This document shows, in pieces, positions 1 through 35,483 of a stretch of DNA of 35,483 nt. The translations under genes and the position numbers were made by a program. Numbering within the stretch: the stretch's first letter is position 1; each line of letters begins with the position of its first letter. Source of the stretch: an uncultured bacterium (GTDB lineage: Bacteria; Cyanobacteriota; Vampirovibrionia; Gastranaerophilales; Gastranaerophilaceae); contig CAMPBE010000012.1 of the NCBI GenBank assembly GCA_946636615.1, forward strand, positions 1 through 35,483, in the 5' to 3' direction. The notes under the pieces are model-generated. The model was not told where the DNA came from. It saw only the letters and a list, made by a program, of their open reading frames with translations, and did not search any database.

Positions 1-996
1 TTAAAAGAAATAGAAGAAATAACAGACAATTTAGGTGCCTCAAAATTCAGGGCAAGACAAATTCATAATTGGATTTATTTAAAATCTGTTAAAAATATAG
101 ACGAAATGACTGATTTATCCGTAAAATTCAGAGAAGAATTAAAACAAGTTGCAACTGTCAGTGATGTAAAAATTAAGGTAAAACAAGAGAGCTCAGACGG
201 GACTTTAAAATATCTTTTGGAGTATCCTGACGGAGAGTGTGTTGAAACTGTTTTGATGCGATTCGATAACAGAGCAAACCTTACGGCCTGCGTAAGTTCT
301 CAGGTTGGCTGTGCTGTAAATTGTTCTTTTTGTGCAACCGGCAAGAGGGGATTTATAAGAAATCTTACTTATAAAGAAATTATTGAACAGGTTTTGACAA
401 TACAAAGAGATACCGGTCTAAAAGTTACTAATGTCGTATTTATGGGGCAAGGTGAGCCGCTTTTGAATCTTGATAATGTTTTGAAGGCAATGAAAATTTT
501 TAATGATAATTTTCAAATTGGCGCAAGAAGGTTGACTGTATCTACATCAGGTATAATTGAAGGAATTAAAAGACTTGCGGACATTGATATGCAATCAACT
601 TTGGCTATTTCTTTGCATGCCCCAAATCATGAAATAAGATCAAAGCTGATGCAGATTGAAAATAAATATCCGATGTCAGAATTGAAGAAGGCTTTGAAAA
701 TTTATATTGATAAAACAGGCCGACGAATTACAATAGAATACTTACTTATAAAAGATTTGAATGATACTATTGATAGCGCAAAACAGCTTGTTGAGTATTT
801 AAAAGATATAAAATGTAATATAAATTTAATTCCGTATAACCCAACAGAAAAAAATGATTATCAAAAGCCTTCAGGCAATTCCATAATGCGCTTTAAATCG
901 TTGTTAGAGCAGTCAGGTAAAAAAGTTACTGTAAGATTGGAAAGAGGAGCTGATATAGATGCTGCTTGCGGTCAATTGAGAGGTAAAGTAAAATGA
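1..996 (+). CDS. rlmN: 23S rRNA (A2503)/tRNA (A37) C2-methyltransferase RlmN, 5' end missing
   Basis: RlmN is a cytosolic radical-SAM enzyme that methylates C2 of A2503 in 23S rRNA, and A37 of some tRNAs. The frame is open from the first base of the window, and the residues before the first in-window ATG (106) still match the family's N-terminal helical domain (KFRARQIHNWIY), so the true start lies upstream. The radical-SAM cluster motif C-x3-C-x2-C begins at base 310 (GCAVNCSFCATG). The methyl-carrying cysteine is in AACGQLRG near the C-terminus. The usual GMGEP loop reads MGQGEP here. The last bases overlap the next gene by an ATGA, so the two are probably translationally coupled. The identification is secure; only the N-terminus is unknown. 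Confidence 0.95.
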   Translation, partial: LKEIEEITDNLGASKFRARQIHNWIYLKSVKNIDEMTDLSVKFREELKQVATVSDVKIKVKQESSDGTLKYLLEYPDGECVETVLMRFDNRANLTACVSSQVGCAVNCSFCATGKRGFIRNLTYKEIIEQVLTIQRDTGLKVTNVVFMGQGEPLLNLDNVLKAMKIFNDNFQIGARRLTVSTSGIIEGIKRLADIDMQSTLAISLHAPNHEIRSKLMQIENKYPMSELKKALKIYIDKTGRRITIEYLLIKDLNDTIDSAKQLVEYLKDIKCNINLIPYNPTEKNDYQKPSGNSIMRFKSLLEQSGKKVTVRLERGADIDAACGQLRGKVK

Positions 997-1430
997 AAGC
1001 ACTGATTCAAAGGGTTAAAAAAGCTTCTGTTTTAATAGAAGATGAACAGTATTCCGCTATAAATTCAGGGCTTTTAGTATTTCTTGGTGTAGAAAAAAAA
1101 GATGAAAAAGAAAATGCAGAAAAACTTGCTGATAAAATTTTAAAACTACGTATTTTTGAAGATGAAAATGAAAAAATGAATCTATCAGTAAGTGATGTTA
1201 AAGGAGATATCCTTGTTGTTTCACAATTTACACTTTGCGGAGATTGCAAAAAAGGAACCCGCCCATCATTTGATAATTCTGCTCCGCTAGACAAAGCTAG
1301 TGAATTATACAAATATTTTGTAGAGCAAATAAAACAAAGTCAACTAAAAATTGAGACAGGGAAATTTAGAGCTCATATGAATGTAAAGTTAGAAAATGAC
1401 GGCCCTGTGACTTTTTTGGTCGAAAAATAA
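993..1430 (+). CDS. dtd: D-aminoacyl-tRNA deacylase
   Basis: This enzyme hydrolyses D-amino acids (and glycine mischarged onto tRNA-Ala) from tRNA, a chiral proofreading step in the cytosol. The 145 residues match the family's usual length. The SQFTL motif lies around residue 77, followed by the KKGTRPSFDNSAP stretch. The C-terminal NDGPVTF carries the Gly-cisPro pair that lines the active site. The start overlaps the end of rlmN by four bases (ATGA), and an AGAGG sequence about nine bases upstream inside rlmN can serve as ribosome-binding site. The two genes therefore form a translation quality-control pair. Confidence 0.95.
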   Translation: MKALIQRVKKASVLIEDEQYSAINSGLLVFLGVEKKDEKENAEKLADKILKLRIFEDENEKMNLSVSDVKGDILVVSQFTLCGDCKKGTRPSFDNSAPLDKASELYKYFVEQIKQSQLKIETGKFRAHMNVKLENDGPVTFLVEK

Positions 1431-1439
1431 AGCATGCTC

Positions 1440-1468
1440 TTGCAAAATTTTTAAAATAATGTTATAAT
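1440..1468 (+). promoter_or_regulatory. sigma-70-type promoter for the zinc-ribbon/rimM/trmD genes
   Basis: TTGCAA (1440-1445) and TATAAT (1463-1468) are separated by exactly 17 bases. Transcription would start near 1475, leaving a leader of about 67 bases before the ATG at 1542. The leader holds two Shine-Dalgarno-like stretches, GAGGAGAA (1493-1500, no start codon at a useful distance) and AAGAGG (1528-1533), which sets the start at 1542. Confidence 0.75.
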
Positions 1469-1541
1469 AGGTATATCAATATTGATTATTTTGAGGAGAA
1501 TTTTTAACCCAGGTTATTTTTTAAATTAAGAGGCTTTTAAT

Positions 1542-2531
1542 ATGTATGTAAACAAGTGTATCAAATGCGGTCGTGAATTTGAAACTAAAAACCCCAAAAG
1601 AGTTATCTGTCCTGATTGTCTGTATCCTGATAAGAGCATGATGGTTTCAGCATCTGATGATTCTCAAACTGAAGCAGATAATGAACAAGTAAAAGAACCT
1701 TTAAATGGCTATAGCGCCGGTGGAAATGATGAAGCTCCGCGTTATTATAGTGCAGGCGGAAACCAAGATCAACCAAGATATCAAAGACCACAACAAAGAC
1801 CTTATAACAACAGGTATGGTAATAATTATCCGCAAGGAGGCGGTTACAACAGACAACAACAAGGTGGCTATAACCGTTATAACAATAACCGTCCGCAAGG
1901 CGGTGGATATAATCGTCAACAGGGCGGATATAACAGACCGCAACAAGGTGGTTATAATAGATTTAACAACAGACGCCCTCAACAAGGAGGATTTAACAGA
2001 GGACCTCAACAGCATCGTTCTCAAATGAGAAAAGCACCAAAGCGGCTTTTGGTAAGTAAGGAGCAATTAGAACAAATTGAATTGCTATACAAACAAATGC
2101 TTCCACTACCGAATCCTGATTGCCATGAAGTAATCGGCGAAAAAATAGGTTTGGAACCAAGAAAAGTATTCTTTGGTATAAATCTTGTTAGACAAAAAAT
2201 GATGTTGCCTAAGTTGCCGTTCCCTAAAAGAAAATTGGCAATTTCTCCGGATCAACTTTTTGCTATAAAGAATTTGTATGAACCGCTATTACCGTTGCCT
2301 CCAATCGGATGCCATAAAATTATTGCAGCTCAATTAAAGATGGATGAATGGAGAGTTCATGTTGGAATTGGTTTAATTCGTTCTCAAATGGGACTCGGAA
2401 GATGGAATGAAGACAGACCTGATCTGCCGGAAGAATTTAAAAAACAAAACGCTGAGGCTGAAGCTCCTGTAGTGGAGGAAAAACCAAAAAGAGGCAGAAA
2501 GAAAAAGGCTGAAGAAGCTTCTGAAGAATAA
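1542..2531 (+). CDS. zinc-ribbon protein with GGYNR-rich disordered linker and duplicated C-terminal domain
   Basis: I do not recognise a named family. The 329-residue protein has four parts. Residues 1-28 form a zinc ribbon with C6-x2-C9 and C23-x2-C26. Residues about 57-160 are low complexity, built of repeated GGYNR/PQQ units rich in Gly, Gln, Asn, Tyr and Arg, resembling the disordered linkers of RNA-binding proteins. Residues about 170-227 and 232-290 are two copies of one roughly 60-residue domain, aligned by LPLP...CH and by GINLVRQ/GIGLIRS, with a 63-residue offset. The tail is charged (KPKRGRKKK). It lies five bases before rimM and has its own promoter, so a role in ribosome assembly, tRNA handling or RNA binding is a fair guess from context only. 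Confidence 0.8.
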   Translation: MYVNKCIKCGREFETKNPKRVICPDCLYPDKSMMVSASDDSQTEADNEQVKEPLNGYSAGGNDEAPRYYSAGGNQDQPRYQRPQQRPYNNRYGNNYPQGGGYNRQQQGGYNRYNNNRPQGGGYNRQQGGYNRPQQGGYNRFNNRRPQQGGFNRGPQQHRSQMRKAPKRLLVSKEQLEQIELLYKQMLPLPNPDCHEVIGEKIGLEPRKVFFGINLVRQKMMLPKLPFPKRKLAISPDQLFAIKNLYEPLLPLPPIGCHKIIAAQLKMDEWRVHVGIGLIRSQMGLGRWNEDRPDLPEEFKKQNAEAEAPVVEEKPKRGRKKKAEEASEE

Positions 2532-2536
2532 TAGTT

Positions 2537-3049
2537 ATGTCAAAATACGTTTCTGTCGGTAAAATTTTAAATTTCCATGGAATTAAGGGCGAAGCAAAAG
2601 TTGGTTTTACAAAGAATCAAGAGGACTTTTTTTGTTCTCTAAAGTTTGTATTCGTAAAGAAAAATAATGAATATAAACAGTTAAATATTCAGTCTGTCAG
2701 ATTGAATAAGTCCTTTGCTCTTGTAAAATTTGAGGGAATTAATTCAATAAACGAGCTTATGGAATATAAGGGAGCTTTTTTATACGTTGAAGAATCGACT
2801 ATCCGCGAGTCTTTAGAAGATGATGAATTTTTAATTGACGAATTAGTCGGACTTTCTGTTTTTGACAAAAATAATAACAAATTAGGTTTTGTTGTCGGTG
2901 TTTCTAATAATGGAGCAAGCGATTTGCTTTCTGTAAAAACTAATTCTAAAAAAGTTGTTTTAATCCCTTTCGTAAAAGCAATAGTAACAGATGTAAAAAT
3001 TCCAGAGAAAAAAATTGTAATAAATAATATTGAGGGGTTATTAGAATGA
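2537..3049 (+). CDS. rimM: 16S rRNA processing/maturation protein RimM
   Basis: RimM assists late maturation of the 30S head domain and binds ribosomal protein S19. The 170 residues are typical. The N-terminal barrel starts VSVGKILNFHGIKGEAKV, with the characteristic G-x-H-G-x-x-G pattern. The C-terminal PRC-barrel half includes the ELVGLSVFD segment and the VLIPFVKAIV strand before the end. It starts five bases after the preceding gene and overlaps trmD by four bases (ATGA), the usual bacterial rimM-trmD pairing. The flanking rpsP and rplS of the classical operon are absent; the zinc-ribbon gene occupies the upstream position instead. Confidence 0.95.
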   Translation: MSKYVSVGKILNFHGIKGEAKVGFTKNQEDFFCSLKFVFVKKNNEYKQLNIQSVRLNKSFALVKFEGINSINELMEYKGAFLYVEESTIRESLEDDEFLIDELVGLSVFDKNNNKLGFVVGVSNNGASDLLSVKTNSKKVVLIPFVKAIVTDVKIPEKKIVINNIEGLLE

Positions 3050-3735
3050 TATTTGATGTAATAACCTTATTCCCTGAGATGATAAAAGATTATTGCGGAT
3101 ACAGTATAATGAAGCGTGCTGTCGATAATGAAATATTTTCTGTTAATACAATAAATCCTCGAGATTTTACATTAGATAAACATAAAAAAGTTGACGATAC
3201 CCCATACGGTGGTGGTGCCGGAATGGTTTTGATGGCTCAACCTTATGTAGATGCGTATGAAAGTATAAAAAGGCAAGAAAACTCTGCAACTATTATGCTT
3301 TCGCCTCAAGGAGAGCCATTAGCTGATTGTATTGTAAATGAATTAGCCAAACTCGATCAAATTATACTTATGTGCGGTCATTACGAAGGTTTTGATGAAA
3401 GAATAAGAGATATAATTAAACCAAGAGAAATTTCATTAGGAGATTTTGTTTTAACAGGTGGAGAACTCCCTGCTTTATGTTTGATTGATGCGGTAAGCCG
3501 TAAGATAAATGGTACTTTAGGAAAAATAGAATCAGCAGATGAGGACAGTTTTTCAAACGGGTTGATTGAATATCCACATTATACCAGACCAAGAGAATAT
3601 AGAGGTCTTGTGGTTCCAGAGGTTTTGTTGAATGGGAATCATAAAGAAATAAATGAATATAGATTAAGACAAAGTATTGAAAGAACAAAGACAAAGCGCC
3701 CTGATTTGTATAAAAAATGGCTAAAAAATCAATAA
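3046..3735 (+). CDS. trmD: tRNA (guanine-N1)-methyltransferase TrmD
   Basis: TrmD methylates G37 next to the anticodon of tRNAs reading CNN codons and prevents +1 frameshifts. It is a SPOUT trefoil-knot enzyme working as a dimer. The 229 residues carry the signature segments in order: GGGAGM (55-60), MCGHYEGFDERI (109-120), SLGDFVLTGGELP (130-142) and the catalytic-loop aspartate in EDSFSNGLIEYPHYTRP (about D167). It overlaps rimM by four bases and is followed by 60 bases before recN, with no visible terminator. Confidence 0.97.
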   Translation: MIFDVITLFPEMIKDYCGYSIMKRAVDNEIFSVNTINPRDFTLDKHKKVDDTPYGGGAGMVLMAQPYVDAYESIKRQENSATIMLSPQGEPLADCIVNELAKLDQIILMCGHYEGFDERIRDIIKPREISLGDFVLTGGELPALCLIDAVSRKINGTLGKIESADEDSFSNGLIEYPHYTRPREYRGLVVPEVLLNGNHKEINEYRLRQSIERTKTKRPDLYKKWLKNQ

Positions 3736-3760
3736 TATCGTGATTACATTTATTTATATA

Positions 3761-3789
3761 TTGCCCAAAATTCAATATTGTTTTATGCT
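3761..3789 (+). promoter_or_regulatory. promoter positioned for a leaderless recN mRNA
   Basis: TTGCCC (3761-3766), 17 bases, then TATGCT (3784-3789). Six bases separate the -10 from the ATG at 3796, so transcription would begin at or next to that A. No Shine-Dalgarno sequence is present upstream. Confidence 0.55.
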
Positions 3790-3795
3790 ATAAGT

Positions 3796-5448
3796 ATGAT
3801 TAAGCAATTAAGAATAAAAGATTATATACTCATAGATGAACTTGTTGCAAATTTTCATGAAGGCTTAAATGTAATAACAGGCGAAACCGGCGCAGGTAAA
3901 AGTATTTTGATAAATGCAATAGATCTGGTTTTTGCCCCAAGAGTTTCAAAAGAAGTAATAAAACACGACAAAGAAAAAGCCGTAATTGAAATTGTTTTAG
4001 AAAATACAAAACATGATTTGTCAAAAATGTTTGAAGAAAACGGTATTGATTCTTTTGGTTCTGAAATTGTTTTGACAAAAGAAATAACCGCAAATGCCGT
4101 TCGTTCAAGAGTAAATGGAACATTAGTAAATCAGGATTTTATAAAAGAATTAAAAAATTATTTTCTGGATATTCATTCTCAGCACCAAACTTATGCATTT
4201 ATGCAACCAAAATATCATATCAATCTTCTTGATAACTATGCAAGAGGGTCTTATGGTGACAAATTAGATTTATACAGGGAAAAATTTAAAACTTATACAA
4301 CAATGCAAGCAGATTTGGAACAGTTAAAAAATGCAGCTAATACGACAGAAAGTCAGTTGGATTTTTTAAAGTTTCAGATTGATGAAATTGATTCAGCAAA
4401 TATAAAATCTTCAAATGAAGATGAAGAATTAAACAACGAATTGGAAGTTCTTGAAAATGCAGAAAAACTAAAAGAATTAACAGGATCTTCATATTGGGCG
4501 ATAAACGGAGATGACGGTTCCATTATGGATGCTCTGAGTAAAATTAAGCAAAATATATCTAAAGCAGCTTCTTTTGACTCAAATCTCGAAGAAACAGAAC
4601 AAAGACTAGTTGATGCAATAGAAAATTTAAGAGATGTAGGAAGTGAGCTGAGAGATTACAGTCAAAATCTTGATAACGACACAGAACGCCTAAATGAAAT
4701 TCAGGAAAGAATTTATCTTTTAGATAAACTAAAACATAAATATGGCGGCACTTTGGAGAGTGTTCTGCAATCATTTGAAAAATTTAGAGAAGAACTAAAC
4801 AGTATTGAATTTTCTACACAAAATATTGAAGAATTAGAAAACAAATTGGCACAAACCAAAAAAGAACTTGAGCAAATGGCTAAAGAAATCAGTGAAAATA
4901 GGATAAATTATGCCCAAGTCTTATCTTCGCTGATACAGGATAAACTTGAAAATTTAGAATTACCAAAAGCAAGATTTAAGATTAATATTCAGCCAAAAGA
5001 GTTATATTTAGACGGTTGTGATGATGTTGAATTTTTAATTTCTACAAACGTGTCAGAAGATTTAAAGCCGCTAGCAAAAGTCGCATCAGGTGGTGAAATT
5101 TCTCGTGTTATGCTTGCTATAAAATCAATATTTGCCCAAAGTGATGATATTGATACATGTATTTTTGATGAAATTGATACAGGAATTTCAGGTAAAGCTT
5201 CTCAAAGTGTAGCTGATGAAATTGTTGAATTATCTAAATATCATCAAATAATATTAATCACCCATCAGGCAATAATCGCATCTAAGGCTAACAAGCATTT
5301 TTATGTAAGAAAGTCTCAAGATAACGAAACACAAGTTGAGGTTTACGTTCTAACGGGTGACAACAGAGTTAAGGCTCTTGCAGAACTCGCTGGTGGTGAA
5401 ATTAATGAGCAATCGATGGAATTTGCAAAATCATTGATAATAAGCTAA
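3796..5448 (+). CDS. recN: DNA repair ATPase RecN
   Basis: RecN is an SMC-like ATPase recruited early to DNA double-strand breaks. The 550 residues show the full layout: an N-terminal half-ATPase with Walker A GETGAGKS at 29-36, a long charged coiled-coil centre (about 155-370), then the ABC signature ASGGEISR and Walker [13 protein letters not shown] in the C-terminal third, with a late histidine in LITHQA. A TTG at 3778 would add six residues, but ATG 3796 matches the family start ([10 protein letters not shown]) and the promoter spacing. The stop codon overlaps the convergent sigma gene by four bases. No LexA-type operator was noticed. Confidence 0.95.
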
Positions 5449-6443
5449 TCACCAATAAAATCTCTGAAATGTTGAAATTCTTTTTTTGCTCGAAGTGTTG
5501 CAAGAGCACAGTCTTCAAGTTGTCTTATTCTCTCTTTTGAATAACCCATTATTTGTCCTAATTGTTCAAGAGTTTTTGGTGTTTCGCCGTTTATACCAAA
5601 CCTGCATGAAATAATCTTTTTTTCTCTCTCCGGTAAAGTAGAAAGCAAATCCTCAATGCTTCCTTTTATAATTTGCTCTTTCACGTGCGCTTCGGGAGAG
5701 TGATATGATTTATCCTCAACGTAATCCCCTATATTCAAGTCATCTGTCACAGGAGTTTCAAGACTAATAGGTTCGCTAATTATCGATTTTTTTATTGAAT
5801 TAAGTTGCTTTGCGTTTAATCCCATTTTTTCTGCAATTTCACTGTCCTTTGGTTCCCGTCCTAATTCAAATGATAATGTTGTAAATGCTCTTTTGTACTT
5901 TCTGATTTTGTCTGTCATATGAACAGGGATTCTTATTGTTCTTGCATTGTTAGATATTGCTCTGATTATTGTTTGTTTTATCCACCATGTTGCATATGTA
6001 GAAAATTTAAAGTTTTTTGAATAATCAAATTTTTCAGCAGCTTTAATTAAGCCCAATGAACCTTCTTGGACTAAATCCATAAATAATATTCCTTGACCTA
6101 TATATTTTTTTGCAATGCTAACTACCAATCGAAGATTTGCTTGAACAAGTTTTCTTTTCGCAATTTCTGATTCATTTGGTTTACCTTCTTTTATTTTTTG
6201 ACCTAGACTTTTTTCTTCGTTTCCGCTTAAAAGTTTAATTTTTCCAATATCTTTTAAGTACATCTGTAAAATATCATCGTCTTTTGATATGGAATTAAAT
6301 GTTTTTATTTCTTCTTCAGATATTTCTGAATTATCGTTTTGTTCTATATATTCTGTTTTAAAATCCTTGTATAAATCCTCTTCTAAATACACTATTCCAT
6401 CCTCCGTAAAATTTAAGACGAAATTACTAAAATTTTGTTTCAT
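5445..6443 (-). CDS. RpoD-family sigma factor, probably group 2 (non-principal)
   Basis: The protein directs RNA polymerase to promoters. From the ATG at 6443 it has 332 residues. Region 1.2 (about 56-85, [17 protein letters not shown]) is followed by region 2 with the hallmark [18 protein letters not shown] (123-140) and [11 protein letters not shown], region 3, and region 4 with a helix-turn-helix at about 291-318 ([19 protein letters not shown]). The acidic N-terminal 55 residues are short compared with principal sigma factors, and the recognition helix departs from the usual VTRERIRQIE, so an alternative sigma of the RpoD family is more likely than the housekeeping one. An in-frame TTG at 6503 would extend into the divergent gene and lacks support. 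No ribosome-binding site precedes the ATG. Confidence 0.85.
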
Positions 6444-6462
6444 AGGTATTTTGTAGTAATAT
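6435..6462 (+). promoter_or_regulatory. promoter of the PHP gene, inside the 25-bp divergent spacer
   Basis: TTGTTT (6435-6440), 16 bases, then TAATAT (6457-6462), with six bases left before the ATG at 6469. The divergent sigma gene starts at 6443, so the spacer between start codons is only 6444-6468, and a weak minus-strand -10 (TACAAA, complement of 6450-6455) sits back-to-back with this one. Both transcripts would be leaderless. Confidence 0.4.
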
Positions 6463-6468
6463 CTTAGT

Positions 6469-7596
6469 ATGCCAATACTGAGTGAAGAAGATTTTATAAA
6501 CAAGGTAAATAAGCTTAACGAGTTGTCATATAAAGCCGGTGAGAGAAATAATATTGAAATAATGGATTCTCACGATAATCGGTATGTTAATTCTGGAGAT
6601 TTTTGTGCCAATTTGCATATTCACACTCAATATTCAGACGGAATTATGACGATACCCGAGTTTATAGAAAAAACTCGACAAATTCCTAATATGCTCGCCG
6701 CAATAACCGACCATGATACTATTGAAGGAGTAAAAGAATTATACAAAATAAATCCCTCAGATATTGACATTTGTTCAGGTATTGAAATTTCAACTTTGGC
6801 ATTAAATTTTCCGAAACAGCCAAAACCGCTGCCTATTCATCTGCTTGTATATTGTATAAATCCTTTTGACAAAAAATTAAATGATTATCTTGACTATAAA
6901 CGGGATTTGAAACTTCAATTGACAAAAGAAACTATAAAAAAGCTGAATGAGGCGTTACCTGAGTATAATTTTAATCTTGAAGAAGCTGCAAAATGTCATC
7001 CGATGATAGCCAAAGGACAAGACGAAATTGCTCATCCACTAAAAAAGTATACATCAGCTAAAATTATATTGAATCACTATTTTCCTAATGCGGATTTTTC
7101 TTACGAAGAACCGATATACAAGTTTAAATATCTTTTTAAAGGGAAAGAACCTTACCATATAACTTATAAAATAGCACTTGAAATGTATACACAATGTTCT
7201 TTGCCTCTCGTACCTGAGTCAATAGATGAAAAAATTAGGACAGCAAGAGAAATATATTTGTCAGCTCACCCAACTGTAGGACACAATTTAGAACCTTTTT
7301 CTTCTTTTGAGGAAACTGTTGATTTTGTTACAACTTTGGATTCAGGGCTTATGTCTATCGCTCATCCTGCCAGAACTCGAGCATATGTACCTGAATTTTA
7401 TAATTATTTGTTTTATAATTTTAAAAAATATGGAAAAGATAAAGCAATGTTTTTTGAAAAATACTATCAATCGTATGAAGACAGATATTTTTTGGAATGG
7501 GAACCTGTAATTAACAGGGCGGCAGAGGGGTTTATACCAACCGGAGGTTATGATTCCCACGGACATAGTATCACTTCTCGCAGCTCTCATTATTAG
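6469..7596 (+). CDS. PHP-domain metal-dependent phosphoesterase
   Basis: The 375-residue protein carries a PHP (polymerase and histidinol phosphatase) domain after about 45 lead residues. Metal-binding motifs are H50-x-H52 with D57 (HIHTQYSDG), the DHD at 81-83 (ITDHDTIEG), GIEIST near 105, [11 protein letters not shown] late in the chain, and a terminal GGYDSHGHS. These are the ligand positions of trinuclear-metal PHP phosphoesterases, some of which act on nucleotides or 3',5'-bisphosphates; the substrate cannot be read from sequence. At 375 residues it is longer than simple PHP esterases, with a middle insertion of about 150 residues (HLLVYC to PLVPES) lacking recognisable motifs. It is 13 bases upstream of a small secreted-protein gene, so the two are probably co-transcribed. 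Confidence 0.8.
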
Positions 7597-7609
7597 AAAG
7601 GATTATTAA

Positions 7610-8101
7610 ATGAAAAAGTATATAATAATAGTAATGTTACTAATGTTTGGCCAAATTGCAGGTGCCGACTTGTTACATGATGAAAATTATGTTAGTCCTG
7701 AAAGATATGCTGTTAATGAATCTGATATGAATATAGATTATTCAAAAATTCCTCCTGCGCCAAAACTTGACGTTGATACATTAGATGACATGCGATTTCA
7801 AGCGCCTAACCTTGTAGAGAAAGATTTTTCTATAGGAAGTGAAGAACAAAAGCCTGAAGAAATAGTTCAAAATACAAATAAAAAAATAAGAAAACAAAAA
7901 TTAAAAAAAGAAAAAGAAGTCATAGGTGCTGATGAAGCGTACAAAAAGAAATTGTCATATAAAGTTGCTAAATGGTGGGTAGATAAACGTTACGAAAGGG
8001 AAGAGCCGCATCATGGCACATTACATGAAATAAAAGTGCAAAAACGAATAGATTATGAAAATAAACTTGAACAAGAAACAAAAGAAAAGCTTTCTAATTA
8101 A
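7610..8101 (+). CDS. small secreted protein of unknown function
   Basis: No family recognised. The 163-residue protein starts with a Sec-type signal peptide (about residues 1-19, hydrophobic core IIIVMLLMFG, likely cut after GA before DLL). The rest is hydrophilic, with a Pro-containing N-terminal third and a lysine-rich stretch around 98-125, ending in charged helices. AAAGGA seven bases upstream supports the start. It follows the PHP gene by 13 bases. Mature location would be periplasmic or outside the cell. Confidence 0.75.
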   Translation: MKKYIIIVMLLMFGQIAGADLLHDENYVSPERYAVNESDMNIDYSKIPPAPKLDVDTLDDMRFQAPNLVEKDFSIGSEEQKPEEIVQNTNKKIRKQKLKKEKEVIGADEAYKKKLSYKVAKWWVDKRYEREEPHHGTLHEIKVQKRIDYENKLEQETKEKLSN

Positions 8102-8189
8102 AATTTCGTAATATTAACTTATTAATATAGCAATTTTTGTTAGTTCTAATACTTTATTTTAGTATAAGGTAGAAGATTAAGGTATATTT

Positions 8190-10010
8190 ATGTCTTTAAA
8201 GATTAGTGAAATTAATAATAATACAAATAAAATAAATTTTAGAGCTGAAGAAAAAAAGGTAGAAAAAACTAAACCTGAAATTAAAGAAGAAGAACAGGAA
8301 GAAAGTTTTTGGGAACGTAACAAATCTGCAATTATAGCAATAGGAACTATAGCAGGTGTTGCAATTGGTATTGGTATTGCCCACAAATTTAAGAAAATTA
8401 ATACAGATGAAAATTCCTTAGTCTCAAATAAAGAAGAAAGAAAAATCTTTGAAAATTTCTCCGACAAAATAAGAGAATTAACAAGAAAAGGTGAAAATAT
8501 AACGGAAACAGTAAAAGAATTCTTTTCCGGTAAATTGGGAAGTAAGAAAAAACTCCAAGGTGTAGAAACAATCCTTAGCAGAGATGCAAAAGGCTTGACT
8601 GCAGATAGTTGGGAAGCTGTATTTGACGGCATACTTTCCATAAAACCGACAGAAAAAACAAAAGGCGGTGATATTTTATCAAAGGCAAACAAACTAATAT
8701 CAAAAATGACAGAAAAAGACCTTTTAACACCACCCGTTGTAGATAAAATTCTTGATAAAATTGAAAAACGGCCTGATATCACAAAATTAAATATCTTGAA
8801 CAGCCTTGTTCAAAAGAATTATTTTTCGTTAGGGCTAGAACCACATCAGGCAAAATTTAATTTTGAACAAACCAAGAGAATTATGTCAATGCTTGATAAT
8901 GTCGCTTCAAATGAATTCAAATATTACAATATTTTAAACGACTCAATCCCTGTAGAAAAGGTTAAATCTGAATATATAGAAAACTTCCTTGAACACGAAA
9001 AAATCTCTGACAATTATGCAAAAGCTATAAAAGAATTTTTAACAAAAGTAAAAATTACCGATGATAAAAAAATAGAGTTGGTAAACCATATATATCTCCG
9101 AAAATTCGCACTTAATTCAGGCTATATTGATTCTGCATCAATAAATTCTGCAAATGAACTACTTTCTGTTTTGATAAATACGGAAGTCAAAAATTCAAGC
9201 AGATACGCTGATAAAAAGATAGAAACAGGTTATGAACTGCTTAGATTATTGCAAAAGGGTGACAATACTCATTCAATAATTCCGCTGGAGGAAAAATTAC
9301 AAAAAGCTCAAAGTCTAAAAGATTTATTAGCCTTTTCAAAACCAAAATACGATAATATTGGCAGCAGTGAGGCCTTTAACGGCATTAGAGAAATAACAAT
9401 TAATCTTAAGGAGTTGCATTTTAAACTTAATGCACCAAAGATGAGTATTGATGAAATTGACAGATTTGCTGATGATTTAATGAAGGATTATGATGATGCA
9501 ATAAACAGATTTGCATTTACAAATTTTAAATACTCAGATGATAATGATATTAATTTATTAAAACAAAATTTTGAAAATATAAAAAGTACAATTGAATCTC
9601 AATTAAAATTCCACAGTACAGAGTCAGAAAAAGTTAATAAAATAAAAGAAAAACTTGCAAAATTCGTAAAAGACAATAATATTAACCAAAAGGGTAGTAA
9701 CAGTAACCACGATTACGGACATTATGAAAGGCAACGTTCATACAGTAGTCCCGTAAGACAGGATGCTGTAGCAACAGCCAAGAAAACTTTACTTGATGAA
9801 TGCTATAATGATGAAAATTTAACGCAATATATTGAATATTTTGAAGGTAAGAAACCTTTAGACAAAAAGGTTGTAAAGAAAATTGGAAAATTTATTTTAT
9901 CAAAATATCATCCTGATAAAGTCAAAGACGAAACAGAAAAGTTAAAAAGACAAAAAATATTTCAAAAGTTTAATAATGCAATTATGACTCTTGAAAAGCG
10001 TTATTCTTAA
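8190..10010 (+). CDS. membrane-anchored protein with C-terminal J-domain-like segment
   Basis: The 606-residue protein has an N-terminal tag (NKINFRAEE, residues 13-21), an acidic-lysine stretch, one Ala/Gly/Ile-rich membrane segment (about 47-66, AIIAIGTIAGVAIGIGIAH), a long helical, mostly hydrophilic middle of unknown fold (70-500), a short polar linker with several serines and tyrosines (about 505-525), and a C-terminal stretch with YHPDK at 573-577, followed by a helix typical of the back of a J domain (KIFQKFNNAIMTLEKRY). The HPD tripeptide is what J-proteins use to stimulate Hsp70 ATPase. The family usually has its J domain at the N-terminus, so this C-terminal placement on a membrane protein is notable. 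AAGG seven bases upstream fits the ATG. Partner Hsp70 and cargo are unknown. Confidence 0.7.
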   Translation: MSLKISEINNNTNKINFRAEEKKVEKTKPEIKEEEQEESFWERNKSAIIAIGTIAGVAIGIGIAHKFKKINTDENSLVSNKEERKIFENFSDKIRELTRKGENITETVKEFFSGKLGSKKKLQGVETILSRDAKGLTADSWEAVFDGILSIKPTEKTKGGDILSKANKLISKMTEKDLLTPPVVDKILDKIEKRPDITKLNILNSLVQKNYFSLGLEPHQAKFNFEQTKRIMSMLDNVASNEFKYYNILNDSIPVEKVKSEYIENFLEHEKISDNYAKAIKEFLTKVKITDDKKIELVNHIYLRKFALNSGYIDSASINSANELLSVLINTEVKNSSRYADKKIETGYELLRLLQKGDNTHSIIPLEEKLQKAQSLKDLLAFSKPKYDNIGSSEAFNGIREITINLKELHFKLNAPKMSIDEIDRFADDLMKDYDDAINRFAFTNFKYSDDNDINLLKQNFENIKSTIESQLKFHSTESEKVNKIKEKLAKFVKDNNINQKGSNSNHDYGHYERQRSYSSPVRQDAVATAKKTLLDECYNDENLTQYIEYFEGKKPLDKKVVKKIGKFILSKYHPDKVKDETEKLKRQKIFQKFNNAIMTLEKRYS

Positions 10011-10083
10011 AATTTCTTAAAAATACTGTATAATGTGGCAAATATAAAAATCTTTATGTTTTGAAGGTAAACCTCTTGAAAAA

Positions 10084-10248
10084 ATGTGGTATGAAGTCGA
10101 TGACAAAACAAAAAAATATATAACAGAATCAGTATATGACCCTGAAACCAATATTAAGGTAAAATTAATAACTTATAACACCCCTCAAAAATCTGATGGT
10201 ATTTCTTGGACATTAAATTATGACAGAATAACAGGAAGAATGATATAA
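10084..10248 (+). pseudogene. 54-codon coding remnant in the intergenic region
   Basis: An open stretch reads MWYEVDDKTKKYI, then a DPETNIKVKLITY unit, and ends TGRMI before a TAA. The open frame continues upstream of the ATG (FEGKPLEK), so it looks like the tail of a longer gene rather than an independent one; FEGKPL also echoes FEGKKPLDK near the end of the preceding gene. The DPET-x-x-K-V-K unit resembles repeat modules of larger surface or repeat proteins. A TATAAT at 10029-10034 lies upstream, but with no good -35. It may be a short real gene; decay after duplication is more likely. Confidence 0.4.
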
Positions 10249-10312
10249 TAGACGGTCAGTAGCACGCAGTGTGGACAAAATAAAATGTGCCTACAAAATA
10301 TATAATAATATA

Positions 10313-10324
10313 TGGGCATGCCCA
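10313..10324. repeat. 12-bp perfect palindrome in intergenic DNA
   Basis: TGGGCATGCCCA is its own reverse complement and stands out as GC-rich in AT-rich sequence. It lies between the coding remnant and the hairpin repeat at 10359. No role is evident. Confidence 0.5.
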
Positions 10325-10358
10325 CGCTTTTCCCATCCCAAAAACTAAAAATTTTCAA

Positions 10359-10428
10359 TGTCATTCTGAGGTTGAAAAGCTTTGAGATTCTTCGCTATGC
10401 CCAGAATAAACACAACCGAAGAATCTCA
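10359..10428. repeat. intergenic copy of the CATTCTGAG hairpin repeat family
   Basis: The left end TGTCATTCTGAGG (10359-10371) and the right end, GAGATTCTTCGC (10384-10395) followed by CAGAAT (10402-10407), match the two arms of the elements found inside rlmD and mtaB. TGAGATTCTTCG (10383-10394) is also the exact reverse complement of CGAAGAATCTCA (10417-10428), giving a 12-bp stem with a 22-base loop. A short open frame crossing this block is a by-product of the repeat. The wider non-coding stretch 10011-10484 holds only this, the palindrome and the coding remnant. Confidence 0.7.
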
Positions 10429-10484
10429 TATTAATAAATCATTAACTAATCCTCATAATATGTTAAGGGAATATAGTCTGATAG

Positions 10485-11207
10485 TTATTTCTTTATATAT
10501 TTATTCAATTCTGTTTTATCCTCAAATGTTACACGTCCGGGGTATGCTCGTTTGTGAACGCCATCTTTTATAATTACATAAAAATAGCCAAATGTTCCGT
10601 CTTGATTTTTATTTCCTAAAGCCGTTCTCAGATTTTTCATGTCAATATATTGAACCTTAGAGATATCAAAATCTTTATCTCTATCATTCAATGCAAGTGA
10701 TTCATCAGCATTCAAAAGCACAAATCGAATATTTGCTTTTTTGAGTTCATCAACTGTTATTTTGTCGGCATTGCCATCAGATTCAAGTTTTTTTAATGAA
10801 CCAAACAGGTCATCTTTGCTATCTTCAGAACCCAAAATATTTTCTACAGTCCAATTATTATCTTTTGCATCTTTTACAAGAACATAATTTTTACCGTTAA
10901 TATTAATTATATAAGGATCTAAAAACGCTCTCACAGCATCATTTGGTGTCCTTATAGATGGAGTATTCAAAAGGCTGATTCTACCTGAAGCCATTCCTGC
11001 ACCTGCAAGTAATGCTGTTAAAGCCTCTGAGTTTTTAAGATTAGAAGAATTCGTAGTAAATGTCCTTGTAATACGAGGTGTTATCGAGTATCGCATCGGA
11101 GTATTTGAATATATATACCCTTTACCGATTTTGGTATAATTCATGCCTGACGCAAATACAGGCATAGAAACTAAGCTCAAAACAAATAATAAAATAATTT
11201 TCTTCAT
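10485..11207 (-). CDS. secreted protein of unknown function
   Basis: The 240-residue protein has a clear Sec signal peptide (1-19, cut after VFA before SG). The mature part has a basic, Thr/Ser-rich start, an Ala/Gly-rich stretch (LLAGAGMASG, 66-75), then a compact domain. Residues 144-155 (DGNADKITVDEL) look like an EF-hand or dockerin calcium loop that is one residue short, and DRDKDFD (175-181) is a second acidic cluster. GGAGG nine bases before the ATG, with TATAAT on the minus strand (complement of 11228-11233), supports the start. It diverges from the tRNA-Val transcription unit. Confidence 0.75.
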   Translation of the reverse strand: MKKIILLFVLSLVSMPVFASGMNYTKIGKGYIYSNTPMRYSITPRITRTFTTNSSNLKNSEALTALLAGAGMASGRISLLNTPSIRTPNDAVRAFLDPYIININGKNYVLVKDAKDNNWTVENILGSEDSKDDLFGSLKKLESDGNADKITVDELKKANIRFVLLNADESLALNDRDKDFDISKVQYIDMKNLRTALGNKNQDGTFGYFYVIIKDGVHKRAYPGRVTFEDKTELNKYIKK

Positions 11208-11265
11208 CTTTTAAACCTCCATATAATATTATAACGTAATTAATAAAAAAAAGTTCAAAAACTTC

Positions 11266-11294
11266 TTGACATTCAAAAATGTTTATCTTAATAT
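11266..11294 (+). promoter_or_regulatory. promoter upstream of tRNA-Val
   Basis: A perfect -35 TTGACA (11266-11271), 17 bases, then TAATAT (11289-11294). Transcription would start near 11301 and run 120 bases before the tRNA. Confidence 0.6.
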
Positions 11295-11300
11295 GAACCT

Positions 11301-11420
11301 TGCTGAGGTATTAATAGTATTTCGGACATTAAGCTGACAGGAATTCTTAGCAAAAATACGAGCGGTAGAATTTCGGAGTCCCGAACTTGATTCGAGATCG
11401 CAAAATTGAATAAGTCTTAA
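11301..11420 (+). other. structured leader between the promoter and tRNA-Val
   Basis: This stretch has no open frame of note and is less AT-rich than the surrounding intergenic DNA. It can form short stems, such as TTCGG-agtC-CCGAA near 11373-11386. It may simply be removed by 5' processing of the tRNA, or may contain a small RNA of its own. No known RNA family was recognised. Confidence 0.35.
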
Positions 11421-11496
11421 GGGCGTTTAGCTCAGTTGGTAGAGCGCCTCCCTTACAAGGAGGATGTCAGAAGTTCGAGTCTTCTAACGCCCACCA
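11421..11496 (+). tRNA. tRNA-Val (anticodon TAC)
   Basis: The 76-base gene folds into a standard cloverleaf. Acceptor arms are GGGCGTT (11421-11427) and AACGCCC (11486-11492). The D arm is GCTC/GAGC. The anticodon stem CCTCC/GGAGG encloses CTTACAA with anticodon TAC at 11454-11456. The T arm AGAAG/CTTCT encloses the TTCGAGT loop. Discriminator A and an encoded CCA follow. It reads GUN valine codons, mainly GUA and GUG. Confidence 0.97.
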
Positions 11497-11502
11497 TTTC
11501 TG

Positions 11503-11526
11503 AAAGAGCCAAAAAGGCTCTTTTTT
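11503..11526 (+). terminator. intrinsic terminator after tRNA-Val
   Basis: Stem AAAGAGCC (11503-11510) and GGCTCTTT (11516-11523) around an AAAAA loop, running into six Ts. It lies seven bases past the tRNA CCA. Confidence 0.9.
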
Positions 11527-11550
11527 GTTGCTTATGTTGTTCTAATAATA

Positions 11551-11579
11551 TTGCCATTTTTGTAAAGATTTATTATAAT
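11551..11579 (+). promoter_or_regulatory. sigma-70-type promoter for the small membrane protein
   Basis: TTGCCA (11551-11556), 17 bases, then TATAAT (11574-11579). The transcript would carry a T-rich leader of about 70 bases ending in the mini open frame at 11641. Confidence 0.7.
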
Positions 11580-11640
11580 TATTACTAAATAAAGCAAGTT
11601 TTTTTATTTTTTAAATTTTTAATATTTAGGTGATAAACAA

Positions 11641-11655
11641 ATGAAAGGATCTTAG
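11641..11655 (+). other. four-codon mini open frame directly before the next start
   Basis: ATG AAA GGA TCT TAG has its own AGGTGA ribosome-binding site (11628-11633), seven bases upstream. Its stop lies one base before the ATG at 11657, and its AAAGGA codons double as the ribosome-binding site of that gene. It could couple or modulate translation, or be chance. Confidence 0.35.
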
Positions 11656-11656
11656 T

Positions 11657-12070
11657 ATGGGATTAAATATTTCCGGTGTAAGTTTTTCTACTCCAATATG
11701 CAAAGTCAATTCTGCTGCAAATACTAACAAAGTTGCATTTAAAGGGGAGTTAGAAAAAGATACTGTTGAATTATCAAAACAAGAATCCGAATTAACAAAA
11801 AAAGAAAAACAAGAGATTGCAAAATCTGCACGTACAAACGCTGCAGGCTGGTCTATTTTGGGTGGTGTGATCTCAACTATTTATTATGCAACTCGTTCTA
11901 ACAAAACTATTGCAGAAAAATATGACTTAGACATTGAAAAAGATAAAGCGTTTATAAAACAAATTAAAAATGATCAAACCCTATGGACAATCCCTGGTGC
12001 TCTTGGCTTTGGTATTTTAGGTTGGGTTGCTGCAGCCTGCATCGGAAAAGAAAATATTGACGTAGTCTAA
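11657..12070 (+). CDS. small membrane protein with N-terminal VAFKG tag
   Basis: No known family. The 137 residues begin with a polar, low-complexity leader ending in KVAFKGELE (25-33), then a lysine/glutamate-rich helix (34-60) and two hydrophobic segments (about 61-79 and 109-130) separated by a charged loop, suggesting a hairpin in the membrane. There is no cleavable signal. AAAGGA is eight bases upstream of the ATG. The tag resembles those of the proteins at 8190, 18922 and 24001. Confidence 0.7.
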   Translation: MGLNISGVSFSTPICKVNSAANTNKVAFKGELEKDTVELSKQESELTKKEKQEIAKSARTNAAGWSILGGVISTIYYATRSNKTIAEKYDLDIEKDKAFIKQIKNDQTLWTIPGALGFGILGWVAAACIGKENIDVV

Positions 12071-12083
12071 GGATTAAAATTTC

Positions 12084-12503
12084 TTATTTGTTAATTGACA
12101 GTGGTGTACCTTTTTGGCCAATGTAAAAAACAATAAGCTCAACAGGTTCGTTTCCTGTGTTTTTACCATAGTGGTATTTTCCAATTATTTCAGGAAGGCA
12201 CTCACCTTCTTTTACTGTAATCTGTTTATTTGTATCTGTAATAACAGTTAAGGTACCTTTTTTTACATAAGCTATATTTACTAAATCATGTTTGTGCATT
12301 GGCAGCGATTCACCAACGCCTATGTCTATTTTCAATACAGTAACTTCAGGCTTTTTAATCTTTAATTTTTCATATTTTGCATTGTCCCATGTTGAAGTTG
12401 TCTTTAACAACACTTCCTTTTCTGCAGAATAAGCGTAGCCTGTTAATAGTATTGCTATGAAAATTGATGAAATAATTGTTTTTGAAATTTTTAGTATTGT
12501 CAT
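12084..12503 (-). CDS. exported cupin-domain protein
   Basis: The 139 residues start with a Sec signal peptide (about 1-26, cut after YSA). The rest is a single small cupin barrel: H70-x-H72 in LPMHKHDLVN, the G-x-L-x-V strand turn (KKGTLTV), and a second-motif histidine near 111 (KYHYGKN). The usual glutamate of cupin motif 1 is replaced (N76 region), so metal binding may be incomplete. The substrate is unknown. The start is 13 bases downstream of the preA-like stop with GGGGA in between, so the two genes form one operon. Confidence 0.8.
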   Translation of the reverse strand: MTILKISKTIISSIFIAILLTGYAYSAEKEVLLKTTSTWDNAKYEKLKIKKPEVTVLKIDIGVGESLPMHKHDLVNIAYVKKGTLTVITDTNKQITVKEGECLPEIIGKYHYGKNTGNEPVELIVFYIGQKGTPLSINK

Positions 12504-12516
12504 TACAGTCCCCTTT

Positions 12517-13698
12517 CTATATGCTCATCGTAATTGCGCCCTGCGGACAAACATGTGAACAAAGCGAACAGCCTGCGCAAATATCTTTATTCAAATTAAG
12601 ACAATCCTTGTTAAAATCAAGTGCGTGGTATTCAGATTCAGAACATACTCTTATACATTTTCCACATTTAATACATTTTTCTTTATCAATAGATGGATAT
12701 GTATGATATTTTTTATTTAGTTTTTCGTGCGACGTGATTTTTTTAACGGCAAGGTTTTTTAATTCGTTTATGTTTTCAAACCCTTTAGATTCTAAATAAT
12801 TTAATAAACCTGATTTCAACCCATTAATTATTCCATAACCGTTTAGCATCACTTCTGTACAAATTTGCACTACATCAGCACCTAAAGCTATATATTGCAC
12901 TGCATCCTGCCAATTTGAAATTCCACCCATACCTAATATTGGCAAATCAGAATTTTGTCTTAATTGCGCAACACATTTAAACCCTATTGGCTTTACCGCC
13001 TCTCCGGATAACCCACCATACGTAGAATAACCGTCTATGTTCAGAATAGGTTCCAATGTATCAAGATTTATTCCCATAAAACTCTGTACCGTATTAATTG
13101 CAGCGAATCCGTCAGCACCTGCTCTTTCAACAGCATTAGCAATCCAATTAATATTTGTAACGTTTGGCGTTAATTTTACAAAAACAGGTTTTGTTGCAAC
13201 TGCTTTTACCCAAGACGTTATAAGTATTGATATTTCAGCACTTGTACCAATAGCCATACCGATATTTCTTTCGGGCATTCCATGCGGACAAGAAAAATTA
13301 AGTTCAAAAGCATCTATTGGAGTTTCATTTAAAATTTTAACAAGATCTTGCCATTCTTTTCTGTCTACCGGTGCCATTATACTTGCTATTATAACTTTTG
13401 TCGGATATTTTGTTTTAAGGTATTTAATACCATCAACCCAATACTGAACTGTTTTATGACTTAACAATTCTATATTTTGAAAGCATATTACTTTATTTTT
13501 TTCTTTTATTGTTGCATATCTTGGACTAGCTTCTTGCATTTCCAAATTATCAGGAGTTATTGTTTTTAAAACAGCGCCTCCCCAACCCATTTCAAAAGCT
13601 TTTTCTATGCTTTCAATAGATGCTGTAGGTGGTGCTGAAGCTAATAAAAAAGGGGTTTCAAATTCTATTCCTAGTACATTTGTTGATAGTGTTGACAT
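12517..13698 (-). CDS. preA: PreA-like NAD-dependent dihydropyrimidine dehydrogenase subunit with C-terminal ferredoxin domain
   Basis: In the known enzyme PreA reduces uracil or thymine using electrons passed from PreT. The 393 residues contain an FMN-binding TIM barrel of the dihydroorotate/dihydropyrimidine dehydrogenase family (1-320), with the active-site loop FELNFSCPHG (131-140, catalytic C137). A two-cluster ferredoxin tail follows: C342, C345, C348, C352 and C374, C377, C380, C384, both C-x2-C-x2-C-x3-C. Length fits PreA. No preT lies next to it, so the electron donor must be encoded elsewhere; because of this, another substrate is possible. AGAGGA sits five bases before the ATG, and a strong promoter lies upstream. 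The cupin gene follows in the same operon. Confidence 0.8.
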   Translation of the reverse strand: MSTLSTNVLGIEFETPFLLASAPPTASIESIEKAFEMGWGGAVLKTITPDNLEMQEASPRYATIKEKNKVICFQNIELLSHKTVQYWVDGIKYLKTKYPTKVIIASIMAPVDRKEWQDLVKILNETPIDAFELNFSCPHGMPERNIGMAIGTSAEISILITSWVKAVATKPVFVKLTPNVTNINWIANAVERAGADGFAAINTVQSFMGINLDTLEPILNIDGYSTYGGLSGEAVKPIGFKCVAQLRQNSDLPILGMGGISNWQDAVQYIALGADVVQICTEVMLNGYGIINGLKSGLLNYLESKGFENINELKNLAVKKITSHEKLNKKYHTYPSIDKEKCIKCGKCIRVCSESEYHALDFNKDCLNLNKDICAGCSLCSHVCPQGAITMSI

Positions 13699-13727
13699 AA
13701 AAATCCTCTAAATTTATATATTATTGC

Positions 13728-13756
13728 AGTATAAATTAAAACTTGTTTTGTGTCAA
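13728..13756 (-). promoter_or_regulatory. strong promoter for preA-cupin
   Basis: On the minus strand TTGACA (13756-13751) and TATACT (13733-13728) are 17 bases apart, a near-consensus pair. The start site would be near 13721, with a short leader containing AGAGGA. Confidence 0.8.
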
Positions 13757-13763
13757 AAATATT

Positions 13764-14405
13764 TTACATATCTAAATTTAATATTTGCTCATATTCTTTT
13801 ATTCTAAAGAACAGATTATGCTTGGCTTGTTTTATAATTTTTAAATTTTTTCCATAGAATTCTTTTTGGGAATTAACATTAAAAATTGGATCTTCTTCAC
13901 CAACTATTGCACAGTCGTAAATATTTTTTATATCTTTAAAATTATTGTTATATATTTTTCTTAAGCTGTCAAATTCTTCTCTACAACTTTCTAAAGTTCT
14001 TTTAGACGGATGAAAATTTTCCCATTCTTCATTAGTTTTCACTAAATAATTTCGTGCAAAACTTTCTGCATTTTCCTCTGTTATGTTTTTTAAAACATCT
14101 TGAATTTCTTTTGATAGACCAAGTTTTTCATCAAAAAGATAAGGATTTCCATCCATTGCAATCTTTTTTTCAATTTTAAAATCATATTTCATAATTGAAG
14201 CTACAAAAACACCGGCAGAGAATGCTATTAAATCTATTTTTTTGTATTTTGAAAAATCAAAATCCATAATTAAATCAGTGTAATCGTACAAAATCAATAC
14301 ATCCGAGTTTGTTTTTAGATGTCTAAATCCGTATTCATCACAGCCCCAACCTGTAAAAAGAATTATCAGAGTATCAGAACTATTATTAATTAAATATTTT
14401 TTCAT
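13764..14405 (-). CDS. bioG: BioG-like pimeloyl-ACP methyl ester esterase (DUF452 family)
   Basis: BioG removes the methyl group from pimeloyl-ACP methyl ester, ending the pimelate branch of biotin synthesis. The 213 residues show the family pattern: FTGWGCDEYGF (17-27), YDYTDL (40-45) and the nucleophile segment DLIAFSAGVFVAS with S63. A late acid in GEEDPIF (D172) and H196 in AKHNLFF complete a serine-hydrolase triad. The usual tryptophan before the serine is replaced by phenylalanine. It starts 13 bases after the VanX-like gene and probably shares its mRNA. No other biotin genes are in the window, so the biotin role is inferred from family resemblance only. Confidence 0.7.
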   Translation of the reverse strand: MKKYLINNSSDTLIILFTGWGCDEYGFRHLKTNSDVLILYDYTDLIMDFDFSKYKKIDLIAFSAGVFVASIMKYDFKIEKKIAMDGNPYLFDEKLGLSKEIQDVLKNITEENAESFARNYLVKTNEEWENFHPSKRTLESCREEFDSLRKIYNNNFKDIKNIYDCAIVGEEDPIFNVNSQKEFYGKNLKIIKQAKHNLFFRIKEYEQILNLDM

Positions 14406-14418
14406 TTAACTAAAACCA

Positions 14419-15096
14419 CTATTCAACGTCAAAGTTAAAGTATGTATCGGGATAAGGCTCATTTTTCAGTGTGAAATGCCACCACTCTGAATCAATTCCA
14501 TTAAATCCTGCTTTTATCATTGCATCATGCAAAATTTTTCTGTTACGTTTTTGTTCTTTAGTTAGTTTTTTGTAGTCAGGATGAGAAATTTCACTGAATA
14601 AATCAAAAGTTCCTCCCATATCAACAAAAGAACCATCTTTTTTTATTAATGTTAAATCAACCGTTGAACCTCTTGTATGACCGGATTTTTCTGCGATATA
14701 GTTTCCCTTAACCAAATCAGATTTTTTTAATTTAGGATAAAAAGTTTTATCGCCATCATCATTTGGATTATTAATCCATTCCACAAAATTATCTACTGCT
14801 TTTTGCGGTCTATAACTATCCCAGATTAACAGTCTGTATCCTTGTTTGCGTAAATCTGCTGCAGCTACGGATAATGCTTGCAAAGCCTCTTTTGTCATAT
14901 AAGCAACAGGAGCTTTATAACCATTGATTCTGTTACCGGTAAAATTATTAGGAGAATAATATCTTATATCATAAGCTGCGTCATCAATAATTGTGTAAAT
15001 TGGTGCAAAATCACTTTTATCATAAGAGATTTGTGATGCAAAAGTTGGTTGTGCCAAGAATAATATTGTCAGAATACTTAATAAAAATCTTTTCAT
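14419..15096 (-). CDS. D-alanyl-D-alanine dipeptidase, VanX/DdpX type (M15D)
   Basis: Enzymes of this family split the dipeptide D-Ala-D-Ala, either for nutrient recycling (DdpX) or in vancomycin resistance (VanX). From ATG 15096 the protein has 225 residues with a Sec signal peptide (1-20, cut after TFA), so it acts in the periplasm. Zinc ligands are H140 and D147 (SGHTRGSTVD) and H207 (EWWHF), with E204 as catalytic base and R96 in DSYRPQ. The exported form and the absence of vanH/vanA nearby favour peptidoglycan turnover over resistance. A TTG six bases upstream also opens the frame, but GAGG spacing favours the ATG. It is followed by the bioG-like gene. Confidence 0.85.
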   Translation of the reverse strand: MKRFLLSILTILFLAQPTFASQISYDKSDFAPIYTIIDDAAYDIRYYSPNNFTGNRINGYKAPVAYMTKEALQALSVAAADLRKQGYRLLIWDSYRPQKAVDNFVEWINNPNDDGDKTFYPKLKKSDLVKGNYIAEKSGHTRGSTVDLTLIKKDGSFVDMGGTFDLFSEISHPDYKKLTKEQKRNRKILHDAMIKAGFNGIDSEWWHFTLKNEPYPDTYFNFDVE

Positions 15097-15141
15097 TATC
15101 AATACCTCACATATTAAATTAATATTATTTCATGATTAATA

Positions 15142-15147
15142 TATAAT
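15142..15147 (+). promoter_or_regulatory. -10 element for a leaderless mRNA
   Basis: A perfect TATAAT ends six bases before the ATG at 15154, and no ribosome-binding site intervenes. The -35 is weak (TTAATA at 15119-15124, 17-base spacer). Confidence 0.5.
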
Positions 15148-15153
15148 ATAATT

Positions 15154-15462
15154 ATGAAAGTGAAAAGTTTTTTATTTTTATTATTAATTGTATTGGCAGT
15201 AATTTGTTATAAATTATTTTCAATAGAGAGTTTGCAGGATTCCAGAAGAGTTGATGGAATTGTAGAACCTGTGTTCACACAGGATTGTTTCCCAAAAACA
15301 CTACATAAAAATGGGGTTTCAAAATTATGTTTTGAACACGCTAATTTGGGACAAAATGTATTTTGCACACCAAAGCAACTTGAAATAATAAAAAAGTATT
15401 ATGAAAGAGGTCAGGATAAAGACCCGCTAAATGATGGTTCCGGGAATTTTTGTGCTGATTAA
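15154..15462 (+). CDS. small exported or membrane-anchored protein, unknown function
   Basis: No family recognised. The 102 residues start with a strongly hydrophobic segment (about 4-24, SFLFLLLIVLAVICYKLF) lacking an obvious cleavage site, so it may stay anchored. The outer part has four cysteines (in QDCFPK, KLCFEH, VFCTP and NFCAD), enough for two disulfides. There is no Shine-Dalgarno sequence; the -10 hexamer suggests a leaderless start. The stop overlaps the convergent gene by four bases. Confidence 0.65.
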   Translation: MKVKSFLFLLLIVLAVICYKLFSIESLQDSRRVDGIVEPVFTQDCFPKTLHKNGVSKLCFEHANLGQNVFCTPKQLEIIKKYYERGQDKDPLNDGSGNFCAD

Positions 15463-16520
15463 TTAGGCTTTTTTAACAAATAATTTTGGAAAGGAATGTA
15501 ATTAAATCTTTTGTATTTTTCAAAGATTTTTTTTCGTTCATTGAATTCTTTTTCAGAAAAACTCTCCCATTTATTGTCAGAATATGCGATAAACCAAGGT
15601 TGTTTTTGATTTTCATACCCGTCATATTTAAAATTTACTTGCGGAAAAAGTTCTGTAGAATTTTCAACCAAATTGTAGACATGTACCCCGCTTTCTAAAG
15701 CGCCGCCAGAATATTCGTTGCAAATAAAACTATCATCACAAACATAGTACCTATCTCTTTCTCCTCCGCTTACAACGTGTTGAGGTTTTCTGTCAACCAT
15801 TGTATAGATATCATAAATCACGCCTTTCCATTCGCCTTCAGCTATTTCTCCTATAAAGAGTTCATCTATACCGTCAACATTTACGTCATAATATACATAT
15901 CCAATTTTATTCAAAGGATTTTTATTTGTTTGGGATATAACATTATACATATAACTCATTTTTTCGTTTTCAAGTTTTGTTGAATCCCATTTTTCTTCAA
16001 TTGCTGCTATATGTTTTTGTATAATCTTTTTGTACAGATTTTCCCCTTTCATCCCTTGATCTTTATGATAGATTGTCCCTTTTATGCCTTGTATATTAAC
16101 ATTTTCTCCAAGTTCATACAAAGCCTTAAAAGAACTTGGTGCATCAGGACTTTTTGTATAGTCATATTGGACATCTGTTGGGTGTTTTAGAACAATGTCG
16201 TATATTCTGCCTTTTTTGTCTGTTAATTCTCCAAGCTTTCTACTGCCCGGTAACACAGCATGATCTGATGGGTTTTTATATGCCTTTATTCCAAAAGCAA
16301 ATCCGCCGAATCCAGCTTTCTTTGAATCTATATGATATACTGATATTTTATCCTTTTCTTTTTTTATTTCATAAGTTTTATTTAATTCTTTTGGTATAGT
16401 GATAGAAAAAAGTTTGCTTTTTACAATTGTGTCTTTACCAATACATTCCTTTGCGCAAGATATAGTCGGAATTGCCATTAAAACGGCTAATAGTATACGG
16501 AATAAAATTTTGTTTTTCAT
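15459..16520 (-). CDS. exported protein with a calcium-loop-like repeat segment, unknown function
   Basis: From the ATG at 16520 (AAGGAG seven bases upstream) the protein has 353 residues. It starts with a hydrophobic signal sequence ending PTISCAKE; the cysteine could be a lipidation site, though the preceding residues fit a lipobox poorly. The N-terminal half has a beta-rich domain (SKLFSITIPKE, then GFGGFAFGIKAY), similar in style to clostridial lipoproteins. The second half contains YYDVNVDGIDELFIGE, a D-x-N-x-D-G pattern as in VCBS/FG-GAP calcium loops. A longer start at 16553 lacks a ribosome-binding site. Function unknown. Confidence 0.75.
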   Translation of the reverse strand: MKNKILFRILLAVLMAIPTISCAKECIGKDTIVKSKLFSITIPKELNKTYEIKKEKDKISVYHIDSKKAGFGGFAFGIKAYKNPSDHAVLPGSRKLGELTDKKGRIYDIVLKHPTDVQYDYTKSPDAPSSFKALYELGENVNIQGIKGTIYHKDQGMKGENLYKKIIQKHIAAIEEKWDSTKLENEKMSYMYNVISQTNKNPLNKIGYVYYDVNVDGIDELFIGEIAEGEWKGVIYDIYTMVDRKPQHVVSGGERDRYYVCDDSFICNEYSGGALESGVHVYNLVENSTELFPQVNFKYDGYENQKQPWFIAYSDNKWESFSEKEFNERKKIFEKYKRFNYIPFQNYLLKKPN

Positions 16521-16584
16521 ATAAAAACTCCTTATCCCGTACAATATTAGCATAAAATTTTAAATATTTATATTAAATTAATAA

Positions 16585-17406
16585 CTAAGATCTTGCAGCT
16601 TTTAAATCAAAATGCCAAGGTTCTTTTGCAAAGTTTTGAAAATGTCCGCCCCATCTGTAACCCATTTTCTCCCAATAAGCACCAAGCAAAGCCTGATTTT
16701 CTCTATTTGAGCGTTTATTTCCGTTTACACTTGTAGTTGTAATATCAACTGCTATACCTTTTTCATGTGGAGAGTTTCCCGGTTTTGCAGCAAGACTACC
16801 ACGTTCTTTTTTTAGGTCAATTTGATCTTGGTGGCTTCTCCAAGTGCTTCTGCGTCCGTATGAAATTTTTATTCCCTGAGATTCAGCATAATCTGTTAAT
16901 TTAATTAGCGCCTTTTGAAATTCTGGTTTTAAATGTTTCCATCTTTCTTTTAAATTCGGAGTATTAAAGCCTAATCTGTCTAATTCTTTGTCAGATAAAT
17001 TTAATGATGATATTGTTCTTTCTTCTTTTTTTGTTTCTGTTTCTGCGGCCTTTGTTTTTTTAGTAAGTTCGCCAAATTTTGGGATATTATGTAAATCAAA
17101 ATTAGATTTCGATAATCCAAAATTATATTGTTGTGAAGGATAAATCATTTGAGGATAAATATTTGTTGGCATTAGAATTTCAGGTAAAAAACAGTACATG
17201 GAGTAATTATAAGGTAAAGCTCCTTCATTTGTAGTATTTCCGGTATATATTGCCGCAAAAGGATCTATATAATTTAAGCCAACTTGTTGAATACCAACAG
17301 AATCTGCACCAAAAATATTATTAAACACAGTATTATTATATGACCCAACATAATTAGGCATAGCTTGCAACATATATGAATTTAACCCTATAGGCTGGAG
17401 TGTCAT
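16585..17406 (-). CDS. M15-family peptidase (D,D-carboxypeptidase or endopeptidase-like) with an unusual N-terminus
   Basis: The C-terminal third is a zinc peptidase domain: SPHEKGIAVDI gives H214 and D221, and EPWHFDL gives H265, with GRRSTWRSHQDQ as the substrate-side loop. Such enzymes cut peptidoglycan stem peptides or cross-bridges. The first 110 residues are Asn/Tyr/Pro/Met-rich and lack any signal peptide, so export, if any, uses another route or needs lysis, as with phage-type endolysins. Residues 112-135 are a Lys/Thr/Glu linker. AAGGGGA precedes the ATG. No phage genes surround it, so it appears chromosomal. Confidence 0.75.
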   Translation of the reverse strand: MTLQPIGLNSYMLQAMPNYVGSYNNTVFNNIFGADSVGIQQVGLNYIDPFAAIYTGNTTNEGALPYNYSMYCFLPEILMPTNIYPQMIYPSQQYNFGLSKSNFDLHNIPKFGELTKKTKAAETETKKEERTISSLNLSDKELDRLGFNTPNLKERWKHLKPEFQKALIKLTDYAESQGIKISYGRRSTWRSHQDQIDLKKERGSLAAKPGNSPHEKGIAVDITTTSVNGNKRSNRENQALLGAYWEKMGYRWGGHFQNFAKEPWHFDLKAARS

Positions 17407-17481
17407 AATTTCCCCTTGTTGATAATATCCCCTACTTATAATAAAAATATTTAAATTTTAAAATTGCCTTTTTGTAATAAT

Positions 17482-17516
17482 TTGTTACAAACTTTGGTCA
17501 ACACTTATTATATAAT
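17482..17516 (+). promoter_or_regulatory. promoter placed for a leaderless rlmD mRNA
   Basis: TATAAT (17511-17516) ends six bases before ATG 17523, with no ribosome-binding site between. An alternative pair is TTGTTA (17482-17487), 18 bases, TATTAT (17506-17511). TTTGTTACAAA (17481-17491) is palindromic and may be a protein-binding site. Confidence 0.5.
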
Positions 17517-17522
17517 TCATTT

Positions 17523-18929
17523 ATGCAAGTTAATGATGAGTTTGAAGTAAAAGTAGAAAAGTATTCCGGAACCGGAAATGGTATTGCAAGAATAGATGGC
17601 CAAGTCGTCTTTGTAGATAATGTTTGCCCTGAAGATTTTGTTCAAGTAAAAATAACTAGGATTAATAAAAGCTATGCAAATGCTACTCTTTTGAAAATCA
17701 TCACTCCTTCTCCATACAGAAGAGAACCGATTTGTCCTATGCAAAAGGTATGTGGCTCATGCCAGATGGGATTTATAGATTACAAATATCAGCTTGAGTT
17801 AAAAAAGCAAATTGTACAAGATGCAATAACAAAAATCGGTGGAATTGATATTGAAGTAAAAGATGTAATTGCTTCTCCTAAAATTTTAAATTACAGACAA
17901 AAAATTCAATATCCTGTATCTCAAACAAAAAATTCCAAAAGGATTTTGGCAGGATACTACAAACCCCAAAGTCACGACATTGTTAATATAAAATATTGCC
18001 CTATTCAGCCTTCAATTTGTGATAAAATTGTCGAATTTATAAGAGAAAAAGCCTTTGAATTTAAAATTTCAGGATACAATGAAAAAACTCACAAAGGCGA
18101 TTTGAGGCATATTGTAATCAGGGGTTCAGAATATTCGGGGAAATTTTTGGTTACATTGGTGGTGAATAATAATTGCAAGGTTCTTTGTCTCAAGCGGCAT
18201 TCTGAGCAAAGCGAAGAATCTGTTGATAAATCAGCTCAGAATGACAAATATAAACGCTTTTCACAAGCCATTTTTAACCATTTTGACGAAGTTGCTGGAG
18301 TTTGTCTTAACTATAACGACAAAAAGACGAATGTTATATTAGGTGAAAAAACAGAATGTGTCGCAGGTTGTGATTATGTTGAAGAAAAAATTCTTGATAA
18401 AGTTTTTAAAATCGGTGCGGATACTTTCTTTCAAATAAATCCAAAAAGTGCGGAAAATATCTTTAAATATGTAAAAGACGAAGTCTCAAAACTTGAAAAC
18501 CCTACAGTGTTAGATGCTTATGCAGGAATTGCTACCTTTGGAATTGTTGTTTCAAATGTTGCTAAATCTGTTGTGAGTGTTGAGTCTAATAAAAATTCAA
18601 TAGAAAAAGCAGAAGAAGTTTTGAAAGAGAACAATATTGAAAATGTCGAACTTTTTGCACAAGATACCGTTAAATATCTAAAATCTATAAAGAAAAAGTT
18701 TGACATATCGATACTTGATCCTCCAAGAAAAGGCTGTACGCAGGAGTCTTTAGACGAAACTTTAAAGCATACAAAAAATGAAATTATTTATGTATCTTGC
18801 AATCCTGCAACACTCGCAAGGGATTTAAAATATCTGACGGAAAAAGGCTGTAAAGTCGAAAGTGTTCAGCCTTTTGATATGTTTTGTCATACATACCATG
18901 TTGAAACGGTTGCAAGAATATCTATTTAG
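17523..18929 (+). CDS. rlmD: 23S rRNA (uracil-C5)-methyltransferase, RlmD/RumA type
   Basis: The enzyme makes m5U in 23S rRNA using SAM. The 468 residues include an N-terminal TRAM RNA-binding domain (1-60), an iron-sulfur motif (C71, C77, C80 and C159), the SAM-binding FQINP and DAYAGIATFG segments, the ILDPPRKG motif, and the catalytic cysteine in VSCNPATLARDL (about 426). Between the RNA-binding and SAM-binding parts, residues about 226-241 are encoded by a palindromic repeat inserted in frame (HSEQSEES), lengthening a loop. RlmCD/TrmA-type specificity cannot be told apart by eye. The gene ends eight bases inside the convergent gene. Confidence 0.85.
   Translation: MQVNDEFEVKVEKYSGTGNGIARIDGQVVFVDNVCPEDFVQVKITRINKSYANATLLKIITPSPYRREPICPMQKVCGSCQMGFIDYKYQLELKKQIVQDAITKIGGIDIEVKDVIASPKILNYRQKIQYPVSQTKNSKRILAGYYKPQSHDIVNIKYCPIQPSICDKIVEFIREKAFEFKISGYNEKTHKGDLRHIVIRGSEYSGKFLVTLVVNNNCKVLCLKRHSEQSEESVDKSAQNDKYKRFSQAIFNHFDEVAGVCLNYNDKKTNVILGEKTECVAGCDYVEEKILDKVFKIGADTFFQINPKSAENIFKYVKDEVSKLENPTVLDAYAGIATFGIVVSNVAKSVVSVESNKNSIEKAEEVLKENNIENVELFAQDTVKYLKSIKKKFDISILDPPRKGCTQESLDETLKHTKNEIIYVSCNPATLARDLKYLTEKGCKVESVQPFDMFCHTYHVETVARISI
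18198..18246. repeat. palindromic repeat inserted in frame in rlmD
   Basis: CATTCTGAGC (18198-18207) and its exact reverse complement GCTCAGAATG (18234-18243) bound a 46-base block. The left half continues AAAGCGAAGAATCT, as in the mtaB and intergenic copies. It encodes HSEQSEESVDKSAQND without shifting the frame. Confidence 0.8.
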
Positions 18930-20175
18930 ACATTCCTGATGCTTCTACCTTCATCATGCGCTCACCAACACGCTTTGTGGCAATCAATTGATTAAGTCCA
19001 AGTCCTCTTTCGAGAATTGATTTTGGCGCAGTTAAAAATCTCGTATGTGAATGTTTCTCGCCATATTTTAATGGTGGCAACAACCGTTGTCCAACATAGG
19101 CAAAACGCATATAATTAGCATGTTCAACTTGTAGTTGTTTTTCTTCTTTATCGGCTAATGGTTCAAGTTTTTCGTTGAGTGCAGGGTTTTTGACCTTTTT
19201 ATTGCAACGCTTTTTATAAATATCATCGTCAATTTTGATTTTTAAATCATGAACATCGCTATCTAATATTTGAATTTCCGCAATTGTGCCATCAGGGAGT
19301 TCTGCGTTGACATGTAAACCCTGATAACCATTTTCCAAATCCTTTCCATATAAAGGCTCTAAATTATAATTATATCTTTTAGCGAATGAAACAAAATCCT
19401 TTAAATCATTCAAATCAGGATAACTCAAAGAATCAAATTTTGTAATAGCTTTGATTTTTTTACTATCAAGTTTTATTCCCAAGTCTTTTTGATAACCTAT
19501 AATTACCCAATCCGGAATAGAGTCCAATACAGGGTAATAATTTTCGATTTCTGTAAATTTAGTGACTACACCATCTTTTAGCATTTCTTCAAAAATTTGA
19601 AAAACTTTCTTTACAGAGGATTTTGATGAATCTCTAAGCACTATACATCCTCTTACCAAATCTTTGACATTGTTTCTGGCTTCTTCTATCCCGCCAAATT
19701 TATACAAGCCGCCGGCTTCTTCAATTTTATGTTTTTCTTTTTCTGCAATACCTTCCAATTTTTCATGGATGCTTTTAGCTTTTTTATGGTCAGTTTTTAC
19801 TTCTTTGATTATTCTGTTAGGATTGTTTGCATCAGCAACAAGTCTCCCAAAATATTTATTCATTATATTGTCAAAATAGCCAAAAGGAACAATTGTTTCT
19901 TTAAATAATTGCTGAGCAATTGCCACAGGAACTATGCCAGAGCCTTCTAGTTGCTTATCTTCTCTTACTTCTGCCGTTTTAACCAAATCTTTAGCTTTAC
20001 TCAAAGCATTTTTAGCAATTTTATTTTTTGATGTGAACGATATTGTATCTTTTGTTAAAGGTTTTAAATTCGGACAATATAAACTTGAGCATCTTTTGTT
20101 TAAAGATGAAAAATTATTATCGTTATTATAAATTTGTCTTGTTGCAAATTTTGGGGTAATTTGTAATATGTTCAT
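18922..20175 (-). CDS. protein with RelA/SpoT-like nucleotidyltransferase domain
   Basis: From the ATG at 20175 (AAGGA seven bases upstream; the GTG at 20181 is too close to it) the protein has 417 residues. The N-terminal 60 residues are a polar leader ending in a DTISFTSKNK tag. Four segments match the order of the RelA/SpoT synthetase fold: KAKSIHEKL (132-140), DLVRGCIVLRD (172-182), ENGYQGLHV (281-289) and AEIQI (299-303). In alarmone synthetases these hold the pyrophosphate-transfer and base-stacking residues. There is no HD hydrolase, TGS or ACT domain, and the spacer between the second and third segments (100 residues) is long. It may be a small alarmone synthetase, a toxic tRNA-modifying relative or an inactive paralog. 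The family call is moderately sure; function is open. Confidence 0.55.
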   Translation of the reverse strand: MNILQITPKFATRQIYNNDNNFSSLNKRCSSLYCPNLKPLTKDTISFTSKNKIAKNALSKAKDLVKTAEVREDKQLEGSGIVPVAIAQQLFKETIVPFGYFDNIMNKYFGRLVADANNPNRIIKEVKTDHKKAKSIHEKLEGIAEKEKHKIEEAGGLYKFGGIEEARNNVKDLVRGCIVLRDSSKSSVKKVFQIFEEMLKDGVVTKFTEIENYYPVLDSIPDWVIIGYQKDLGIKLDSKKIKAITKFDSLSYPDLNDLKDFVSFAKRYNYNLEPLYGKDLENGYQGLHVNAELPDGTIAEIQILDSDVHDLKIKIDDDIYKKRCNKKVKNPALNEKLEPLADKEEKQLQVEHANYMRFAYVGQRLLPPLKYGEKHSHTRFLTAPKSILERGLGLNQLIATKRVGERMMKVEASGMSK

Positions 20176-20276
20176 AAACACTTCCTTCTGTAACTATAAT
20201 ACTTGTAAATATTAAAATTTTACTTTTAATTAAATTTTTTAAATAAATTGTAACAAATATTTACACCAAATATTTT

Positions 20277-20305
20277 TTGTCGTTCAAACATGTTTGTAAT
20301 AAAAT
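20277..20305 (+). promoter_or_regulatory. nifJ promoter
   Basis: TTGTCG (20277-20282), 17 bases, then TAAAAT (20300-20305). The start site near 20312 gives a leader of about 38 bases with a strong AAGGAGG ribosome-binding site (20332-20338). Confidence 0.65.
20285..20296. promoter_or_regulatory. perfect palindrome in the nifJ promoter spacer, candidate operator
   Basis: CAAACATGTTTG is a perfect 12-bp palindrome placed wholly between the -35 and -10. A protein bound here would block or remodel polymerase, suggesting redox or metabolic control of pyruvate oxidation. The regulator is unknown. Confidence 0.45.
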
Positions 20306-20349
20306 AATACTGTTAAGAGAAAGCGTAATATAAGGAGGTTATAAATATT

Positions 20350-23300
20350 ATGGCTAAGACTATAACAGTTGACGGTAATTATGCTGCAGCTCATGTTGCT
20401 TATGCAATGAGCGAGGTTTCAGCTATTTACCCTATCACTCCTTCATCAACAATGGGTGAATGGATTGATGAATGGGCATCTCAGCATAAAAAGAATATCT
20501 GGGGTGAAGAAGTTAAAGTTGCGGAAATGCAATCAGAAGCAGGTGCTGCAGGTGCAGTTCACGGAGCTTTGGCTGCAGGTTCATTAACTTCTACTTACAC
20601 AGCATCACAAGGTTTATTATTGATGATTCCTGTAATGCACAAAATTGCAGGAGAAATGCTTCCTGCAGTATTCCACGTTGCAGCTCGTGCTTTAGCTGCT
20701 CAATCATTGGCAATCTTCGGTGATCACACTGACGTTATGGGTTGCCGTAACACAGGCTTTGCAATGTTAGCTGCAAACTCTGTTCAAGAAGAAATGGATA
20801 TGGCTTTGGTTGCACATCTTTCAACTTACAAAGCTAAAGTTCCTTTCTTGCAGTTCTTCGACGGTTTCAGAACTTCTCACGAAGTACACAAAATCGAAGA
20901 AATTTCTTATGAAGATATTAAATCTTTAGTTGAACCAAAATATATTGAAGAATTCAGACAAAGAGCATTACGTCCAGAAAGCCCGATTTGTAAAGTTGGA
21001 GCTCAAAACACAGACGTATATTTCCAAGGTCGTGAAACTTCTAACAAATACTATGATGCAGTACCTGATATCGTTCAGGAATATATGGACAAAGTTGCGA
21101 AAGTAACAGGTCGTCAATATCATCCGTTTGACTACGTCGGCGCACCTGATGCAACTGATGTAATCGTTGCAATCGGTTCAGGTTGTGAAACTATCGAAGA
21201 AACAATCGAATACTTGAATGCAAAACGCGGTACTAAATACGGTTTGGTTAAAGTAAGATTGTACAGACCGTTTGATGTAAAACGCTTCAATGCAGCATTG
21301 CCTGCAACAACAAAACGTATCGCTGTTCTTGACAGAACAAAAGAACCTGGTTCAATCGGTGAACCTTTATACTTAGATGTTGTAGCTGCATTAGAAAACA
21401 AAGATATCAGAGTAATCGGCGGAAGATATGGTTTATCTTCTAAAGAATTTACTCCTTCTATGGTTTATGCTATTTACAAACATTCAGAAAATAACGGATT
21501 CCATGGATTTACAGTTGGTATCGAAGATGACGTAACTCATAAATCTTTGAAAGTAGAAGAACATATAGTTACTGAACCTGAAGGTACTACAAACTGTATG
21601 TTCTGGGGATTGGGTTCTGACGGTACCGTTGGTGCTAACAAAAACTCAATTAAAATTATAGGTCAATATACAAACAAAGATGCTCAAGCATACTTTGCTT
21701 ATGACTCTAAAAAATCTTTCGGTGTAACTGTTTCTCACTTGAGATTTGGGGATAAACCGATTAAATCAACTTATTTAATTACTGCACCTGACTTCGTTTC
21801 ATGCTCCGCTCACGCTTATGTTGGCAGATATGATTTGTTAAAAGGTATTAAAGAAGGCGGTACATTCTTACTAAATTCACCATATACAAAAGACGAAGCT
21901 TTTGCTCACTTAACTCGTGATATGCAACAAACAATTATTGATAAGAAAATCAAATTCTACAACGTAGATGCTGAAAAACTTATCAAAGAACAACCGGGCT
22001 TACGTGGCAAAGGTGCAAATACAGTTATGATGGTTGCATACTTCAAAGTTTCAGGAATTATTCCTTTTGAACAAGCTCTTGAAGGTATGAGAGAAATGAC
22101 TAAGAAAACCTTTAAGAAAAAAGGTGATGATGTTGTAAACATGAACTTGGCATTGATTGATGCTGCAGTTAATGCAACTGAAGAAGTTCCTGTTCCTACA
22201 TCATTAGATGGAATATGTCATGCTGAAGAAGTTAAACTTATTTCTGATGATGCATCTGATTTTGCAAAGAAAATCATTGAACCTTCCATGAGACAAAAAG
22301 GGGACGATATCCCTGTTTCTGCAATGAGTGTTGACGGTGTTATTCCAACAGGTACAGCTTGTTTGGAAAAACGTGGAATAGCTCCTCGCGTTCCTCATTG
22401 GAATCCTGAATTTTGTTTACAATGCGGAATCTGTGCCTCAGCTTGTCCGCACGCTGCAATCAGAACAAAATTAATTGAAAAAGAGAATTTAGCGGATGCT
22501 CCATCTTCTTTCAATACTGTTGAAGCCAAACCAAATGCAAACGGTGAACACTTCAAAGTTCAGGTATACTGTAAAGATTGTACAGGCTGTGGTGTTTGTT
22601 TAGATCAATGTCCTATGTCAAAAGTTGAAGGTAAACAGGTTCTTACTTGGTCAACGATTGAAAAAGAAGAAGAACTTTGCGAATCTGTAAACGAAAAATT
22701 CTTTGATGAATTACCTGATAACGTAATGGGCAAAAACACTACAAAAACAATTAAAGGCGCAATGCTTCGAAAACCGTTATTTGAATTCTCAGGTGCTTGC
22801 GCAGGTTGCGGAGAAACACCTTATGTTAAATTGGTTTCTCAATTGTTCGGAGAAAACGCAATTGTTGCAAACGCAACAGGTTGTTCTTCAATCTACTCAG
22901 GTACATTCCCAACAATTCCTTACACGACTAATAAGGAAGGTAGAGGACCGGCTTGGGCAAATTCATTGTTCGAAGATAACGCAGAATTCGGTTTCGGTAT
23001 GAGATTAGCAGTAGACGCTAACAGAGCTACTTTAAAATCTTATGTTGAAAAAGTTCTTGAAAAAGAAGATGCTCCGGCTGATTTGAAAGAAGCTTTGTCA
23101 AATGCAATGGCAAATTGGGATAATTCAAAAACTGAAGAAGCCGTTAAAACTCAAGAAGCTGCGAAAGTTCTTATCAATAAATACGCAGAAGAATGCGGTT
23201 GCGAAACAATCAAGAAGATTAAAGAACTTGAAGACTACTTCACAGATAAATCAATTTGGATTATTGGTGGTGACGGTTGGGCAAACGATATCGGATACGG

Positions 23301-23883
23301 CGGTATTGACCACGTATTGGCTCAAAACAAGAACGTAAATATTCTTGTTCTTGATACAGAGGTTTACTCAAATACAGGCGGTCAAGCTTCTAAATCAACT
23401 CCAACCGGTGCGGTTGCAAAATTTGCTACAGGCGGAAAACCAACATACAAGAAAAATATGGGCTTGATGTCTATGTCTTATGGTTATGTTTACGTAGCAT
23501 CAGTTGCTTTAGGTGCTGATAGAGGTCAAACTCTTAAAGCATTCCAAGAAGCTGAAGCATATAATGGACCATCAATCATATTTGCTTACGCTCCTTGTAT
23601 CGCTCACGGTATTGATATGTCTAAGACTCAGACAGAACAAAAACGTGCAGTTGAAGCTGGTTACTACCCACTATACAGATACAACCCATCTCTTGAACAA
23701 CCGTTCAGTTGGGATGCTAAAGATCCTAAAGGAAGCTATCAAGACTTTATCAGATCAGAAGGTCGTTACAAGTCATTGTTAAAGACTAACCCTGAAGCTG
23801 CAGAAGGCTTGTACGCTAAAGCGGAAGAAGATGCTGCAAAACGTATGGAAGTATACAAAGCAGTAGGCGAATTGATGAAATAG
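20350..23883 (+). CDS. nifJ: pyruvate:ferredoxin (flavodoxin) oxidoreductase
   Basis: This cytosolic homodimer oxidises pyruvate and CoA to acetyl-CoA and CO2, reducing ferredoxin: the central step of anaerobic pyruvate metabolism. The 1177 residues are full length for the single-chain type. The N-terminal domain starts YPITPSS, followed by the transketolase-C-like and EKR parts. Two [4Fe-4S] clusters follow (C689, C692, C695, C699 and C744, C747, C750, C754). The third cluster begins CAGCGETPY, next to the TPP domain with GDGW at 974-977 and DTEVYSNTGGQ. The strong AGGAGG site and a promoter palindrome suggest high, regulated expression. The name nifJ does not imply nitrogen fixation here. 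Confidence 0.97.
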   Translation: MAKTITVDGNYAAAHVAYAMSEVSAIYPITPSSTMGEWIDEWASQHKKNIWGEEVKVAEMQSEAGAAGAVHGALAAGSLTSTYTASQGLLLMIPVMHKIAGEMLPAVFHVAARALAAQSLAIFGDHTDVMGCRNTGFAMLAANSVQEEMDMALVAHLSTYKAKVPFLQFFDGFRTSHEVHKIEEISYEDIKSLVEPKYIEEFRQRALRPESPICKVGAQNTDVYFQGRETSNKYYDAVPDIVQEYMDKVAKVTGRQYHPFDYVGAPDATDVIVAIGSGCETIEETIEYLNAKRGTKYGLVKVRLYRPFDVKRFNAALPATTKRIAVLDRTKEPGSIGEPLYLDVVAALENKDIRVIGGRYGLSSKEFTPSMVYAIYKHSENNGFHGFTVGIEDDVTHKSLKVEEHIVTEPEGTTNCMFWGLGSDGTVGANKNSIKIIGQYTNKDAQAYFAYDSKKSFGVTVSHLRFGDKPIKSTYLITAPDFVSCSAHAYVGRYDLLKGIKEGGTFLLNSPYTKDEAFAHLTRDMQQTIIDKKIKFYNVDAEKLIKEQPGLRGKGANTVMMVAYFKVSGIIPFEQALEGMREMTKKTFKKKGDDVVNMNLALIDAAVNATEEVPVPTSLDGICHAEEVKLISDDASDFAKKIIEPSMRQKGDDIPVSAMSVDGVIPTGTACLEKRGIAPRVPHWNPEFCLQCGICASACPHAAIRTKLIEKENLADAPSSFNTVEAKPNANGEHFKVQVYCKDCTGCGVCLDQCPMSKVEGKQVLTWSTIEKEEELCESVNEKFFDELPDNVMGKNTTKTIKGAMLRKPLFEFSGACAGCGETPYVKLVSQLFGENAIVANATGCSSIYSGTFPTIPYTTNKEGRGPAWANSLFEDNAEFGFGMRLAVDANRATLKSYVEKVLEKEDAPADLKEALSNAMANWDNSKTEEAVKTQEAAKVLINKYAEECGCETIKKIKELEDYFTDKSIWIIGGDGWANDIGYGGIDHVLAQNKNVNILVLDTEVYSNTGGQASKSTPTGAVAKFATGGKPTYKKNMGLMSMSYGYVYVASVALGADRGQTLKAFQEAEAYNGPSIIFAYAPCIAHGIDMSKTQTEQKRAVEAGYYPLYRYNPSLEQPFSWDAKDPKGSYQDFIRSEGRYKSLLKTNPEAAEGLYAKAEEDAAKRMEVYKAVGELMK

Positions 23884-23902
23884 TTCATCATAAAATAAAT
23901 AT

Positions 23903-23938
23903 AATAGCTCCATCTATAATTAGGTGGAGCTATTTTTT
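23903..23938 (+). terminator. intrinsic terminator of nifJ
   Basis: A 14-base-pair stem (AATAGCTCCATCTA with TAGGTGGAGCTATT, one G-U pair) with a TAAT loop, ending in a run of six Ts. Confidence 0.92.
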
Positions 23939-23943
23939 ATAAT

Positions 23944-23967
23944 AAAAATGGCAGTTTGACTGCCATT
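23944..23967 (-). terminator. intrinsic terminator of the minus-strand membrane-protein gene
   Basis: Read on the minus strand, AATGGCAGT-caa-ACTGCCATT forms a nine-base-pair stem followed by five Ts. It sits back to back with the nifJ terminator. Confidence 0.85.
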
Positions 23968-24000
23968 AAAATTGTTCTTCACACTACCTATGAGGAATTT

Positions 24001-24885
24001 TTAAGCTTGGTCTGCAGCTTCTGCCGTAGCAAATTCTTCTGCAAGCCCATTCATTGGATTATTTAGTAATTCAATTTCTTCTCTATTTTTTGCATCCTGC
24101 ATCAAGAAATCATTTTGCACAGACAATTCTCTTAATCTTGCTTGAGTAATTGCGGCTTGTTTTTCTTTTAATTCCGTATAGTTATTATAAAAGTCACGAT
24201 TTTCTTTACCAACACTATGTATTGAGTGGAATAAACCTCCTAATAATAGCGCTGTCGGTGACCATTCAAGAGCAGTTTTGCCAATATCTTTTAGTGCAGG
24301 AGGAGTCTTTTCTGCTAATTTTAACAAGCTTCTTTTCATAGATTGAATAGTTTTGTCGTTATTTAAAAATTTATTAGCTTTAACTGCAACATTTTTCATA
24401 AATTTAGGAGCTTCAAGCGTTCCGAGTTTTGCAGATCCTTTTTGAACAAGAACGACAGCACCTATTGCAGCTGCAAGCATTGTTGCCATAGATAAAAATG
24501 GGTGTTCTTTGTCAAATTGTCTTACCTCAGGTGAGTTGTCTGCAAGTTTTCGTTTCCCGTATCCCAACAAGTCTATAGCTGCCAACGCTGCAGTCCATCC
24601 TGCAGCAACTTTAAGTCCGTTTGCAGCTCGAGCTGCCAAACCGCTAACCTTAGTTGAAAAGATTTTTGTATTTCCGCCTTTGCTCAACACTGCAGTTGCT
24701 AAACCAGCTGCTAGCGGAGCCGAATAAAATAAAGCGTTAGTAATATTTCTGCTTTTTTCATGGTTATATTTGGATGCTGTTTTCATATAAGCTACATCTC
24801 TAATAGCTTTGTCATCCATATTTATCAGCATATCAACGTTATCTCTGCGACCATTAAAACTTGGATTTACTGAAGATACTTGCAT
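24001..24885 (-). CDS. multi-pass membrane protein with N-terminal SFNG tag, unknown function
   Basis: From ATG 24885 (AAAGG nine bases upstream; a start at 24909 lacks support) the protein has 294 residues. The leader MQVSSVNPSFNGRRDN carries the F-x-G tag seen in several neighbours. Hydrophobic segments at about 48-68, 92-108, 130-148 and 208-223 suggest three or four membrane spans. A charged, probably coiled helix follows (232-276), then an acidic alanine-rich tail. No family recognised. Confidence 0.75.
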   Translation of the reverse strand: MQVSSVNPSFNGRRDNVDMLINMDDKAIRDVAYMKTASKYNHEKSRNITNALFYSAPLAAGLATAVLSKGGNTKIFSTKVSGLAARAANGLKVAAGWTAALAAIDLLGYGKRKLADNSPEVRQFDKEHPFLSMATMLAAAIGAVVLVQKGSAKLGTLEAPKFMKNVAVKANKFLNNDKTIQSMKRSLLKLAEKTPPALKDIGKTALEWSPTALLLGGLFHSIHSVGKENRDFYNNYTELKEKQAAITQARLRELSVQNDFLMQDAKNREEIELLNNPMNGLAEEFATAEAADQA

Positions 24886-24919
24886 ATACACACACCTTTC
24901 ACAACACACTTGGGAATTT

Positions 24920-24925
24920 ATTATA
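24920..24925 (-). promoter_or_regulatory. -10 element of the membrane-protein gene
   Basis: TATAAT on the minus strand, with a poor -35 (TTACTT, 17 bases upstream). The leader would be about 28 bases and contains the ribosome-binding site. Confidence 0.45.
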
Positions 24926-24984
24926 CTATATCAAAAACCAAAAGTAAATTTTTTTGCTAAATTTTTGCTTATTTGTAAAAATTA

Positions 24985-25013
24985 TTTACATTAATTTCTA
25001 TTTAATTTATCAT
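24985..25013 (+). promoter_or_regulatory. promoter placed for a leaderless mtaB mRNA
   Basis: TTTACA (24985-24990), 17 bases, then TATCAT (25008-25013). Six bases separate it from the ATG at 25020, with no ribosome-binding site. Confidence 0.6.
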
Positions 25014-25019
25014 TATTTT

Positions 25020-26345
25020 ATGAAAAATTTTTATATTCACTCTATGGGCTGTAAATCTAACCAATTTGAAGGTTCAATAATAAGAGAAAACCTTATAGAT
25101 AATGGATTTATAGAAGTATCCGAAATAGAAAAAGCTGATATATACATTTTAAACTCTTGCAGTGTTACTCATAAAAGCGACAATGAAGCATTATACCTGC
25201 TAAGAAATGCAAAACACAAAAATCCAAACATAAAAAATATAATTACGGGTTGTGTCGCGCAGATAGAAAAAGAAAAATTATTAGAATATGACTTTGTTGA
25301 TATGGTTATCGGAAACGATGAAAAATTAAATATTTACGAGCTTCTTCAGCATTCTTGTCATTCTGAGCGAAGCGAAGAATCTCAAAACAGATTTTCGCAG
25401 AGTGTCATATATGTATCTGATATAATGAAAAGAAATGTTTTTACAAATGCCATTCTTGAAAGTACAACAAAAACCAGAGCAAGCCTGAAAATTCAAGATG
25501 GATGTGACAATAGATGTTCATATTGCATAATTCCTTTTGCAAGGGGAAAAAGCAGAAGTGCAAGTTCAGATTTTGTTGTTGAACAGATAAATAAGTTTTC
25601 AAATCAAGGATTTAAAGAAGTCGTTTTAACAGGTATTCACATTGGTCAGTGGGGAAAAGATATAGGTAAAAATTTTATTGATTTAATTAAAGAAATTGAA
25701 AAAACAAATATAAAAAGATATCGTTTAGGTTCTTTAAATCCGCTTGAAATTAACGATGATTTGCTGGATTTGTTGAGTAAATCTGAAAAATTTTGTCCGC
25801 ATTTTCACCTTTCCTTGCAATCAGCATGCGATAAAACTCTAAAATCTATGAATAGATTTTATAAGGTCGAAGATTATCTTAAACAAATAGAACAAATTAA
25901 CAATTTGTTTGATTTGCCGTTTTTGGGCAGCGATATAATAACAGGTTTTGCGGGTGAAACAGATGAAGATTTTGAAACTACTGTGAACAATTTAAGACGC
26001 TCAGGACTTTCACAAATTCACACATTTCCATATTCTCAAAGAGAAGGCACCATAGGAGCTAACATGGAAAATCAGTTACCAGAAAGTATAAGACAACAAA
26101 GAGCAGAAATTGTAAAAGAAATATCTGCAGAAAAATTAAATTTATTTATAAATAAAAATATTGGACTTGAACAAGAAGTGCTAATAGAAAAAAAATCAGA
26201 TAAAAAAACAGGTTTACTAAAAGGGATAACAAGAAACTATTTAACTGTTATTTTAAATACAAAAGATGATAATTTAAAAAACTCATTAAAAAAAGCCAAA
26301 ATAACAGAATACAAAAATGGTATAATTTATGGCAAATTGATTTAA
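25020..26345 (+). CDS. mtaB: tRNA t6A37 methylthiotransferase MtaB
   Basis: MtaB adds a methylthio group to t6A37 of tRNAs, using two [4Fe-4S] clusters and SAM. From ATG 25020 it has 441 residues. The N-terminal cluster cysteines are C11 (GCKSNQFEG), C47 (NSCSVTHKSD) and C78 (TGCVAQ). The radical-SAM triad is C162, C166, C169 (CDNRCSYC). GCK-x-NQ and the IIPFARG segment favour MtaB over MiaB and RimO. Residues about 113-126 (CHSERSEES and onward) are encoded by a palindromic repeat inserted in the linker between the two cluster domains. A start at 24954 would add 22 hydrophobic residues unlike the family. Confidence 0.9.
   Translation: MKNFYIHSMGCKSNQFEGSIIRENLIDNGFIEVSEIEKADIYILNSCSVTHKSDNEALYLLRNAKHKNPNIKNIITGCVAQIEKEKLLEYDFVDMVIGNDEKLNIYELLQHSCHSERSEESQNRFSQSVIYVSDIMKRNVFTNAILESTTKTRASLKIQDGCDNRCSYCIIPFARGKSRSASSDFVVEQINKFSNQGFKEVVLTGIHIGQWGKDIGKNFIDLIKEIEKTNIKRYRLGSLNPLEINDDLLDLLSKSEKFCPHFHLSLQSACDKTLKSMNRFYKVEDYLKQIEQINNLFDLPFLGSDIITGFAGETDEDFETTVNNLRRSGLSQIHTFPYSQREGTIGANMENQLPESIRQQRAEIVKEISAEKLNLFINKNIGLEQEVLIEKKSDKKTGLLKGITRNYLTVILNTKDDNLKNSLKKAKITEYKNGIIYGKLI
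25356..25407. repeat. palindromic repeat inserted in frame in mtaB
   Basis: The left half TGTCATTCTGAGC (25356-25368), followed by GAAGCGAAGAATCT, matches the rlmD and intergenic copies. The right half (25389-25407, AGATTTTCGCAGAGTGTCA) looks like a decayed reverse-complement arm. It encodes CHSERSEES and keeps the frame. Confidence 0.75.
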
Positions 26346-26350
26346 CATTG

Positions 26351-26379
26351 TTGTTCTGCTGGTAAATTTATTGTATAAT
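26351..26379 (+). promoter_or_regulatory. sigma-70-type promoter for the nfnA-like/etfBA operon
   Basis: TTGTTC (26351-26356), 17 bases, then TATAAT (26374-26379). A short leader with GAAGGG precedes the ATG at 26403. Confidence 0.75.
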
Positions 26380-26402
26380 CCAATATATAAGAAGGGAAAT
26401 CT

Positions 26403-27239
26403 ATGGGATATAAAATATTATCAAAAAAAGAAATCTGTCCAAATCAATTTGAAATAACAATTGATGCTCCATATGTTGTTAGAAATGCAAAGGCAGGACA
26501 GTTTATTATATTCAGAGCTGATGAAAATTCTGAAAGAGTTCCTCTGACGATTGCAGACGTAAACAAAGAAAAAGGAGAATTAACACTTGTATTTATGGCA
26601 GTTGGATATTCGACAAAAAAATTAGCTGCAATAAATGTCGGAGAAGAAATTCATGATATAGTCGGACCTTTAGGGCAACCAACACATATTAAAAAATATG
26701 GAACAGTAGTTTGTTTAGCCGGCGGTTATGGTGCTGCGCCTTGTTATTTGATAGCAAAAGCTTTTAAAGAAGCAGGTAACAAAGTTTATATGATTATGGG
26801 TGCAAGGACAAAAGAGCTTATATTCTGGCAAGATAAAATGAAAGATGCTTGTACTGAATTGTTTATCACCACTGATGACGGAAGCTTGGGCGAAAAAGGA
26901 TTTGTAACGCAAGTTTTGCAAAGAATAATGGATAATGAAAAGGTTGATTATGCCATAGCCGTCGGACCAATGCCAATGATGAGAGCAGTGGCGGATTTAA
27001 CCAGAGATAAAGGCATTTATACTGAAGCAAGTATGAACCCTATTATGGTTGATGGCACCGGAATGTGCGGAGCATGCAGAGTTACGGTAGGCGGTGAAAC
27101 AAAATTTGCGTGCGTTGATGGACCTGATTTTGATGCTCACAAAATTGATTTTGATGAGGTTATCAACAGGACTCGTATTTACAAAGATCAAGAAAGAAAA
27201 CGTGACGAAAACTGTAATTTGTTAAAACAAGCTACATAA
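26403..27239 (+). CDS. NfnA/SudB-like FAD/NAD-binding subunit with [2Fe-2S] cluster
   Basis: The protein belongs to the PyrK/NfnA family of ferredoxin-NAD(P) reductase-like subunits that pass electrons between NAD(H) and a partner. The 278 residues have the FAD motif RVPLTI (45-50), the nucleotide-binding AGGYGAAPCY (106-115) and a C-terminal cluster motif VDGTGMCGACRV ending FACVDGPDFDA. Only three cysteines (C222, C225, C237) are in place, with D217 nearby, matching NfnA, whose [2Fe-2S] cluster uses three Cys and one Asp. In NfnAB the partner NfnB (GltD-like) usually adjoins; here a Cys-rich mini-protein and etfBA follow instead. Either the partner is elsewhere, or this subunit feeds the ETF. 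Confidence 0.75.
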   Translation: MGYKILSKKEICPNQFEITIDAPYVVRNAKAGQFIIFRADENSERVPLTIADVNKEKGELTLVFMAVGYSTKKLAAINVGEEIHDIVGPLGQPTHIKKYGTVVCLAGGYGAAPCYLIAKAFKEAGNKVYMIMGARTKELIFWQDKMKDACTELFITTDDGSLGEKGFVTQVLQRIMDNEKVDYAIAVGPMPMMRAVADLTRDKGIYTEASMNPIMVDGTGMCGACRVTVGGETKFACVDGPDFDAHKIDFDEVINRTRIYKDQERKRDENCNLLKQAT

Positions 27240-27256
27240 AAGAAGGAGAGTTAATT

Positions 27257-27430
27257 ATGGCCAAAAATATTCCTCTATGCCCGTTGATGAGTGCGGGTGC
27301 TGAAATAGACAGAGTTTGTACTCAAGAAAGATGTGCATGGTATATGAATAATGTAAAAAAGTGTTCAATGTATCTTTTAGCATTTAACGCATTACAAGAA
27401 TCTACAGATAGGCAAAAAATTTCTAAATAA
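27257..27430 (+). CDS. 57-residue four-cysteine protein between nfnA-like and etfB
   Basis: This short gene has a strong AGAAGGAGAG ribosome-binding site seven bases upstream, and its stop is two bases before the etfB ATG. The protein reads MAKNIPLCPLMSAGAE and onward, with C8, C21, C26 and C36 (C-x12-C-x4-C-x9-C). CAWY around 26-29 is a recognisable piece of small Cys-rich proteins I have seen in anaerobes, probably metal or Fe-S binding. The rest is a short amphipathic helix. Its place inside an electron-transfer operon suggests an accessory or small redox carrier. Function inferred from context only. Confidence 0.75.
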   Translation: MAKNIPLCPLMSAGAEIDRVCTQERCAWYMNNVKKCSMYLLAFNALQESTDRQKISK

Positions 27431-27432
27431 AT

Positions 27433-28209
27433 ATGAAAATAGTTGTTTGTATAAAACAAGTTCCTGATACAACCGATATAAAGTGGACCGAGAATAATAC
27501 TATGCAAAGAGAAGGGGTTGAAAGTATAATTAACCCTTATGATTTGTATGCGATTAATGAAGCCGTAAAAATAAAAAAACAAATTCCGGAAACCGAAATT
27601 ATTGTTTTAACTATGGGTCCATATCAAGCTGTTGATATATTAAAAAAAGCAATTGCACTTGGTTGTGACAGAGGAATATTATTATCGGATAAAAAATTTG
27701 CAGGTGCAGATACGTACGCTACAGCTCACACACTATCTCAAGCAATAAGAACGAAAATTCCTGACTTTAATTTGATATTATGTGGTCAGTTTGCAATAGA
27801 TGGCGATACAGCTCAAACAGGGCCCAGCGTTGCTTCTCAATTAGGAATTCCTCAAGTTACGTTTGTAAAAAAATTGGAAAAATATGAGGAAAATTCTGTA
27901 TATGCAACAAGATTTTTAGAAGATGGTATAGAAACAGTAAAAGCTGAATTTCCTGTACTGATTTGTATATTGCAAGGAGATCAAGAACCGCCAAGACCAA
28001 CTATAAACGGTATAATAAAAGCAAACCAAACAAATGTTGAAATTTTAGGCATTGACGATATTAATCTTTCTTATGAAAATGCAGGAATAAAAGGCTCTCC
28101 AACATACGTTAGCCGTGCATTCAGACCTGAACACAATAAAGGACAATGCAAATTTGCGAAAGAACCGGCATTATTTGCAGAAATAATAAGGAATTGTATT
28201 AATGAGTAG
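27433..28209 (+). CDS. etfB: electron transfer flavoprotein subunit beta
   Basis: EtfB with EtfA forms a cytosolic flavin heterodimer that accepts electrons from dehydrogenases; in anaerobes such ETFs can bifurcate electrons between ferredoxin and an acceptor. The 258 residues open with the family's IVVCIKQVPDT and hold the nucleotide-binding DGDTAQTGP loop and the ADTYATAHTLSQAI helix. The start is two bases after the Cys-rich gene, and the end overlaps etfA by eight bases. No acyl-CoA dehydrogenase or FixCX partner is adjacent. Confidence 0.92.
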   Translation: MKIVVCIKQVPDTTDIKWTENNTMQREGVESIINPYDLYAINEAVKIKKQIPETEIIVLTMGPYQAVDILKKAIALGCDRGILLSDKKFAGADTYATAHTLSQAIRTKIPDFNLILCGQFAIDGDTAQTGPSVASQLGIPQVTFVKKLEKYEENSVYATRFLEDGIETVKAEFPVLICILQGDQEPPRPTINGIIKANQTNVEILGIDDINLSYENAGIKGSPTYVSRAFRPEHNKGQCKFAKEPALFAEIIRNCINE

Positions 28210-29188
28210 GATTCTTATATATGCAGAAATAACACGTGACAATTATCTACACACTGTAGTATTTGAGTTGGCAAACAAAGCTCAAGAATTAGCTCAGAAA
28301 ATGGGTGGGGCGGAGGTTATTGCTCTGCTTATTTGTAAAACAGGCTTGTCTGAAAATTTTAAGGAAGCATTTGTAAATTCCGGTTTTGATAAAGTTTATA
28401 TAGCGGAAGATTATAGATTTACTTATTATTCTACAGAATTATATGCAAAAACTGCAATTGAAATGATACAAGAAATTTCGCCGGACATAATATTAATCGG
28501 CGCAACAACGCAAGGAAGGGATATTGCACCAAGAATTTCTGCAACATTACATACAGGCTTGACTGCAGATTGTACAGGACTTGATATAAACGAACAAGGT
28601 AAACTCGCCGCTACACGTCCGACATTCGGCGGTAAATTAATGGCAACTATTTTGTGTAAAACAATTCCGCAAATGGCTACTGTCAGACCAAAGGTCTTTA
28701 AACCGGCATCAAAAAATAATGTTAAAAATACTGAATACATATACAAAGAAGTTCAAATTGCTGATATTAAGCGAAAAGTTGAATTTGTGGATTTTGTAAA
28801 AGTTTTGGATAGCAACATTAATGAATTGGACAGCGCAAAAATAATTATAGCAGGCGGCAAGGGTATGAAAAATGAAATGGGTTTTGCACTTATAAGAGAT
28901 TTTGCAAAAGTTCTTGGAGCTGCTGTAGGTGCAAGCAGAGATGCTGTTGAAATGGGACTTGCTCCTCAAAATATACAAATTGGTCAAACAGGAAAAACTG
29001 TTACTCCAAAATTATATATAGCCTGCGGGATTTCCGGTGCTATACAGCACACTGTAGGAATGAGTGAATCGGATAAAATTTTGGCAATTAATACAGATCC
29101 AAATGCCCCTATTTTTGACATATGCGATTATGGTATTGTAGGAGATGCTTTTGAAATAATTCCCGAATTGATAAAACATTTCAATTAA
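28202..29188 (+). CDS. etfA: electron transfer flavoprotein subunit alpha
   Basis: The 328 residues contain the C-terminal FAD domain of EtfA: GGKGM (about 220), GASRDAVEMGL, QIGQTGKTV, then CGISGAIQHTVGM, INTDPNAPIF and DYGIVGDAFEI. These match the consensus of the family closely, so the flavin site is intact. The N-terminal part carries the ATTQGRDIAPRISA segment. The start overlaps etfB by eight bases, implying coupled translation and equal amounts of both subunits. Unlike many EtfA proteins of anaerobes there is no ferredoxin domain at the N-terminus. Confidence 0.93.
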   Translation: MSRILIYAEITRDNYLHTVVFELANKAQELAQKMGGAEVIALLICKTGLSENFKEAFVNSGFDKVYIAEDYRFTYYSTELYAKTAIEMIQEISPDIILIGATTQGRDIAPRISATLHTGLTADCTGLDINEQGKLAATRPTFGGKLMATILCKTIPQMATVRPKVFKPASKNNVKNTEYIYKEVQIADIKRKVEFVDFVKVLDSNINELDSAKIIIAGGKGMKNEMGFALIRDFAKVLGAAVGASRDAVEMGLAPQNIQIGQTGKTVTPKLYIACGISGAIQHTVGMSESDKILAINTDPNAPIFDICDYGIVGDAFEIIPELIKHFN

Positions 29189-29190
29189 TT

Positions 29191-29220
29191 TTGTGCTAAA
29201 ATTTATAAGTAACTTATAAG
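29191..29220 (+). promoter_or_regulatory. purA promoter with overlapping palindromic operator
   Basis: TTGTGC (29191-29196), 18 bases, then TATAAG (29215-29220). A 17-bp palindrome, TTATAAGT-A-ACTTATAA (29203-29219), covers the spacer and most of the -10, a natural repressor site. The regulator is unknown. The palindrome is AT-rich, so chance is possible. Confidence 0.45.
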
Positions 29221-29230
29221 GAGAAGGGAT

Positions 29231-30511
29231 ATGAATAGAGTTGTTGTGGGTGCACAGTGGGGAGATGAAGGTAAAGCTAAGATTACCGATTTATTGGCTC
29301 AAGATGCGGATTTAATTATAAGGTATCAAGGTGGTTGTAATGCCGGCCATACGGTTGTTGCACATAATAAGACTTTTAAATTTCATTTAATTCCTTCAGG
29401 TATTTTATACAAAGATAAAACTTGTTTTATAGGCGCAGGAACTGTTGTTTTGCCTGAATATTTTGAGGAAGAAATTAAAGGTTTAATTGAAGAAGGAATT
29501 GATGTTTCCGGTTTAAAAATTAATCCTTTGGCATCTATTACAATGCCTTGGCATACAGAAGTTGACGGATATTCTGAAAGTACAGCCGGCAAGGGGAAAA
29601 TTGGAACTACCAAAAAAGGAATAGGACCAACATATACAGACAAAATGGCTCGTATCGGTTTAAAGATAGGTGATTTGTATAACGAAGAATCTCTATCTGA
29701 AAAACTTGACATTATTTTACCATTGAAAAATAAGCAACTTAAAGAAGTTTATGGATTGAAAACTTATACAAAGGATGACGTAATGTCATTATGCAAGAAA
29801 TATGCTGAAATTTTCAAACCTTATGTATGCTTTGATTGGCAAAAAGTGTTGGAGGATGCAAAACGCAATAATAAAACCGTATTGTTTGAAGGCGCTCAAG
29901 GCGTAATGCTTGATATAGATTATGGGACATATCCTTTTGTAACATCTTCAAATCCAATAGGTGGAGGAGCTGCTACAGGCTCAGGCTATGGGCCAAAAAT
30001 GATTGATGAAGTTATTGGAGTTGCTAAAGCATATGTAACAAGGGTAGGAGAAGGTCCATTTGTAAGTGAATTAAAAGATGATACAGGTATAAAAATCAGA
30101 GAAATCGGGCATGAATATGGAGTAACAACAGGTAGACCTCGCCGATGCGGTTGGTTTGATGCCGTAACAATGAAGTATGCTGTTTTAGTTGGAGGATTGA
30201 CCTCTGTTGCTCTTACTAAAATTGATGTATTTGATACATTTGACGAGATAAAAGTTTGTACTGCATATAAAGATACTCGTGATGGAAAAGTTTATACAAA
30301 TTATCCTACTGATGTATTTATGCATAAATATCTTGAACCGATTTATGAATCTTACAAAGGTTGGGGAGAAGACATTACAGGAATCAGAGAATATGACAAA
30401 CTTCCTGAAAATTGTAAAAAATATCTTTCAAGACTTGAAGAAATTTTGGAAGTTCCAATATCTATAGTCAGTGTCGGACCGGATAGAGAACAGACAATTT
30501 TCAGGAAATAA
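29231..30511 (+). CDS. purA: adenylosuccinate synthetase
   Basis: PurA joins IMP and aspartate, using GTP, in the first committed step of AMP synthesis. The 426 residues hold the expected motifs: the GTP-binding QWGDEG loop, GGCNAGHTVV, GTTKKGIGPTY, TSSNPIGGGAATGSG and TTGRPRRCGWFD. The usual GDEGKGKI reads GDEGKAKI, a conservative Gly-to-Ala change next to the loop. A GGAGAAGGG site lies just upstream. The gene ends with a strong terminator. Confidence 0.97.
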   Translation: MNRVVVGAQWGDEGKAKITDLLAQDADLIIRYQGGCNAGHTVVAHNKTFKFHLIPSGILYKDKTCFIGAGTVVLPEYFEEEIKGLIEEGIDVSGLKINPLASITMPWHTEVDGYSESTAGKGKIGTTKKGIGPTYTDKMARIGLKIGDLYNEESLSEKLDIILPLKNKQLKEVYGLKTYTKDDVMSLCKKYAEIFKPYVCFDWQKVLEDAKRNNKTVLFEGAQGVMLDIDYGTYPFVTSSNPIGGGAATGSGYGPKMIDEVIGVAKAYVTRVGEGPFVSELKDDTGIKIREIGHEYGVTTGRPRRCGWFDAVTMKYAVLVGGLTSVALTKIDVFDTFDEIKVCTAYKDTRDGKVYTNYPTDVFMHKYLEPIYESYKGWGEDITGIREYDKLPENCKKYLSRLEEILEVPISIVSVGPDREQTIFRK

Positions 30512-30519
30512 TTAACTTG

Positions 30520-30552
30520 AAAACTCCCGCCATATTGGGCGGGAGTTTTTTT
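30520..30552. terminator. bidirectional terminator between purA and the autotransporter
   Basis: A 12-base-pair stem AAAACTCCCGCC / GGCGGGAGTTTT with a six-base loop, then seven Ts on the plus strand. The minus strand ends in four Ts (complement of 30520-30523), so it can also stop the convergent gene. Confidence 0.92.
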
Positions 30553-33500
30553 AATCTTCATTAATAGTAGAAATTTTGAGATTTATCGGTTTTTTCGCTT
30601 CTTTGAGCACGTGTTTTTCGCCAGTCTGTTTTACTTTTTTAAATTCAGAGCTTTTAGCTGAAACCTTTATCTCATTTTTCGGGTTTTCAACTTTTTCTAT
30701 ATTTTTGTGATTTTTTCCGATAGCCCATCTCATACCTGCTGTAAGTGATATACCGTTACGTCCTCCGTTCTGAACCATAGCTTGTCCGTATGCTGTAAAG
30801 TTGTCTTTAACTTTCTTTTGAATACCGATTCCATATTGAATATATGGTCTTATACTCATATTTGGAAGATGTACACCGTTTGCTGTTACGTCAGATTTGT
30901 TCAAAACATTCCAAACCATATTAACTCCGATATATGGCTGCCATCCGTTTTTGGTGTTCATAATGAATTTAACACCGGGTGACAACTGTAAGTTGTTGAA
31001 CGGTTTTGATTCAATATTAACACCTGCGGCATTTTTGAAATCAAAAGTTTTTACGAAAGTATAACCAATGAATATATTTGGTTGAATAATATATCTTCCG
31101 CCTTTGAACTCAATGTTGTAACCTGTTTTGTTGCCAATACCTGCAAGAAGAGAAGTATTGTTTTCGTGACCGTACATTGTGTCGCTTTGGCTGACTGTAG
31201 CACCTGTTGAAATTGTTGTTGCGTTGAAGAAGTTGCCCTTGTATAACGATAATGTTCCTCCGATAAGTCCGCCGTTTTGATAGGTATCAACATTTGAATA
31301 GTGCATACTTGCACCATTGTAGCCGATATATCCTGTCCAATTGCGAGTCCATCCTTTTTTAAGTTCTTTAAAATCTGTATCGTATCCGACTAATGTTCCG
31401 TAGCTGATTGTTCTGACAGCAGGTCCGTTGTCGAGCGGAATGTTTTCAAAACTTGCATAAGGTTTTACCCAGACAGTAGTTGTATCAACAGGTTGGTAAA
31501 GAGGGTTTGTACCTCCTGTAAGCTCGCTTTGTTCTATTGCATATTTGTTTCTGTCAATCAACGCTTTTCTGTCAATTGATGGCATATCCATAAAAGAATC
31601 GGAACTTGCAAAAGAATAGTTGAAAGTATTTTGCATAGTTGCCATTGCACCAGCCTGAGCTGCAACGGGTGCTTCAATAACAGCGGGGTTGAAATTTCCT
31701 CCTCCGCCGTTTGCACCTCTTGCAAACATGAAGTAACCTTTGTTGTCATCTTCATCTATCATATATTTAACGTCATATTTGTATATTGGCGAATAAGAAA
31801 CAGTTTTTACGGTTGTATCTACGTTGTTTGCAAGATCTTCTTCTGCAAAGAATATTTTTGTATTTTCTTTTTCTGCATCGTTTAGAAGGTTCATACCGCT
31901 AACTGTAAGTTTCGCACCGTCTGTGATTGTGTAATTATTTCCTGTTTCTATATGGTCCATTTGCTCATTGACTAAATCTACATCTGCGACAAATTTTGTG
32001 TTACTGTTCAATGCTAAAGAATTAAATTCGTATGTGTGAATGTCGTTGTTAACTGTGTTGATTGTTGTGTTGTCAAAACCGACATTTGCGTTTTTAATAT
32101 CGTTATACAAATACATTGTACCTGTGCCGTCACCTTCAATGTTTACTGTGTAGCCGTCGGTACCGTTGATGTTGTCATACATGTACATTTTACCGTTGTT
32201 GAATTGTTGGAGATTTAATTTTTTATCTGCACCATCAACCCAAATTGCTTGGTAATCTTTTTCACCATCTCCTACTTGGACATAGTTATCTTTGAAGGTT
32301 GATGTGCCGTTATCTGCAATAACATTTAGGTCTTTATTTGTCCAAATAGCACCACCTTGGGCAGTTCCTGATTCAGATTTGGCATAGTTGCCGATGAAAT
32401 TAGAATCTTCAATATTCATTGTGCCTGAATTATATATTGCACCGCCCTGCGACTGCGCATGATTGGCAATAAAGTTTGAATTAACAATACCGCCTGAAAA
32501 GTTTTCATTTTCATCAATAAAACCTATAGTTGAATTATTATTTCCAATTGCACCACCCTTGTTTGCTGAATTACCTAAAAAATTAGCTCCGATAATATTA
32601 TCAATCCGACCAGACCAAACATTTAGGAGTGCACCACCTTGATTCCTTCCAGTATTTAAAGCATATGTTCCCTTTAGATTGTGAACAGTTCCTCCGGAAT
32701 TTTCAAGCGCACCACCACCATCATTTCCGGAATTGGCAATATATGTCCCGTCTAATGTGTCGATTGTTCCCCCCACATTATTTAGGACACCGCCAGATCC
32801 GTTTGAATGATTACCAATAAAATTACCTGTTATTAATTCAGAATGAGTTCTATTACTAATTGCACCACCACCATAAGCAGCAGTATAGTTCCCGATATAA
32901 TTACCAGTAATTAGCTCTGTAGGAGGGTTTGGGTTACTATTAAATATTGCGCCACCAGACAAATACGCACCACTTCCTATGAAATTGGCATCTACAGATG
33001 TAATATCTACACCACTACCGATTACACCACCATTACTATGACCATAACCATTTATAATAAAATCACCTGTATAGTTATTGTCAATTTGTGTTCCGTATAC
33101 TTTCTCATTGCCTGTACTTTGAATCGTTAATCTGTACGTTTCCGGATTCCAAGTGTAAGTTAGAGTTTGCTCCCCACTTGAATCAACATAAGTAGTTTTT
33201 GTTATATCGAGATATTTTGTTTGGCTTGTTAATTCATTTGTCAATGTATTCCATGAGTATATCGGCACTTCAATGGTTGTATTTGCATCTACTGTATTAT
33301 CTTTCAACGTAAAGCCGCTTCCATCCCCAAGTGCATCAGGAACATCGAAAGTAATTATTTCCGTAGCAAAGCCTGTAGCCATTCCCATGTCCTCCCTTGA
33401 GGGGAGGACCGAAATCTTTGATTTCGAGGTGGGTGTATACCCCGCCCCTGCATTCGTACGGCTTGCGCCTACGAATGCTTCCCCGCCCTCAAGGGGTGGG

Positions 33501-33598
33501 GATATTAATTCATCTGCAAAACAATATGTACCAAAACTCAAACCTATAAAAGTAGCCAATACGAGAGCTTTAAGAGTTACCCCCCCCCCCGAAAACAT
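30551..33598 (-). CDS. autotransporter with beta-helix passenger, phase-variable start and C-terminal tail
   Basis: The 1015-residue frame from ATG 33598 begins MFSGGG, encoded in part by an 11-G tract, then a signal-like hydrophobic core (9-28). Residues about 31-73 are the product of an inserted hairpin repeat. Residues about 200-420 are a beta-helix passenger of repeated units (NFIGN...GGAI-x-N). Residues 709-962 form the outer-membrane barrel domain (VWVKPYASFEN to MRWAIGK). A 53-residue lysine-rich tail (963-1015) follows the barrel, where autotransporters normally end in an aromatic residue. The better-supported start, ATG 33635 with AGAGGA, is in frame only with 10 Gs. The protein likely displays its passenger on the cell surface. 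The exact N-terminus is unsettled. Confidence 0.8.
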   Translation of the reverse strand: MFSGGGVTLKALVLATFIGLSFGTYCFADELISPPLEGGEAFVGASRTNAGAGYTPTSKSKISVLPSREDMGMATGFATEIITFDVPDALGDGSGFTLKDNTVDANTTIEVPIYSWNTLTNELTSQTKYLDITKTTYVDSSGEQTLTYTWNPETYRLTIQSTGNEKVYGTQIDNNYTGDFIINGYGHSNGGVIGSGVDITSVDANFIGSGAYLSGGAIFNSNPNPPTELITGNYIGNYTAAYGGGAISNRTHSELITGNFIGNHSNGSGGVLNNVGGTIDTLDGTYIANSGNDGGGALENSGGTVHNLKGTYALNTGRNQGGALLNVWSGRIDNIIGANFLGNSANKGGAIGNNNSTIGFIDENENFSGGIVNSNFIANHAQSQGGAIYNSGTMNIEDSNFIGNYAKSESGTAQGGAIWTNKDLNVIADNGTSTFKDNYVQVGDGEKDYQAIWVDGADKKLNLQQFNNGKMYMYDNINGTDGYTVNIEGDGTGTMYLYNDIKNANVGFDNTTINTVNNDIHTYEFNSLALNSNTKFVADVDLVNEQMDHIETGNNYTITDGAKLTVSGMNLLNDAEKENTKIFFAEEDLANNVDTTVKTVSYSPIYKYDVKYMIDEDDNKGYFMFARGANGGGGNFNPAVIEAPVAAQAGAMATMQNTFNYSFASSDSFMDMPSIDRKALIDRNKYAIEQSELTGGTNPLYQPVDTTTVWVKPYASFENIPLDNGPAVRTISYGTLVGYDTDFKELKKGWTRNWTGYIGYNGASMHYSNVDTYQNGGLIGGTLSLYKGNFFNATTISTGATVSQSDTMYGHENNTSLLAGIGNKTGYNIEFKGGRYIIQPNIFIGYTFVKTFDFKNAAGVNIESKPFNNLQLSPGVKFIMNTKNGWQPYIGVNMVWNVLNKSDVTANGVHLPNMSIRPYIQYGIGIQKKVKDNFTAYGQAMVQNGGRNGISLTAGMRWAIGKNHKNIEKVENPKNEIKVSAKSSEFKKVKQTGEKHVLKEAKKPINLKISTINED
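33386..33505. repeat. composite hairpin element inserted in frame at the autotransporter N-terminus
   Basis: This block is GC-rich against its AT-rich host gene and is a chain of short hairpins: TCCTCCC/GGGAGGA (33390-33408), GAAATC/GATTTC (33411-33425), GGGT/ACCC (33431-33442), CATTCGTA/TACGAATG (33451-33477) and a CCCCGCCCT-like stem (33482-33501). It encodes the extra peptide PPLEGGEAFVGASRTNAGAG and onward, directly after the signal region, without breaking the frame. Confidence 0.75.
33580..33590 (-). repeat. poly-G tract of 11, contingency-type homopolymer
   Basis: Eleven consecutive Gs on the coding (minus) strand lie seven bases after ATG 33598. With 11 the frame from that ATG stays open; with 10 it reads GGG GGG GGG TAA, and with 12 it hits a TAA soon after. 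Slippage here would switch expression. Confidence 0.9.
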
Positions 33599-33632
33599 GA
33601 CTACATGCGGGTTTTACACAACATATATTTTT

Positions 33633-33649
33633 CATGACCAATATCCTCT
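33633..33649 (-). promoter_or_regulatory. ribosome-binding site and upstream ATG of the autotransporter
   Basis: AGAGGA (complement of 33644-33649) lies eight bases before an ATG at 33635 that begins MKNICCVKPACSHVF and enters the G tract. With 11 Gs it reads FGGGGNS then a stop; with 10 Gs it joins VTLKALVLATFIG, giving a complete signal sequence. ATG 33598 has no such site. The rest of 33650-33800 shows no gene. Confidence 0.7.
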
Positions 33650-33800
33650 AATATCTACATTCACATTTTCTCAAATCGGACATGATTTCCTAAAACTTTA
33701 ATAATTTGAGTAAATGTTTTACAATCGTTAATATTGGATATCCTGTGAAGATATCTTATAGATATACCTTTCCCAAATCTAATTATTTAATAACATTGTT

Positions 33801-34610
33801 TTAATTAAGCTTTACAAAAGCTTCATCAACAACAGATTGCGGATCGGGATTAAATTCGGATTTGCTTTGTGTTGAAAGCCACAGTAAATATTCAATATTA
33901 CCCGAAGGCCCTTTTATTGACGAATAAGTTAGACCATTGATAAAATATTCCAAATCTTTTGCGTAATTTATTACTTTATTTATAACTTCAATATGAACAG
34001 CTTTATCTCTAACAACCCCGCCTTTTTCAACTTTTTCTTTCCCAGCTTCAAATTGAGGTTTTATAAGTAATATCATTTCGTGAAAATCTTTTGATAAAAG
34101 TTTTTTTAGATTATCCAAAACTTTTGTAAGAGAAATGAATGACAAATCGCTGACCAACAAATCAGCTACAGGGTCATTTGGGAAATAAATATCCTCAAAA
34201 GCACAATTCTTAAGATTAGTTTTTTCAATCGTCTTTACTCTTGTATCAGACCTGATTTTCCAATCCAATTGTCCATAACCCACATCTGCGGCAAAAACAA
34301 ATTTTGCACCGTTTTGTAAAAGACAATCCGTAAACCCTCCTGTTGAAGCGCCTGCATCAAGACAAATTCTGTCTTTTATTACAACGGGAAACACATCCAA
34401 TGCTTTTTTTAGCTTAAATCCGCCACGAGACACAAACGGCATTGATTTCACAACAATATCATATTCTTTTGACGGGTTTATTTGAAATCCGGCTTTGGTA
34501 ATATATTCGTCATTAATTTTTACCTGACCGGCAAGGATTGCTGCAGAGGCTTTGCTTTTGGTCTCAAAGTAACCTAAGTCTGTAAGATATTTGTCTAATC
34601 TCTCTTTCAT
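33801..34610 (-). CDS. tlyA: TlyA-family rRNA 2'-O-methyltransferase
   Basis: TlyA methylates ribose positions in 16S and/or 23S rRNA (C1409 and C1920 in mycobacteria). The 269 residues have an N-terminal S4 RNA-binding domain (1-60, MKERLDKYLTDLGYF), then an FtsJ-type methyltransferase: the SAM site DAGASTGGFTDCLL, VSDLSFISL and LIKPQFEAGKEKV carry the fold's catalytic positions. The start overlaps the tatD stop by four bases (ATGA). Some members of the family are called hemolysins from old screens; the rRNA role is the better-supported one. Confidence 0.9.
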   Translation of the reverse strand: MKERLDKYLTDLGYFETKSKASAAILAGQVKINDEYITKAGFQINPSKEYDIVVKSMPFVSRGGFKLKKALDVFPVVIKDRICLDAGASTGGFTDCLLQNGAKFVFAADVGYGQLDWKIRSDTRVKTIEKTNLKNCAFEDIYFPNDPVADLLVSDLSFISLTKVLDNLKKLLSKDFHEMILLIKPQFEAGKEKVEKGGVVRDKAVHIEVINKVINYAKDLEYFINGLTYSSIKGPSGNIEYLLWLSTQSKSEFNPDPQSVVDEAFVKLN

Positions 34611-35362
34611 AACCCAAATACCTTTATAGCATTTTGAGTTGTAGTCTCAGCAATTTCACCAAATTCTACTCCCCTTAAAGATGCAATTTCTTCTGCTACA
34701 TATTTTAGATACGCAGGCTGATTCTCTTTTCCTCTAAAGGGTACAGGTGCGAGATATGGTGCATCAGTTTCCAGCAATAATTTATCAAGCGGTACTATTT
34801 TTGCAACTTCTTTCATTTTTACTGCATTTTTAAAAGTAACAACACCACCCAAAGCCAAATACCAACCTTCTTTTAAACATTCTTTAGCAAATTCGGCACT
34901 ACCGGAAAAACAGTGCATAACGATATCTGAGCCTTTGTTATATTCTTTAAGAATATCGAAAGTATCTTTATGAGCATCTCTATCATGTATAGAGATAGGT
35001 AATCCTAATTCATTTGCAAGTTTAATTTGTTTTATAAAAACTTCTTTTTGCAGATCATTAAAAGACTTATCCCAATAATAATCTAAACCTATTTCGCCTA
35101 TAGCAATAATTTTTGGATGTTTTGAATATTCTTTTATTTTATCAATTAAATCGTCATTCCAATCTTTTACTTCAGTCGGATGCACCCCAAGCATTCCGTA
35201 TAAATTAACATGAGTTTCTACCATTGACATTACAACATCTATATCTTTAGGGTATGCTGACGGAATTATTATTTTATCAATCCCGTTTTCTTTAGCATTT
35301 TTAAAAATATCTTCCAAAGAAATACTTTCTATCATATTAATATGTGAATGAGTATCTATCAT
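34607..35362 (-). CDS. tatD: TatD-family metal-dependent nuclease
   Basis: TatD proteins are two-metal amidohydrolase-fold nucleases, linked to DNA repair and 3'-5' exonuclease activity. From ATG 35362 the protein has 251 residues. Metal ligands are in IDTHSHI (H-x-H), GEIGLDYYW (E), SIHDRDA (H), VMHCFSG (H) and LETDAPYL (D). Six extra residues from the TTG-type start at 35380 add nothing family-like, and a -10 hexamer sits six bases before ATG 35362. It is the first gene of a tatD-tlyA operon. Confidence 0.92.
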   Translation of the reverse strand: MIDTHSHINMIESISLEDIFKNAKENGIDKIIIPSAYPKDIDVVMSMVETHVNLYGMLGVHPTEVKDWNDDLIDKIKEYSKHPKIIAIGEIGLDYYWDKSFNDLQKEVFIKQIKLANELGLPISIHDRDAHKDTFDILKEYNKGSDIVMHCFSGSAEFAKECLKEGWYLALGGVVTFKNAVKMKEVAKIVPLDKLLLETDAPYLAPVPFRGKENQPAYLKYVAEEIASLRGVEFGEIAETTTQNAIKVFGL

Positions 35363-35368
35363 ACATAA

Positions 35369-35374
35369 ATTATA
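35369..35374 (-). promoter_or_regulatory. -10 element for a leaderless tatD mRNA
   Basis: TATAAT on the minus strand ends six bases before ATG 35362; no ribosome-binding site lies between. No good -35 was found. Confidence 0.55.
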
Positions 35375-35392
35375 ACACAACGATATTATAAA

Positions 35393-35420
35393 TTTGTTGT
35401 ATAAATAAAAATGTTATACT
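35393..35420 (+). promoter_or_regulatory. possible extended -10 promoter reading out of the window
   Basis: TGT followed by TATACT (35415-35420) makes an extended -10; TTTGTT (35393-35398) is a weak -35, 16 bases upstream. It would drive a transcript through the GC-rich end of the window, opposite to tatD. Confidence 0.35.
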
Positions 35421-35430
35421 AAATGTTGTT

Positions 35431-35460
35431 GCGGGGCTTATGCCGCCCCTGCACCCCTGC
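35431..35460. other. GC-rich segment at the window edge, possible repeat or RNA gene
   Basis: GCGGGGCTTATGCCGCCCCT can form a small imperfect hairpin and is far more GC-rich than its surroundings. It shares CCGCCCCTGCA with the hairpin element in the autotransporter (near 33441-33451). The gene or repeat it belongs to lies mostly outside the window. Confidence 0.35.
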
Positions 35461-35483
35461 AGTGTCTTTCTTTTATCGAAAAG

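Follow-up and report, generated by a model that had tools for sequence, protein, structure and literature searches.

A G11 tract with the layout of a phase switch in a Gastranaerophilales autotransporter gene, one of a dispersed family of poly-G tracts in surface genes

The leader of a Pmp-like autotransporter gene in an uncultured member of the Gastranaerophilales carries an uninterrupted run of 11 Gs, which very likely works as a slipped-strand phase switch, although switching within a population is not shown, there being no reads, clones or peptides that could show it. The gene lies in the window, that is, the whole stretch of 35,483 nucleotides that was analysed, which is also an entire contig (C12) of its genome. 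In the proposed mechanism, slippage of the polymerase at replication would add or remove one G in the tract. A minority of cells with 10, 7 or 13 Gs would secrete and display the autotransporter, and in cells with 11 Gs the product would be a stub of 21 residues, with no more than a little protein added from an unaided downstream ATG. On this view the tract belongs to a module (leader, YTC-G10-CR, about 8 nt, ARGC) that is scattered over many surface genes, chiefly prepilin genes, of the genus and some of its relatives, usually with an assembled tract length at which the frame is closed. Default-OFF bet hedging, with each gene ON in few cells, is the most probable interpretation. The original prediction made for this window was essentially right, and the wider tract system is the larger finding.

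Table 1. Features of the autotransporter locus, in positions of the window
Feature	Position	Strand	Remarks
AGAGGA ribosome-binding site of the upstream start	33644..33649	-	
ATG with ribosome-binding site	33633..33635	-	With 11 Gs, not in the frame of the long ORF
Downstream ATG	33596..33598	-	In frame at 11 Gs; without ribosome-binding site
Conserved module around the tract	33565..33593	-	TTC-G11-TAACTCTTAAAGCT
G11 tract (putative switch)	33580..33590	-	
Signal-peptide-like hydrophobic core	33515..33580	-	VTLKALVLATFIGLSFGTYCFA; by eye only; counterpart in the tract-free paralogue L023
Autotransporter ORF	30551..33598	-	1015 aa if started at ATG 33598; about 1027 aa if started at ATG 33635 with 10 Gs
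Passenger region, Pmp-like	32342..33031	-	GG(A/V)(I/L/F) and FxxN motifs
Autotransporter beta-barrel domain (TIGR01414)	30725..31489	-	Profile match
N-terminal peptides of interest for start usage			MKNICCVKPACSHVF, MFSGGG

By letter count, the tract in the first codons has exactly the 11 Gs that had been reported for it. The upstream start, ATG 33635, follows its AGAGGA at a spacing of 8 nt. Read from there at 11 Gs, the frame gives the peptide MKNICCVKPACSHVFGGGGNS and then stops at TAA 33572-33570, two codons beyond the tract; at 10 Gs, it joins the long frame and is connected to the hydrophobic core of the putative signal peptide, which was judged by eye without a predictor. The second start, ATG 33598, opens the intact ORF at 11 Gs, but it is not preceded by anything like a Shine-Dalgarno sequence, and it has an in-frame TAA close by on its 5' side. 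The layout originally described, with a well-spaced site and an early stop for the first start, the loss of one G connecting this start to the long protein, and an in-frame second start without a ribosome-binding site, is thus borne out in each of its parts. A homopolymer of at least 7 in a reading frame, whose length sets the frame, is the criterion for a poly-G slipped-strand phase-variable gene, and it is fulfilled here. None of 100 dinucleotide shuffles of the window contained an 11-G run. The module around the tract is a variant of the family motif YTC-G10-C(A/G)-pyrimidines-ARGC that is described below. The tract is the sole G run of at least 9 in its own 1.66-Mb genome; this rarity and its absence from the shuffles count in favour of the switch, and against it counts that the genome has no second tract.

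The identification of the gene as an autotransporter, also part of the original prediction, is supported by a match of its C-terminal 326 residues to TIGR01414 (54.5 bits against a cut-off of 16, E 1e-14), a profile that also matches the 12 homologues aligned with it (13 of 13 members). A Pfam scan of the gene gave no match and a full-length NCBIfam scan missed the barrel, so the assignment depends on the excised domain. As far as sequence profiles can decide, the product meets the C-terminal beta-barrel criterion of a type V autotransporter. A PDB profile search found no relative, and a single-sequence structure prediction of the barrel was unusable (pLDDT 31). Of the two passenger motifs, GG(A/V)(I/L/F) occurs nine times, 40-fold over shuffled sequence, and FxxN seven times, a count that alone is not beyond shuffled sequence. 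By these motifs the passenger resembles chlamydial Pmps; no Pmp repeat model of Pfam or NCBIfam matched the gene, and we do not class it as a Pmp member.

A paralogue in the same genome (L023) has 72% identity to the window gene over part of its length and no tract. In its start, MKKRLIFASIIALTLGFGETSFAAD, the ribosome-binding site leads directly into the signal core, and other tract-free homologues likewise have their start ATG directly before the core. The window gene has the additional codons ICCVKPACSHVFGGG(V) separating its start from the signal core, and the tract-free paralogue shows the tract to be an addition at this place. The same extra codons could be read as insertional decay, the ORF then being a recent pseudogene that was disrupted when the module inserted into it. 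This is scarcely credible, however, as about 1,000 codons remain open with the barrel domain intact, the same layout occurs in several genera, and more than 200 closed-frame genes keep long open frames.

Four other autotransporter-like genes have a tract at the same place. One of them, L287 on the MAG contig JAAVBM010000077, reads TTTTTC-G10-TAACCTTTAAAGCT where the window reads TTTTC-G11-TAACTCTTAAAGCT, and its upstream ATG, with a GAGGA-type site before it, is in frame at 10 Gs. The others, L176 (another genus of the family), L165 and L166, likewise have 10 Gs, yet are out of frame. Homologous genes of the same layout therefore occur in both states, which, together with single-G differences elsewhere, supports the slippage-switch layout that had been proposed, even if the length mixture and the start in use are not shown. 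A difference in length between homologous tracts of otherwise similar flanks, a further criterion of a phase-variable gene, is also present: the window has 11 Gs against 10 in L287, and other homologous tracts differ as well. These homologues also bear on the possibility that the gene is constitutive from ATG 33598, with the tract a fixed low-complexity leader and the upstream start irrelevant. Such an account would fit the intact frame and the plausible signal core that follow this ATG, but it leaves the lack of a Shine-Dalgarno sequence unexplained; the paralogue and homologues begin at an ATG directly before the signal core, and the in-frame ATG of L287 is the one with the GAGGA-type site. 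We regard it as highly improbable. An assembly error is unlikely too, if less easily dismissed: homopolymers are error-prone, and a true length of 10, the usual one in the genus, would make the gene simply ON. Yet G9, G11 and G12 are also present in assemblies elsewhere, and even then the switch itself would remain intact. One miscount cannot account for the tract, its conserved flank or the family of tracts, as the original prediction had said of the tract itself.

The phase-switch reading gains its wider meaning from this family. The 33 genomes of the window's genus together contain 2,019 G runs of at least 9, with 0 to 176 per genome. Exactly 10 Gs are found in 1,621 (80%) of these runs, exactly 9 in 148 and exactly 11 in 150; in the genome G011, the length is exactly 10 in 169 of 176. 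Such strikingly uniform tracts, more uniform than in sequenced isolates of classic phase-variable species, count against a switch, and their uniformity may come from assembly of a population consensus or from a length that is in fact fixed. A shared modal length is what one would expect of consensus assemblies, given that the rates measured in Campylobacter jejuni drive poly-G tracts to 9-10 (PMC8224891). Truncation of homopolymers in long reads was considered as the source of the uniform G10 and rejected, the length being the same across several assemblers that, judged from the contig names, were probably short-read.

A total of 288 unique tracts were examined, from sampled stretches of the window's genus and of other Gastranaerophilales, and in 215 of them a single start with a ribosome-binding site and a single open frame could be clearly assigned. 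In 177 of the 215, the tract leads into a prepilin motif such as FTLAEVLITLGII; the rest belong to autotransporters and other proteins. Most tracts in callable genes lie 19-39 nt past the start. The flank is conserved (n = 159): a C precedes the run in 95% and follows it in 94%, and further 3' there is A or G, then a pyrimidine-rich stretch, with AGC about 8-9 nt on. When about 85,000 species genomes were scanned with the flank pattern, 113 stretches were returned, nearly all from Gastranaerophilales, Scatousia, 'Fusobacterium sp. CAG:439' or other MAGs; four from unrelated taxa look like chance. Within the family, TC-G10-C is common in the window's genus, modest in a few genera and absent from most. 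Even in the genus, three genomes (G000, G003 and G024) have 0-1 tracts against tens in most, and the window's genome has nine prepilin matches, none with a long G run. The scarcity of tracts in these species looks like lineage-specific loss or lack of expansion. A scan of viral contigs gave 2 matches, one of them with a pilin-type tract. In this entry of the viral collection, IMGVR_UViG_2523533517_000007 (L306:8804-8829), the tract module stands beside an apparent prepilin start; both a piece of host sequence and a phage-borne copy are possible.

At the assembled length, the frame from the ribosome-binding-site start is closed in 192 of the 215 tracts and open in 23. Against the one third expected open by chance, this gives P = 1e-14, a value that is only a guide because related copies are not independent. 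The downstream frames are open for hundreds of codons, indicating that the genes are maintained, and in the prepilin examples worked by hand (e.g., L076) there were no alternative upstream starts in the open frame. Closed at the modal length, each gene would be ON only in slipped cells. Four of 19 homologous tract pairs differ by one G, with flanks about 90-99% identical; thus L228 (11 Gs) is open and its homologue L237 (10 Gs) closed, and L303 (11) and L256 (10) are neighbouring paralogues on one contig. In the G001 assembly, scaffold gaps and duplicated tract ends of unequal length flank several tracts (L117, L128, L129 and L130), as would be expected if reads disagreed on tract length.

The uniform length of 10 could also be explained by programmed recoding, in which a tract of constant length gives a set fraction of full-length protein through ribosomal frameshifting or through slippage of RNA polymerase on the G or C run. 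It would accord with this that most tracts in the window's genus need 11 (or 8) Gs for an open frame, so that nearly all the genes need the same one-base correction, regardless of which of the two bases, G or C, forms the run in the mRNA. In another genus, though, the open frame requires 9 or 12 Gs for G10 tracts and 10 or 13 for G11 tracts. A correction of opposite sign is difficult to reconcile with a single fixed frameshifting device and speaks for a modal length at which the frame is merely closed. Homologues with 11 or 8 Gs are, moreover, open directly, and the window gene and L287 share the flank and differ in length and state. Recoding is thus very unlikely, and slippage of the tract itself remains the preferred explanation.

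The tracts are also placed with respect to the DNA strand. In none of 26 stretches of at least 7 kb with several motif tracts were the orientations mixed; the G run was always on a single strand. All 47 runs of at least 8 on G011:C1 are on one strand, with at least nine of their genes in the opposite direction, and there is one strand switch on G001:C52. Of 170 cases, 137 have the run on the strand richer in G; with a skew above 0.04, the count is 102 of 111. This suggests that the G runs are placed on the leading strand, with GC skew as the sole basis and the replication direction of the window itself undetermined. The position of dnaA does not mark the strand switch, so the leading-strand placement remains an inference from the skew. 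A KOPS- or Chi-like polarity signal was considered for the strand lock and disfavoured because the tracts lie in the first codons of genes.

As to how the module came to be in so many genes, empty-site mapping of its ends yielded few usable pairs. What these showed was not a clean insertion but 5' modules exchanged wholesale between nearly identical pilin bodies. In two pairs (L104 and L101 of G013:C1; L078 and L128), the prepilin bodies are nearly identical and the 5' parts unrelated; the similarity breaks off at the FTLAE codons, which looks like an exchange of leader modules by gene conversion. It is conceivable, with the balance slightly against it at present, that gene conversion or a mobile process has carried the G10 module, with its conserved flank, into the leaders of surface genes in Gastranaerophilales, up to about 170 of them in a genome. 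The G run would in every case be on the same replication strand, irrespective of gene direction, and nearly every gene would be OFF at the equilibrium length. If so, the pilins and adhesins on any one cell would be a small, random selection.

What is known of poly-G phase variation comes mostly from a few pathogens. The nearest likeness to the window gene is found in the PmpG-type autotransporters of Chlamydia, which have many paralogues and in which changes in poly-G length switch expression (PMC6740158). Both are autotransporters with a poly-G run and with GGA(I/V) and FxxN passenger repeats. The window gene differs in that it matches no Pmp model and comes from an unrelated phylum, its run lies in the leader before the signal core, and its flanking module is shared with prepilin genes. 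Campylobacter jejuni has 29 tracts of at least 7 Gs (PMC4965091), compared with up to 176 runs of at least 9 Gs per genome here. Its poly-G/poly-C contingency loci have in common with the present tracts the intragenic G runs (7-13), the single-base changes and the surface functions; unlike them, the tracts here have a sharper single-length peak, a conserved flank and one strand, and mostly belong to prepilins. Neisseria meningitidis, with 115 predicted repeat-controlled genes (PMC5084427), is similar in having a very large repeat-controlled gene set in one genome, but the tracts here have a single unit type (G10), a fixed flanking motif and a single strand orientation. What is new in comparison with known poly-G switching is the scale, the conserved flank, the strand lock and the default-closed framing. 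No paper joining Gastranaerophilales or Melainabacteria with such phase variation was found in the open-access literature, to which the search was confined.

If the system is confirmed, few sets of switchable genes built on a single repeat would be larger than that of these uncultured gut relatives of cyanobacteria, with pilins and autotransporters at its centre. Through the conserved flank and the strand lock it becomes possible to test how contingency tracts originate and spread, and whether they are controlled by the direction of replication. A word of caution is in order for annotation, as gene callers will shorten or overlook many such tract genes.

Several smaller observations may be added. 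In a subset of tract genes (L256, L060, L050, L198 and others), the tract module lies 5' of an apparently complete promoter (TTGTAA...TATAAT), which is a few bases before the prepilin ATG, and the frame is open through the promoter; such genes may have two starts, one possibly leaderless. Two homologous autotransporters (L005:1340 and L014:2362) contain an internal G10 or C10 run, which in L014 immediately precedes the barrel; AGC or AGCT stands at the usual distance from it. In the window gene itself, a palindromic repeat (33389-33501, SPPLEGGEAFVGASRTNAGAGYTPTSKSKISVLPSREDMG) lies in frame just past the signal region. The paralogue L023 is without most of it, and partial copies occur at about ten other places in the genome, several of them at contig ends.
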